Below, piece after piece: positions 1 through 49,312 of a DNA stretch of 49,312 bases. Under the pieces are notes generated by a model. It saw only the letters and a program-made list of their open reading frames with translations, did not search any database and was not told where the DNA came from. Source of the stretch: Fibrobacter sp. (GTDB taxonomy: Bacteria > Fibrobacterota > Fibrobacteria > Fibrobacterales > Fibrobacteraceae); NCBI GenBank assembly GCA_024399015.1, contig JAKSIC010000023.1, positions 1 to 49,312 on the forward strand, in the 5' to 3' direction. Made by a program: the position numbers and the translations under genes. Numbering within the stretch: the stretch's first letter is position 1; the number at the start of each line of letters is the position of its first letter.

Positions 1-206
1 GAATGACTGATTTGCTTTACGAAAAGCAGGGCTCCTACCTGCAGGGCAAGGAGGATGGAGTACTACAGGGAAAGCAGGAACAGGCTGTTGAGTCTGCCGA
101 GGCGTTTCTTCGTGACGGAGACCCTGTCGATCGTGTTGCTCGAGTCCTTAAGCTCCCTCTTGAAACGGTTCAGGCCATCTCCGACAGAATTGCAAAGGAA
201 GCTTAG
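1..206 (+). CDS. C-terminal end of an Rpn-family (PD-(D/E)XK) recombination-promoting nuclease, partial
   Basis: Only the last 67 or so codons lie in the window; the frame is open to the left edge. The visible part has the Gly/Lys/Glu-rich 'QGKEDGVLQGKQEQ' stretch followed by a short helical end (RVLKLPLETVQAISDRI) of the kind that closes Rpn/YhgA-type putative transposases ('...IA..TGLS.EEI'). The nuclease domain would lie upstream and cannot be checked. The in-frame ATG at position 3 is probably an internal Met. A strong terminator follows at 215-242. Two further Rpn tails (45428-45463 and 48802-49188) occur on the minus strand in the accessory region. Confidence 0.55.
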   Translation, partial: MTDLLYEKQGSYLQGKEDGVLQGKQEQAVESAEAFLRDGDPVDRVARVLKLPLETVQAISDRIAKEA

Positions 207-214
207 AAACGTAG

Positions 215-242
215 AAAACACCGCTTTCGGGCGGTGTTTTTT
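215..242 (+). terminator. Rho-independent terminator
   Basis: A perfect 10-bp stem AAAACACCGC/GCGGTGTTTT with a 6-nt loop runs into a T tract, 9 nt after the stop of the Rpn tail. Confidence 0.9.
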
Positions 243-265
243 CTATAAAATGTGACGGAAATCAC

Positions 266-296
266 TTTGACGAAAACTTACAAAAAACTATCTTTT
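266..296 (+). promoter_or_regulatory. Possible Bacteroidetes-type promoter for the secreted-protein/peptide/kinase operon
   Basis: TTTG at 266-269 and TATCTTTT at 289-296 are separated by 19 nt, close to the FCB-group pattern TTTG-N19-22-TAnnTTTG. The last base of the -7 element is off consensus. It lies about 30 nt upstream of the ATG at 329, which has an AGGAA ribosome-binding sequence. Confidence 0.4.
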
Positions 297-328
297 GCAT
301 CGAAATTTTTACTAGGAATAGACAAAAT

Positions 329-2035
329 ATGAAAAAGATTTTTGCTCTTACCTTCGCCGCCGCCATGGCATGTGCAACAAGCGCGATTGCTGCAGAATCT
401 ACTTGTACCGATGCGGAGAAAAACTATGGTCCTATTACCATAAAAAAGGATGGTAATGGTAGGTGCGTTGCTATAATCGATGCTGACGGCGATCATCGTA
501 ACGATCCTGTTGTTATCGAAGAACCCGAAGTTGTTGATTCCATCTATTATTTTAGATCCAATTCGGCATCCGGCACAAATCAGACGATTGTTTTACCGTT
601 TGATGTGCCTAGCGGTTGTTTCTTTGATAGTGAAACTGATTTTTATAACATCACCAAAATTGGTCAGGATTCCCAAACGAAAAACTGGCGTGCTTTGTTG
701 GGTAAAGCAATTTCTGTGAAATCTGAAGGACTTGAGGCCAATAAACCCTATGTAATTCGTTTTAAAAATCCGGAAAACAGCAACACTCCAAGACATTTTA
801 GACTTGGTAGTAATAATGGAAAGTGTCAATTCACTTTTAGTACAGTCAATGGTGCTGACACCAGCTTGATCCCTGCGGATACATCCACTGGGTTGAGCGA
901 GGGTTGGACTCTCAAGGGCGTCTATTCAAAGAAAACATGGGCTGATGCGGCTAGCCGAAAAGGAGTCTATGGATTTGCTGGAACGACGAATGGAGCTTCT
1001 GTTGGTGAATTTAAGAAAGCTGGCGAAAATGCATCTGTTCCGTCGCTTCGCGCATATTTGGTTTATGGAAATAATACCAAGGCATTAGCGAAGTCTGCTG
1101 CCGCAACGCTTTCTTCAAATGAGGAATTAGATGTCTTGCCCATGTCTATGGAAGTCCTCGTGGAGGGCGAATGCTTTACTGAAGGTGATGGCATTTTTGA
1201 GGTCAAGATGGTGAACGGCAAGAAAACCGCTTGTATCGATGGCCAGTCTGATGCTCGCTTGCAGACTCTTAGCATCCCTGAAGATGTTGAAGTTGACTCC
1301 GTTGTGTATAATAGGAAGTTTAAACAAGGTGTTCTTTCAACAGTGATGTTCCCCTTTGGTGGTAAAATTCATAGTGTTTTTTATGGAGCTGGATTCTTTA
1401 GAATTGCTGATGTTCAGTATGTGTACGGGGAATGGACTGTTCTTGCTTGGCAGGTGGGTGAAAGTGCTGGTGAAAGTTTAGTTGCGAATACCCCTTATAT
1501 AATCAATCCGTATGAGGCTTCACAGCTTATTGATGGTGAGTATCTTCCGTTTTGTGTAGGTATTGCCAATTCCTGTGCAACATTGAATACAACAACGGGA
1601 AATAAGACTACGACAATAGGATCATGGTCCCTGCGCGGTACTTATGAAAAATTGGAATACGGAAATGCTCCGTTTACAGGTAGTGCCTACGGCTTTGCTG
1701 TAGATGGAAATTCAAGTGGTGTTGTAGCAGGTAAATTTGTGAAGGCAAAAACTGGTGCGAGTGTTCCTCCAATGCGTGCGTATCTGAAGTATGTTGGACC
1801 GGCACTGAAAACTATGGCGAATGCCTCTATTGAAGAGGATTTCCCTGAAACTCTTCGTCTGATGCTTCTGACTAGCGACGGCAATCCTATGGGACTTGGT
1901 CGAATGAACACGCTCACTGGCGAAATCAAGATGGATGACAACGCTTGGTTCGACATGAAGGGCCGCAAGATGAACCACAAGCCCACCGTCAAGGGCACCT
2001 ACTACAACAAGGGTCAAAAGGTTATTATTAAGTAA
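329..2035 (+). CDS. Exported two-repeat protein with a T9SS-like C-terminal tail
   Basis: 568 residues starting with a clear Sec signal peptide (MKKIFALTFAAAMACATSAIAA). The mature part holds two diverged copies of one roughly 190-residue unit (about residues 70-245 and 325-500). Both copies share the order 'VLPFDVP / VMFPFGG', 'L(E/V)ANKPYVIRF / VANTPYIINP', 'GWTLKGVYSKKTW / SWSLRGTYEKLEY', 'GVYGFAG / SAYGFAV' and 'ASVPSLRAYL / ASVPPMRAYL'. The last 30 residues (AWFDMKGRKMN...KGTYYNKGQKVIIK) resemble the 'DxxGRxx...KGxYYxxGKKVVIK' tails used by type IX secretion in the FCB group. It is followed after 7 nt by a small peptide gene and then a kinase-like gene. I know no function for the repeat; a surface protein is the likely role. 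Confidence 0.75.
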   Translation: MKKIFALTFAAAMACATSAIAAESTCTDAEKNYGPITIKKDGNGRCVAIIDADGDHRNDPVVIEEPEVVDSIYYFRSNSASGTNQTIVLPFDVPSGCFFDSETDFYNITKIGQDSQTKNWRALLGKAISVKSEGLEANKPYVIRFKNPENSNTPRHFRLGSNNGKCQFTFSTVNGADTSLIPADTSTGLSEGWTLKGVYSKKTWADAASRKGVYGFAGTTNGASVGEFKKAGENASVPSLRAYLVYGNNTKALAKSAAATLSSNEELDVLPMSMEVLVEGECFTEGDGIFEVKMVNGKKTACIDGQSDARLQTLSIPEDVEVDSVVYNRKFKQGVLSTVMFPFGGKIHSVFYGAGFFRIADVQYVYGEWTVLAWQVGESAGESLVANTPYIINPYEASQLIDGEYLPFCVGIANSCATLNTTTGNKTTTIGSWSLRGTYEKLEYGNAPFTGSAYGFAVDGNSSGVVAGKFVKAKTGASVPPMRAYLKYVGPALKTMANASIEEDFPETLRLMLLTSDGNPMGLGRMNTLTGEIKMDDNAWFDMKGRKMNHKPTVKGTYYNKGQKVIIK

Positions 2036-2042
2036 GGGGACT

Positions 2043-2204
2043 ATGAAAATGATTAAGAAAGAATACGAAGCTCCGAAGATGGACATTGTTGATTTGAAGA
2101 TGGAAGCTCCCTTGCTTGGCGCTTCTGACGGTCCCGAAGGCGTTACCGAATACGATGACGAATTCGGCTGCAACTACAATCCGGAAATGGATCGTAAGGC
2201 ATAA
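2043..2204 (+). CDS. 53-residue peptide, candidate modified-peptide precursor
   Basis: A short gene with a good ribosome-binding site (AAGGGGA, 2034-2040) directly after the stop of the secreted-protein gene; it ends in two tandem stop codons. The product begins MKMIKKEYEAPKMDIVDLK, a leader-like Lys/Glu start similar to the 'MKK.Y.KP.I....' small peptides of Bacteroidetes. It then has 'LLGASDGPEG' and an acidic, aromatic C-terminal third (EYDDEFGCNYN) with one Cys (residue 43), one Ser (28) and one Thr (35). It has no signal peptide and no membrane segment. Its place 9 nt before an HPr-kinase-like gene suggests it is the substrate of that enzyme. Modification as a phosphorylated RiPP is inference; the reading frame itself is well supported by RBS and spacing. 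Confidence 0.7.
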   Translation: MKMIKKEYEAPKMDIVDLKMEAPLLGASDGPEGVTEYDDEFGCNYNPEMDRKA

Positions 2205-2213
2205 TAAAACTGG

Positions 2214-3107
2214 ATGAGTAGTTCTCTGTACAAAGTTGCGGGTCACGTTTTCTCGATCGCATTCGAGAACGAGGCTCTGGCTGCGGAAATGCTTCCGCTG
2301 ATGGGGAACTACGAACCGTTTCAGGTGGAGGCTGGCGACGCTGGCCTTGACCATACATTCGATTTGAAGGTCGTCGCAGATGCACTGGGCTCTGCAGGCG
2401 GCCTTTTTGATTACGTGGTGGAGACCAGTCAGGAAGACGAAGGTCAGACCATCGTTTGCGGGCACACTTTCGACGGCAAGGCTGTTTTCGATTTCAAGTT
2501 CGGCGACAAGCCTGCGGGCCTGCTGATCTGCTCCAATGAATACCGCCAGGCGGAACTTCACTTGTGCGCAACCTTCCGCAAGGCTGGCCTGGATAACGCC
2601 CTGATGGTGCTTTACGCCTTGGCTACGGCTCGTTTGAATACGGTGCTGTTCCATGCCGCGGTGGTGAGCAAGGATGGCAAAGGCTACATGTTCCTGGGCA
2701 AGAGCGGAACCGGCAAGAGTACCCACGCACGCCTATGGCTCAACAACATCGCCGAAACGGAACTGGTGAACGACGACAATCCCGTGGTCCGCATCCAGGC
2801 CGATGGCGCCTGTGTTTACGGCTCTCCCTGGAGCGGAAAGACTCCCTGCTACAAGAATTTGTCCATGCCTCTGGGCGGTGTCGTTTTGCTGAGTCAGGCT
2901 CCCCACAACAAGATTGCCCGCCTGGGTGGCCTGCAGTCTTACGCTGCCATCGTCCCCAGCATTTCCGGCAAGCGCTGGGACGCATCCATTGCCGATGGCC
3001 TCCACGATACGGAAAACAAGATGGCCCAGACCGTTCCTACCTATTACTTGGAATGTCTGCCCGACGCAGCCGCCGCTGAACTCTGCTGCAAGACCGTCAA
3101 GGCTTAA
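2214..3107 (+). CDS. HPr-kinase-like P-loop protein (HprK/PEPCK-type fold)
   Basis: 297 residues. The P-loop GKSGTGKST lies at about residues 162-170 and an Asp pair (LVNDDNPVV, residues 187-188) sits where HprK has its catalytic VADD segment. A conserved 'YGSPWSGKTPCYKN' follows at about 202-214. The first 140 residues are a separate domain without recognised motif. Kinases of this type modify HPr, but relatives in lasso-peptide clusters phosphorylate a precursor peptide. There is no HPr gene nearby; the immediate neighbour is the 53-residue peptide, so a peptide kinase or chaperone-like role is plausible. Similar proteins are known from Bacteroidales. No strong Shine-Dalgarno sequence precedes the ATG. 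Confidence 0.7.
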   Translation: MSSSLYKVAGHVFSIAFENEALAAEMLPLMGNYEPFQVEAGDAGLDHTFDLKVVADALGSAGGLFDYVVETSQEDEGQTIVCGHTFDGKAVFDFKFGDKPAGLLICSNEYRQAELHLCATFRKAGLDNALMVLYALATARLNTVLFHAAVVSKDGKGYMFLGKSGTGKSTHARLWLNNIAETELVNDDNPVVRIQADGACVYGSPWSGKTPCYKNLSMPLGGVVLLSQAPHNKIARLGGLQSYAAIVPSISGKRWDASIADGLHDTENKMAQTVPTYYLECLPDAAAAELCCKTVKA

Positions 3108-3190
3108 GTTTCCGCGCTGTAAAAATCTCCGCGACTTTAAATCATCGCGCTGTTTTCGCGATTCGCTAATCTCAAACAAAAATTTTTGTG

Positions 3191-3198
3191 TATTTTCG
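3191..3198 (+). promoter_or_regulatory. TAnnTTTG-like -7 element just upstream of the MFS start
   Basis: TATTTTCG ends 4 nt before the ATG at 3203 and there is no Shine-Dalgarno sequence. One mismatch to TAnnTTTG. The mRNA would be leaderless or nearly so. Confidence 0.35.
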
Positions 3199-3202
3199 AT
3201 GT

Positions 3203-4528
3203 ATGACCTTCCTGCTTGTTGTCATATACGTCGCCTTTATCGGCCTGGGTCTCCCGGATACCATTCTGGGGGCGGCTTGGCCCTTGATGCAGGAAGACTT
3301 GAATGCGCCTCTTTCGGCGGCGGGGCTCCTCTCCATAATCGTTAGCATCGGAACTATCATTTCCAGCCTGATTACGCCAACGTTGATCCGCAAACTGGGC
3401 ACGGGCAAACTGGTGGCCTTTAGCATTTGCTGTACGGCCGCAGCGACGGCAGGTTACGGCTTTGCGACGGAATTCTGGATGATGTGTCTCTGGGCAATTC
3501 CCATGGGCCTTGGTGCAGGTGCAATCGACGTGGCCTTGAATAATTTTGCGGCCATCCATCTGGAATCGAAACACACCAACTGGTTGCACGCTAGCTGGGG
3601 AATCGGGGCATGTCTTGGTCCTGCGATTTTGTCTGCATCTGTTTTTGTGGGGGCAGGCTGGCGCGGTGCCTACGAACTGAATGCGGTGCTGCTTGGGGCC
3701 ATCGTGTTGATGATGCTTGCGGCGCTGCCTCTGTGGAAACGTTATGAAACTCCGAAATCCCGCGACGAAAACAGACGTATTTCCGCCTCGGACAAGGATA
3801 TTTCCCTGCGTGCGGCTCTCCGCGTTCCCGGGATGAAGCTTTCCTTCTTGACCTTCTTCTTTTATTCTGCGTTGGAAATTTCCACCAGCCTTTGGTGCGG
3901 CACCTATTTGGTTGCCCGCGGATTTTCCCCAGAGATTGGGGCGCTGGCTGTTTCCCTGATGTTCGCCTCCGTGATGATCGGTCGCGTACTCAGCGGTTTC
4001 TTTGCCATCAAGTTTACGGATATGCGCCTGGTTCACGCAGGCATCGCCATTGTGATTGCGGGCTGCTTTGCTCTGGTGTTGCCGTTGCCCTTGTGGTTTA
4101 CTCCCGTGTGCATTTGCCTGCTGGGTCTGGGTTGCGCACCTGTTTATCCTTCCTTGATCCATGCCACGCCGGCCCGCTTTGGCGAAGAACTTTCTGGCCG
4201 CGCCATCGGTATTCAGATGGCTGGCTCCTACGTGGGTGCGGTGCTGATGCCCCCAGCCTTCGGTTTTATTGCGTCCAAATTCTCTGTAATGTTGTGGCCT
4301 GTGGCCTTGGCCATTTTTGTGGATTGCCTTTTGGCCTGCGTTTGGCTGTTGGATTACGTGACCCGCAAAAAACTAAACAACGCTTTCGCTGCGGAACGCA
4401 TCATGGACGTATTGCATCAAGTGTCTACAATGAATGCCGCCCGCAACCGCCTTCGCAAGGAACGCCGCCGCGCCCGCCGAAAAGCAAAGCTTGCGCAACA
4501 GCAGAAGGCCCGTCGTAAAACCCGTTAG
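3203..4528 (+). CDS. MFS transporter, fucose-permease-like
   Basis: 441 residues with twelve predicted membrane spans. It begins MTFLLVVIYVAFIGLGLPDTILGAAWPLM, the opening typical of the FucP/sugar-type major facilitator subfamily ('FxxxGxxDxxxGxxWP'). Further family features are 'GLGAGAIDVALNNF', 'LHASWGIGACLGP' and, in the second half, 'GRVLSGFFA' and 'LGLGCAPVYPSLIHATP'. The final 60 residues are cytoplasmic and very rich in Arg/Lys. I chose ATG 3203 over the in-frame GTG at 3188 because a membrane helix starts there and a promoter-like element precedes it. Substrate is unknown; sugar or related solute uptake at the inner membrane is likely. Confidence 0.8.
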   Translation: MTFLLVVIYVAFIGLGLPDTILGAAWPLMQEDLNAPLSAAGLLSIIVSIGTIISSLITPTLIRKLGTGKLVAFSICCTAAATAGYGFATEFWMMCLWAIPMGLGAGAIDVALNNFAAIHLESKHTNWLHASWGIGACLGPAILSASVFVGAGWRGAYELNAVLLGAIVLMMLAALPLWKRYETPKSRDENRRISASDKDISLRAALRVPGMKLSFLTFFFYSALEISTSLWCGTYLVARGFSPEIGALAVSLMFASVMIGRVLSGFFAIKFTDMRLVHAGIAIVIAGCFALVLPLPLWFTPVCICLLGLGCAPVYPSLIHATPARFGEELSGRAIGIQMAGSYVGAVLMPPAFGFIASKFSVMLWPVALAIFVDCLLACVWLLDYVTRKKLNNAFAAERIMDVLHQVSTMNAARNRLRKERRRARRKAKLAQQQKARRKTR

Positions 4529-4542
4529 AAACGGAAAATTTC

Positions 4543-4550
4543 TACATTTG
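4543..4550 (+). promoter_or_regulatory. TAnnTTTG -7 element just upstream of the next gene
   Basis: TACATTTG ends 4 nt before the ATG at 4555, with no Shine-Dalgarno sequence between. Matches the FCB-group -7 consensus exactly. Confidence 0.45.
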
Positions 4551-4554
4551 AATT

Positions 4555-5670
4555 ATGGCAAAGAAAAAACATTCCTGGAAATCTCCCGCTCTGGCACAGA
4601 GCAACCGTAGCAAAGAAGATAAGCTTCGCGATACCTTGATGCAGATTGTAAGCGGCGAGAGCCGTTTGCTGAATCGTCCGGATGACTTGTACGAAGCAAT
4701 CGCTAACGGCATCGACGATATTGAAAACTTCAAGAATCCCAAGGATCAGCTTGAACTTTTGGCATGGACTCTCCGTGCTGATTTCTGCTCCTTCAAGGTG
4801 GACGACGAAGAAAAGGAATACTGGGACAACCTGTTCTATGATGCAGGTACTTTCTTTGTAGAACTTGCTATTCAGTACGAAGACAAGGATTACGTGGCCG
4901 ACTTGATTCACGACTTGGCTGTGCGTCACGTGGGCGGTGAAGGCCGTTCCGTGGTGTTCCTCAGCTTGGGTGAAATCATGCCGCCGGAACGTTCCTCCAA
5001 GTTGCTGAACGAACTCCTGTCTCAGGAAGACCAGTTCGCTCTTGAAAACCGCGAAGACGTGCTGGACGCTATTTGCGATATGGCCGATTCCATCAACGAT
5101 TCTGCCAACTACGCCAAGGCCGCCTTGCTGAAGGATCCGGACAAGAGTAACGCAACCATCATCGACATTGCAAATGCCTACTTCATGGCTGGCGACCTGG
5201 TGCTTGCCAAGCAGTGGATGAACGACGTTAAGAATCCGGGCAACGAAGACGAAGAAGCCTTTATGGATTTGCAGGCAGCCATTGCCGACAAGGAAGGCCG
5301 CAAGTCTGATTGTCTGAAGATTGCTCGCCAGCTTTACGAAACTTATCCGAAGATTATCAACCTGGGCCGCTTGGTTTCTGTGTTGCCCGAAGGCGAAGCA
5401 GACCAGGTTCTCAAGGAACACGAAAAGTTCCGCTGTGGTTCTACCGCAAGCCTGGAATTCATGCAGTTGCTGGCTGCTCTCAAGCGTTACGAACAACTTT
5501 CTGGTTATGTGACCCGTTTTGAAAACGACCTCACCACCATGGATGCCGACGAATTGACGGACTTGGCTGACAGTCTTGAGAAGGATGGCCAGAAGGAACT
5601 TGCCCAGCACATTCGTGACTGGACCGTTGAAGAACCGGAAGAAGCGGAAGCCTTCGACGACAAGGACTAA
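4555..5670 (+). CDS. Alpha-helical repeat protein, function unknown
   Basis: 371 residues, soluble and acidic, with no signal peptide. The first 25 residues are basic (MAKKKHSWKSPALAQSNRSK). The rest is a run of helix pairs typical of TPR-like solenoids, for example 'ATIIDIANAYFMAGDLVLAKQWM' and 'DCLKIARQLYETYPKI', ending in a strongly acidic tail (EEPEEAEAFDDKD). It looks similar to DUF6880-type proteins but I could not confirm this. Its stop codon abuts the stop of the convergent ogt gene with no spacer. Confidence 0.65.
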   Translation: MAKKKHSWKSPALAQSNRSKEDKLRDTLMQIVSGESRLLNRPDDLYEAIANGIDDIENFKNPKDQLELLAWTLRADFCSFKVDDEEKEYWDNLFYDAGTFFVELAIQYEDKDYVADLIHDLAVRHVGGEGRSVVFLSLGEIMPPERSSKLLNELLSQEDQFALENREDVLDAICDMADSINDSANYAKAALLKDPDKSNATIIDIANAYFMAGDLVLAKQWMNDVKNPGNEDEEAFMDLQAAIADKEGRKSDCLKIARQLYETYPKIINLGRLVSVLPEGEADQVLKEHEKFRCGSTASLEFMQLLAALKRYEQLSGYVTRFENDLTTMDADELTDLADSLEKDGQKELAQHIRDWTVEEPEEAEAFDDKD

Positions 5671-6228
5671 TTATTCCAACAGCATTTCCTGAGGAATGGC
5701 GCCTTCTATCACAAGAAGGCGTCTTTTCATATCCAGCCCCAGCCCAAAGCCTACGAGGGCTCCTGCTTTACCAATAACGCGATGGCAGGGGAGAATCAAG
5801 GGGATTGGATTCACGTGGAGCGCGCCACCTACGGCTCGGGTGGCCTTGGGGCTGCCCACCATTTCTGCAATTTCCTTGTAGGAACGTGTTTCGCCGAAGG
5901 GAATTTCCTTCAGGGCCTCCCATACCTTAATCTGAAATTCCGTTCCGTATAGTTTGTACGGAATAGAAAATGACTTTCGCTTGCCGGCCAGATATTCGTT
6001 CAGCTGCAGTACGGCCTTGCGGTAGGCGCGGCTGACGGTGGGAGGCAAGTTGGCTTCGACATCGGCCACTGCGTAGGTACAGGCCTGTACTGCGCTGGGG
6101 CGAACGTCGCTATTGTCTTCGGTAGAATAATTCAGACAGCAGAGTTTTGATTTTTCAAAGACGAAAGTCCACTGGCCCCACAAGTTGCGGTGCCTGATTG
6201 TAGTGAACTGTTCGCCAGAAAAATCCAT
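5671..6228 (-). CDS. ogt: Methylated-DNA--protein-cysteine S-methyltransferase
   Basis: 185 residues. The C-terminal active-site region carries the family hallmark LPCHRVIG with the acceptor Cys at residue 148, preceded by the helix-turn-helix region 'FGETRSYKEIAEMVGSPKATRAVGGALH' elements (split here: SYKEIAEMVG, RAVGGALHVNPIPL). The N-terminal 90 residues form the less conserved ribonuclease-H-like domain. The enzyme transfers alkyl groups from O6-alkylguanine to its own cysteine and is used once. It is downstream of alr with a 28-nt gap, so both are probably co-transcribed. Length fits the Ogt type without an Ada domain. Confidence 0.9.
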   Translation of the reverse strand: MDFSGEQFTTIRHRNLWGQWTFVFEKSKLCCLNYSTEDNSDVRPSAVQACTYAVADVEANLPPTVSRAYRKAVLQLNEYLAGKRKSFSIPYKLYGTEFQIKVWEALKEIPFGETRSYKEIAEMVGSPKATRAVGGALHVNPIPLILPCHRVIGKAGALVGFGLGLDMKRRLLVIEGAIPQEMLLE

Positions 6229-6256
6229 AGGTTTGAACCTCTGCGAAGGCGACTTT

Positions 6257-7480
6257 TTATCGCAGCGGGAATTCCTTGAATTCCTTCACGCCGAATTCCT
6301 GACGCAGGTAGTCCCAGCGAACCAGACGGTTCTTCCAGTAGTACTTGCGGTACAGGCGGCGAGCCACGCGGCTTGTAAGTTCGTACGGAATGGTATGGTG
6401 GTCGTCTGCAACGCTTTCCATGGAAATACGGAAGTCAAGTTCGCCGTTCACCACGTCAACAGTTTCGCCAACCTGAACGTCGGGAATATGGCTCACGTCC
6501 ACCATGGTGGCGTCCATGCAGACGCGTCCCAGAATGGGGCAGAGCTGACCGCGGATAAAGACGAAGCCCTTGTTGTATTCGCCGCGGAGGTAGCCGTCGC
6601 CGTAACCGATAGCGATGGTTGCGATGCGGGTGGGCTGCTGTGCCATCCAGTAACCGCCGTAGCTAACTGTTTCGCCCGGCTTCACATCGTGAATATGACG
6701 GATGGTAGACTTGATCTTCATGACAGGCTTGATGGGCCACGGTGCTGGAGTTGCGCCCATGGGGTTGTAGCCGTACAAGGCAAGGCCCGGACGCACCATG
6801 TCGAAATGGCTTTCGGGGTGGGTGAGGGTGCCTGCAGAACTGGAGCAGTGGCAGATTTCCGGACGGAGACCTTCTGCTTCAAGAACGTCTACCAGGCGTG
6901 CGAAACGCTGGATCTGAATTTCAGTCTTCGGGTTGCCCGGCATGTCGGCGGTTGCCAAGTGAGTGAACATGCCTTCGAACTTCAGGTTCTTCAAGCTGAG
7001 TGCGGCGCGAATATTGTTGAAGTCTTCCGCGTCAAAGCCGTAACGGTTCATGCCGGAATCGATCTTCAGGTGAGCCTTGCAAGTGCAGTTGTTGTCGCGG
7101 AGGAACTGGTCGAATGCCATTGCGGTACGAATATCGGTAATGGCTGCGGTCAGCTGGAATTCAACGAAGTAGGCGAAGTCTGCAGGAGTGCAGGGGCCAA
7201 GCACCAGGATAGGCAAGTCCATGCCGTACTGGCGGAGGATCATACCTTCGCTAATGTGGGCCACGCCAAGGTAGTCTGCACCGCCGAACTTTGCGGCAAA
7301 GGAGCAGGCCAGGCTGCCGTGTCCGTAGGAGTCGGCCTTCACCGGCAAGAGAATCTTGGTGTTGGCGGGAATCTGGCTGCGGATAAATTGAATATTGTTG
7401 CAAAGGGCGTCGAGGTTGATTTCAATCCAGTTGGGGCGCGCAATCTTATTTAAATCGGGAGGGGTAGATAAAAGCTTCAT
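6257..7480 (-). CDS. alr: Alanine racemase
   Basis: 407 residues, slightly longer than the usual 360-380. The PLP-binding lysine is in VKADSYGHG (Lys48). Further family motifs are 'KIDSGMNRYGF', 'CHCSSSAG', 'MVRPGLALYGYNP', the catalytic tyrosine in 'GETVSYGGYW' (about residue 290) and 'IGYGDGYLR'. It converts L-alanine to D-alanine for peptidoglycan in the cytoplasm. A TATATTTC element (7488-7495) lies 7 nt upstream of the ATG and there is no clear Shine-Dalgarno sequence. Confidence 0.95.
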   Translation of the reverse strand: MKLLSTPPDLNKIARPNWIEINLDALCNNIQFIRSQIPANTKILLPVKADSYGHGSLACSFAAKFGGADYLGVAHISEGMILRQYGMDLPILVLGPCTPADFAYFVEFQLTAAITDIRTAMAFDQFLRDNNCTCKAHLKIDSGMNRYGFDAEDFNNIRAALSLKNLKFEGMFTHLATADMPGNPKTEIQIQRFARLVDVLEAEGLRPEICHCSSSAGTLTHPESHFDMVRPGLALYGYNPMGATPAPWPIKPVMKIKSTIRHIHDVKPGETVSYGGYWMAQQPTRIATIAIGYGDGYLRGEYNKGFVFIRGQLCPILGRVCMDATMVDVSHIPDVQVGETVDVVNGELDFRISMESVADDHHTIPYELTSRVARRLYRKYYWKNRLVRWDYLRQEFGVKEFKEFPLR

Positions 7481-7487
7481 GATGCGA

Positions 7488-7495
7488 GAAATATA
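7488..7495 (-). promoter_or_regulatory. TAnnTTTG-like -7 element for alr
   Basis: Read on the minus strand, TATATTTC ends 7 nt before the alr ATG. Last base off consensus. Confidence 0.35.
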
Positions 7496-8070
7496 AATAT
7501 CTACCCACTTTTTGGTTCAGTACATACGAAAAAGGGGCTTGAAAAGCCACCTATTTTGAGCAAACTCACAGAAACGCCTACTCTAAATCGGAATAGAATA
7601 ACTTGCGATAATTTTTAAGGCTCTTTTGTAAACATTGAAAATAAAATGTTGTTCTAAAATTTTTTATCCAGCCCAGTAACCACGCGTGTTTTGTTGTGTT
7701 ACTTTGTTCTAAACTAAGTTTACAAATTTATTGATAAAGTTTTGTTTACTGATCACGACGTTCCTCATGAAATTTTTGTTTGTAGTTTCAAGTTGATCAA
7801 GGAAGATTATTGCTCTTGTGCCGAAATAAGGAGCGGTAACAGAACAGAATCCTAAACGAAAAATCTTGGTCAAAAGTTGATCGCGTCTGAAACACAGCAA
7901 CACGAATCAACTTGGTTGTCTTCTCTCGAATATTGAAAAGTTAGCGCTGGGATTTGCCTCTGCAAAAGCCCATCTCTAATTGTTGCACCCAAAGAAACAG
8001 CTCTTGGGACAAGCTCTTGACTTTAAGGGCTGTTGCTTCCCTATTACCCTGATTACAAACAAACTCTTTT

Positions 8071-8087
8071 TCCCTCGCAAGAGGGGA
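8071..8087 (+). promoter_or_regulatory. Hairpin that sequesters the Shine-Dalgarno sequence
   Basis: TCCCTC-GCAA-GAGGGGA forms a 6-bp stem closed by a GCAA (GNRA) tetraloop. The right arm is part of the GAGGGGAGG ribosome-binding site (8081-8089) of the following gene, so folding would compete with translation initiation. Confidence 0.45.
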
Positions 8088-8101
8088 GGATGGATAAAAT
8101 C

Positions 8102-9067
8102 ATGAAAAACACAAAACAACCCGCAAGGGAAAACAAAAAGGAAAAGCTGGATCCGATTGTAGCTATGCTGCTTCCGGAATCCGATAAGAAGATGGGCGCT
8201 GTGGCTAGTGCCTCTCTCCTTGTCGCACTGTTGCTGTGCTTCTGGGCAACCACGTATGAAGTTCTTATTGATGAAGATATTTTTGAGAAAACTCCTCAAA
8301 TGGATATAACGACCACCATGAACATCATTGAAAAAAAGGAGGAAAAAAAGGTCGAGCCCAAGGAAAAACCGAAACCGAAGCAGACAGTTCCGAGTCGCCG
8401 CCCAGGCAGCGGAGCTAAACAGTCGGGTCGGGGAAATCCGAGGGCTGCGGAAACTCGAGGCGTGTTGAAAATACTTACCGCACAAACCAACAATGCCGCG
8501 AATTCCGTCTACACTCTCATGAACGATAAAAAGTTCGCTCACGATATTGACAAGGTCATCAAGAATACCAATGGCCTTCAGGTAACTGGTAAGACAAGCA
8601 TTACTTCCCGTAGGGGCGTGGTTGACGCCGGCTTCAACGAGGCTATCGCCTCAGGTGGAAGTGGTGGAATTGCTAATGGTTTGGCTGGCTTGATGAATGG
8701 TGCTGGTGCTATCTCTACGAAAGCTATCGGCAAGTTGACTCCTCCTAGGCCGAATGAAATTGATATGGGTACTGGAAATTCGTCCCGTTCTGCATCGGAT
8801 ATTATGAAGGTTGTTCGTCAGCGTACGCCAGGTTTGCGTCACATCTATAATTCTCATCTTAAGAAAAATCCGGGATTCCAGGGAAAGGTGACCTTATCGT
8901 TTACCATTTCTCCTGGTGGTGAAGTGATTACCATTGCCATCGTTTCGTCAACCACAGGCTACGCTGAATTCGATAATGAAGTCAAGAAGGCTGTGTCTCG
9001 TTGGACGTTCAGTAAGGTGAAATCCGGTAATACCACCGTAACGATCCCGTTCACGTTCTCTGAATAA
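8102..9067 (+). CDS. AgmX/PglI-type TonB-like C-terminal domain protein
   Basis: 321 residues from the chosen ATG 8102. The in-frame ATG at 8090 directly abuts the strong SD (GAGGGGAGG), leaving no spacer, so 8102 is preferred although 12 nt is slightly long. Layout: a cytoplasmic basic stretch, one membrane helix (VASASLLVALLLCFWATTY), a Lys/Pro/Glu-rich linker (EKKEEKKVEPKEKPKPK), a Gly-rich middle, and a C-terminal domain of about 90 residues 'IMKVVRQRTPGLRHIYNSHL...GKVTLSFTISPGG' ending 'TVTIPFTFSE'. That domain is the AgmX/PglI C-terminal (TonB-like) fold found in envelope-spanning proteins of gliding and energy-coupled systems. It likely spans the periplasm; no ExbB/ExbD partner is adjacent. 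Confidence 0.75.
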   Translation: MKNTKQPARENKKEKLDPIVAMLLPESDKKMGAVASASLLVALLLCFWATTYEVLIDEDIFEKTPQMDITTTMNIIEKKEEKKVEPKEKPKPKQTVPSRRPGSGAKQSGRGNPRAAETRGVLKILTAQTNNAANSVYTLMNDKKFAHDIDKVIKNTNGLQVTGKTSITSRRGVVDAGFNEAIASGGSGGIANGLAGLMNGAGAISTKAIGKLTPPRPNEIDMGTGNSSRSASDIMKVVRQRTPGLRHIYNSHLKKNPGFQGKVTLSFTISPGGEVITIAIVSSTTGYAEFDNEVKKAVSRWTFSKVKSGNTTVTIPFTFSE

Positions 9068-9132
9068 AAAAGACGTAGTTAGGGTAATGGGGTTTTTGGA
9101 TTTTATTTGGTTTATGGATTGATAAATTTTTT

Positions 9133-9161
9133 GCCGGCGGCTTTTTGCTGTCGGCTTTTTT
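9133..9161 (+). terminator. Rho-independent terminator
   Basis: GCCGGCGGC (9133-9141) pairs with GCTGTCGGC (9147-9155; two G-T pairs) around a T5 loop and is followed by six T. It sits directly upstream of the next promoter element. Confidence 0.8.
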
Positions 9162-9168
9162 ATATTTG
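9161..9168 (+). promoter_or_regulatory. TAnnTTTG -7 element, 5 nt before the start codon
   Basis: TATATTTG overlaps the end of the preceding terminator T tract and ends 5 nt before the ATG at 9174. No Shine-Dalgarno sequence can fit, so a leaderless transcript is likely. Confidence 0.45.
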
Positions 9169-9173
9169 TGCTT

Positions 9174-10289
9174 ATGAAAGATCCTCGTATTACAAAGCTT
9201 GCTGAAAACTTGATCAACAATGCCATTGCCCTGAAGGCTGGCGAAAATATCTTGATTGAAACCACCGACACTCCCGATGAACTGACCACGGAATTACTGA
9301 AGGCAGTTGCAAAGGCTGGTGGTAACGCTTACGTCCATAACTACAGCGGCCGTGTCCGTCGCGAACAGATCAAGTCTGCTTCCGAAGAACAGATGAAGAT
9401 TTCTGCAGACCTGGCTATGGCTGAAATGCAGAAGATGCTGTGCTACATTTCCATTCGCGCTGCGGAAAACGCCATGGAAAACTGCGATATTCCTGGTCCG
9501 CAGATGAAGAAGTACCGCCTTGCAAACCAGGCAGTGCTGGACTACCGCGTGAATAAGACTCGTTGGTGCGTGCTCCGCTGGCCCAATCCGTCCATGGCTC
9601 AGGCCGCCAAGATGAGCACCGAGGCATTTGAGGACTTCTACTTTGAAGCTTGCCTTGCCGATTATCCCCGTATGGCGAAGGCTGCGCAGAATCTGGTGAA
9701 CCTGATGAACCGTACCGACAAGGTGCGCCTGGTTTCCCAGGGTACCGACCTGACTTTCAGCATCAAGGGCATTGGCGCAGTGCCGTGCTGCGGCAACATG
9801 AATATTCCCGATGGTGAAGTCTACACAGCTCCAGTTCGTAACAGCGTAAATGGCGTTATCCAGTACAATACGCCGTCCCTTTACGATGGCAAGCAGTTCG
9901 GTAATGTGCGCCTGGAATTCAAGGACGGCGCTATCGTGAACGCCTCCTGCGAAACAGGCTCCAACGAGGCTCTGAATGCCTTGTTCAATACGGATGAAGG
10001 TGCCCGCTATGTGGGCGAATTCGCAATCGGTTTCAATCCCTATGTGAACTCCGCAATGTGCGACATTCTTTTCGACGAAAAGATCGCGGGCTCCATTCAC
10101 TTTACCCCGGGCCGCTGCTACGAAGACGCGCCTAACGGAAACGTTTCTGCAATCCATTGGGACCTGGTTCTCATCATGCGTCCGGAATACGGTGGCGGCG
10201 AAATCTGGTTCGACGATGTTCTCATCCGCAAGGACGGCAAGTTCGTCATTGATGAGCTTAAGTGCCTGAACCCCGAAGAACTGGCATAG
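9174..10289 (+). CDS. M29-family (aminopeptidase T/PepS type) metallopeptidase
   Basis: 371 residues, typical of the family. It opens 'DPRITKLAENLINNAIALKAGENILIE', as in thermophilic aminopeptidases of MEROPS family M29. Family segments include 'LVSQGTDLTFSIKG', 'NIPDGEVYTAPV', 'EFAIGFNPYVN' and the metal-binding end 'IHWDLVLIMR...GGGEIWFDDVLI'. It should release N-terminal residues from peptides in the cytoplasm using a dinuclear metal centre. The start is ATG 9174 rather than the GTG six bases upstream, because the latter overlaps the promoter element. Its TAG stop lies inside a long inverted repeat (10286-10391). Confidence 0.85.
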   Translation: MKDPRITKLAENLINNAIALKAGENILIETTDTPDELTTELLKAVAKAGGNAYVHNYSGRVRREQIKSASEEQMKISADLAMAEMQKMLCYISIRAAENAMENCDIPGPQMKKYRLANQAVLDYRVNKTRWCVLRWPNPSMAQAAKMSTEAFEDFYFEACLADYPRMAKAAQNLVNLMNRTDKVRLVSQGTDLTFSIKGIGAVPCCGNMNIPDGEVYTAPVRNSVNGVIQYNTPSLYDGKQFGNVRLEFKDGAIVNASCETGSNEALNALFNTDEGARYVGEFAIGFNPYVNSAMCDILFDEKIAGSIHFTPGRCYEDAPNGNVSAIHWDLVLIMRPEYGGGEIWFDDVLIRKDGKFVIDELKCLNPEELA

Positions 10290-10391
10290 TTTATCCATAA
10301 CCGTCGCATTACTGCGTTGTTCGTCCCCTCACGTATGACAAATACGCTACGGGGACTCACGCCTTGTCCTGCTCGGTTCTGAATAAACTAT
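10286..10391. repeat. MITE/REP-like palindromic element overlapping a stop codon
   Basis: Terminal inverted repeats ATAGTTTATCCATAACCG (10286-10303) and CGGTTCTGAATAAACTAT (10374-10391) match at 16 of 18 positions. Inside is a hairpin with GTCCCC (10323-10328)/GGGGAC (10351-10356) and an inner GTAT/ATAC stem. The left terminus contains the stop codon of the M29 peptidase gene. I believe similar extragenic palindromes exist in other genomes but cannot name a family. Confidence 0.6.
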
Positions 10392-10408
10392 AGATGTTGA
10401 AAAAAGCG

Positions 10409-10436
10409 AAAATCCCGCTGAAATGCGGGATTTTTT
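10409..10436 (+). terminator. Rho-independent terminator
   Basis: Perfect 10-bp stem AAAATCCCGC/GCGGGATTTT around TGAAAT, followed by T residues. Confidence 0.9.
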
Positions 10437-10442
10437 GTTTGA

Positions 10443-10550
10443 GGGCAATCTCCCGTGTTTAAATGCGCATAAAATTTTTTGGACGGGCAATCTCCCGCGT
10501 TTAAATGTGCATAAAATTTTTTGGACGCACAATCTCCCGTGGGGAATCGT
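10443..10550. repeat. Tandem repeat, 42-nt unit, two full copies plus a partial third
   Basis: Units 10443-10484 and 10485-10526 differ at only two positions; the third copy (from 10527) keeps 'CAATCTCCCGTG' then diverges. Each unit starts GGGCAATCTCCCG and ends AAAATTTTTTGGAC. No coding sense. Confidence 0.85.
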
Positions 10551-10572
10551 GTGTCAAGTATTTTAGACGACA

Positions 10573-10606
10573 AAAAAACGGCCCGACTTGAATCGGGTCG
10601 TTTTTT
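10573..10606. terminator. Bidirectional terminator, serving asd on the minus strand
   Basis: AAAACGGCCCGA pairs with TCGGGTCGTTTT (one G-T pair) around CTTGAA, with A tract before and T tract after. It lies about 35 nt beyond the asd stop. Confidence 0.85.
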
Positions 10607-10639
10607 AATTGAGGCGCAGAGAGTTTCTGCGCTGCAATA

Positions 10640-11650
10640 TTACAGCAACTCAGCGATCTGGACGGCGTTGAGGGCTGCGCCCTTACGGATCTGGTCGCCG
10701 GTGAGCCACAGGGTGTTGCCGCAATCGTCGGCAAGGTCCTTACGGATACGGCCAACGTAGACATCGTCCTTGCCAGCGCTTTCCAGCGGCATGGGGTAGA
10801 TGTAGTTCTGCGGATCGTCCTTGAGGGTAACGCCCGGAGCGTTCTTGAGAGCAGCGCGGATTTCTTCAACGGAAACCGGCTTTTCAGTTTCGAACCAAAC
10901 AGATTCAGAGTGAGAACGGAGGGAGCTAACGCGTACGCAAGTAGCACTGGTGCGAACATCGGAGTGCATGATCTTGCGGGTTTCGTTGTACATCTTCATT
11001 TCTTCCTTGGTGTAGTCATTTTCAGTCATCTTGTCGATCTGCGGAATGACGTTGTAAGCCAACTGGAAGGGGAACTTGCTGATGTGAGTGGTAGAACCGG
11101 TTTCGAGAATATCCTTGTACTGCTGCTGGAGTTCTTCCATAGCAACTGCACCTGCACCACTTGCGCTCTGGTAAGAGGAGATGCGGATCTTCTTGATGTG
11201 GGAAATCTTTTCGATGGGGTTCAGAACGACAACCATCATGATGGTGGTGCAGTTCGGGTTAGCGATGATGCCGCAACCGCCGTTTTCAGCCTTGTGGAGC
11301 GGAATGTCGCAGGCGTTCACTTCGGGAACGACCAGCGGAACGTTGTCCATCATACGGAAGTAGCTGGTGTTGTCCACAACGACAGCGCCGTGTTCAACAG
11401 CGATGGGAGCGAATTCCTTAGACACTGCTGCGCCTGCGGAAGAGAGAACCAGGTCGACGCCCTTGAATGCGTCTGCGCAAGTGAGTTCAACCTTGAGCTT
11501 TTCGCCCTTGAAGGAGTATTCACGGCCTACGCTACGTTCAGAAGCGAGGAGCTTGAGGTTCTGGAGAGGGAAGTTGCGCTGTTCGAGGATCTTGAGGAGT
11601 TCCTGACCCACGGCGCCGGTAGCACCCATGATAGCTACGTTACGAATCAT
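10640..11650 (-). CDS. asd: Aspartate-semialdehyde dehydrogenase
   Basis: 336 residues from the start MIRNVAIMGATGAVG, which places the Rossmann nucleotide-binding loop at the N-terminus; an upstream in-frame ATG would add 11 unusual residues. The catalytic cysteine is Cys134 in NPNCTT. Other family segments are 'SSAGAAVSKEFAPIAVEHGAVVVDN' parts, 'SYQSASGAGAVAM' and 'RTSATCVRV'. The enzyme reduces aspartyl phosphate to aspartate semialdehyde, the branch point to lysine, diaminopimelate, threonine and methionine. It is the last gene of a probable operon ssb - membrane protein - asd (gaps 16 and 13 nt). Confidence 0.95.
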   Translation of the reverse strand: MIRNVAIMGATGAVGQELLKILEQRNFPLQNLKLLASERSVGREYSFKGEKLKVELTCADAFKGVDLVLSSAGAAVSKEFAPIAVEHGAVVVDNTSYFRMMDNVPLVVPEVNACDIPLHKAENGGCGIIANPNCTTIMMVVVLNPIEKISHIKKIRISSYQSASGAGAVAMEELQQQYKDILETGSTTHISKFPFQLAYNVIPQIDKMTENDYTKEEMKMYNETRKIMHSDVRTSATCVRVSSLRSHSESVWFETEKPVSVEEIRAALKNAPGVTLKDDPQNYIYPMPLESAGKDDVYVGRIRKDLADDCGNTLWLTGDQIRKGAALNAVQIAELL

Positions 11651-11663
11651 AGTTGTGTGATCC

Positions 11664-12611
11664 TTAGTTTTCGTTCTCAACATTCTGTTGAGGTTGGTTG
11701 TTTGATTTTAAATTCTCGATGTCGTTCCAGAAACGGGACAGTGCGGCGTTCATCTGGGCAATCTGGTTACGTGCCTGCTTGTACTGTTTCAGCTGGTCTT
11801 CGGGGTTTTCCTGAAGGGTGTAGTTGTACAGGGAGTAGGCTGCCAGGCGAACGTTCTCGCTGGCTTGGATAAGTTCGGAGTGAGCTTCTGCTGCGCTATG
11901 GGGGTGATAGAGACCCATCACCTTCTTGTTCAGGGCAGTGGCGCTGTTGTTGATTGCCAAGGCCTGGCTGCTGCGAGCTTCGCGTTCAGACTCGGAAATG
12001 TTTGCTGCCAACGGTTCGAACTCGTCGATGGAAGTCATGATGTCGCGCATGCGGCCGATGACTGTTTCTGCGCTAGCAGTGTATTCCTTGAGTCGTTCGG
12101 GAGAGTTTTCGTCCTTGCCGCTAACCTGGTTGGGAGACTTGCTCTTCTTCTTGTCATACAGGATCTTGCCGCCTTCGCCATTTTCGAAGGACTTGATGTA
12201 GTCCTGGTACTGGGCGTTCTGCATTGCAAGTTCGTAGGGGGTGTATTCGGCCACCGGAATGAACGTGGGGCGGTCCCAGTAGGCGATGCCCAGGAAACCT
12301 GCCAGCATGAACACGGAGAGGAAGATGTTGCCGGTCTTGGTGGCTCTGTCCTCGCTGCGAATAGCGTAGATGATTCCGAGGAAGAACAGGCTTGCGAAGG
12401 TGAGCAACAAGCCGCCATCACAGTTGTAGGTGATGTAGGTGTTCTTTGCGAAGTAGAAAACGCAATCCATTGCTACAATGACGATGGAAAGAAGAACGCC
12501 AATGAGCTTCTGGGTGCGAGTGTAGGCCGCTGCCGACTGGAGAATCGCCGTAAAGGTGATTCCAAGAGGCAGCACCATCATCAATGCAATATCTGCGACT
12601 TGTTGATTCAT
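11664..12611 (-). CDS. Four-helix membrane protein with helical C-terminal domain, unknown function
   Basis: 315 residues. The first 120 contain four likely membrane spans (VADIALMMVLPLGITFTAIL, LIGVLLSIVIVAMDCVFYF, GGLLLTFASLFFLGIIYAI, IFLSVFMLAGFLGIAYW). The remaining 190 residues are hydrophilic and largely helical, with a Lys/Ser/Asn-rich linker at about 150-175 and a Gln/Asn-rich end. I recognise no family. It lies between ssb and asd with very short gaps, so it is expressed with them, but nothing in its sequence ties it to either function. Confidence 0.7.
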   Translation of the reverse strand: MNQQVADIALMMVLPLGITFTAILQSAAAYTRTQKLIGVLLSIVIVAMDCVFYFAKNTYITYNCDGGLLLTFASLFFLGIIYAIRSEDRATKTGNIFLSVFMLAGFLGIAYWDRPTFIPVAEYTPYELAMQNAQYQDYIKSFENGEGGKILYDKKKSKSPNQVSGKDENSPERLKEYTASAETVIGRMRDIMTSIDEFEPLAANISESEREARSSQALAINNSATALNKKVMGLYHPHSAAEAHSELIQASENVRLAAYSLYNYTLQENPEDQLKQYKQARNQIAQMNAALSRFWNDIENLKSNNQPQQNVENEN

Positions 12612-12627
12612 CGGTTATAACAGATCG

Positions 12628-13098
12628 TTAGAACGGAAGGTCTTCGTCGCCTTCGGGCATAGGTGCGTCGTATGCCGGAGCGCTAGACTGGCTGTAGCCG
12701 TTGGACTGGTTGAAGTTGCTGCTCTGGTTGAAACCGCCGCTCTGGAAGCTGCCGCCATTCTGGTTGCGCGGAGTCAGGAGCTGGAAGGTATCCATGTTGA
12801 CGTCGGTGCTGTAACGCTTCTGACCGTTCTGGTCGGTCCAGCTACGGTTGGTGAGGGAACCTTCCACATAGAGGGACATGCCCTTGTGGATGCCCAGCTG
12901 TTCGAACACGTCGGCGGTCTTGCCCCAACCAACAATGTTGTGCCAGTCGGTCTGTTCCTTCATTTCACCGTTGTTGTCCTTGTAGCGACGAGAAGTTGCC
13001 AAGGAGAAGGTTACGCGCTTGCGGCCGTTGGGGCTTGCGCTGATGACCGGATCCTTACCGAGGTTACCAATGAGCATCACTTTGTTTAAATATGCCAT
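12628..13098 (-). CDS. ssb: Single-stranded DNA-binding protein
   Basis: 156 residues. The N-terminal OB fold begins MAYLNKVMLIGNLGKDP and includes 'TSRRYKDNNGEMKEQTDWHNIVGWGK', shown here as the segments FSLATSRRYKD and TDWHNIVGWGKTADV. A Gly/Ser/Gln/Asn-rich disordered linker (NQNGGSFQSGGFNQSS...) leads to the acidic tip DEDLPF that recruits replication and repair proteins. It acts as a tetramer on single-stranded DNA. It heads a probable operon with the membrane protein and asd. Confidence 0.95.
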   Translation of the reverse strand: MAYLNKVMLIGNLGKDPVISASPNGRKRVTFSLATSRRYKDNNGEMKEQTDWHNIVGWGKTADVFEQLGIHKGMSLYVEGSLTNRSWTDQNGQKRYSTDVNMDTFQLLTPRNQNGGSFQSGGFNQSSNFNQSNGYSQSSAPAYDAPMPEGDEDLPF

Positions 13099-13265
13099 AA
13101 TTCAATTATCCTATTTTTAATTTTTATTACTGCACGAAAGATAAAAAAAATGAATGTCACTTTTGTGTCAAATCTCAACCCAAAGGGATTTTACACGTAA
13201 AAAACAAAATTTCCGGGATAATTAAACTATTTTTCTGTCGTAAAAACAAAATGTTTAATTTTCGG

Positions 13266-13314
13266 GCCTCGAACCTCGAACCTCGTGCCTCGAACCTCGA
13301 ACCTGGAACCTCAC
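13266..13314. repeat. Heptanucleotide repeat tract (CCTCGAA-type)
   Basis: About seven tandem, slightly varied copies of CCTCGAA lie directly before the NamZ-like start codon, between divergent ssb and the muramidase gene. The tract is open in the frame of the downstream gene but encodes only a repetitive 'SNLEPRASNLEPG' peptide, so I do not count it as coding. Confidence 0.8.
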
Positions 13315-13316
13315 TC

Positions 13317-14414
13317 ATGGTTACACTAGCTTTATCAAATTTCGAAAAGACTTTCCCCGCCGCACTCCGTGGCAAGCGCCTTGGCGCAGTTCTCCATCCG
13401 GCTTCTGTCTGTGCAGACCTGAGCTACACTCTGGATCTCCTGAAGTCCTACGATGGCAAGTTGTTTAAGTTGTCTGCACTGTTCGGCCCTCAGCACGGTA
13501 TCAAGGGCCATACCCAGGACAACATGATTGAGTGGGAAGGCTACACCGATCCCGAAATGGGTATTCCTGTTTATAGTTTGTACGGAGAACACCGCGAACC
13601 TACTCCGGAAATGCTTTCCCATGTGGACGCTCTCCTGGTGGACTTGCAGGACGTGGGCGCCCGTTACTACACCTTCATCTGGACTCTTTACCTGTGCATG
13701 AAGGCTTGCGAAAAGCTGGGCATTCCCGTTGTGGTTGTGGATCGTCCGAACCCAATTAACTGTGTGGACGAAGAAGGCCCTGTTTTGGATCTGAACTATA
13801 CAAGCTTTGTTGGTCTCCACAGCATCCGTACCCGTCATGCCAAGACCATTGGCGAACTGGCGGAACAGTTCAAGGCTGAATGCTTCCCCAAGTGTGAGCT
13901 TTACGTGATGCACATGGAAGGCTATGACAAAAAGATGTGGTACGATCAGACTGGTCTCCCGTGGATTTTGCCCAGCCCCAACATGCCCACCTTGGATACC
14001 GCAATCGTCTATCCGGGTATGTGTCTGTTCGAAGCTACCAATGTGAGCGAAGGCCGCGGCACCACTCGTCCCTTTGAAATTTTCGGTGCTCCGTTTATCG
14101 ATGCCGTGAAGCTTTGCAAGTACATGAACGGCCTCAAGCTGCCGGGCGTCTACTTCCGCGAAAACTACTTCCAGCCCACCTTCCACAAGGGTGCTGGCCA
14201 GATCTGCGGCGGCGCCCAGATTCACGTTCTGGATCGCGACAAGTTCCGCAGTTTCGACATGGCCATAAAGCTTCTGCAGTACATCTTCAACGAATATCCC
14301 AATGATTTCGCCTGGAAGCAGCCCCCCTACGAATACGAATTCCACAAGCTGCCCATCGATATTCTGTTGGGTAACGGAACCTTCCGCAAGGAATTTATCG
14401 AAAACTCGATTTAA
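13317..14414 (+). CDS. NamZ-like exo-beta-N-acetylmuramidase (DUF1343 family)
   Basis: 365 residues from ATG 13317. Family segments are clear: 'LFGPQHGIKGHTQDN', 'GIPVYSLYGEHREPTPEML', 'DALLVDLQDVGARYYTFIWTL', 'VVVDRPNPIN', 'LPWILPSPNMPTLDTA' and 'NVSEGRGTTRPFEIFGAPFI'. DUF1343 proteins include Bacillus NamZ, which removes terminal MurNAc from peptidoglycan fragments. The DUF1343 fold normally carries a signal peptide when exported; here none is seen from this start, so the enzyme may act on recycled muropeptides in the cytoplasm. A longer in-frame start (13251) would only add the repeat-encoded residues. A strong terminator follows. Confidence 0.85.
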   Translation: MVTLALSNFEKTFPAALRGKRLGAVLHPASVCADLSYTLDLLKSYDGKLFKLSALFGPQHGIKGHTQDNMIEWEGYTDPEMGIPVYSLYGEHREPTPEMLSHVDALLVDLQDVGARYYTFIWTLYLCMKACEKLGIPVVVVDRPNPINCVDEEGPVLDLNYTSFVGLHSIRTRHAKTIGELAEQFKAECFPKCELYVMHMEGYDKKMWYDQTGLPWILPSPNMPTLDTAIVYPGMCLFEATNVSEGRGTTRPFEIFGAPFIDAVKLCKYMNGLKLPGVYFRENYFQPTFHKGAGQICGGAQIHVLDRDKFRSFDMAIKLLQYIFNEYPNDFAWKQPPYEYEFHKLPIDILLGNGTFRKEFIENSI

Positions 14415-14440
14415 TTTTGAAAACGAGATTTGATAAGGCG

Positions 14441-14466
14441 CGTCGGGTAATTCCCGACGTTTTTTT
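14441..14466 (+). terminator. Rho-independent terminator
   Basis: Perfect 7-bp stem CGTCGGG/CCCGACG with TAATT loop and seven T. Confidence 0.9.
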
Positions 14467-14527
14467 GTGTGCGTTAATTCACAGATTGTTTGGTGGGGAA
14501 GTCTCTTTTGGCTTGGTTTTGTTATAA

Positions 14528-15145
14528 ATGATTGATAATACTGAAGAGGCGGCTGCTGATGCTACAGAAACTGAGGAAGTAGCTTCTGCCGAAGAGACTT
14601 CTGAAGAAACTGTAGAAGCGGAAGAAGATTCCGACGACGAAGATTTTGAACCCATGCGCTTTGGCTTCCATGCTGGCCTGGCTTCCAATGTGTCTGTCAT
14701 CAGCACACGCGGAAATGCAACTTTGGATCTTGGTTTAGGTTTTGCCTATTTCTTCACCCCGAATATTGGTGTCGTAACTGGAGCAGATCTTGGCATTGGA
14801 TACGCTCAGTACAAGATTCCCGGCTATCTCTATGCATATGGCTATTATGAATCGAATGTCCGTTCAGTCGTCTTTAGCGTGGATGTTCCGGTGAAGGTCC
14901 GTTATGCCATCAACAGTGATTTCTGGGTTGAAGCAGGAACTGGCCTGTATGTGTCTGTGTATGGTTACACTCATTCGTCTAACGACTTCAATTCTCAGGA
15001 TACCTATAGATCCACGATTAGTGCTGGAGTCCGTAATTATACCATTGGCGGTGGCATGAATCTTGGTAGCATAGGCCTTGGAGCTGAAGTGGGCTATGTT
15101 AGCGGTGGCTGGTCTCTTGGCGTAAATCTCTACACTGGTCTGTAA
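14528..15145 (+). CDS. Outer-membrane beta-barrel-like protein lacking a signal peptide
   Basis: 205 residues. From about residue 44 it alternates hydrophobic and polar residues in strands typical of small OmpA/OprF-like barrels (FGFHAGLASNVSVI, ATLDLGLGFAYFF, IGVVTGADLGIGYA, GLGAEVGYVSG, WSLGVNLYTGL). The first 43 residues are instead an extremely acidic, Ala/Glu/Thr-rich stretch. There is no signal peptide, and an in-frame TAA sits immediately before the ATG (14525-14527), so no extension is possible. The gene may be a 5'-truncated relic, or the acidic stretch may be the linker of a once longer protein. No good ribosome-binding site is visible. Confidence 0.55.
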   Translation: MIDNTEEAAADATETEEVASAEETSEETVEAEEDSDDEDFEPMRFGFHAGLASNVSVISTRGNATLDLGLGFAYFFTPNIGVVTGADLGIGYAQYKIPGYLYAYGYYESNVRSVVFSVDVPVKVRYAINSDFWVEAGTGLYVSVYGYTHSSNDFNSQDTYRSTISAGVRNYTIGGGMNLGSIGLGAEVGYVSGGWSLGVNLYTGL

Positions 15146-15170
15146 TTCATTATCGAATTTGGTGTAAAAG

Positions 15171-15203
15171 AAAAACGCTCGGGCGAATGCCCGGACGTTT
15201 TTT
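15171..15203. terminator. Bidirectional terminator between convergent genes
   Basis: AAAAACG..CGGGC-GAAT-GCCCG..CGTTTTTT stem at 15171-15203, usable by the barrel gene and by leuD on the minus strand. Confidence 0.8.
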
Positions 15204-15253
15204 AATTGCGATTTGCCGCGGTTTTAAAGAACCGCGACGAGTCTCAAAATGAA

Positions 15254-15856
15254 CTACTTGAGGAAGTTCATATACGGAAGCTTTGCTGCAAGTTCCTGCA
15301 CCTTGTCGGCATTAGCCTGGAGAGCGGAACGTGCGTTCCAGGAACCGTCCAGGAACTGACCGCGAGGACCATCAGCCAGAGTGAGGGCGATGGTTTCGTC
15401 ACCCAGCTTCAGGGTGCGAGCGTCGGTGCTGGTTTCCAGTTCCTTGGAAGGATTAGCTTCGATCCAAGCGAGAATCTTGTCTGCAGTAGCGTGGTCTACC
15501 TTGAAGCAGGGAACGCCAAGAGCAACGCAGTTACCGAAGAAGATTTCGGAATAGCTTTCAGCGATGATGGCCTTGATGCCCCAGCGCTTCAGAGCCTGAG
15601 GAGCGTGTTCACGGCTGGAACCGCAACCGAAGTTCTGGTTGGAAACCAGGATGGTGCCGTTCTTGTAGGCCGGATCACGGAAGGGGTGAACCTTGCCCTG
15701 GGCTTCGAGACCTGCGATATCGTCTGCGAAAGCGTTTGCGCCAAGACCTTCGAAGGTCACGCACTTGAGGAAGCGAGCCGGAATGATACGGTCGGTATCG
15801 ATGTCGTTACCGCGAACAGGAACGCCGGAACCTTTAACGATGTCAATAGAATTCAT
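15254..15856 (-). CDS. leuD: 3-isopropylmalate dehydratase small subunit
   Basis: 200 residues, the usual length. Characteristic segments are 'GNDIDTDRIIPARFLKCVTF', shortened here to NDIDTDRIIPARFLK, and 'NQNFGCGSSREHAPQAL', followed by 'AIIAESYSEIFFGNC'. With LeuC it isomerises 2-isopropylmalate to 3-isopropylmalate in leucine synthesis. It follows leuC after 21 nt containing an AGGAG ribosome-binding site. Confidence 0.95.
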   Translation of the reverse strand: MNSIDIVKGSGVPVRGNDIDTDRIIPARFLKCVTFEGLGANAFADDIAGLEAQGKVHPFRDPAYKNGTILVSNQNFGCGSSREHAPQALKRWGIKAIIAESYSEIFFGNCVALGVPCFKVDHATADKILAWIEANPSKELETSTDARTLKLGDETIALTLADGPRGQFLDGSWNARSALQANADKVQELAAKLPYMNFLK

Positions 15857-15877
15857 TTTTAAATCTCCTTGTTCCTA

Positions 15878-17287
15878 TTACTTGATGTACTTGCGGACGT
15901 CGGTGACCTTGCCTTCGATGGCTGCAGCAGCAACCATGGCGGGGCTCATCAAAATGGTACGGCCAGTGGGGGAGCCCTGACGGCCCTTGAAGTTACGGTT
16001 GCTGGAGGAGGCGCTGACCTGGCGACCCTTCAGCTTATCCGGATTCATGGCGAGGCAGAGGGAGCAGCCAGCTTCGCGCCATTCTGCACCTGCTTCCTTA
16101 AAGATCTTGTCGAGGCCGAGAGCTTCTGCTTCCACCTTGATCTTCATGGAGCCCGGAACGACCCACATCTTGACGGTGTCGGCAACCTTGTGGCCCTTGA
16201 TGATTTCTGCAGCAGCCTGAAGGTCGGACAAGCGACCGTTGGTGCAGGAACCGACGAAAGCGATGTCGATGGGGGTGCCGATCATCTTGCCACCTTCTTC
16301 CCAGCCCATGTATTCATAAGCTTCGGAGATGACCTTCTTTTCGGAGCCTTCGAATTCAGAAATCTTCGGCATGTTGTCGTTGAGCTGGATTGCCTGAGCC
16401 GGAGTGATACCCCAGGTCACCATGGGTTCCAGGTTGTCGCAGTTGATTTCGATTTCGTCATCGAACTGAGCGTCGGCGTCGGTAGCCACGGACTTCCAGT
16501 AAGCGACAGCTTCATCCCACTTGTCTGCCTTGGGAGCGTAGGGCTTGCCCTTCAGGAATTCGAAGGTCTTTTCGTCGGGGTTGCAGTAACCAACGCGTGC
16601 ACCGCCTTCGATAGCCATGTTACAGATGGTCATACGGCCTTCCATGCTCATGGCTTCGATAACCGGGCCTGCAAATTCGTAAGCGTAGCCAACGCCACCG
16701 TTCACGCCAAGCTTTGCGATGTAGGCGAGGGCGACATCCTTAGCGGTAACGCCCGGCTTCAGCTTGCCGGTGAAGTTGATGCGGCGGGTCTTCAGCGGGC
16801 TCATAGCGAGAGTCTGGGTAGCGAGAACGTCTGCCACCTGGCTGGTACCGATACCGAATGCGATTGCACCGAAAGCGCCGTGGGTTGCAGTGTGGGAGTC
16901 ACCGCAAGCGACGGTCATACCCGGCTGGGTAACGCCTTCTTCCGGGCCAACAATGTGAATCACGCCCTGTTCGCAGGTCTTGGGGCCAAAGAACTTGATG
17001 CCGTTGGATTCGGTATTCTTTTCAATATGGGAGAACATTTCTTCGGAAATGCCATCCTGAAGAGGACGGTTACGTTCCGGGAAAGTGGTCGGAATGATGT
17101 GGTCAACGGTAGCGAAGGTACGTTCCGGGAACAGAACCTTGGTGCCTTCTTCACGAAGAGAAGCGAAAGCCTGGGGGCTGGTCACTTCGTGGCAGAGGTG
17201 GAGACCGATGAAAAGCTGGCACTGGCCGCTGGGAAGCTTAGCAACAGTGTGGCTTTCGAAAATTTTCTGGTATAATGATTTTCCCAT
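15878..17287 (-). CDS. leuC: 3-isopropylmalate dehydratase large subunit
   Basis: 469 residues, as expected. The 4Fe-4S cysteines lie in 'GSCTNGR' and 'CSLCLAMN'; other aconitase-family signatures are '[16 protein letters not shown]' and '[12 protein letters not shown]'. It catalyses the second step of leucine synthesis with LeuD. The operon is divergent from the GH5 gene; a TATATTTC sequence lies about 60-70 nt upstream of its ATG. No leader peptide rich in leucine codons was seen in that gap. Confidence 0.95.
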
Positions 17288-17504
17288 AGTGTGTCTCGTT
17301 TGTTTGCGAGTCCGCGCAAGGCAGGCTCATTTTAAAATTTGCGGTTGAAATATAGCAATTTTGGGATAATTCGTTCCTAGAACGTTCTCTTAAACGCGTT
17401 GTGTGCGTTACATCAAATTGCTTACAAGTGTATACAGCTTTTGCTTGAAAATCCTGAAAAACCTTTATATTATATATATATTGGCTAAAAAACAAGGAAA
17501 AATC

Positions 17505-19814
17505 ATGAAGTATTCCCACATCCTTTTGGCTACAATGGTCTCCTCTTTTGGTTTGATGGCATGTTCCGATGACAAGCCTTCCAATCCGAATGGTGGTGAC
17601 AATCCTGGTTTCTATAGCAGTTCCTCCGTATTTGGTGGCGGTTCTGTTATTAACCCGGTACCGGGCTCTAGCTCGGCAGTTGTGCTTCCTCCCGATGAAG
17701 ATATTACCCAGAAGCCCATTTCTGGCGAAGAAAAGAAGCCCGATGGCACTGAATCTGTAACTTCTCAGGCATTCAACCTCAAGGGTGTTGCCGAAGGCCC
17801 CTTCAAGAGTGGTGCAAAGGTTAGCGTGGCATCTGTTGCCGCAGGCACCATGCTGGAAACTCCGGGCGCAGGTTCCGGTACCGTCAGCAACAATTTGGGC
17901 GCATATTCTGTTCAGGGCACCTTGACTTCCGCTATCGCAAGCATTACTGTCAGCGGAAGTTACCTTGACTACACCATGGACGAAGCAAAGACTTCTTCCG
18001 GCCTCAAGCTTATGACCGACCTTCGCAATCGCAAGACTGCCAATGTCAACTTCCTGACTCATTTGGAATACGAACGTGTCAAGAACCTTGTGACTACTTC
18101 TGGCCTTAGCTTTACCGCTGCAAAGGCTCGTGCAGAAAAGGAAGTTCTCGCGGCTCTCGGTTTCAAGGCCGACTCCACCTTGTTCGAAGATATTTCCCTC
18201 TATGACAGAAGCTCTGCCGGTGAAAACCTCCTGGCTATTACCACCATCTTGCTGAACGAACATTCTGCATCTGAAGTGGAAGCATTCCTCTCTGCAATTT
18301 CTGCAGATATTGCTCTGGATGGTAAGTGGGACGACGATGTTCTTCGCGCAGGCTTGGCTGATTTGTCCTACAACATGGACATCGGTTATCCGACTTCCGT
18401 TCTTTCCTACCTCAACAACAACGTTGACCTAGAATACTTCAAGGGCTCTGTAAGCCGTTTCTGGGCTGCCCAGTACAACTTGGGTAGCTGCAGCGCCGCT
18501 AATGAAGGCGAAATGAAGAACAACGGCAATATCAACAGCATTAACGTAGACAAGACCTTCATTTGCCAGGACTCCTCATGGCAGGAAGCAACTCCGGCTC
18601 AGGTAGCAAACATCTACGCAACCGCTTTGTTCGGCGCTTGCAACGACGCTATGCTTGGTACCATGAAGGAAAGCAATGGCGTTACCTATCTCTGTAAGGG
18701 CACGGCCTGGAAGGTTGCCGATGCAGACGATATGAAGAGTGCTGAAATCGCCGCCACCAATGGTGCCTGCAACGCTGCAAATATCGGTAAGGTTGCTTCT
18801 AGCGGCGGTAGCTATTACATGTGCCTCTCCGGAACCTGGCAGAAGCTGACCGCAACCCCGATTGACTACTCCAAGGGCCGCGCCATGAACAAGAAGCTCG
18901 GTCGTGGTTTGAACTTCGGTAACTCCTGGGATTCTCCGGGTGATGGTGATGGTGCTTGGAGCAACCCCATTAGCGATGGCGACTTTGCCGCTGTTGCAAA
19001 GCAGGGCTTCAATTCCGTGCGTATTCCGGTCCGTTGGTACACCGGTATGAGCAACAAGCTTAATGGTGTGAAGGCTGACGTTCAGTTGGCTATCAACGCT
19101 GGCCTTACCGTGATTGTCAACAGCCATCATAACGAACCGGTTTACGAAGCTGCAAAGAATGGTAACTTGAACAGCAAGCTGAACGACTTCAAGAACGAAT
19201 GGAAGCAGATTGCTCAGACTTTCGACTCCTTCCCGGATGACGCCGTCGTGTTCGAAATCTTCAACGAACCCCACGATATGACCCAGGATCAGGTGAACCA
19301 GATCATGACTGCTGGTTATGAAGCTATCCGTTCCGTATCCAAGGGCAAGACCATTATGTTCGAATCCAATGGTTATGCAAAGTTCGCTATGATTCCTAAG
19401 CTGAATCTTCCGAAGGATGGCAACATCATTGTGACTGGCCATTACTACGAACCCTACACCTTCTCTCATCAGGGTCACGGCTACGACTGTAACGGCAATG
19501 CAAACGATGGTATCAGCGCAATGCCGGGCCACTTCGCAAGCTACTTCGAAGAAATCGCCAAGGCATACCCGGATATCAACGGCGGCACCGTTCCCATGAA
19601 CATGGGTGAATTCGGTGTTGCAAACAAGGGTAGCTGCTCCGCTGTTTCCGATACCAAGCGTGATGCATGGACCGACGCTGTCCTTGCCCAGGCTGAAAAG
19701 TACGGCATGAGCTGGCATTACTGGTGCTACAAGAACTGCGGTGGCTTCGAAGCTTCCAATGGTAGCAGCTGGTATGGCAACATGCTCAACGTCTTCAAGA
19801 AGTACATGAAGTAA
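17505..19814 (+). CDS. Lipoprotein GH5 endoglucanase, multi-module
   Basis: 769 residues from ATG 17505, which follows an AAGGAAA ribosome-binding sequence; an upstream in-frame ATG (17403) is unlikely because the lipoprotein signal starts here (MKYSHILLATMVSSFGLMAC, lipobox LMAC). After a Ser/Pro/Gly-rich linker comes a beta-rich domain (about 85-155), then a helical region, then two short Cys/Trp modules (about 325-365 and 420-450) of the form 'G...C..A.EG....NG......Y.C....W' seen in Fibrobacter surface enzymes. The GH5 domain fills the C-terminal 300 residues: 'GRGLNFGNSW', 'NSVRIPVRW', 'VNSHHNEP', acid/base Glu in 'FEIFNEPH', nucleophile Glu in 'MNMGEFGVAN', and 'WHYWCYKNCGG'. It should hydrolyse beta-1,4-glucans at the cell surface. 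Confidence 0.9.
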   Translation: MKYSHILLATMVSSFGLMACSDDKPSNPNGGDNPGFYSSSSVFGGGSVINPVPGSSSAVVLPPDEDITQKPISGEEKKPDGTESVTSQAFNLKGVAEGPFKSGAKVSVASVAAGTMLETPGAGSGTVSNNLGAYSVQGTLTSAIASITVSGSYLDYTMDEAKTSSGLKLMTDLRNRKTANVNFLTHLEYERVKNLVTTSGLSFTAAKARAEKEVLAALGFKADSTLFEDISLYDRSSAGENLLAITTILLNEHSASEVEAFLSAISADIALDGKWDDDVLRAGLADLSYNMDIGYPTSVLSYLNNNVDLEYFKGSVSRFWAAQYNLGSCSAANEGEMKNNGNINSINVDKTFICQDSSWQEATPAQVANIYATALFGACNDAMLGTMKESNGVTYLCKGTAWKVADADDMKSAEIAATNGACNAANIGKVASSGGSYYMCLSGTWQKLTATPIDYSKGRAMNKKLGRGLNFGNSWDSPGDGDGAWSNPISDGDFAAVAKQGFNSVRIPVRWYTGMSNKLNGVKADVQLAINAGLTVIVNSHHNEPVYEAAKNGNLNSKLNDFKNEWKQIAQTFDSFPDDAVVFEIFNEPHDMTQDQVNQIMTAGYEAIRSVSKGKTIMFESNGYAKFAMIPKLNLPKDGNIIVTGHYYEPYTFSHQGHGYDCNGNANDGISAMPGHFASYFEEIAKAYPDINGGTVPMNMGEFGVANKGSCSAVSDTKRDAWTDAVLAQAEKYGMSWHYWCYKNCGGFEASNGSSWYGNMLNVFKKYMK

Positions 19815-19837
19815 TTCTTTAAGGCAAGAAATTGAAA

Positions 19838-19868
19838 GGCCGCAGAGAATATCTGCGGTCTTTTTTTT
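19838..19868 (+). terminator. Rho-independent terminator
   Basis: GGCCGCAGA pairs with TCTGCGGTC (one G-T) and is followed by eight T. Confidence 0.9.
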
Positions 19869-19932
19869 GTAGTCGTAGGGGCGGCATTGATTTGTTATTT
19901 ACAGTCACCGTACGGGTGGTGCTTGCGCAAAT

Positions 19933-19964
19933 AAAAAGGCCTGCGTTTTGGACGCAGGCTTTTA
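19933..19964 (-). terminator. Terminator of the small lipoprotein gene
   Basis: GCCTGCG (19939-19945) / CGCAGGC (19953-19959); on the minus strand the stem is followed by a T5 tract. It begins 20-odd nt after the stop. Confidence 0.85.
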
Positions 19965-19983
19965 TTCTTGATTTTAAGAAGGA

Positions 19984-20433
19984 TTAGTACTTTTCGATTT
20001 CGGTATCGAACTGGTACTTTTCCTTGTAGTAGGAAAGCATGTCGCTGGGGCCGGAGAACGATGCTGCACGGACTGCTTCGCGAACGTTAGGATCCTGTCG
20101 GGACATTTCAAGAATCTTTTCGTCGATGACCTTGAACATAAGGGTGTTTGCAGCCATGGCAACGTGATTCTGGTTGAAGTTCAGACCGTAACGGCGTTCC
20201 AGCATCTGGAACAGTTCAGCCTGGCAATTGGTCTCAGGAGGATTCTTCTTTGCGACAGGCATGTAGCAGTTGTCGATGTATTCCTGCTTGAGTTCTACGA
20301 TGGTGCTGTCAATGGCGGGAATGCTCTTGCCCGGTTCGTGGCTTGCCAATTCAGACTTGGGGGTGACGATTCCGGAGCATCCGGTGAGAAGGGTTGCGGT
20401 CATGGTTGCGAACGCCAAAACACTAAACTTCAT
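19984..20433 (-). CDS. Small lipoprotein, unknown function
   Basis: 149 residues. A lipoprotein signal peptide ends in the lipobox LTGC (MKFSVLAFATMTATLLTGC), so the protein should be anchored by Cys19. The mature part is helical and carries two Cys (DNCYMP, ETNCQA). It ends 'MLSYYKEKYQFDTEIEKY'. I recognise no family. An AAGGAAAAG ribosome-binding sequence precedes the ATG. It is monocistronic, with its own terminator. Confidence 0.75.
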   Translation of the reverse strand: MKFSVLAFATMTATLLTGCSGIVTPKSELASHEPGKSIPAIDSTIVELKQEYIDNCYMPVAKKNPPETNCQAELFQMLERRYGLNFNQNHVAMAANTLMFKVIDEKILEMSRQDPNVREAVRAASFSGPSDMLSYYKEKYQFDTEIEKY

Positions 20434-20640
20434 TTACTTTTCCTTTTGATTAACCCGTTATTGACCAAATCCCTAATTCCGTGTACAAAGTTATTTAATT
20501 GTTGTTTTCTTGGCGAGATTTAGAACGTAACATTTCGCTTACAAAGCGCTTAAATTAAGTAAATTTTCGCTTTTTACAGGGTGTTTTGCGAGTTTACGTG
20601 AGGGGTGTCACAACGAAAAAATGTTGTGAAAAAAACAACG

Positions 20641-22158
20641 CTACGGGCTGCTTGGCTTGAACATATAGAACCACTGAATCGGGTCTATTACGTTGTACTT
20701 GACGTTGCCAATTCTCTTGGTTCCTTTTTTGTCGATAAGACCAGTAACCACGTGGGCGTGAGGGCCGGTGGTATGGCCTGTGGTGCCTACAGTTGCAATG
20801 GGATCGCCAGCCATGACTTCCTGGCCGTCGAGGTAAAGAAGTTTGTCGCAGTGCATAAACAAGATGACGTCCTTTTCGCGGACGAGACCGATGATAACGC
20901 CACCGCGTTCGTCGCGGCTTGTCCAGGCCTTTGCTGCAAAGGGTGCGAGAATGCGGGCGCCTTGGCGGCTTGCAAGGTCAATGCCGTTGTGCTGACGGTC
21001 TACGGATGTTGCGTTGGCGTGGTAGAATTCAGTAAGGTAGCTTACGCTGTCGGAAACAATGGATGTCCAGTATTTCCAAGCCGCGCCGATGGAGTCTGCG
21101 GCTGTCTTCTGGAAAAAGTCCGGACGGGAGAACTTGAGTACGGTTCCTTCGGGAGGAATGTTGAAGTTTTCCTTTTTCCAGGAACTCTGTTCGTATCCGT
21201 TTTCTTCGAGAGTGACGTCCACATACTGGCGGATCATGCGTTCGTTGGTAATGAGGGCGTTGAATCGTCCAATGGCGTAACGAGCGATACGTTGTACGCT
21301 TTCCTTGCCGTCGAAGGTGTATTCGAAGGATGGGGCCACAGCGATCTTGTCGCGTTCGTGGCTACGGTCGCGGAGGTTTGAAATGCCTGGATCCACCTTC
21401 GTTACAAAGAAGAAGGGGAGGGCAATCGCAACCAAAAGAAACAGGGGGAAAGCTTTTCGGAAAACCTTGGAAATTCCGTCGAGAGGATTCTTCTTGAGGA
21501 TGCCGATCTTGTGGAGGCTTTCCACGATTCTTGCAAACTCCTTGGGATCCTTATGCCAATCGCACTTGCGGATTTCCTTGTAGAAGGATTCGCTTTTCGC
21601 AACAGCCTTTGCCGCCCGCGGGAAACGCTTCTTGTTTGGTGCCGTGGGCAGTAGCCAGAGTACAGGCGCCTTTTGCAGGCTGGGTGCATCCTGAAGGTAG
21701 ATGGAGGCGTCTTCGACGCTGTCTCCGTCTACAATGAGCAAGCGGGCGGCAAGCATAATGCGTGACGCTTCTTCCTCGGTAATTTCAGTAGGCAGGATGC
21801 CGATAACTTGGGGCGCAGCCTTCTTGATGAGTTGCAGGTTGTGGTAGAAATTTCTGAACTGGTCGTCATTCTGGGGGAGAACTCTGGCGCCCGTAATAAT
21901 CCAGTTGGAATCGGATGCAGCGAACTTGTCAATTGCATCCTTTTCTAACAAATTATCGAACAGGTAATCCGTGGTGAATTCTGCATTTCCCTTAAAATGA
22001 TTTTTTCCGGAGAAGTCCACAATAACAAAACGTGCGCCGACGTTCATCGCCAGCGCAAAGTTTTGCAAGGTCTCCAGAGGAATATCCGATTCGCCGGGGA
22101 AGGCGAAAAGGGTTAGACCGCCTTGCTTGAACAAGTAGTCCAGAACCTTTTTCTGCAT
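20641..22158 (-). CDS. M23-family (LytM-type) metallopeptidase with membrane anchor
   Basis: 505 residues. The first 235 residues form a cytoplasmic domain without recognised motif. One membrane span follows (FPLFLLVAIALPFFFV, about 238-253), then a periplasmic helical part and, in the last 120 residues, an M23 domain: 'HNGIDLASRQGARILAPFAAKAW' parts (HNGIDL with the zinc His and Asp), 'MHCDKLLYLDGQEV', 'GDPIATVGTTG' and the HxH pair in 'GPHAHV'. The zinc ligands are therefore complete and a peptidoglycan endopeptidase activity is expected. The gene lies 19 nt after the small gene 22178-22588 and is probably co-transcribed. Confidence 0.85.
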   Translation of the reverse strand: MQKKVLDYLFKQGGLTLFAFPGESDIPLETLQNFALAMNVGARFVIVDFSGKNHFKGNAEFTTDYLFDNLLEKDAIDKFAASDSNWIITGARVLPQNDDQFRNFYHNLQLIKKAAPQVIGILPTEITEEEASRIMLAARLLIVDGDSVEDASIYLQDAPSLQKAPVLWLLPTAPNKKRFPRAAKAVAKSESFYKEIRKCDWHKDPKEFARIVESLHKIGILKKNPLDGISKVFRKAFPLFLLVAIALPFFFVTKVDPGISNLRDRSHERDKIAVAPSFEYTFDGKESVQRIARYAIGRFNALITNERMIRQYVDVTLEENGYEQSSWKKENFNIPPEGTVLKFSRPDFFQKTAADSIGAAWKYWTSIVSDSVSYLTEFYHANATSVDRQHNGIDLASRQGARILAPFAAKAWTSRDERGGVIIGLVREKDVILFMHCDKLLYLDGQEVMAGDPIATVGTTGHTTGPHAHVVTGLIDKKGTKRIGNVKYNVIDPIQWFYMFKPSSP

Positions 22159-22177
22159 CTACTGTGCCGCAGTTAGA

Positions 22178-22588
22178 TTAGGCCTTCTGGGTGCCGCGGG
22201 GGTAGGTGAAGCCTGCAGGAGGAGCTGCAACGAACTTGTCGATCTGCAGGTAGAGTTCTTCTGCAGAAGCGGACGGGTTGAAGTAGATTTCCTGGTTGCG
22301 GTTCTGGGTGCGGCCCTTGAGGGGTTCGCTACGGCGAGAACGGCTTACGACACCGAGGGGGAGCACTTCCAAAAGCGGAAGCAGGTTGAAATAGCGGAAC
22401 AAGCTGAAGTTCTTCTGCCAGGTGGAACGTTCTGCCAGAACAGCGAAGGTACCGTCGAAGATTGCCTTGGACTGGAGAAGTTCATCAGAAGTCATGGTGA
22501 CCAGTTCGTGATTGGTGGGGAAGTTGTTCACGAAGTTGACCATGTCGCCCTTGAGATAGTTGGCGTCGCAGAGGAAAACAAATTTCAT
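22178..22588 (-). CDS. Conserved small protein, unknown function
   Basis: 136 residues from the Met in MKFVFLCDANYLKGD; a longer in-frame start (22627) adds a Lys/Asn-rich stretch and is less likely. The product looks like a small alpha/beta domain with a hydrophobic first strand, ends 'FVAAPPAGFTYPRGTQKA', and contains 'PLGVVSRSRRSEPLKGR'. No signal peptide or family recognised. Upstream partner of the M23 peptidase. Confidence 0.65.
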   Translation of the reverse strand: MKFVFLCDANYLKGDMVNFVNNFPTNHELVTMTSDELLQSKAIFDGTFAVLAERSTWQKNFSLFRYFNLLPLLEVLPLGVVSRSRRSEPLKGRTQNRNQEIYFNPSASAEELYLQIDKFVAAPPAGFTYPRGTQKA

Positions 22589-22943
22589 TTCTATACCCGT
22601 TTTTGAGATTTTTTTGTTGTTTTTCAAAGATAATTCATTTTTTAGGGCTTGTCAGTGATTTTTGGGGTCTGGAAAGGGGTGGGTTGACCAAAAAATGCAG
22701 ATTTTGCAAAAAATTTACATTACTTTTTTATGATGCACGTAACTCATTGACTATCAACGACTTACGAGATTTTAATAAAAATTTTTGGAAACAAAGTGGC
22801 GTTTTTTGTAGTAAAAACGCAAGTTTTTGTAAAAAATGTGATTTAAATCATTATATTTGAGCCTATAAAACACGCAGAACCACTAGCGTGCTTTGATGAT
22901 TTTTAAAGCAAAAGTGGATAGATGTATTTATGGGAGATCATAA
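22589..22943. other. AT-rich divergent promoter region
   Basis: About 355 nt, unusually rich in A/T with many TTTTTG runs. The right part contains the promoter of the giant repeat gene (22826-22859) and its GGGAG ribosome-binding site. No gene seen. Confidence 0.6.
22826..22859 (+). promoter_or_regulatory. FCB-type promoter of the giant repeat gene
   Basis: TTTG (22826-22829) and TATATTTG (22852-22859) are spaced by 22 nt, both matching the Bacteroidetes consensus TTTG/TAnnTTTG. Transcription would start near 22865, giving an 80-nt leader. Confidence 0.6.
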
Positions 22944-25900
22944 ATGAAACGTAAAAATTGGTCTGTAACGGCACTCCTTGCTTCTGCAGGGTTGTTGGCT
23001 TCCTGGGGTATCGCTCAGGAAGCCTCCGATGTTCCTGCCGTTGAAAACGAAGCACCGTCCGTCAATGGTATTCCGGGAGAATCCATCGACGAAGGCGGCA
23101 AGTTTGCACCGATCAAGCTGGACAAGTATGTGACCGACGACGCGGACAAGCCTGCTCAGTTGAAGTGGTCTGTTTCTGGTAACAAGAAACTCAAGGTGAC
23201 CATTTCTCCGGATCGTATCGCAACCATCGAAACTCCGGACAAGTACTGGAACGGTAACGAAGACATTACCTTCGCAGCTACTGACACCAAGGGTGCCATC
23301 GGTTCTGAAACCGTGAACTTCAATGTGGAGTCCGTGAACAATCCGCCGGTGGTGGCTCAGATTCCTGACCAGACTATCGACGAAGGTAAGCAGTTCACCA
23401 AGATCCGCTTGGATGACTTCGTTACTGACCCCGATCATCCCAAGAACCAGATGCTCTGGGAATTCGACATCCAACCGGTGGGCAAGGATCAGGCCGAAGG
23501 CGACCTGAACGTTGAAATCGACCCGAACCGCGTTGCTACTGTCGTTATCCCCGACACCAACTGGTACGGTACCGCTAAGATCAAGTTCACCGCTACCGAT
23601 GGTGAATACGCTAGCGACTCCAAGACCGCGCTCTTCACCGTGAAGTCCATCAACGATGCTCCGGTTCTCCAGAAGATCCCGAACCAGACCATCGAGGAAA
23701 AGAGCGAATTCGAATCCATCAGCCTTACCGACTACGTTAGCGACGTTGACGACGATCCGGCAAAGATCAAGTGGACCGTCGAAGGCGGCAAGGACCTGAA
23801 GATCGACATCGACAAGTACGGTACCGCAAACATCAAGATTCCTAACGAATACTGGAACGGTTCTGAAACCTTTACCTTCACAGCTACCGACCCGGCCGGC
23901 GCTTCCGTAAGCACCAAGGCTACCTTCACCGTGAAGTCCATCAACGACCCGCCGGAATTTGTACAGGATGTTCCTGAACAGACCATCGACGAAAAGCAGT
24001 CCTTCAAGCCCATTGAACTGGACAAGCTGGTCAAGGATCCGGACCACTCTTTCGAACAACTTAAGTGGACTGTTTCCGGCAACAAGGACCTGAAGGTTGC
24101 CTTCAGTGGCAAGACCGCCAACATCCAGATTCCGAACAAGCTCTGGAACGGTTACGAATCCTTGAAGTTCAAGGTTTGCGACCCGGCTGGCGCATGCGCT
24201 GAATCCGAAAACACCTTCACCGTAAATTCCGTCAATGATAAACCGGAATTCGTGAAGGCAATTCCGAACCAGAACATCGACGAAAAGAAGCAGTTCGCCA
24301 AGATCCGTCTCGACGAATTCGTGAAGGATGCCGACCACAAGAATTCCGAACTCTCCTGGGAAGCCGATGTGAAGCACCAGGGTAAGGAACCGGAATCCGG
24401 TACCCTCAACGTGAATATCGACGAATCCCATGTGGCTTCCATCGAAATTCCGGATACCTACTGGAACGGTACTGCAGTGGTGACCTTCACCTGCACCGAC
24501 CCGGATGGCGCTTCCATTAAGCAGGATGTGACTTTGTCTGTAAAGTCCATCAACGACCTCCCGGTATTTACCAAGATTCCTGATCAGACCATCGAAGAAA
24601 AGAACGAACTTTCTTCTATCGTTCTCGACGAATACCTGACCGACGCCGACCACGATATCTCCAAGCTCAAGGTTGAAATTACCGGCAACAAGGATATCAA
24701 GGTTAACTTGAACCAGAAGACTCGCGAAGTTTCCTTCAAGACTCCGAGCGAACTCTGGAACGGTTCTGAAACTCTGACCTTTACCGCTACCGACCCGGAA
24801 GGTGGCGTTGCCAAGACTCAGATGAAGCTCACCGTGAAGTCCATCAACGATCCTCCCGTTATGAAGGACATCCCGGAACAGAACATCAAGGAAAAGGAAC
24901 AGTTCAAGACTGTTGAACTGGACAAGTATGTTGAAGACCTGGACCACGATAAGGCTAAGCTGAAGTGGACCGTCACTGGTAACCGTGAACTCAAGGTCAC
25001 CATCGACGCTAACCGTGTCATGAAGATTGTGCCGCCGTCTCCGCAGTGGAACGGTTCCGAAACCCTCACCATCAAGGTGACCGACCCGGAAGGCGCAACC
25101 GACGAACGTTCTGTTTCCTACACTGTTGAATCCGTGAACGATGTTCCGGAATTCGTCAAGCAGGTTGCACCGCAGACTATTAAGGAAAAGGCTCAGTTCC
25201 AGCCCATCAAGCTCGGCGAAATGGTTCGCGACCTCGACCACAAGCTCAGCGATCTCACCTTCTCTGTTGACGTCAAGTCTACCGTCAAGGGCAAGGAAGC
25301 TGGCCTCAATGTTGAAATCGACGCTCAGCAGGTTGCTAAGATCATCATCCCGGACAAACTCTGGAATGGTGCTGACGAAATCACCTTTACTGTAACTGAC
25401 CCGGATGGCGCTAAGGCTACCTCTAAGGCTCTCTTCACCGTTCAGTCTGTGAACGATGTCCCGACCCTCAAGAAGATTCCGGACCAGATGATTGATGAAA
25501 AGCAGGAATTTGCTTCCGTCAACCTGGCTGAACTCGCTGCTGACGCAGACCACGCTTTCAAGGATTTGAAGTGGACTGTTACCGGCAACAAGGATTTGAA
25601 GATTGATATTTCTAAGGATGGCGTTGCTACCATCAAGACCCCGAACAAGCTCTGGAACGGTTCCGAAAAGGTTATCTTCACTGTAACCGACCCGGAAGGC
25701 GCAAATGCTAAGTCTGAAGCCGTGTTCACCGTGAAGTCCATTAACGATGCTCCGGTCATGAAGGACATCGCTAACCAGACCATCAAGGAAAAGGGTGAAT
25801 TCAAGACCATTAGCCTGAATGACTTCGTTTCCGATGAAGACCACGACAAGAAGAACTTGAAGTGGACCGTTTCCGGCAACAAGGAACTCAAGGTTGTTAT

Positions 25901-28900
25901 CGACGCTAACAAGGTCGCTACCATCTCCACTCCCAACAAGTACTGGAATGGTACCGAATCCATCACCTTCACCGTCACTGACCCGGAAGGTGCTTCTGAC
26001 AAGCGTACCGTGACCTTCACTGTTGAATCTGTGAACGACCTGCCTGAATTCGTCAAGCCCATCAAGGACCAGACCATCCAGGAAAAGCGTGAATTTGCAA
26101 TCATCAACCTCAACGACATCGTTAAGGACCCGGATCACAAGGGCGAAGTTCTCTCCTGGTCCTTCGACGTGAAGCCGGCTAAGGGTGCTCCGAAGAACTA
26201 CACTCCGCAGCTCTCCGTGAAGGTTGACGACCAGCGTATGGCTAAGATCGTTATTCCGGACAAGTACTGGAACGGTGCTGAACAGATCACCTTCAAGGTG
26301 GAAGACCCGGATGGTGGCAAGGCTACCTGCACCGCTCTCTTCACCGTGCAGTCTGTGAACGATGCTCCGGTTATCGGCCAGATCAAGGAACAGACCATCG
26401 AAGAAAAGCAGGAATTTGCTTCCTTCAACCTGGCTGAACTTGTTAAGGATCCGGACCACGCATTCGACAAGCTCAAGATTGAAGTTTCCGGCAACAAGGA
26501 TCTCAAGGTTGACATTGCCAAGAACGGCGAAGTTACCATCAAGACCCCGAACAAGCTCTGGAACGGTTCTGAAAAGCTGACCTTCACCGTCACTGACCCG
26601 GAAGGCGCTTCTGCAAAGGCTATGGCTGCATTTACCGTGAAGTCCATCAACGACGTTCCGGTGATGAAGGATATCGCTAACCAGACCATCAAGGAAAAGG
26701 GTTCCTTCAAGTCCTTCAACCTGGATGAATTCGTTGAAGACCTTGACCACCCGAAGAACAAGCTGAAGTGGAAGATCGAAGGCGCCAAGGAACTCAAGGT
26801 TGCCATGGACGCAAGCCACAACGTTTCCATTTCTCAGCCGAACCAGTACTGGCATGGTTCTGAAACTATCAAGTTCACCGTTACCGACCCGGAAGGTGCT
26901 TCTGATAGCCGTACCGTTACCTACACTGTTGAATCTGTGAATGACGCTCCTGTATTCGTACGCGAAATCAAGGAACAGTCCATCGACGAAAAGAAGGAAT
27001 TCGCAAAGATCAAGCTGGACGACCTGGTCAACGACCCGGACCACAAGAAGTCTGATCTCTCCTGGACCTTCGATGTGAAGCCCGTGAAGGTGGGCGCTGC
27101 TGCTCCGGCTAAGGGCAAGAAGAATGCCAAGGCTGAAGAAGCTCCGGCTGGCGAAACTCTCGCTGTCAAGGTTGAAAAGGGTGAAGGTGGCGCACGTATC
27201 GCTGTCATCGCAATCCCCAACAAGTTCTGGAACGGTGCCGCAGACATTACCTTCACCGTATCTGACGTGGAAGGCGCAACTGCAAAGAAGACTGTCCGCT
27301 ACGAAGTTCGTTCTGTGAACGATGCTCCGAAGATTTCCGACAAGGCTCCGAAGGGTGAAACCATCCGTGAAGGTGGCCGCTTCAAGACTATCGACCTCAC
27401 TTCTCTCGCTTCCGACCCGGATCACAAGACTTCTCAGTTGAAGTGGAGTGTTTCTGGCAACAAGCAGCTGAAGGTTGACCTCCGTAAGGATAACACTGTG
27501 ATCGTCTCTGTCCCGAACGACCAGTGGAACGGTAAGGAACTCATTACCTTCACCGTCACCGACCCGGAAGGCGCTACTGCAAACCACAAGATGATGTTCG
27601 AAGTGACCCGCGTGAACGACGCTCCGGTCCTCGTGAAGAAGATTCCTGACCAGAAGATCAAGGAAAAGGAACTCTTCAAGCAGATCAAGCTTGACGAATT
27701 CGTGAAGGATCCGGATAACAAGCCCAGCGAACTCATCTGGACCGTTTCTGGTAACAAGAAGCTGAAGGCTGAAATTTCTCCGAGCCACGTACTCACCGTT
27801 ACCGCTCCGGATAAGTACTTCTGGTGCGCTCCGGAATCCATGGTTCTCATGGTGAAGGACCCGGAAGGTCTCGCAACCTCTCAGATCGTTACCTTCGAAA
27901 TCACTTCTGTGAACGACGCTCCGCTGATGAAGGATATTCCTGACCAGCGCATCAAGGAAAAGGGCCAGTTCAAGGAAATCGACCTGAACAAGTTCGTGAA
28001 GGACCCGGACCACAAGCTTGAAGAACTCTCTTGGGATATCAAGGTTGAAAAGGTTTCTGCCGCTCCGGCTCCTGCTCCGAAGAAGGCTGCTAAGAAGCCT
28101 GCCAAGGGCAAGAAGGGTGCCAAGGTTGAAGAAGAAGCTCCGGCACCGGAACCTGCTGACGAATTCCAGGTGGAAGTTGATAGCAAGAACATTGCTCGCA
28201 TCAAGCTCCCGAACAAGTACTGGAATGGCGAACGTAAGGTTACCTTCGCTGTGAAGGACCCGGAAGGTGCTGGCAACTCCAGAAGCGCAGTGTTCACTGT
28301 TGAATCTGTGAACGACGCTCCGGAATTCAAGCCTGTTCCTATCCAGTCTATCGAAGAAAAGAAGCAGTTTGCTCCTATCGATCTCGCTAAGTTCGTCTCT
28401 GATCCGGACCACAAGTTCGAACAGCTCAAGTTCGAAGTTTCCGCTGGCCGCGCTCTCAAGGCTACCATCAATGCCAAGAAGCAGTTGATCGTTACCACTC
28501 CGGACAAGTACTGGTTCGGTACCGAAAAGATCAAGGTCGACGTTTATGACCCGGAAGAAGCTAAGGCTTCTCAGCAGATTACCTTCGAAGTGACCCCGGT
28601 TAACGATCCTCCTGTCATCGGTAAGATCGCTGGTCAGAAGATCAAGGAAAAGGAAAAGTTCCAGGTTGTTGACCTGTCCAAGGCTGCAACTGACCCGGAT
28701 AACAAGCCCAATGAACTCAAGTGGACTATTACCGGCAATAAGGAACTGAAGGTTGATATCAAGGGTTCTCGTGCCCAGATCCTCACTCCGAACCCCAACT
28801 GGTTCGGTAAGGAAACCTTGACCTTCACTGTTAAGGATATCGCTGGTGCATCTGCATCCACTACCGCTACCTTCGAAGTTACTCCGGTGAACGACGCTCC

Positions 28901-30269
28901 GACCCTCAAGCCGGTACAGCCGTTCGTTATCGAAGAAAAGAAGACCTTCGCTCCGGTTGACTTCTCCAAGTTCGTAAGCGACCCGGATAACAAGCTGGAA
29001 GAACTCGTTTGGACTCTGGACAACGAAACTCCGGCTTCCAAGGCTTCTAAGAACGCTCCTGCGAAGAAGGGTAAGAAGGGCAAGGCTGCTCCTGCTGCCG
29101 GCCCGGCTGTAAAGCATGAACTCCGCTTCGATATCAACGAAAAGGGTGTTCTCACTGTTGAAATTCCGGACAAGTACTGGAACGGTTCCGAAACTGTTAC
29201 CGTGAACGTATTTGACCCGGCTGGCGAAAAGGCTTCTGTGGATGTGAAGTTCACCGTTAAGCCGGTTAATGACCGCCCGATTGTGAAGGAAATTCCTGGC
29301 CAGGAAACTTTGGAAGGCAAGTCCTTCAAGCCTATCAAGCTTGACCAGTATGTCACTGACCCGGATAACAAACCCCACGAAATCAAGTGGAAGGTCACCG
29401 GCGCCAAGTTCCTCGCTGTTGAAATTTCCGCTGGCCGTGAAGCAGTAATCCGTCCGAAGAAGGCTGACTGGTTCGGCGAAGAAACTCTCGTCTTCACCGC
29501 TTCTGACCCGGCTGGTGCAATGGACAAGTCCATGGCTAAGTTCGTTGTCAAGCACGTGAACGCAGCTCCGATCATGCGCGACATTCCGGACTACACCATC
29601 AAGGAAGATGACAAGGGTGGCGTTATCGCTGCTATCAAGCTCGACCAGTATGCACGTGATAAGGACCATCGCTTCGACGAATTGAAGTGGACCTTCACTG
29701 GCAACAAGTACCTCGTTGTCAAGCACGACAAGGCCAAGAAGATGGCTTACGTTATGCAGCCGCACGAAAACTGGAACGGCAAGCCGGAACGTATCACCTT
29801 CACCGTGACCGACCCGGATGGCGCTTCTGCTAACAAGTCCGCTCTCTTCACTGTGATCGCTGTGAACGACGCTCCGACCGCTAAGTCTCAGACCTACATG
29901 ACCCAGGAAGGCGAAACCCTCAAGGTTCCGGCATCTGAAGGTCTCATGTCCGGTGTGAACGATCCGGATGGCGAAAAGCCGGTATCCGTACAGCTGGTCC
30001 AGAAGCCGCGCAACGGTAAGATGACCCTGAACGAAAAGGATGGTTCCTTCACTTACCAGCCGAACAAGGGCTTCTCTGGCCTCGATGAATTCACCTTCAA
30101 GGTGAAGGATCCGGGTGGACTCTACTCTCAGGTAACCACTGCCGAAATCAACGTGTCCTTCAAGATGAATGACCTCCGCGGCGGCAAGAAGCCTGAAGCT
30201 AAGAAGGAAGAACCCAAGGAAGAACCGAAGGCCGCTGGCAAGAAGGGTAAGAAGGGTAAGAAGCGCTAA
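22944..30269 (+). CDS. Giant exported protein of about 23 Ig/cadherin-like repeats
   Basis: 2441 residues with a Sec signal peptide (ASAGLLASWGIAQ). The body is a chain of about 22 units of 90-120 residues. Each unit opens '(V/I)NDAPV..IPDQTI.EK..F..I.L..FV.DPDH', then 'LKWTVSGNK.LKV', 'YWNGSETITFTVTDPEGA', and ends 'FTVKS'. A 23rd, different unit near the C-terminus ('GETLKVPASEGLMSG...GKMTLNEKDGSFTYQPNKGFSG') is of the tandem-95 type. The Asp-rich inter-domain motifs fit calcium-rigidified adhesins. Every third unit (2, 5, 8, 11, 14, 17, 20) has an enlarged loop; in units 14, 17 and 20 the loop is Lys/Ala/Pro-rich (KGKKNAKAEEAPAG, PKKAAKKPAKGKKGAK, KNAPAKKGKKGKAAP). The C-terminus is similarly basic (KKGKKGKKR). 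A surface adhesin or spacer is likely. Confidence 0.85.
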   Translation: MKRKNWSVTALLASAGLLASWGIAQEASDVPAVENEAPSVNGIPGESIDEGGKFAPIKLDKYVTDDADKPAQLKWSVSGNKKLKVTISPDRIATIETPDKYWNGNEDITFAATDTKGAIGSETVNFNVESVNNPPVVAQIPDQTIDEGKQFTKIRLDDFVTDPDHPKNQMLWEFDIQPVGKDQAEGDLNVEIDPNRVATVVIPDTNWYGTAKIKFTATDGEYASDSKTALFTVKSINDAPVLQKIPNQTIEEKSEFESISLTDYVSDVDDDPAKIKWTVEGGKDLKIDIDKYGTANIKIPNEYWNGSETFTFTATDPAGASVSTKATFTVKSINDPPEFVQDVPEQTIDEKQSFKPIELDKLVKDPDHSFEQLKWTVSGNKDLKVAFSGKTANIQIPNKLWNGYESLKFKVCDPAGACAESENTFTVNSVNDKPEFVKAIPNQNIDEKKQFAKIRLDEFVKDADHKNSELSWEADVKHQGKEPESGTLNVNIDESHVASIEIPDTYWNGTAVVTFTCTDPDGASIKQDVTLSVKSINDLPVFTKIPDQTIEEKNELSSIVLDEYLTDADHDISKLKVEITGNKDIKVNLNQKTREVSFKTPSELWNGSETLTFTATDPEGGVAKTQMKLTVKSINDPPVMKDIPEQNIKEKEQFKTVELDKYVEDLDHDKAKLKWTVTGNRELKVTIDANRVMKIVPPSPQWNGSETLTIKVTDPEGATDERSVSYTVESVNDVPEFVKQVAPQTIKEKAQFQPIKLGEMVRDLDHKLSDLTFSVDVKSTVKGKEAGLNVEIDAQQVAKIIIPDKLWNGADEITFTVTDPDGAKATSKALFTVQSVNDVPTLKKIPDQMIDEKQEFASVNLAELAADADHAFKDLKWTVTGNKDLKIDISKDGVATIKTPNKLWNGSEKVIFTVTDPEGANAKSEAVFTVKSINDAPVMKDIANQTIKEKGEFKTISLNDFVSDEDHDKKNLKWTVSGNKELKVVIDANKVATISTPNKYWNGTESITFTVTDPEGASDKRTVTFTVESVNDLPEFVKPIKDQTIQEKREFAIINLNDIVKDPDHKGEVLSWSFDVKPAKGAPKNYTPQLSVKVDDQRMAKIVIPDKYWNGAEQITFKVEDPDGGKATCTALFTVQSVNDAPVIGQIKEQTIEEKQEFASFNLAELVKDPDHAFDKLKIEVSGNKDLKVDIAKNGEVTIKTPNKLWNGSEKLTFTVTDPEGASAKAMAAFTVKSINDVPVMKDIANQTIKEKGSFKSFNLDEFVEDLDHPKNKLKWKIEGAKELKVAMDASHNVSISQPNQYWHGSETIKFTVTDPEGASDSRTVTYTVESVNDAPVFVREIKEQSIDEKKEFAKIKLDDLVNDPDHKKSDLSWTFDVKPVKVGAAAPAKGKKNAKAEEAPAGETLAVKVEKGEGGARIAVIAIPNKFWNGAADITFTVSDVEGATAKKTVRYEVRSVNDAPKISDKAPKGETIREGGRFKTIDLTSLASDPDHKTSQLKWSVSGNKQLKVDLRKDNTVIVSVPNDQWNGKELITFTVTDPEGATANHKMMFEVTRVNDAPVLVKKIPDQKIKEKELFKQIKLDEFVKDPDNKPSELIWTVSGNKKLKAEISPSHVLTVTAPDKYFWCAPESMVLMVKDPEGLATSQIVTFEITSVNDAPLMKDIPDQRIKEKGQFKEIDLNKFVKDPDHKLEELSWDIKVEKVSAAPAPAPKKAAKKPAKGKKGAKVEEEAPAPEPADEFQVEVDSKNIARIKLPNKYWNGERKVTFAVKDPEGAGNSRSAVFTVESVNDAPEFKPVPIQSIEEKKQFAPIDLAKFVSDPDHKFEQLKFEVSAGRALKATINAKKQLIVTTPDKYWFGTEKIKVDVYDPEEAKASQQITFEVTPVNDPPVIGKIAGQKIKEKEKFQVVDLSKAATDPDNKPNELKWTITGNKELKVDIKGSRAQILTPNPNWFGKETLTFTVKDIAGASASTTATFEVTPVNDAPTLKPVQPFVIEEKKTFAPVDFSKFVSDPDNKLEELVWTLDNETPASKASKNAPAKKGKKGKAAPAAGPAVKHELRFDINEKGVLTVEIPDKYWNGSETVTVNVFDPAGEKASVDVKFTVKPVNDRPIVKEIPGQETLEGKSFKPIKLDQYVTDPDNKPHEIKWKVTGAKFLAVEISAGREAVIRPKKADWFGEETLVFTASDPAGAMDKSMAKFVVKHVNAAPIMRDIPDYTIKEDDKGGVIAAIKLDQYARDKDHRFDELKWTFTGNKYLVVKHDKAKKMAYVMQPHENWNGKPERITFTVTDPDGASANKSALFTVIAVNDAPTAKSQTYMTQEGETLKVPASEGLMSGVNDPDGEKPVSVQLVQKPRNGKMTLNEKDGSFTYQPNKGFSGLDEFTFKVKDPGGLYSQVTTAEINVSFKMNDLRGGKKPEAKKEEPKEEPKAAGKKGKKGKKR

Positions 30270-30298
30270 TCCTTAGCGACCCTTTCTCCTGAAAGATT

Positions 30299-30336
30299 AA
30301 AAGTCCTGTCTGCAGAAATGCAGGCGGGACTTTTTG
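30299..30336 (+). terminator. Rho-independent terminator
   Basis: A 13-bp stem AGTCCTGTCTGCA/TGCAGGCGGGACT (two G-T pairs) with T5 after it, 30 nt beyond the giant gene. Confidence 0.85.
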
Positions 30337-30423
30337 TTTTGTAGGTCGTGAGGAAAACTGCTGCCGAGTTTCTAGAGCCGCGGGGGAGGTGGATTGGAGT
30401 TGCGCGGCTTTCTTGTTTGTGCG

Positions 30424-30454
30424 GAAAAAAAAGCCCCGCCGGATGGCGGAGCTT
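30424..30454 (-). terminator. Terminator of the ABC-F gene
   Basis: AAGCCCCGCC (30431-30440) / GGCGGAGCTT (30445-30454), GGAT loop; minus-strand T tract at 30424-30432. Confidence 0.8.
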
Positions 30455-30497
30455 CTTTAAATTTTGATTGCGTCGCAGTTTCGCTGCGCGGTCACAA

Positions 30498-32099
30498 TTA
30501 TCGCTTCTTGTTAGCCTTGGACTTGGATTCGTACCATTCATCGAAGGTGATAGAACGGTCGAGGACTCCATCCGGTGTAAGTTCAAGAACGCGGTTTGCA
30601 ACGGTCTGTGCAAATTCGTGGTCCTGAGTACAGAAGATGATCGGACCCTGGAATGCGGTCAAGCCGTTGTTCAGGGCGGTAATGGCTTCCAAGTCAAGGT
30701 GAGCGGTTGGTTCGTCCAACAGCAAGCAGTTTGCGTTGGAAAGCATCATCTTGGAGAGCATGCAGCGGACCTTTTCACCACCGGAAAGAACGTTACAGCT
30801 CTTGAGGGCTTCTTCGCCGGTGAAGAGCATACGGCCAAGGAATCCGCGGATGAAGGTTTCGTCCTGTTCCTTACTGTACTGACGGAGCCAGTCAACCAGG
30901 GAAAGTTCGCTCTGGAAGTAGGCGTCGTTGTTCTTCGGGAAGTAGTTCTGGGTAATGGTGTTGCCCCACTTGACTACGCCTTCAGCGGTCGGAATTTCTC
31001 CAGCAATCATCTGGAAGAAAGCTGTCTTGAGAGTGCCGTATTCACCAACGAGGGCAACCTTGTCGCCGTTGTTCAGGTTGAAGTTGAGACCCTTGCAGAT
31101 GATGCCGTCACCGCCATCGATGTCCATGTTCTTGACTTCAAGAACAATCTTACCCGGTTCGCGGTCCATCTTGAAGTTGACCCAGGGGAACTTACGGCTG
31201 GAGGCCGGCATTTCTTCCACGGTCATCTTGTCGAGGAGTTTCTTACGGGAGGTGGCCTGCTTAGCCTTTGCTGCGTTGGATGCGAAGCGGCGGATAAAGG
31301 CCTTCAATTCTTCGATCTTTTCTTCTGCACGGCGGTTCTGGTCCTTACGCTGCTTCTGGGCAAGCTGGCTAGCTGCGTACCAGAATTCGTAGTTACCACC
31401 GTAGATGTTGATCTTACCGTAGTCGATATCGCAAGTGTGGGTACAAACTGCGTTGAGGAAGTGACGGTCATGGCTCACCACGATCACCACGTTTTCAAAA
31501 CGTTCCAGATAGTCTTCCAGCCAGGCGACGGTATCCAAGTCCAAGTGGTTGGTCGGTTCGTCGAGCAGCAAAATGTCCGGGTTGCCAAACAGGGCCTGTG
31601 CCAAAAGCACGCGGATCTTCTGGTTGCCATCCAGGTCTGCCATGAGGCTGTAGTGGAATTCTTCAGGAATGCCAAGGCCCTTCAAGAGGACTGCGGCGCT
31701 GGAGTCGGCTTCGTAACCGCCGATTTCGCCGAAGCGTTCTTCCACCTTGATGGCTTCTTCGCCCTGTGCATCGGTCATTTCGGGGAGTGCGTAGAGTTCT
31801 TCGCGCTTCTTGCCCAGTTCGTAAAGTTCCGGGTAGCCCATCATGACGGTTTCGAGAACTGTGTTCTGTTCGTAGGCGAAGTGGTCCTGCTTAAGGACGG
31901 CGATGCGTTCGCCCGGGTTCTTGGTGACTTCACCAGTATTGGGTTCAAGTTCACCGCTCAAAATCTTGAGGAAGGTTGATTTGCCGGCGCCGTTGGCACC
32001 GATAACACCATAGCAGTTGCCGGGCTTGAAGGAAAGGTTCACTTCCTTGAAAAGCACGCGGCTACCATATTGAAGACTTACATTAGATACATTCAGCAT
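30498..32099 (-). CDS. ABC-F family ATPase (YbiT-like)
   Basis: 533 residues, two nucleotide-binding domains and no membrane span. Domain 1 has Walker A GANGAGKST and Walker B LLLDEPTNHLDLD; its signature is degenerate (DLDGNQKIRVLLAQALF instead of LSGGQ). Domain 2 has a weak P-loop (VGEYGTLKTAFFQM, lacking the GKST core), an intact signature (LSGGEKVRCML) and LLLDEPTAHLDLE. The charged linker between them (KQRKDQNRRAEEKIEELKAF) fits the ABC-F P-site tRNA-interacting motif. YbiT-like ABC-F proteins act on ribosomes as translation factors. It overlaps nothing and is 12 nt downstream of the activase gene, so the two are likely one operon. Confidence 0.85.
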   Translation of the reverse strand: MLNVSNVSLQYGSRVLFKEVNLSFKPGNCYGVIGANGAGKSTFLKILSGELEPNTGEVTKNPGERIAVLKQDHFAYEQNTVLETVMMGYPELYELGKKREELYALPEMTDAQGEEAIKVEERFGEIGGYEADSSAAVLLKGLGIPEEFHYSLMADLDGNQKIRVLLAQALFGNPDILLLDEPTNHLDLDTVAWLEDYLERFENVVIVVSHDRHFLNAVCTHTCDIDYGKINIYGGNYEFWYAASQLAQKQRKDQNRRAEEKIEELKAFIRRFASNAAKAKQATSRKKLLDKMTVEEMPASSRKFPWVNFKMDREPGKIVLEVKNMDIDGGDGIICKGLNFNLNNGDKVALVGEYGTLKTAFFQMIAGEIPTAEGVVKWGNTITQNYFPKNNDAYFQSELSLVDWLRQYSKEQDETFIRGFLGRMLFTGEEALKSCNVLSGGEKVRCMLSKMMLSNANCLLLDEPTAHLDLEAITALNNGLTAFQGPIIFCTQDHEFAQTVANRVLELTPDGVLDRSITFDEWYESKSKANKKR

Positions 32100-32111
32100 A
32101 GATATTCGTAA

Positions 32112-35100
32112 TTAGTGTTGGTTAGCCTTTTCCAGTTCGCGGGCGTTGATGATGAGCATCTGCAAACGGTTTTCGATGTTTGCAAAGCTGGTATCCGGAT
32201 CGTAGTCCAGAGACAGCACCTGGATATGGGGGCAACGTTCCTTCACAGCCTTGGTCAAGCCACGGCCAGAAATATGGTTGGCCAAGCAAGCGAAGGGCTG
32301 GAGGATGATATGGCTGTTGATGCCGTGCTGAGAGTTGTACAGGATTTCACCCGGGATCAGCCAGCCTTCGCCAGTGTTGTAGGACGGGTCGATAATGTCG
32401 CCCACCATGTTCACCAGTTCATAGCAGTCTGCGTGGTGTTCGTACAGCTTGAAGTGTTCTTCCATTTCTCTACGAGCAACGTTGATAGCATGGGTGTAAA
32501 CCTTAGCGGTTGCACCACCGATAACGCGGTCTTCGATGGGGTTAGCGGAGAAACCACGACGAATCTTTTCGGCACGGACAACTTCGTCCACGCGGAAGAA
32601 GTCGGTCATACCCGGCAGGTAGACTTCCATGCCGTTGTTCATCAGGTATTCTTCGATGTAGCCGTTTGCGCTGGGGTGGTAGTTCATGAGAATTTCACCA
32701 AGCACAGCGACGCGAGGCTTGCGGATACCCTTCTTACGGTCTTCAGTAATTTCGACAGTGTTGAAGGCTTCGATGGCATCGCGGAACAGGTTGATCACAG
32801 CCTTGGGGTTTGCCAGTTCAAGCTTGGAGAGAACGGCAACGCGTTCCATGATTCGCGGCATCCATTCGTCATAAACCTTCTGGGTGTCGCCCTTGTTCAC
32901 TTCGTAGGGGCGAAGTGCGCGGTACATGGTTTCAAGGCCATCCATGGTGACGAGACCCCACAGCATGTGGAGACGGAAGTCCAGACCCAGGATGAAGCCC
33001 GGGTGCATGTTCTTGTTGTCGGAACCTGTGGTAATGATGGATACGTTGGGATAGCCGGCTTCGTCCAGAGCCTTACGGGCGAGAACGGCGTACTGCACTG
33101 CACGGCAGTTTTCGCAGTTCTTTGCAAGACCGATGGAGATTTCTTCCTGCTTTGCTTCAGGATGCTGTTCCAACCAGAGGAGGTTTTCACCGATGTTCAC
33201 CTGGCAGGGGAAGCAGATGTCGTTATGGACGAACTTCTTGCCCAGTTCGATAGCGCGCTTGTCTGCAACGGGGAGCGGAGAAGCCTTGTAACCCTTGGCA
33301 CGCATGTAGGCGGCGGCGAGCACGCTGAATGCGGGGGAGAGGTTCGGAACCAGGATGGTGCGCTTTGCCTTGTCATCCTTGGTGAACGGGGTGGTAAAGA
33401 GCGGTTCGTTGGATTCGGGCTTTTCGGGCAGGTTGGCTGCGCGACGAGCCTTCACGGTTTCGATAAAGCTCTTGATACGGATGCCCACCGGACCACGTGC
33501 GTCACCTTCGTCCAGCTTGAGCATCAGCATTTCCTTGTTGGAATCGCGGTGCATCATGCGCATCATTTCGTCGGTCAAGATGGAGTCATGGCCGCAACCG
33601 AAGCTCACGATCTGAGCGAGTTCCACGTTGGGGTCCTTGGCTGCAATCATGGTGGCGCCAATCATGCGGAGGTGGAAGGTGTTCTTGATTTCCACACGGG
33701 TGGAGTTCGGAACATCCTGGTCGTAAACGCCCGGGAGAGATTCGGTGGTGAGCACCGGAATGCCCATGGCGGTAAAGTGGCTTGCAATGTTATGGTTGAT
33801 CAGCGGGTCAACGTGATATGGACGACCTGCGATCACCACGGCGAAGCTGTTCTTTGCACGGACGTCGTCCAGAATCTTCTGACCTTCTTCCAGCAAAGTG
33901 GTGCGGTAGTTGTTGAGGGCCTTTTCGCCTTCGTCAACAGCCTTGTTGATGAGCTTCTTGTCGAGGCCCCAGTGTTCGCTGAACCAGTCGATGGTCTGGG
34001 AACGACGGAGCTTTGCATTGAACCAGTGGAACACGGGCTGATCCATGGGTACGCCGTAGTTGCGTTCCGGATCATCGGTGTTCTTACAAACGTTGGGGTA
34101 ACCCTGGACCACCGGGCAAACGGCGGTAGCGTTAAACTTGGTGTGGTCACTGGGAACGGCTACCATCATGGGGAAGAAGATGCGGTCCACCTTCTTGTCG
34201 ATGAGGCTGAGGACGTGGCCATGGACAAGCTTTGCAGGGAAGCAGACGGTGTCAGAGGGCACGCTGTGGAGGCCGGCTTCGAACATCTTGTAGTCGGAGC
34301 TGCGGCTGACGACAACAGTGTAACCGAGGCTGGTGAAGAATGCCTTCCAGAAGGGGAGGCTGGCCCAGAATTCGAGAGCGCGAGGAATACCGATGGTCTT
34401 CGGGGTACCGTCTGCGTTCTTCAGCGGTTCCACCAACTTGGCCGGAGCGTAGTCCTTGACCAGGAGCTGGTTGGTGCGCTTGATCATGTCGGGCACAGAC
34501 ATCATCTTCTTGTTGATTTCTGCAATGAGTGCCTTGGTCTTCGGATCGTTGGGGTCGGCGGTGACTTCACCACGTTCGCAACGGTTACCGGTGACGAAGC
34601 TCTGGCCGTCGCTAAAGGTAACGATGGTACGAGAGCAATGGTTGGTGCAGTACTGGCAGAGCTGACCCGGCTGGTTGTGCCAGCTGAAGGTCTTCATTGC
34701 TTCGAGGCCGATAAAGCTGGACTTCAGTTCCGGATTGGTCTTGCGCTTTTCTTCCATGAACTTCTTGGTGAGAAGAGCGATACCGATGGCGCCCATTTCA
34801 CCCGGACGTTCCGGACGGATGGGCTTGAGGCCAGTGTACTGTTCAAAGGCGCGGAGCACAGCGTTGTTCTTGAAGGTACCGCCCTGCACAACCACCTTCT
34901 TACCGAGGGTGTTGAGGTTACGGATACGGATCACCTTGGTGAACACGTTGTTAATGATAGAACGGCAGATACCTGCGATAATATCTTCGGGCTGCTTACC
35001 ATCACGCTGTTCGGTGATGATGGAGCTGTTCATGAACACGGTGCAGCGGGAACCCAGCTGAGAGGGGCTCTTGGCGTTGAATGCCATTTCTGCAATCTTT

Positions 35101-36566
35101 TCCATGGGAATACCCAGGGAACGTGCGTAGGTTTCGATGAACGAACCGCAACCGGAGGAGCAGGCTTCGTTAAGGATAATGCCGGTAACCACGCCGTCCT
35201 GGACGGAGATTGCCTTCATGTCCTGACCACCGATGTCCAAGATGAAGGATACGTCCGGGCAGAGACGCTGGGCAGCGTTTGCGTGGGCAACGGTTTCAAC
35301 AGTGTGGTAGTCGGCGTGGACAGCCTTAGCGAAGAGCTGTTCACCGTAACCGGTGGTACCCACACCCAAAATGTTCAGCTTGCAGCCGTATTCTTCGTAG
35401 CGGTCGATGAGTTCGTTCATGGCGCGCTTGAGCACGGCCAGCGGTTCACCGTCGTTACTTGCGTAGAAGCCGTCTACGATGTTATCCTGTTCGTCCATGA
35501 GAACGAACTTGGTGGTGGTGGAACCAGCGTCGATACCGAGGTAGACGTTGAGCTCGCTACCGGAGGCGGGCTGCGGGTAGTGGTTGCTTGCCATCTTGTG
35601 GTCTGCAAGGAACTGCTGGTATTCAGCGTCGTTCTTGAAGAACAGGTCGGCGGCAGCCTTGGCCTTGTGTTCGGCCTGGCGGACTTCGTTAAAGTGAACC
35701 AAGGCGTCCAGAGAGCCTTCTTCGCGGTAGAAGCATTCCTGGTCGGCAAACATGGAGCCGAGGGAAAGGGCTGCACCCATAGCTACGAGAACTTCAGAAT
35801 GTTCAGGAACGATGGCCTGTTCGTCACTAATGCCGAGACGTTCCTTAAAGGCGCGCACGAGTGTGGGGTTGAAGGTCAGCGGGCCACCTTCAAAAATGAC
35901 CGGCGGCTTGATTTCCATACCCTGGGCAAGACCACCGATGGTCTGCTTGGCGATGGCGTGGAAGCTGGAAAGTGCGATATCTTCCTTGGCGATACCGTTG
36001 TTCAGCATGGGCTGAATGTCGGTCTTGGCGAACACGCCGCAACGTCCGGAGATTTCGTAGACCTTCTGGCCGCGCTTTGCGAAACCTTCGAAGGCTTCGG
36101 TCTTGATACGGAGGAGTTCTGCCACCTGGTCAATGAAAGCACCAGTACCGCCGGCGCAGACACCGTTCATACGCATGTCGCTGGCGATAAGCTTACCGGT
36201 TGTGGGATCCTTTTCGAAGAACACCACCTTGGCGTCCTGGCCACCCAGTTCAATGGCTACTCGAGTGTCGGGGAAGGTTGCGCGAACGGCGAGAGCGTTG
36301 GCAACCACTTCCTGCACGAAAAATGCGTGGGTAGCTTCTGCGAAAGGCTGACCGCCACTACCGCAGAATGCGACTCTAAAATTCTTGCCCGGGAAAAGGC
36401 CGTGTGCTTCACGGAGCACTTCGTGGACCTTCTGGGCCTGCATAGCGTTGTGACGCTGATACGTGTAGTGCAAAAGCTTGGAGGTTTCCGGTTCGACGAC
36501 GGCAATCTTCACAGTGGTAGAGCCAACGTCAACACCAACCCATAAATCATTCTTTGTATTACTCAT
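32112..36566 (-). CDS. Fused 2-hydroxyacyl-CoA dehydratase activase/dehydratase-like protein
   Basis: 1484 residues. Residues 1-270 and about 340-600 are two BadF/BcrA-type ATPase (activase) domains, each opening with an actin-like phosphate loop (GVDVGSTTVK; GIDAGSTTTK). Each has the Cys motif that holds the bridging 4Fe-4S cluster in HgdC (NGVCAGGTGAF; EACSSGCGSF). A DUF2229 region follows ('CFPAKLVHGHVL'), then an HgdB-like dehydratase subunit domain with 'GRPYHVDPLINHNI', 'FGCGHDSILTDEM', 'DICFPCQVNIGEN' and 'NCENCRAVQ'. Such fusions are widespread in anaerobes; their substrate is not established. A TATTTTTG element lies 8 nt before the ATG. Confidence 0.85.
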   Translation of the reverse strand: MSNTKNDLWVGVDVGSTTVKIAVVEPETSKLLHYTYQRHNAMQAQKVHEVLREAHGLFPGKNFRVAFCGSGGQPFAEATHAFFVQEVVANALAVRATFPDTRVAIELGGQDAKVVFFEKDPTTGKLIASDMRMNGVCAGGTGAFIDQVAELLRIKTEAFEGFAKRGQKVYEISGRCGVFAKTDIQPMLNNGIAKEDIALSSFHAIAKQTIGGLAQGMEIKPPVIFEGGPLTFNPTLVRAFKERLGISDEQAIVPEHSEVLVAMGAALSLGSMFADQECFYREEGSLDALVHFNEVRQAEHKAKAAADLFFKNDAEYQQFLADHKMASNHYPQPASGSELNVYLGIDAGSTTTKFVLMDEQDNIVDGFYASNDGEPLAVLKRAMNELIDRYEEYGCKLNILGVGTTGYGEQLFAKAVHADYHTVETVAHANAAQRLCPDVSFILDIGGQDMKAISVQDGVVTGIILNEACSSGCGSFIETYARSLGIPMEKIAEMAFNAKSPSQLGSRCTVFMNSSIITEQRDGKQPEDIIAGICRSIINNVFTKVIRIRNLNTLGKKVVVQGGTFKNNAVLRAFEQYTGLKPIRPERPGEMGAIGIALLTKKFMEEKRKTNPELKSSFIGLEAMKTFSWHNQPGQLCQYCTNHCSRTIVTFSDGQSFVTGNRCERGEVTADPNDPKTKALIAEINKKMMSVPDMIKRTNQLLVKDYAPAKLVEPLKNADGTPKTIGIPRALEFWASLPFWKAFFTSLGYTVVVSRSSDYKMFEAGLHSVPSDTVCFPAKLVHGHVLSLIDKKVDRIFFPMMVAVPSDHTKFNATAVCPVVQGYPNVCKNTDDPERNYGVPMDQPVFHWFNAKLRRSQTIDWFSEHWGLDKKLINKAVDEGEKALNNYRTTLLEEGQKILDDVRAKNSFAVVIAGRPYHVDPLINHNIASHFTAMGIPVLTTESLPGVYDQDVPNSTRVEIKNTFHLRMIGATMIAAKDPNVELAQIVSFGCGHDSILTDEMMRMMHRDSNKEMLMLKLDEGDARGPVGIRIKSFIETVKARRAANLPEKPESNEPLFTTPFTKDDKAKRTILVPNLSPAFSVLAAAYMRAKGYKASPLPVADKRAIELGKKFVHNDICFPCQVNIGENLLWLEQHPEAKQEEISIGLAKNCENCRAVQYAVLARKALDEAGYPNVSIITTGSDNKNMHPGFILGLDFRLHMLWGLVTMDGLETMYRALRPYEVNKGDTQKVYDEWMPRIMERVAVLSKLELANPKAVINLFRDAIEAFNTVEITEDRKKGIRKPRVAVLGEILMNYHPSANGYIEEYLMNNGMEVYLPGMTDFFRVDEVVRAEKIRRGFSANPIEDRVIGGATAKVYTHAINVARREMEEHFKLYEHHADCYELVNMVGDIIDPSYNTGEGWLIPGEILYNSQHGINSHIILQPFACLANHISGRGLTKAVKERCPHIQVLSLDYDPDTSFANIENRLQMLIINARELEKANQH

Positions 36567-36574
36567 AGTGCGGG

Positions 36575-36582
36575 CAAAAATA
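36575..36582 (-). promoter_or_regulatory. TAnnTTTG -7 element for the activase/ABC-F operon
   Basis: Minus-strand TATTTTTG ends 8 nt before the ATG of the activase gene; no Shine-Dalgarno sequence between. Confidence 0.4.
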
Positions 36583-36637
36583 GCAAAAAATGTAAATAGA
36601 GTGGTGCATTTTATCGCCTAAAATGGGGGTTTCTTCT

Positions 36638-36645
36638 TATATTTG
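36638..36645 (+). promoter_or_regulatory. TAnnTTTG -7 element for ruvX
   Basis: TATATTTG ends 5 nt before the ruvX ATG, the same spacing as at 9161-9168. The five bases between (CGGGC) are not a convincing Shine-Dalgarno sequence. Confidence 0.45.
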
Positions 36646-36650
36646 CGGGC

Positions 36651-37061
36651 ATGAACTACTTAGCCCTTGATTATGGTGAACACCGCGTCGGTGTCGCTTT
36701 TGCCGATTCTGAACTGAAATTCGCCTTTGCACGCGAGACCATCGACCAGAAAATTACGAACCTCTGGGTCCGTCTCGACGAATTGGTCAAGGTGAACAAG
36801 GTGGACGCCTTCGTGGTAGGAATGCCCTACCATCCCGATGGCCGTGCCAACGGCAAGAACGTGGTGGTGGAGAAGTTCATTTTGGATCTTAAGGAACGTT
36901 TCCCGGGCCTACCCGTTTACACCCAGGACGAATCCTATTCAAGTGTGCAGGCTCAGGCCTGTACATCCCATTTCAGCAAGAAGAAAAAGCAGAAGAATAA
37001 GGCCGTCATCGACCAACTTGCCGCACAAATTATTTTGCAGAGATGGCTTGACGAAAACTAA
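36651..37061 (+). CDS. ruvX: YqgF/RuvX family putative pre-16S rRNA nuclease
   Basis: 136 residues, standard length. It starts MNYLALDYGEHRVGVAFAD, the RNase H-like first strand with the catalytic Asp (LDYG). Further family segments are 'VVGMPYHPDGRAN', 'TQDESYSSVQAQ' and 'KAVIDQLAAQIILQRWLDE', which supplies the last acidic residue. The family matures the 5' end of 16S rRNA and was earlier called a Holliday-junction resolvase. Its TAA stop overlaps the TAG stop of the convergent downstream gene. Confidence 0.9.
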   Translation: MNYLALDYGEHRVGVAFADSELKFAFARETIDQKITNLWVRLDELVKVNKVDAFVVGMPYHPDGRANGKNVVVEKFILDLKERFPGLPVYTQDESYSSVQAQACTSHFSKKKKQKNKAVIDQLAAQIILQRWLDEN

Positions 37062-37990
37062 AAACCGATCAAGAATTGCGGTTTGACAAAGAAGCCTTTT
37101 GACGTTGTTCCAAAGGCTGAAGAGTAGCCGATACTGTCTGAATCGTCCCAAAGTATAGCTTGATTATTGACTTTGTCACCCCAGTATTGGTAACCAAGGT
37201 CAGCTCCTATGGTAAAAAGGAAATTATGGAAATTCATTGCGATTCCAACGCCGATTGAACCCACAAATCCAACGTCGAACTTGCTGTAGGATTTGTCTTC
37301 TTCGATGTAATTGACGTTTTCAATAGATAAGGATGGACCAAGAAAACCTTCTACGAATAGGGATGTGTTTCCATGAGGGGTGTATCGATGCCTGGCTTTT
37401 GCCTTTGTAATATCTACGGGTTTTTGAGAAATGTTTAAGTAGTATCGATAACCCATGGGCAATGCCATCGTTGACTTGAAACCGTTCCATTGAGGGGCGC
37501 TCATGAAACCTGCGTCGCCAAACATCATTACGGCTGCATAATTAACAAGAATGGATCCGTTTTTCCAATTTTCCTTTTCAAATGTGTAGTCTATGAAAAG
37601 TGCCTTTAGTGCGATAAGGATAATGTCGGCTGCAATCGCGGGGTTGAGCCAACTTGTGAAAGTCGGGGGAATATCCTCTGGATAGACGAAATCTCTGGTG
37701 ATTCGTCTTTGGAATTCCTCTTCAGTTTCTTCTCGTTCGGGGAGTTTTTCTTTATTCTTGAAAAAGTCACTGTTTACCTCAAGGACAACGTTTCCGCCGT
37801 TGGAGGTGTCGATGAACACGGTGTCTCTTAAGGCAGGAAGGTAGACGGTGTCGGTGATGTGCTCCTGCACATAAATTGTGTCTACAAGATTTACTTGCGC
37901 GATGGTGTTTTCCGCTTCGTTTGCGAAGAGCATGGCGGGCAAGGCAAGGGTAATGAACATAATTGAAAAATGCATTTTCTTTAAGCTCAT
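37058..37990 (-). CDS. Putative outer-membrane protein with DTVY-repeat N-terminus (1)
   Basis: 310 residues with a signal peptide (MHFSIMFITLALPAMLFANE). After cleavage come repeated short strands 'VDTIYVQEHITDTVYLPALRDTVFID', best read as three copies of DT(I/V)(Y/F)(V/L/I). A helical part with charged residues follows (KLPEREETEEEFQRR), then a C-terminal barrel-like half ending 'KGFFVKPQFLIGF' with a terminal Phe typical of barrel proteins. Probably localised to the outer membrane; function unknown. Its ATG overlaps the stop of the upstream partner gene by 4 nt. Confidence 0.65.
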   Translation of the reverse strand: MSLKKMHFSIMFITLALPAMLFANEAENTIAQVNLVDTIYVQEHITDTVYLPALRDTVFIDTSNGGNVVLEVNSDFFKNKEKLPEREETEEEFQRRITRDFVYPEDIPPTFTSWLNPAIAADIILIALKALFIDYTFEKENWKNGSILVNYAAVMMFGDAGFMSAPQWNGFKSTMALPMGYRYYLNISQKPVDITKAKARHRYTPHGNTSLFVEGFLGPSLSIENVNYIEEDKSYSKFDVGFVGSIGVGIAMNFHNFLFTIGADLGYQYWGDKVNNQAILWDDSDSIGYSSAFGTTSKGFFVKPQFLIGF

Positions 37991-38835
37991 AGAATCCCCA
38001 CACTAACGTTTATTTTGGTGTCAAGTTGGATGCCTCGAGTGATGTAGAATCCATGCCCCTTTAAGATTTCATCATTAAAAGTGGGAACGTAATTGTATGC
38101 CAAACCTCCCAAAAGAGCTAATCCCATTCGGTCGCCTCTTCTTAATAGACCGAAGTGTGCAAAAGCCTGCGCACCATGATGGATCTTGTGTTCGGAATGA
38201 GGTCTGTCGTTGATGTAGTTGGTGTTGTCCCAGCTGTTGTCGTAGTTGGATTTTCTTTGGACGTAATGGGTTCCAAATTCAATGAACTTTGTAGCTGCTG
38301 TTGGACGGAAACAGTAACGGTAGGCGAATCCAAATGTAATTTGGCTAATGTCTCCGGAATAAATGGAATTGAATGTGTCCGAGTAGCCGGTACTGTCGGG
38401 ATATTTCTTTGCGTAAGCGAAACCCAGTAGGAGAGAATGCTTTAGGGTGAAGGGTATCTCAAGGGCTATGTCTACGGCAGGGTGATCGAGTGTTGAAACG
38501 AGTAAGCTGATAGCATCAACTTGCAAAATGAACGAGTTCTTGTGGAGGCTGGAGTCGTTCTTTGGTATATAACGTGAAACCGCAGCCTGCTCATTGGAGG
38601 TGATTGCCATGCTGCTGTCACGAGTCTCCGGTGAATTATTCGGAATTCTCTTGCTGTCATTGACATAGATCGTGTCGATGATGGGTGCTGGCTGAATATA
38701 GACTGTGTCGCGATAAATTTGTTTAATAATAACTGTGTCACGGAATGCTGAACCCGTTGAACTTGCGACAGCCGCATCCTCTTGACCGAATGCTGCGACA
38801 CAGAGCCAAAGAAAAAATAGAAAACCTAACCTCAT
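37987..38835 (-). CDS. Putative outer-membrane protein with DTVY-repeat N-terminus (2)
   Basis: 282 residues with a signal peptide (MRLGFLFFLWLCVAAFGQE). Just after it lie 'FRDTVIIKQIYRDTVYIQ' and 'IIDTIYVNDS', the same DTxYx repeat as in the next gene. The rest alternates in beta strands (HSLLLGFAYAKKY, ISQITFGFAYRYCF, GLALLGGLAYNYV, TKINVSVGIL). Translation is coupled to the following gene (ATGA overlap). The two proteins probably work as a pair in the outer membrane. Confidence 0.65.
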   Translation of the reverse strand: MRLGFLFFLWLCVAAFGQEDAAVASSTGSAFRDTVIIKQIYRDTVYIQPAPIIDTIYVNDSKRIPNNSPETRDSSMAITSNEQAAVSRYIPKNDSSLHKNSFILQVDAISLLVSTLDHPAVDIALEIPFTLKHSLLLGFAYAKKYPDSTGYSDTFNSIYSGDISQITFGFAYRYCFRPTAATKFIEFGTHYVQRKSNYDNSWDNTNYINDRPHSEHKIHHGAQAFAHFGLLRRGDRMGLALLGGLAYNYVPTFNDEILKGHGFYITRGIQLDTKINVSVGIL

Positions 38836-38901
38836 AGGGAAAAAATAAGAAAAAAACGTAAGTGTGGACTACGTCGTGATTTAATCAGGGGTCGAATCTG
38901 G

Positions 38902-38932
38902 AAAAAGGGCCGCACTTTCACCGGAGCGGTCC
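38902..38932 (-). terminator. Terminator downstream of the zeta-like gene
   Basis: GGGCCGC (38907-38913) / GCGGTCC (38926-38932), one G-T pair; minus-strand T5 at 38902-38906. Confidence 0.65.
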
Positions 38933-39032
38933 TTCTACATCTCGGTTCCTTGCATTGCAGGGGCTGATGGTGATCGGGCAAAAGCTGGCTATATAGCTTT
39001 GGTACGACCTTTTCAAAATTACAATGCCTTGA

Positions 39033-39623
39033 TTACAGCAGTTCCTGAACCCAATTGGGCAATATCTCGGCGTACTGCTTATACAAGGCTCCGTCAACCA
39101 TTCTGCAAATCAGCTTAGGCAACTGATTGTCGACGGAATTGTCGTAGATGTAAGCTCTGTCTACTATGGAGATTGCGACGGCAGCATTCGCTAGTGACTT
39201 GTAGTAGCGGGTCACGATTTTAGAAATAGGGACTTCGTGGCCGCCTGTGAGGAAACGGTTTGTTACACGAAGAACGTTAATTGACGGCTTTTCTGTGCAT
39301 ACAAAGAAAAATCGTATGAAGAATCCTGCGTCTTTTGCCTTGCGTATGAATTCAAGCTTCTCGTCTGAGGAAAAAACGGTCTCAAAGACGAAGTTTTTCT
39401 TTTCTTCAAGGCATTTGTAGCGAAGTTCGGTAGAATGCTGAGCTGCTTTTAGCACTGCTTCGGGGGAATTCCAGTTTCCGAACATTTCTTGGGCGATGTT
39501 GTCCGGGTTGATATAGACGCTATCGGCTGCCCATTCATTTTCCAGCAACTGAATGGTCGTAGTAGTCTTTCCGGAACCGTTTGGACCGGCAACAATGCAT
39601 AGTGTCGGTTTCTTTTCGCTCAT
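39033..39623 (-). CDS. Zeta-toxin-like P-loop kinase
   Basis: 196 residues. Walker A is GPNGSGKTT near the N-terminus, followed by 'SVYINPDNIAQEMFGNW' and 'FVFETVFSSDEKLEFI', the pattern of zeta toxin/PezT-like proteins (Asp-containing substrate loop, then 'FxxETxxS'). 'RVTNRFLTGGHEVP' matches the 'R...GGH.VP' segment of this group. Such enzymes phosphorylate UDP-N-acetylglucosamine or related substrates, though many family members are uncharacterised. The ATG overlaps the stop of the small upstream gene by 4 nt, as in toxin-antitoxin operons. Confidence 0.75.
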   Translation of the reverse strand: MSEKKPTLCIVAGPNGSGKTTTTIQLLENEWAADSVYINPDNIAQEMFGNWNSPEAVLKAAQHSTELRYKCLEEKKNFVFETVFSSDEKLEFIRKAKDAGFFIRFFFVCTEKPSINVLRVTNRFLTGGHEVPISKIVTRYYKSLANAAVAISIVDRAYIYDNSVDNQLPKLICRMVDGALYKQYAEILPNWVQELL

Positions 39624-39817
39624 AGCAAACCAAGACGTAATTTTTTCTGGGCGATATTTGAAGCGACTTCTGCACGCATACGATCCATAGCCTCTTCTGC
39701 CTTGCGGGAGGATTCACGTGCTGCTGCACCGACCTTTTCCATAAGGGCTTCCAGCATTTCGTCGGAAGGCTCCTCCATGGATGATAGCCTGTATTTTTTC
39801 AGTTCTTCATCTGCCAT
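39620..39817 (-). CDS. Small helical partner of the zeta-like protein (candidate antitoxin)
   Basis: 65 residues, highly charged and helical (EEPSDEMLEALMEKVGAAAR, EEAMDRMRAEVASNIAQ). It is not recognisably an epsilon antitoxin. A minus-strand TATATTTA element (39823-39830) ends 5 nt before the ATG. Antitoxin function is inferred only from size, order and 4-nt overlap. Confidence 0.55.
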   Translation of the reverse strand: MADEELKKYRLSSMEEPSDEMLEALMEKVGAAARESSRKAEEAMDRMRAEVASNIAQKKLRLGLL

Positions 39818-39860
39818 GTCTGTAAATATATGAAAAAATGTGATGAGTTAATACGTCGTT

Positions 39861-41156
39861 TTGTCCAAACCCCTAAAAATTTCCTATGATTGGAGAGGTA
39901 TGCCGGTGGAATTCAGGATGGAAACAAAGGCTGATGAAGAGCTTCAACCTACGCGTAGTTGCAGTAGGGGCGATAGCCTTATGCTGGCCATGGCTTACGA
40001 CGGCACCGGCAGGCGCGTTTCCAAGACCCGCTACCGTAAGGTTTGCGTTTCCGACAAGGCTGATGGCGTATATGATGCCGACTGGGAACGTGAACTCGTC
40101 ACCCACTACACCGGCATCGGCACCGAAGTTCGTGAAAACTATCGTGACGGCAGCCTCCAAAATGCCCGCGTGGTCGTAAATATGCCCCAGGGCCTGGGCC
40201 GTTACATGCCCGAGGACGCCTCGGCACCAGTAGTGCCATCGACGACTCTCGACGAAAATGGAAAGCCGACCGACTGGAGCGTATTCAATCCTAAATTCGA
40301 ATGGTACCTCAAGAACCACCTCGGCTCCACCATGCTGGTGTACGGCACCCAGAGTACCTCAAACGCAGACGTTGCTGACCTCGGTGAAGTGAAGAAAGCT
40401 TATGACTACCGCTCCTTCGGCGAACAAGTAGATTTGGCAGTCCCTGCCGAAAAAGTCACAGAGAATTTCACCGGCAAGGAGAAGGACGACGAAACCGACT
40501 TGAACTACTTCGGCGCAAGATATCTCGACCCGATGATTGGAATGTGGACAAGCGTGGATCCGGCAAGGCAGTTTGCAAGTCCGTATTTGTACGTCGGAAA
40601 TGGATATAATCCGGTGAATGTGATTGACCCGGATGGGAATGAAACATATGTTACTGTTGATGAAAACGGCTTGATTGCTAACATGACATTTTGCGCAAAT
40701 GAAGATAATCATGTCTATTTCAATTTTGCTGACGGCAGTAGTTTTACGACTTTAGAACCCGATGTTGATAGTTATTTCTATTCAACGGATAAAGATGGCT
40801 TCTACAACATTTTATTCACAACGTTGGATTTGGGAATGGAAAAAAATGCTAAAGAAATGATGAACAATGTGAGCATTTTCCGTCCCATGCAATGGGGCTC
40901 TGGTGGTGATTATGACTTTAAATATCAATACTATAAAACCAAAGATAAAAGCGTTTATACAGTTGGTGTTCTAAACGGGGTTGCAATGACCGCACGAGAC
41001 GCTGGCAATGCACTTTGGGGTGGCTATGTAACATTTCTTCCTTATAATTTGATGATTAGAGCTTCCGATTGGGCCGCCGGTGGTAGCGAAGATTATCAAA
41101 GTTCCTCAATGCAATTGTGGGGCTATGAGAATGCTTTTGGGAAAAATTATCATTAA
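39861..41156 (+). CDS. Orphan RHS C-terminal cassette 1 with toxin tip
   Basis: 431 codons open from a TTG at 39861 with no ribosome-binding site; RHS homology begins at once (LKISYDWRGMPVEFRME), so the large N-terminal RHS barrel is missing and the gene looks like a silent cassette. The core has 'YLKNHLGSTMLVYG', 'YDYRSFGEQ', 'TENFTGKEKDDETDLNYFGARYLDP' (split: TGKEKDDETDLNYFGARY) and 'DPARQFASPYLYVGNGYNPVN..DPDG', the usual cleavage region. The unique tip (about residues 263-431) contains 'ARDAGNALWGGYVTF', reminiscent of the 'R..GN...G' motif in some polymorphic toxins of the Toxin-44 kind; this is tentative. The tip has lower GC than the core. Confidence 0.75.
   Translation: MSKPLKISYDWRGMPVEFRMETKADEELQPTRSCSRGDSLMLAMAYDGTGRRVSKTRYRKVCVSDKADGVYDADWERELVTHYTGIGTEVRENYRDGSLQNARVVVNMPQGLGRYMPEDASAPVVPSTTLDENGKPTDWSVFNPKFEWYLKNHLGSTMLVYGTQSTSNADVADLGEVKKAYDYRSFGEQVDLAVPAEKVTENFTGKEKDDETDLNYFGARYLDPMIGMWTSVDPARQFASPYLYVGNGYNPVNVIDPDGNETYVTVDENGLIANMTFCANEDNHVYFNFADGSSFTTLEPDVDSYFYSTDKDGFYNILFTTLDLGMEKNAKEMMNNVSIFRPMQWGSGGDYDFKYQYYKTKDKSVYTVGVLNGVAMTARDAGNALWGGYVTFLPYNLMIRASDWAAGGSEDYQSSSMQLWGYENAFGKNYH
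39945..39961. repeat. Palindrome in RHS cassette 1
   Basis: CAACCTACGCGTAGTTG, nearly self-complementary with perfect CTACGCGTAG core. The same site occurs in cassettes 4 (43715-43731) and 5 (46488-46504). Confidence 0.6.
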
Positions 41157-41171
41157 ATATATCTTGATTAT

Positions 41172-41663
41172 ATGATGAAAATGAGAAAACATCTTTTTAT
41201 TTTAGGTTTTATTCTATTTGTATTTTTGGTTGTTTTACATATCATTATTGATTTAAATAAATTGAATCAGAACAACCATTATTCACGTCAATTGAAGAAT
41301 CACGATGATAGTGCAGACTGCGTGTTGGAAAATTTCAATATTTATAAAATTTTTTCAATAGAACCTATAAGCCTTTGGGAGTATTTTGTTGACGGGAAAA
41401 GAACGGAAATGATTTTTGGTAGCATTCGGTATGAAAACGTGAAGGAAAATGGAAATCTAATTTCGTTTAGTTTTCCAGAAAATAGCGACACTCCGTTTTT
41501 TGTTATAGCAAATACATCAGACACCTTGGTTATCTGGTACAAACATTCCGAATTGAACGTGATTAGTGTTGAAAATAAATTAATGAACCGTCCTGTTGTG
41601 TTGAAACAAATGGAATATGGCGGCCCGCTAGAATATAATGTTCCTGATTTCCTTTGTCATTAG
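41172..41663 (+). CDS. Candidate immunity protein of cassette 1
   Basis: 163 residues, 15 nt after the RHS stop. The N-terminus is a single hydrophobic helix (LFILGFILFVFLVVLHIII) that would anchor the rest in the periplasm. The remainder is mixed alpha/beta with no recognised family. AT-rich, unlike the RHS core. Immunity role is inferred from position. Confidence 0.55.
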   Translation: MMKMRKHLFILGFILFVFLVVLHIIIDLNKLNQNNHYSRQLKNHDDSADCVLENFNIYKIFSIEPISLWEYFVDGKRTEMIFGSIRYENVKENGNLISFSFPENSDTPFFVIANTSDTLVIWYKHSELNVISVENKLMNRPVVLKQMEYGGPLEYNVPDFLCH

Positions 41664-41749
41664 TTATCTCTGAAAATTGATTATGAATTTGGAAAAACTT
41701 TTTTTGCTATCGTTCACAGATTGAAACTTTATTTCTAACAAATCTAAGT

Positions 41750-42419
41750 CCCTCTAAATTTCTATGATTAAAGGTGTATGAACTATTTCGGTGCAAGATA
41801 TCTGGATCCAATGCTCGGAATGTGGATTTCTGTAGACCCCAAGAGACAATTCGCAAGCCCGTATCTGTATGCGGGGAATGGTGTGAATCCTGTGAATGGG
41901 GTTGATGGTGATGGGGAAAAAATTGTATCTACAAATTCTGCAAATAATAAAAAAATAGCAGATGCCATGAATAAGATAGCCTCTGATCAAGTGACTTTTT
42001 ACTTTGATAAAAATAATGAATTAAAGTTCTCTTATAATGAACAATTTGATGGTAAAGGCTCAATAACCTATGCTAAGACCCTGGCTGTATTAGCATCTAT
42101 TCCTCAAGCGACTTTTAGTATCTCGATTGATCCATCTAACAAAGAAATATTTAAAAGAGGTCATGGAAAAACTGATGCTAACGGAAATGTAATTTTAGAT
42201 GGAGCTGACCATGTGACTATGGGTGCGAACGGATTACCAATATATCAAAGTTTTGCCGAAATTTTAATGCACGAAATAGTTTCTCATGTAGCTCCTATGA
42301 TAGAAGCTGTTGATATAACTCCTAATTCAACGCACGCAATTGATGATGGCAATCTTATAAGACAGGAAATTGGACTGCCGTTAAGGCAGGAAAATAATTC
42401 AGGTTATCATGAAGAATAA
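41750..42419 (+). pseudogene. RHS cassette 2: deleted core joined to an HExxH toxin tip
   Basis: Bases 41750-41777 still resemble the start of other cassettes ('CCCT.TAAATTTC.TATGATT...AGGTGTATG') but jump directly to the end of the core (MNYFGARYLDPMLGMWISVDPKRQFASPYLYAGNGVNPVN). The coding frame from ATG 41778 (213 residues) therefore lost most of the RHS core by deletion. The tip has 'AEILMHEIVSHVAP': HEIVSH at residues 165-170 is a zinc-metallopeptidase HExxH motif. Downstream acidic residues (DDGNLIRQEIGLPL) could give the third ligand. It overlaps the next gene by 11 nt. Confidence 0.6.
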
Positions 42420-42903
42420 AATTTTGTTAATTTCGATTTTATTTATGAGTTCAATTTCATTCGCAAAAAATGAAAGTGACATTAAGATTACTGTAGATTG
42501 TGTCGAAAATGATTCGCTTAAAATATCTATATCTAATCATGGAGATATGACAACATGTTTCCATGTCCCTGATGAAGTTGATTCTTTTTATGACAAAAAC
42601 GTTGTTCGTTTTATTCCGAAATTTGAAAATAATTTAGCTCATATGGAAGGTCGCCCTTTTTCAATAGAATGCTTAAGTCCATATAATAAAAATGCATTGG
42701 AACAGGAGTATAAACGAAGTTATATTGTAAAAAATGTATTTGACAAAAATATCGCAAACATTCGAGGTTTTTATTTTTCTGTTGGATTATTTGAAAAGTT
42801 TAAATTTTTAAAGATACCTGGCCAAAAAGATTATAAAGAACAAGTTAACTTTTTGACAAAAAACAACACATGGTTTGTTCGTCCATGTCGAAGTACAAAA
42901 TGA
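42409..42903 (+). CDS. Candidate immunity protein of cassette 2
   Basis: 164 residues with a signal peptide (MKNKILLISILFMSSISFAKNE). The mature part is predicted beta-rich, with two Cys (DCVEND, TTCFHV). No family recognised. It overlaps the toxin frame by 11 nt, giving translational coupling. AT-rich. Confidence 0.55.
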   Translation: MKNKILLISILFMSSISFAKNESDIKITVDCVENDSLKISISNHGDMTTCFHVPDEVDSFYDKNVVRFIPKFENNLAHMEGRPFSIECLSPYNKNALEQEYKRSYIVKNVFDKNIANIRGFYFSVGLFEKFKFLKIPGQKDYKEQVNFLTKNNTWFVRPCRSTK

Positions 42904-43105
42904 CATGTGTAATTGTGGACTAAATGATCGTCTTACAACAAAAACTTATCTGGGTTCTTGTTTTACTAAAGATAACTTGGCTTCGGGCAGGTATGAGAAT
43001 CTTTATGGGCCGGAGAAAAGTGGTAAGACTTCCATTATGCAAACTGTAGATTTTCTTATTAAGAATGCAGATGTTGCTCCTGAAATGAATCAGGAGGCAA
43101 AATGA
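42904..43105 (+). pseudogene. Cassette 3: orphan C-terminal tail of a caspase-like toxin tip
   Basis: The frame (open from 42875) encodes 'TTKTYLGSCFTKDNL...' and 'MQTVDFLIKNADVAPEMN'. These align with 'NVKTLFGSCYSEQYL' and 'VESINFLINNSDTNRMN' at the end of the toxin in cassette 5. The Cys half of the domain is retained, the His half and whole RHS core are gone. It ends with an ATGA overlap to the next gene. Confidence 0.6.
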
Positions 43106-43542
43106 AAAATATTGTAGTTGTTCTTTTTTTGCTTATTGCCACATGTGCTTTTTGTAAAAATCGTAATTTAGAGTGTTCAACATTTTCAAAGAACTCAATA
43201 GTAGTTTCTGATGTTGCAATACAGTCTTTAAGCAAGAATGTTGATGACTCTCTTTATGCAAGATGGATTAACGGAGATTTTATTAAAAATCTTTTGTTTT
43301 ATTGTTCATGTGCTTGTGAAGAAAAGTATGAATTCCCTTCAAATCATAATCATGAATTTACTTGGGGACTTCATTATTGTGGAGCTTCTGATTCAGAAAT
43401 TGTTTTACCGGCTAAGCAGGTGTTCACGAAACTAAAGAAAAATGAAGAACTATATCTTATGATAGAACATCTAAAAGATGAAATAGACAAATACGATAGC
43501 ATATTGTGCGATTCTCTTAAATTTTTGGAAAATGATTTTTAA
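43102..43542 (+). CDS. Candidate immunity protein of cassette 3
   Basis: 146 residues with a signal peptide (MKNIVVVLFLLIATCAFCK). The mature part contains several Cys (LECST, YCSCACEEKY, HYCGAS) and a helical C-terminus. No family recognised. It starts in the ATGA overlap with the toxin relic and has a GGAGG ribosome-binding site. It has no intact toxin partner here, so it would be an orphan immunity gene. Confidence 0.55.
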   Translation: MKNIVVVLFLLIATCAFCKNRNLECSTFSKNSIVVSDVAIQSLSKNVDDSLYARWINGDFIKNLLFYCSCACEEKYEFPSNHNHEFTWGLHYCGASDSEIVLPAKQVFTKLKKNEELYLMIEHLKDEIDKYDSILCDSLKFLENDF

Positions 43543-43588
43543 ACTGTAGTCCTTAACCGCAACTTCAACAAAAAGATATGCCTGAGCC

Positions 43589-44782
43589 ATGGCAGATGCA
43601 GCATTAACTGTGGGCAACTTGATCGAGGAACGCTCCAAATCCCTGAAAATTTCCTATGATTGGAGAGGAGTGCCGGTGGAATTTAGGATGGAAACAAAGG
43701 CTGGTAAAGAGCTTCAACCTACGCGTAGTTGCAGTAGGGACAGCGTCAGGGTGCTGATGGCCTACGACGGCGTGTATGCCGCCGACTGGGAACGTGAACT
43801 CGTTACCCACTACACAGGCATCGGCACCGAGGTCCGCGAAAGCTACCGTAACAACGCCCTGGAAAAAACAAAGGTCGTGGTAAACATGCCCCAGGGCCTG
43901 GGCCGCTACGGCGTGGAAGATGCGGCAAACCCTGACATGGGATTTGGCGCGGGGTATATCCCCAGCACAAAGTTCGAATGGTACCTCAAAAACCACCTGG
44001 GCTCCACCATGCTGGTGTACGGCACGGGCTCCGACGCCGGCGCAAACGGCGTGAAGGCCGCCTACGACTACCGCGCCACCGTGGTGGCCATGCGCACTAA
44101 GCAACAAGTTGCTAAGTGCTGTCCGCCCTTCGGTGAACAGGTTTCCCTCATGGAACCCACCGACAAGGTGACCGAGAATTTCACCGGAAAAGAACGTGAT
44201 GACGAAACTCAGTTGAGTAACCATGGCGCAAGAATGCTTGACCCGATGCTGGGAATATGGATATCCGTTGACCCAAAGAGATTCTTCCCGAGTCCTTATT
44301 TGTACATGGGCAACGGGTATAACCCGATTAGATTTGCGGATTTGAATGGAGAAAGACCTGGTGATCATTTTGATACACCAAATCAAGCTGCGGAAGATTG
44401 TCTAAAGTATTATTCATCAATGTCTAACAAAAAGGATGTGGAGTATTTTGTTTTTGTATGGAAACTAAATGACGGAAAATATGCAACAAATACTAAAATG
44501 TTTGAAGGTTCTGTTGATGCATTTGGCGAAGAACAGATTCTTAGCGCAGCACAAAAAAATCTTCCTATGGATTTTGATTATGTTGTTGCCGGAGCCCATT
44601 TACATGGGGGTGTGAATCAGGAATACGATTCGGAAAGGTTTAGTGAAGCAGATTATTCAAACTTTGTTAAACCTTTGAGTATTGATCTATATCTTATGAC
44701 TCCTGAAGAGTCGTTTCAACGTATGGATGTAGATGGAAATGTCGAGTTTCTTAAAGAAATGCCGGAGATTGATGTGAAATGA
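43589..44782 (+). CDS. RHS cassette 4 with DUF4329/JAMM-like toxin tip
   Basis: 397 residues; the first 17 do not resemble RHS and no RBS is evident, then 'LKISYDWRGVPVEFRME' starts the shared core. The 'GRRVSKTRY' segment is missing (LMAYDGVYAADW), and an 18-codon insertion (44075-44128) separates YDYR from FGEQ. The core end is altered (LSNHGARMLDPMLG). The tip (about residues 265-397) begins 'GDHFDTPNQAAEDCLKYY' and has 'AGAHLHGG' with His337 and His339, then 'FSEADYS' with Ser352 and Asp355. This is the order of a JAMM metal site (HxH...SxxD), as in DUF4329-type RHS tips. Confidence 0.7.
   Translation: MADAALTVGNLIEERSKSLKISYDWRGVPVEFRMETKAGKELQPTRSCSRDSVRVLMAYDGVYAADWERELVTHYTGIGTEVRESYRNNALEKTKVVVNMPQGLGRYGVEDAANPDMGFGAGYIPSTKFEWYLKNHLGSTMLVYGTGSDAGANGVKAAYDYRATVVAMRTKQQVAKCCPPFGEQVSLMEPTDKVTENFTGKERDDETQLSNHGARMLDPMLGIWISVDPKRFFPSPYLYMGNGYNPIRFADLNGERPGDHFDTPNQAAEDCLKYYSSMSNKKDVEYFVFVWKLNDGKYATNTKMFEGSVDAFGEEQILSAAQKNLPMDFDYVVAGAHLHGGVNQEYDSERFSEADYSNFVKPLSIDLYLMTPEESFQRMDVDGNVEFLKEMPEIDVK
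43715..43731. repeat. Palindrome in RHS cassette 4
   Basis: CAACCTACGCGTAGTTG, identical to the copy in cassette 1. Confidence 0.6.
44075..44128 (+). mobile_element. In-frame palindromic insertion in RHS cassette 4 (diverged)
   Basis: 54 nt replace one codon found in cassettes 1 and 5 at the YDYR/FGEQ junction. The centre is GCACTAAGCAAC (44094-44105), AA, GTTGCTAAGTGC (44108-44119), pairing at 11 of 12 positions. The frame stays open. The flanking arms only weakly resemble the two elements in cassette 5. Confidence 0.6.
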
Positions 44783-45222
44783 AAACCTTATTTTTGATTT
44801 TGTGTATCAATATTTGCGTGTTTGCTAATAGAAATGCTTTTTTGCCGATAACAAAAATACATGTAGAATCTACGGCGAATGATTCAATGGCTTTTGATTT
44901 AAATTTTGATAAAGGTTTTAAGGCTGTAAATGCATCTATTTATGCTTTTAACAAACAATATTCTTTATCAAAAGAAGAACTTCAAGTATTTGACCAATTG
45001 CCTTTGGTTAACTATTGTGTTTTCGAAACAGCATCGTCGAACCTCTCTTTGGAATTTTCACAAAAGCTAAATTCATGTATAAAAAAACAGAACAATTGTT
45101 CCTCTTTAAAAACAGGGACGTCTTCATCAAAAAAAATTCTTTACATAAAATGTGGGAACGGAAATGAAGATGCCGTATACATGCAATTTGATTCAAATGG
45201 AAAATTTGATATAGAACATTAA
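44779..45222 (+). CDS. Candidate immunity protein of cassette 4
   Basis: 147 residues with a signal peptide (MKTLFLILCINICVFANR), starting in an ATGA overlap with the toxin gene. The mature part has Cys residues near the C-terminus (NSCIKKQNNCSS, YIKCGNG). No family recognised. Position and coupling suggest immunity. Confidence 0.55.
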   Translation: MKTLFLILCINICVFANRNAFLPITKIHVESTANDSMAFDLNFDKGFKAVNASIYAFNKQYSLSKEELQVFDQLPLVNYCVFETASSNLSLEFSQKLNSCIKKQNNCSSLKTGTSSSKKILYIKCGNGNEDAVYMQFDSNGKFDIEH

Positions 45223-45368
45223 ATTGTTAGTACGGATGATTTTAAAAAGAGGTCTTGGCTTACCTGTTTAATGCCGACATCAGATTTTTGGAACATGGCT
45301 TAATTTAATAAGAAGGTAATCGAAAATAAGCCCAAATGTAAGCTTCCCCATAATTAGGACTGTTTATG

Positions 45369-45400
45369 AAAAAACAGGTCGCTCCATTTTCGGGGCAACC
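45369..45400 (-). terminator. Minus-strand terminator-like hairpin beyond the Rpn relic
   Basis: GGTCGCTCC (45377-45385) / GGGGCAACC (45392-45400) pair with one mismatch and one G-T; a T tract follows on the minus strand. It would have terminated the lost Rpn gene. Confidence 0.5.
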
Positions 45401-45427
45401 TTAAATTCTTTGAAGAAGAATTCTTGT

Positions 45428-45463
45428 TTATAAAGCCTTGATTTCCTCGGGGGTGAGGCCTGT
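45428..45463 (-). pseudogene. Relic of an Rpn-type nuclease gene (last 12 codons)
   Basis: The minus strand reads TGLTPEEIKAL-stop, nearly the same as the TGLSPEEIKAL-stop end of the Rpn gene at 48802. The frame upstream is unrelated, so only the tail survives. Confidence 0.6.
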
Positions 45464-45513
45464 GCGTTTCCGATGCGGGTGCTGGTTTCTGTTGGTGATT
45501 CTTTGGGAATTTA

Positions 45514-45542
45514 TTGACATATCTTTCAAAATGTTGTATCTT
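45514..45542 (+). promoter_or_regulatory. Promoter of the DUF3791/DUF3990-type module
   Basis: TTGACA (45514-45519) and TATCTT (45537-45542) with a 17-nt spacer, 10 nt before the ATG at 45553. Unlike the other promoters here it resembles the sigma-70 consensus. Confidence 0.4.
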
Positions 45543-45552
45543 GTTTGCCGTT

Positions 45553-45798
45553 ATGACCGCTGAATGTATTTCACAAGACTTGGATTATCGTAAGATGCAT
45601 CTTGCTGTCGCAGCAATTGAAAATGCCGCTATCAAGCTAGGTACTGATTCTTCCGAGCTGTTTGTGCGTCTGCAAAAATACGGTATCGTAAAAAACGGTT
45701 TATTGGAATTTTACGATGAATTGCATACGCAGAGTCTTGACTGGGTTACCGATTTTGTCATTGAATCCCTGCGAAATAGGGAGGCTCAAGGCATATGA
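45553..45798 (+). CDS. DUF3791-like small protein (candidate antitoxin)
   Basis: 81 residues from ATG 45553. The segments 'HLAVAAIENAAIKLG', 'LFVRLQKYGIVKNGLLEFYDELHTQSLDWV' (in parts) and the ending 'FVIESLRNREAQGI' follow the DUF3791 pattern 'CIE..K...S...V..LF..Y.V..YI...Y..LHTQ'. DUF3791 genes are often paired with DUF3990 genes. Overlaps the next gene by 4 nt (ATGA). Confidence 0.65.
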   Translation: MTAECISQDLDYRKMHLAVAAIENAAIKLGTDSSELFVRLQKYGIVKNGLLEFYDELHTQSLDWVTDFVIESLRNREAQGI

Positions 45799-46283
45799 TT
45801 CTGTTCCATGGGTCGGATAAAATCGTAGAAAAACCGATGGCCAATTATGGACGCAACAAAGTCGACTTTGGCCAAGGATTTTATCTTACAAGTCTGCGCG
45901 AACAGGCTGCGAAGTGGGCTAAGATTATAGCCTTCAAAAATGGCGTTGGAAAGGCCTATGTCAGTGAATATAATCTTGATGACAGTCGATTATCCTCGTT
46001 GGGGTCTCGCTACAAGAAATTCATCGCTTACGACATTGAGTGGCTTGATTATGTGATTGATTGCCGTAATGGTGGCAATCTGCAAAATCAGTATGATGTT
46101 ATTGAAGGTGGCGTGGCTAACGATAATGTTATTGATACTGTCGAAAACTATGAAAACGGTATAATAACTGCGGAGCAGGCTCTTGGACAGTTGCAATACA
46201 AAAAGGTGAATCATCAGATTTGCATTCGCTCTCAGGATGTGTTAGATAAACTGTTGCAGTTTGTTCGTGGGGAGGAGGTCTAG
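45795..46283 (+). CDS. DUF3990-like protein, ADP-ribosyltransferase-type toxin candidate
   Basis: 162 residues. The start 'MILFHGSDKIVEKPM' and 'VDFGQGFYLTSLREQAAKWA' match the DUF3990 pattern 'YHGS...I..P...DFG.GFYLT....QA..WA', whose fold is related to ADP-ribosyltransferases. 'YDIEWLDYVIDCRNG', 'YDVIEGGVANDNV' and 'NHQICIRSQDVLDKL' are further family-like segments. It sits between two small genes in a compact operon, which suggests a toxin-antitoxin module. Confidence 0.7.
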   Translation: MILFHGSDKIVEKPMANYGRNKVDFGQGFYLTSLREQAAKWAKIIAFKNGVGKAYVSEYNLDDSRLSSLGSRYKKFIAYDIEWLDYVIDCRNGGNLQNQYDVIEGGVANDNVIDTVENYENGIITAEQALGQLQYKKVNHQICIRSQDVLDKLLQFVRGEEV

Positions 46284-46285
46284 TT

Positions 46286-46483
46286 ATGCAGAACGGAGTC
46301 CTTTGGCGTAAGGAAGCCAGGCTTGTGAAAAAACTGGCCGAGGCGAAGCATGTCGATTGCATGTCCGCCTTATCGATGTTTTTTGCATCCAAAACACACA
46401 AGCTGCTTCTGCAACCGGAAACTGGCTTGCAGCTCAAGAGCGATGGCTACATTCTCGAAGACCTTCTTAGCGAACTTAAGTAA
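46286..46483 (+). CDS. Third small protein of the DUF3990 module
   Basis: 65 residues, 2 nt after the DUF3990-like gene, with a strong GGGGAGGAGG ribosome-binding site. Segments 'LWRKEARLVKKLAEAKH', 'ALSMFFASKTHKLLLQPETGLQL' (in parts) and 'SDGYILEDLLSELK' resemble a small protein family often annotated as antitoxin next to DUF3990. Its stop codon abuts the RHS homology of cassette 5 exactly. Confidence 0.65.
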   Translation: MQNGVLWRKEARLVKKLAEAKHVDCMSALSMFFASKTHKLLLQPETGLQLKSDGYILEDLLSELK

Positions 46484-46487
46484 GCTT

Positions 46488-46504
46488 CAACCTACGCGTG
46501 GTTG
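46488..46504. repeat. Palindrome at the left end of RHS cassette 5
   Basis: CAACCTACGCGTGGTTG; CAACC/GGTTG arms pair perfectly. Homology of this cassette to the others starts three bases upstream. Confidence 0.6.
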
Positions 46505-46720
46505 TAGCAGGGACAGCGTAAGGCTGCTGATGGCATACGACGGTTCCGGCAGGCGTGTTTCCAAGACCCGCTACAGCAAGGCTTGCGTTTCCGACGAGGC
46601 CGATGGCGTGTATGCCGCTGACTGGGAACGTGAACTCGTGACCCACTACACAGGCATCGGCACCGAAGTTCGTGAAAACTATCGTGACGGCAGCCTCCAA
46701 AATGCCCGCGTGGTCGTAAA

Positions 46721-46801
46721 AAGCTTGCAAGGCGAGCGTCGCAAAAACAAGTTTACTTGTTTTTATGACCGAGCCGCAGCAGCTTACGCCGAAGGCGTTC
46801 A
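46721..46801 (+). mobile_element. In-frame palindromic element A (81 nt) in RHS cassette 5
   Basis: Absent from cassettes 1 and 4, where VVVN is followed directly by MPQGLGRY. It adds exactly 27 codons. Order: GGCGAGCGTCGC (46731-46742); perfect hairpin AAAAACAAGT-TT-ACTTGTTTTT (46743-46764); ATGACCGAGCCG (46765-46776); second hairpin ACGCC-GAA-GGCGT (46786-46798). No stop codon in the host frame. Confidence 0.8.
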
Positions 46802-47050
46802 TATGCCGCAGGGCCTGGGCCGCTACGGCGTGGAAGATGCCGAAAAGCCGTCTTCCGGCAACGCCACCTTCGAATGGTACCTCAAGAACCACCTCGGCTC
46901 CACCATGCTGGTGTACGGCACCCAGAGTACCTCAAACGCAGACGTTGCTGACCTCGGTGAAGTGAAGAAAGCTTATGACTACCGCTCCTTCGGCGAACAG
47001 ATTGATCTGATCGCTGACGCAGGCGACAAGGTGACCGAGAATTTCACCGG

Positions 47051-47125
47051 GATAAGGCTTCGAGGCGAGTGCTGCGAACATGCTTGCATGTTCATTGCCG
47101 AGCCGATGGGCCTTGGCGCGAAGCG
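47051..47125 (+). mobile_element. In-frame palindromic element B (75 nt) in RHS cassette 5
   Basis: Absent from cassette 1, where TENFTG is followed directly by KEKDDET. It adds exactly 25 codons. Order as in element A: GGCGAGTGCTGC (47064-47075); perfect hairpin GAACATGC-TT-GCATGTTC (47076-47093); ATTGCCGAGCCG (47094-47105); second hairpin with GCGC-GAA-GCGC core and CCTT/AAGG outer arms (47111-47130, the last bases shared with the host). Confidence 0.8.
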
Positions 47126-47767
47126 CAAGGAGAAAGACGACGAGACCGAGCTGAACTACTTCGGCGCAAGATATCTTGACCCCATGCTCGGATTGTGGAT
47201 TTCAGTGGATCCGGCAAGGCAACATTTCTCTCCGTATACATATGGAAGTAATAATCCCGTGATGCGAATTGATCCTGATGGAAATGCTGATTTGAGATTT
47301 GCAGTGGTTTATAATAAGAATCAAGATGGCGAAGCTTTGCCTCCTACATTAAGATCAGAAATAGAAGATCGTCTTAATCAAGGATTAGACCCCAAATATG
47401 ATACATATCAGATAAAATATTTTGAATCAGGTGCGGAAGCCGCAGATGTTAATAATTTTATAAATGGTGGAACTTATGGTGCGTTGGCTATACATGGAGA
47501 ATATGATGGAGACTATTATTATCTTCATGATGGAGCCGGAACTGAATTTGATCCAGATAATTTAAAATTCAATGTCAAAACACTTTTTGGATCTTGTTAT
47601 TCGGAACAATATCTTAATGATCGTTCTGACAAGAATTTAGTAGCTCCAAATTATCTTCCAACAGGGCAAACTCGGTCTTTTGTTGAATCCATTAATTTTT
47701 TAATTAATAATTCGGATACGAACAGAATGAATGAATCTGGATATGACATTAATTTTACAGGTCAGTG

Positions 47768-48553
47768 ATGATGAAAGTTTTCCTATTTGTATGTATCTGT
47801 ATTACTGATGTGATTGCGCAAACGTACGTTTACAATGCTTATGAAAGAAGTTATGTAGATGATAGAGACGGAACAACGTACAATACTGTTGATACAGATT
47901 CTTCTAAGTGGTTTGTTGAAGATCTTCGCTATATACCGGAATCTACTTTTGGGGCATATATGCTCAATGGAGAGCTATATTGTGAATCTACTTTTAAGTC
48001 TAAACAAACTGCGGTTGATGTTTTTTCAAAAAAATTAAATGAAAAATGTCGTAAGGTTTATTACAAATGGGATTTGGCAATGAAATCATGTCCTCAAGGT
48101 TGGCATCTGGCGAAGACTCAGGAATGGATGGAACTGTCTGTCTTTCTAAAAAAGAATCCCTTCTTGCATAAAGTATTTTTTCAAGACAAGCCTAATTATT
48201 TCGTTACTTACAATTATGGAAAAGGAGAATATGTAATTTACGACCATATGTCAATGTGGTGGAATGCTGATTTGGATAAAAATTGGAAAAAAAATACAAG
48301 AGCTAATGTAACTCATTTTCAAAAGAATGAAATTGTAATAAAGGAAAATACGCAATTTGGGGGAAGATTTTGGACTCGTAATTCTACCAAATCATGGACT
48401 CTTTTGCCCGTTCGATGTGTTGAAAATAAAATGGGGATAGATTATTCTACCGCTATTCCCAAAATTGATACATCTTCATCAATTAAATATGGACATGGCT
48501 TGAAAACAAAAACAAATGAGGAACCAAAATTAAGATTAGATCAACTGATGTAG
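47768..48553 (+). CDS. Exported FISUMP-like protein, candidate immunity protein of cassette 5
   Basis: 261 residues; ATG 47768 overlaps the RHS stop (TGATG). Signal peptide MKVFLFVCICITDVIAQ. The mature part follows the Fibrobacter major paralogous (FISUMP) domain layout: 'DDRDGTTYNTVDTDSSKWFVEDLRY', shown here as RDGTTYNTVDTDSSKWF and VEDLRY, then 'SCPQGWHLAKTQEWMEL', 'GGRFWTRNS' and 'LLPVRCVEN'. FISUMP proteins are usually lipoproteins or surface proteins of unknown role; here position suggests toxin neutralisation. Confidence 0.7.
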   Translation: MMKVFLFVCICITDVIAQTYVYNAYERSYVDDRDGTTYNTVDTDSSKWFVEDLRYIPESTFGAYMLNGELYCESTFKSKQTAVDVFSKKLNEKCRKVYYKWDLAMKSCPQGWHLAKTQEWMELSVFLKKNPFLHKVFFQDKPNYFVTYNYGKGEYVIYDHMSMWWNADLDKNWKKNTRANVTHFQKNEIVIKENTQFGGRFWTRNSTKSWTLLPVRCVENKMGIDYSTAIPKIDTSSSIKYGHGLKTKTNEEPKLRLDQLM

Positions 48554-48801
48554 CTGTTGTGGTTGTTTTTGATGCTTATAACCCATTTTATCGCTCCACA
48601 ATTCAGCTTCCGAGATTGTTGTACACTACAACACGTCCTCTTTTCAGTTGATAACGTATTTTGTCTTTCGCAAATTCCTCTAAGAGAGGTAAAAAATAGT
48701 GTAATCCCTCCGAAAAATAAAGGGAAACAAACGTAGAAACATAAATCAGGGTCGCGCCTTCAATGGTGCGGCCTTTTAAAATTACAAGAATGTCTTTGGG
48801 G

Positions 48802-49188
48802 TTACAGAGCCTTGATTTCCTCAGGGGATAGACCTGTTTGTTGGGCAATGACTTCTAAAGAAATTCCTGCATCGCGGAAGCCCTTAGCCAGAATCTTTCT
48901 TTCTTCAGCGCGTGTTCTCTTTTCGCGGATGTTGAGTTCCTGTTCCAGAGTCATATAAGCCTTCTTTGCTGCGGGATCCTTGCGGTACTTTTCAACCAGT
49001 TCGTGAATGCGCTCCATCTTCTTGGATTCGCATTTCTTGGTAGCGAAATACTGCATGTATTCGCGGGTCGCCTCGTCCTTGATGTTAGCGTACTTGTTAA
49101 ATATATAGAAATTTTTGTAACAAAGGTCATTCAACAGTATTTCGTGGTCGCTTTCGTCACGGTTCTGGAACCTGTAAATGAACCTTCT
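48802..49188 (-). pseudogene. C-terminal part of an Rpn-family nuclease, 5' truncated
   Basis: The minus frame is open from 49188, just after an in-frame TAG (49189-49191), and no ATG lies near that point. It reads 'RFQNRDESDHEILLNDLCYK', a Lys/Glu-rich helical middle and the tail 'GFRDAGISLEVIAQQTGLSPEEIKAL', typical of Rpn/PDDEXK putative transposases. The N-terminal nuclease half is missing, so this is a relic or misassembled end. The region upstream is a 42-bp tandem repeat. Confidence 0.65.
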
Positions 49189-49215
49189 CTAAAAATCTAG
49201 GTACGACAAATAATG

Positions 49216-49312
49216 GTGCAGCATCGTACGTGTAGGATTGTGGTTTTCCAAAAGTTTGTGCAGCATCGTACGTGTAGGATTGTGGTTTTCCAAAAGTTTG
49301 TGCAGCATCGTA
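49216..49312. repeat. Perfect 42-bp tandem repeat running off the window
   Basis: Units start at 49216, 49258 and 49300 (third cut by the edge), identical over all visible bases; each begins GTGCAGCATCGTACGTGTAG and ends CCAAAAGTTT. There are no spacers between units, so this is not a CRISPR array as seen. Confidence 0.85.

Follow-up and report, generated by a model that had tools for sequence, protein, structure and literature searches.

A putative phosphopeptide system of Fibrobacter and Prevotella resembling the linear polyphosphorylated peptides of Bacillota

Why does a gene for a 53-residue peptide lie between the genes of a secreted protein and of an HprK-type kinase, and could the peptide be the substrate of that kinase? 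The question is raised by a contig of a gut Fibrobacter sp. (JAKSIC010000023.1), whose 49,312 nucleotides were analysed as a whole and are referred to here as the window. An earlier note, made from the sequence alone, had described the peptide as flanked by a T9SS-like secreted protein and the kinase, and the positions and spacings of the open reading frames confirm this order. The three genes form a tight operon, with 7 nt between the stop codon of the secreted-protein gene and the peptide frame and 9 nt between the peptide and kinase frames. Directly in front of the peptide ATG stands AAGGGGACT, AAGGGG being the upstream RBS-type letters.

218 to 242, forward strand: hairpin followed by a T run, ACACCGC-TTTCGG-GCGGTGT-TTTTT, read from the sequence
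329 to 2035, forward strand: gene of a 568-residue secreted surface-type protein (SURF) with an N-terminal signal peptide, a repeated 'LPF...TPY...RAYL' domain and a short T9SS-like C-terminal tail
1946 to 2032, forward strand: C-terminal tail of SURF, WFDMKGRKMNHKPTVKGTYYNKGQKVIIK, by motif comparison with short T9SS CTDs (PMC11969387)
2043 to 2204, forward strand: 53-residue precursor peptide, MKMIKKEYEAPKMDIVDLKMEAPLLGASDGPEGVTEYDDEFGCNYNPEMDRKA, by open reading frame, relatives and precursor HMM
2214 to 3107, forward strand: HprK-like, putative peptide kinase of 297 residues, by sequence searches, orthologue alignment and fold model

Judged from its letters, the hairpin is likely to be the terminator of the preceding gene and to mark the operon boundary. 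No structured RNA or tRNA was found in the window, a promoter scan of it scored barely above shuffled sequences, and PADLOC gave no match to a defence system.

The kinase had been described as having an intact P-loop and DD pair, and both are indeed present and conserved.

2697 to 2723, forward strand: P-loop GKSGTGKST, kinase residues 162-170, by orthologue conservation
2772 to 2777, forward strand: metal/catalytic acid pair D187-D188, by orthologue conservation

Together with H147 these residues are invariant or nearly so among 18 orthologues. The AlphaFold model of the kinase (pLDDT 90) matches the PEPCK fold over its whole length with a Z of 15, and HprK as well, which places the protein by model in the PEPCK/HprK fold. 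In sequence it is far from the characterised peptide kinases, with an E of 1e-7 against the ScmC model, below the cut-off.

The peptide itself contains one Ser, one Thr, one Cys and three Tyr, one Tyr fewer than had been counted. Its relatives suggest the following division.

2043 to 2117, forward strand: predicted leader, residues 1-25, KKxYxAP...LL, by conservation; the cleavage point is inferred
within 2043 to 2117, forward strand: predicted PqqD/RRE-binding YxxP motif, leader residues 8-11, by conservation and the LppB precedent (PMC13381572)
2118 to 2201, forward strand: predicted acidic core of 28 residues, GASDGPEGVTEYDDEFGCNYNPEMDRKA, pI about 4.05, inferred from LPP geometry
2124 to 2126, forward strand: codon of Ser28, a near-invariant Ser and predicted phosphosite, by precursor alignment

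Across the family the leader follows the consensus KKxYxxPxMxVVxxxxQxxLLxxS and precedes a variable, usually acidic core. A search for a conserved residue, proposed beforehand, led to a near-invariant Ser, Ser28 in the window peptide. It occurs at Y+19 or Y+20 in 40/43 nonredundant precursors from Fibrobacter and 23/24 from Bacteroidota, compared with 8-10% at control positions. The Fibrobacter figure leaves out one Butyrivibrio peptide that was grouped with this genus in the raw 40/44, and the Ser frequency is somewhat favoured because many loci were retrieved with a profile containing the Ser column. Ser28 is the likely phosphosite, phosphorylation being inferred from this pattern. Fibrobacter precursors also frequently occur as tandem pairs, one core ending in ...P and the other in ...APxxxDxLA, which suggests a two-peptide product.

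A phosphopeptide pathway with related components has been reported by Popov et al. (2026), who described linear polyphosphorylated peptides (LPPs) encoded by lppA-K-B-S-D-N in Paenibacillus alginolyticus (PMC13381572). There, the HprK-like kinase LppK was shown to polyphosphorylate a single core Ser (S3), the SipW-like peptidase LppS (triad S29/H68/D93) cuts the leader, and LppB was shown to recognise YxxP, with N33 and D70 holding the Pro/Tyr of the motif (PMC13381572). The earlier note saw no other RiPP enzymes near the window peptide. This holds locally, but the same genome encodes such enzymes at unlinked sites, and the suggestion of a minimal system finds no support, since another contig (C1) carries an operon for a SipW-like peptidase, a PqqD-like protein and an MsbA-like ABC exporter, next to an alaS-like gene. 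PF14907 NTP transferases are encoded on C29, directly after a precursor gene, and on C27. Measured against the features that mark LPP clusters, an HprK-like kinase is present in the cluster, and the matches to PF14907 and PF00664/PF00005 exceed their cut-offs and satisfy the requirement for an NTP transferase and an MsbA-like exporter. A leader peptidase resembling SipW/archaeal-type signal peptidases with a Ser-His-Asp triad is likewise found: S34/H76/D91 are invariant, correspond to the SipW-type triad and are kept in the copy of the window genome, with an E of 3e-5 against TIGR02228, below the cut-off. The discrete RRE is represented by the PqqD-like protein, which scores 46.5 bits against PF05402, over the cut-off, and whose invariant N35 and D74 align with N33 and D70 of LppB; direct similarity to the LppB sequence is weak (13.9 bits, E 0.53). 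Separately, the 586-bp 3' end of carB is duplicated on C29 at 99.1% identity and a distance of about 12.8 kb (1-586 and 12831-13416 of the C29 stretch). The copies flank type III restriction-modification genes and a UvrD-like helicase gene, and the stretch between them is probably an integrated defence element.

A peptide frame that was not conserved had been named in advance as a refutation, and the frame turned out to be conserved, with relatives detected by the precursor HMM in 75/111 Fibrobacteraceae genomes. The kinase orthologue is found in 73 of the 111 (one diverged), at about one per genome, the SipW-like peptidase in 73, with two weak matches among these, and the PqqD-like protein in 72; the four genome sets are near-identical. 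As the genomes are related by descent, Fisher values for this co-occurrence are only indicative. At the genus level, presence of kinase and precursor is concordant in 75 of 80 genomes, and the four that carry precursors and lack the kinase are contaminated or 71-90% complete. In G048 (88% complete), kinase, peptidase and PqqD-like protein are present without a precursor match, and G108, from an outlying genus, has no peptidase match. The genes for kinase, peptidase, PqqD-like protein and exporter are contiguous and in this order in 29/40 related Fibrobacter loci, in many of which precursor and nucleotidyltransferase genes lie upstream of the cassette. Kinase homologues mostly without a neighbouring peptide would also have spoken against the idea; a peptide lies in or beside the cassette in 22/41 Fibrobacter loci, but in few Bacteroidota loci, because the precursor genes are dispersed. 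Fibrobacteraceae genomes carry 1-13 dispersed precursors, all of which, as far as gene content can tell, would be served by one enzyme set. In G041 (5551-12783 of the locus stretch), a diverged cassette comprises an NTP transferase, a large secreted protein, a short kinase, a PqqD-like protein and a SipW-like peptidase, and adjoins a Wzc-like gene.

The search for the peptide/kinase pair in Fibrobacter and Bacteroidales, suggested by the earlier note, was extended outside the family. A contig scan turned up at least 584 relatives, of which the best 80 come from Fibrobacter and Prevotella/Bacteroidales at 53-77% identity, largely from rumen or other herbivore-gut samples. Most keep the gene order of the cassette, which is contiguous in the majority of Bacteroidota loci. 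All eight kinase-bearing genomes examined for precursors, seven of them Prevotellaceae and the other G000, have them, one Prevotella reaching 17 when matches with E up to 1 are counted. The rest of Fibrobacterota gave only remote kinase matches. In a kinase tree the 49 Fibrobacter rows form one group (88/87) that two Prevotellaceae rows adjoin (95/94). This suggests a single transfer of the kinase between the phyla, although support is moderate, the direction is unresolved and both outgroup branches are extremely long. A remote cassette is also found on plasmid pNP243 of Butyrivibrio fibrisolvens, where a Cys-rich 57-residue KKAYVKPEL peptide (7145-7318 of the locus stretch) neighbours genes for PqqD, an S24/S26 peptidase, kinase, ABC protein and NTP transferase, beside pss polysaccharide genes.

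Comparative genomics strongly supports the earlier suggestion that a kinase modifies the peptide and that unlinked partners take part, phosphorylation itself being inferred. We consider the peptide to be an LPP-type RiPP precursor matured by a dispersed set of kinase, PqqD-like protein, peptidase, NTP transferase and exporter, with a probability of roughly 0.8; neither phosphorylation nor cleavage nor the product has been observed. It also counts against this reading that its parts are spread over several contigs in the window genome, with joint expression unproven, and that in Bacteroidota a peptide seldom adjoins the kinase. Gene content, conservation, co-occurrence and adjacency are established here and the kinase fold is modelled, while leader binding, phosphorylation, cleavage and export are inferred by analogy with the LPP precedent. 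The PqqD-like protein, encoded on another contig, would bind the KKxYxxP leader, and the kinase would phosphorylate Ser28 just past the LL motif. The soluble SipW-like peptidase could then remove the leader near LL, by prediction within LLGAS, through its Ser-His-Asp triad, the PF14907 NTP transferase may add further decoration to the phosphate, and the MsbA-like protein would export a linear acidic phosphopeptide.

What such a peptide might do is hinted at by the gene in front of it. A domain homologous to SURF is encoded directly upstream of precursors in both Fibrobacter and Prevotella, and the tail of the upstream-gene protein follows the motif W[FY]DLxGRxLxxKPtxxGxYYxNGkxVxVK. SURF has a signal peptide, and its C-terminal motifs B, D and E match by eye, but searches with the tail against TIGR04183, Pfam and NCBIfam gave no match. 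The last 60 residues of a modelled SURF fragment reach a pLDDT of about 93; a fold search with the C-terminal region (mean pLDDT 66.5) gave nothing at E under 0.001 and a best Z of 3.0, so the search says nothing about the fold. A tail protein is encoded directly upstream of the precursor in 53/56 Fibrobacter and 20/27 Bacteroidota cases. At E below 1e-15 the tail occurs in exactly the same 75 Fibrobacteraceae genomes as the precursors, with weak matches in six others. Tail-protein genes and precursors number exactly four each in the window genome, and all are paired: besides the window precursor there are three relatives, a copy with 96% identity on C2 and two remoter ones (C29, C22), each directly behind a secreted-protein gene with the same tail type. 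In Prevotella MA2016 a precursor follows the three strongest tail matches only. Some Prevotella precursor genes are not placed behind a surface-protein gene but immediately precede a lipoprotein gene.

This tight pairing in Fibrobacter, with identical genome sets, is also what one would expect if the peptide, rather than being a RiPP precursor, served the surface protein as an accessory or a signal, for instance as a chaperone or sorting helper, and the kinase regulated this. We regard this as unlikely. RiPP hallmarks seen here are a conserved leader ahead of a hypervariable core, the YxxP motif, an exporter and the PqqD-like and SipW-like partners, and some Bacteroidota precursors lie beside lipoprotein or maturation genes without any CTD protein. 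In the LPP-type reading, each precursor is probably co-transcribed and acts together with the upstream secreted protein, a partnership inferred only from adjacency and co-occurrence. More tentatively still, and with the odds somewhat against it, we propose a two-part surface system of rumen and gut Fibrobacter and Prevotella, in which each phosphopeptide is a dedicated partner (ligand, cap or attached decoration) of the co-encoded T9SS-like surface protein, while one kinase/peptidase/exporter set, acting in trans, processes the full range of peptides for a range of surface proteins.

A phosphorylated lasso-peptide pathway of the paeninodin type (PadeK/PadeN), whose macrolactam synthetase and B2 protease would be encoded at other sites, would share the HprK-like kinase, the NTP transferase and the discrete PqqD-like (B1) protein, and the leader shows a weak likeness to NF033524, the paeninodin family model (12 bits against a cut-off of 27). 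It was rejected on the search for the B2 protease: Transglut_core3 exceeds its cut-off in 0/111 family genomes and has no match at all in that of the window. In the conserved operon the place of this protease is taken by the SipW-like peptidase, and the PqqD-like protein has Asn at the N33 position where paeninodin has Gly. No recurring Asn synthase-like macrolactam synthetase gene was seen at 40 Fibrobacter loci, a survey of loci only and not genome-wide. The lasso pathway seems very improbable. Just as little speaks for a different kinase substrate, such as an HPr-like protein, with the peptide adjacent by chance: the distance from characterised peptide kinases and the many Bacteroidota loci without an adjacent peptide would fit, but the kinase genes are fixed beside those for peptidase, PqqD-like protein and exporter, and precursors accompany the kinase in 71/72 kinase-bearing genomes.

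New in this analysis are the occurrence of the system in Fibrobacterota and Bacteroidota, the one enzyme set for several dispersed precursors and the position of precursor genes behind genes with short T9SS-like tails. A RiPP class described in 2026 as confined to Bacillota is thereby extended, with hundreds of loci, into two phyla of Gram-negative bacteria that are the dominant fibre digesters of the rumen. In these phyla the genes are tied to one class of secreted surface protein, a genomic clue to what role such phosphopeptides might have. The results further offer a predicted phosphosite that can be tested, a motif with which genomes can be mined for precursors, and hosts already in culture, namely Segatella baroniae and other Prevotellaceae isolates. 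No description of the Fibrobacter or Prevotella form was found in the literature searched, the coverage of which is incomplete.

Among known systems, the SynChlorMet cassette is weakly similar in sequence, its ScmC resembling the kinase and its ScmD the PqqD-like protein, but all scores are far below curated cut-offs and its other members were not seen here. Judged by eye, the tail shares with the short-CTD T9SS cargo of Prevotella intermedia (PMC11969387) a Gly-basic motif, a GxY motif, a final NGKxVxxK strand and a length of about 30-60 residues; here, strong matches in Fibrobacteraceae occur only in precursor-bearing genomes, with a few weak ones elsewhere. The LPPs have the same six parts, and the order of the parts and the geometry agree as well. 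Both systems combine a YxxP-leader precursor with an HprK-like kinase, a discrete PqqD-like RRE, a SipW-type peptidase, an MsbA-like exporter and an NTP transferase, both have one conserved Ser soon after the hydrophobic leader end, and the conserved operon of both is without a macrolactam synthetase, as judged here from the 40 Fibrobacter loci. We call the present system LPP-like and do not file it as an LPP member, because it has another leader motif and a common ancestry with the LPP clade is untested. The LPP leader reads YxxPxVLxHQxIxFETxxS with the Ser at Y+18 (PMC13381572), whereas KKxYxxPxMxVV...LLxxS, with the Ser at Y+19/20, has only YxxP and a downstream Ser in common with it and does not qualify as an LPP leader. 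LPPs were described as restricted to Bacillota and located near capsule loci (PMC13381572); the genes studied here belong to Fibrobacterota and Bacteroidota, and their many precursors are dispersed through each genome behind genes of short-CTD surface proteins, with one, possibly unlinked, enzyme set.
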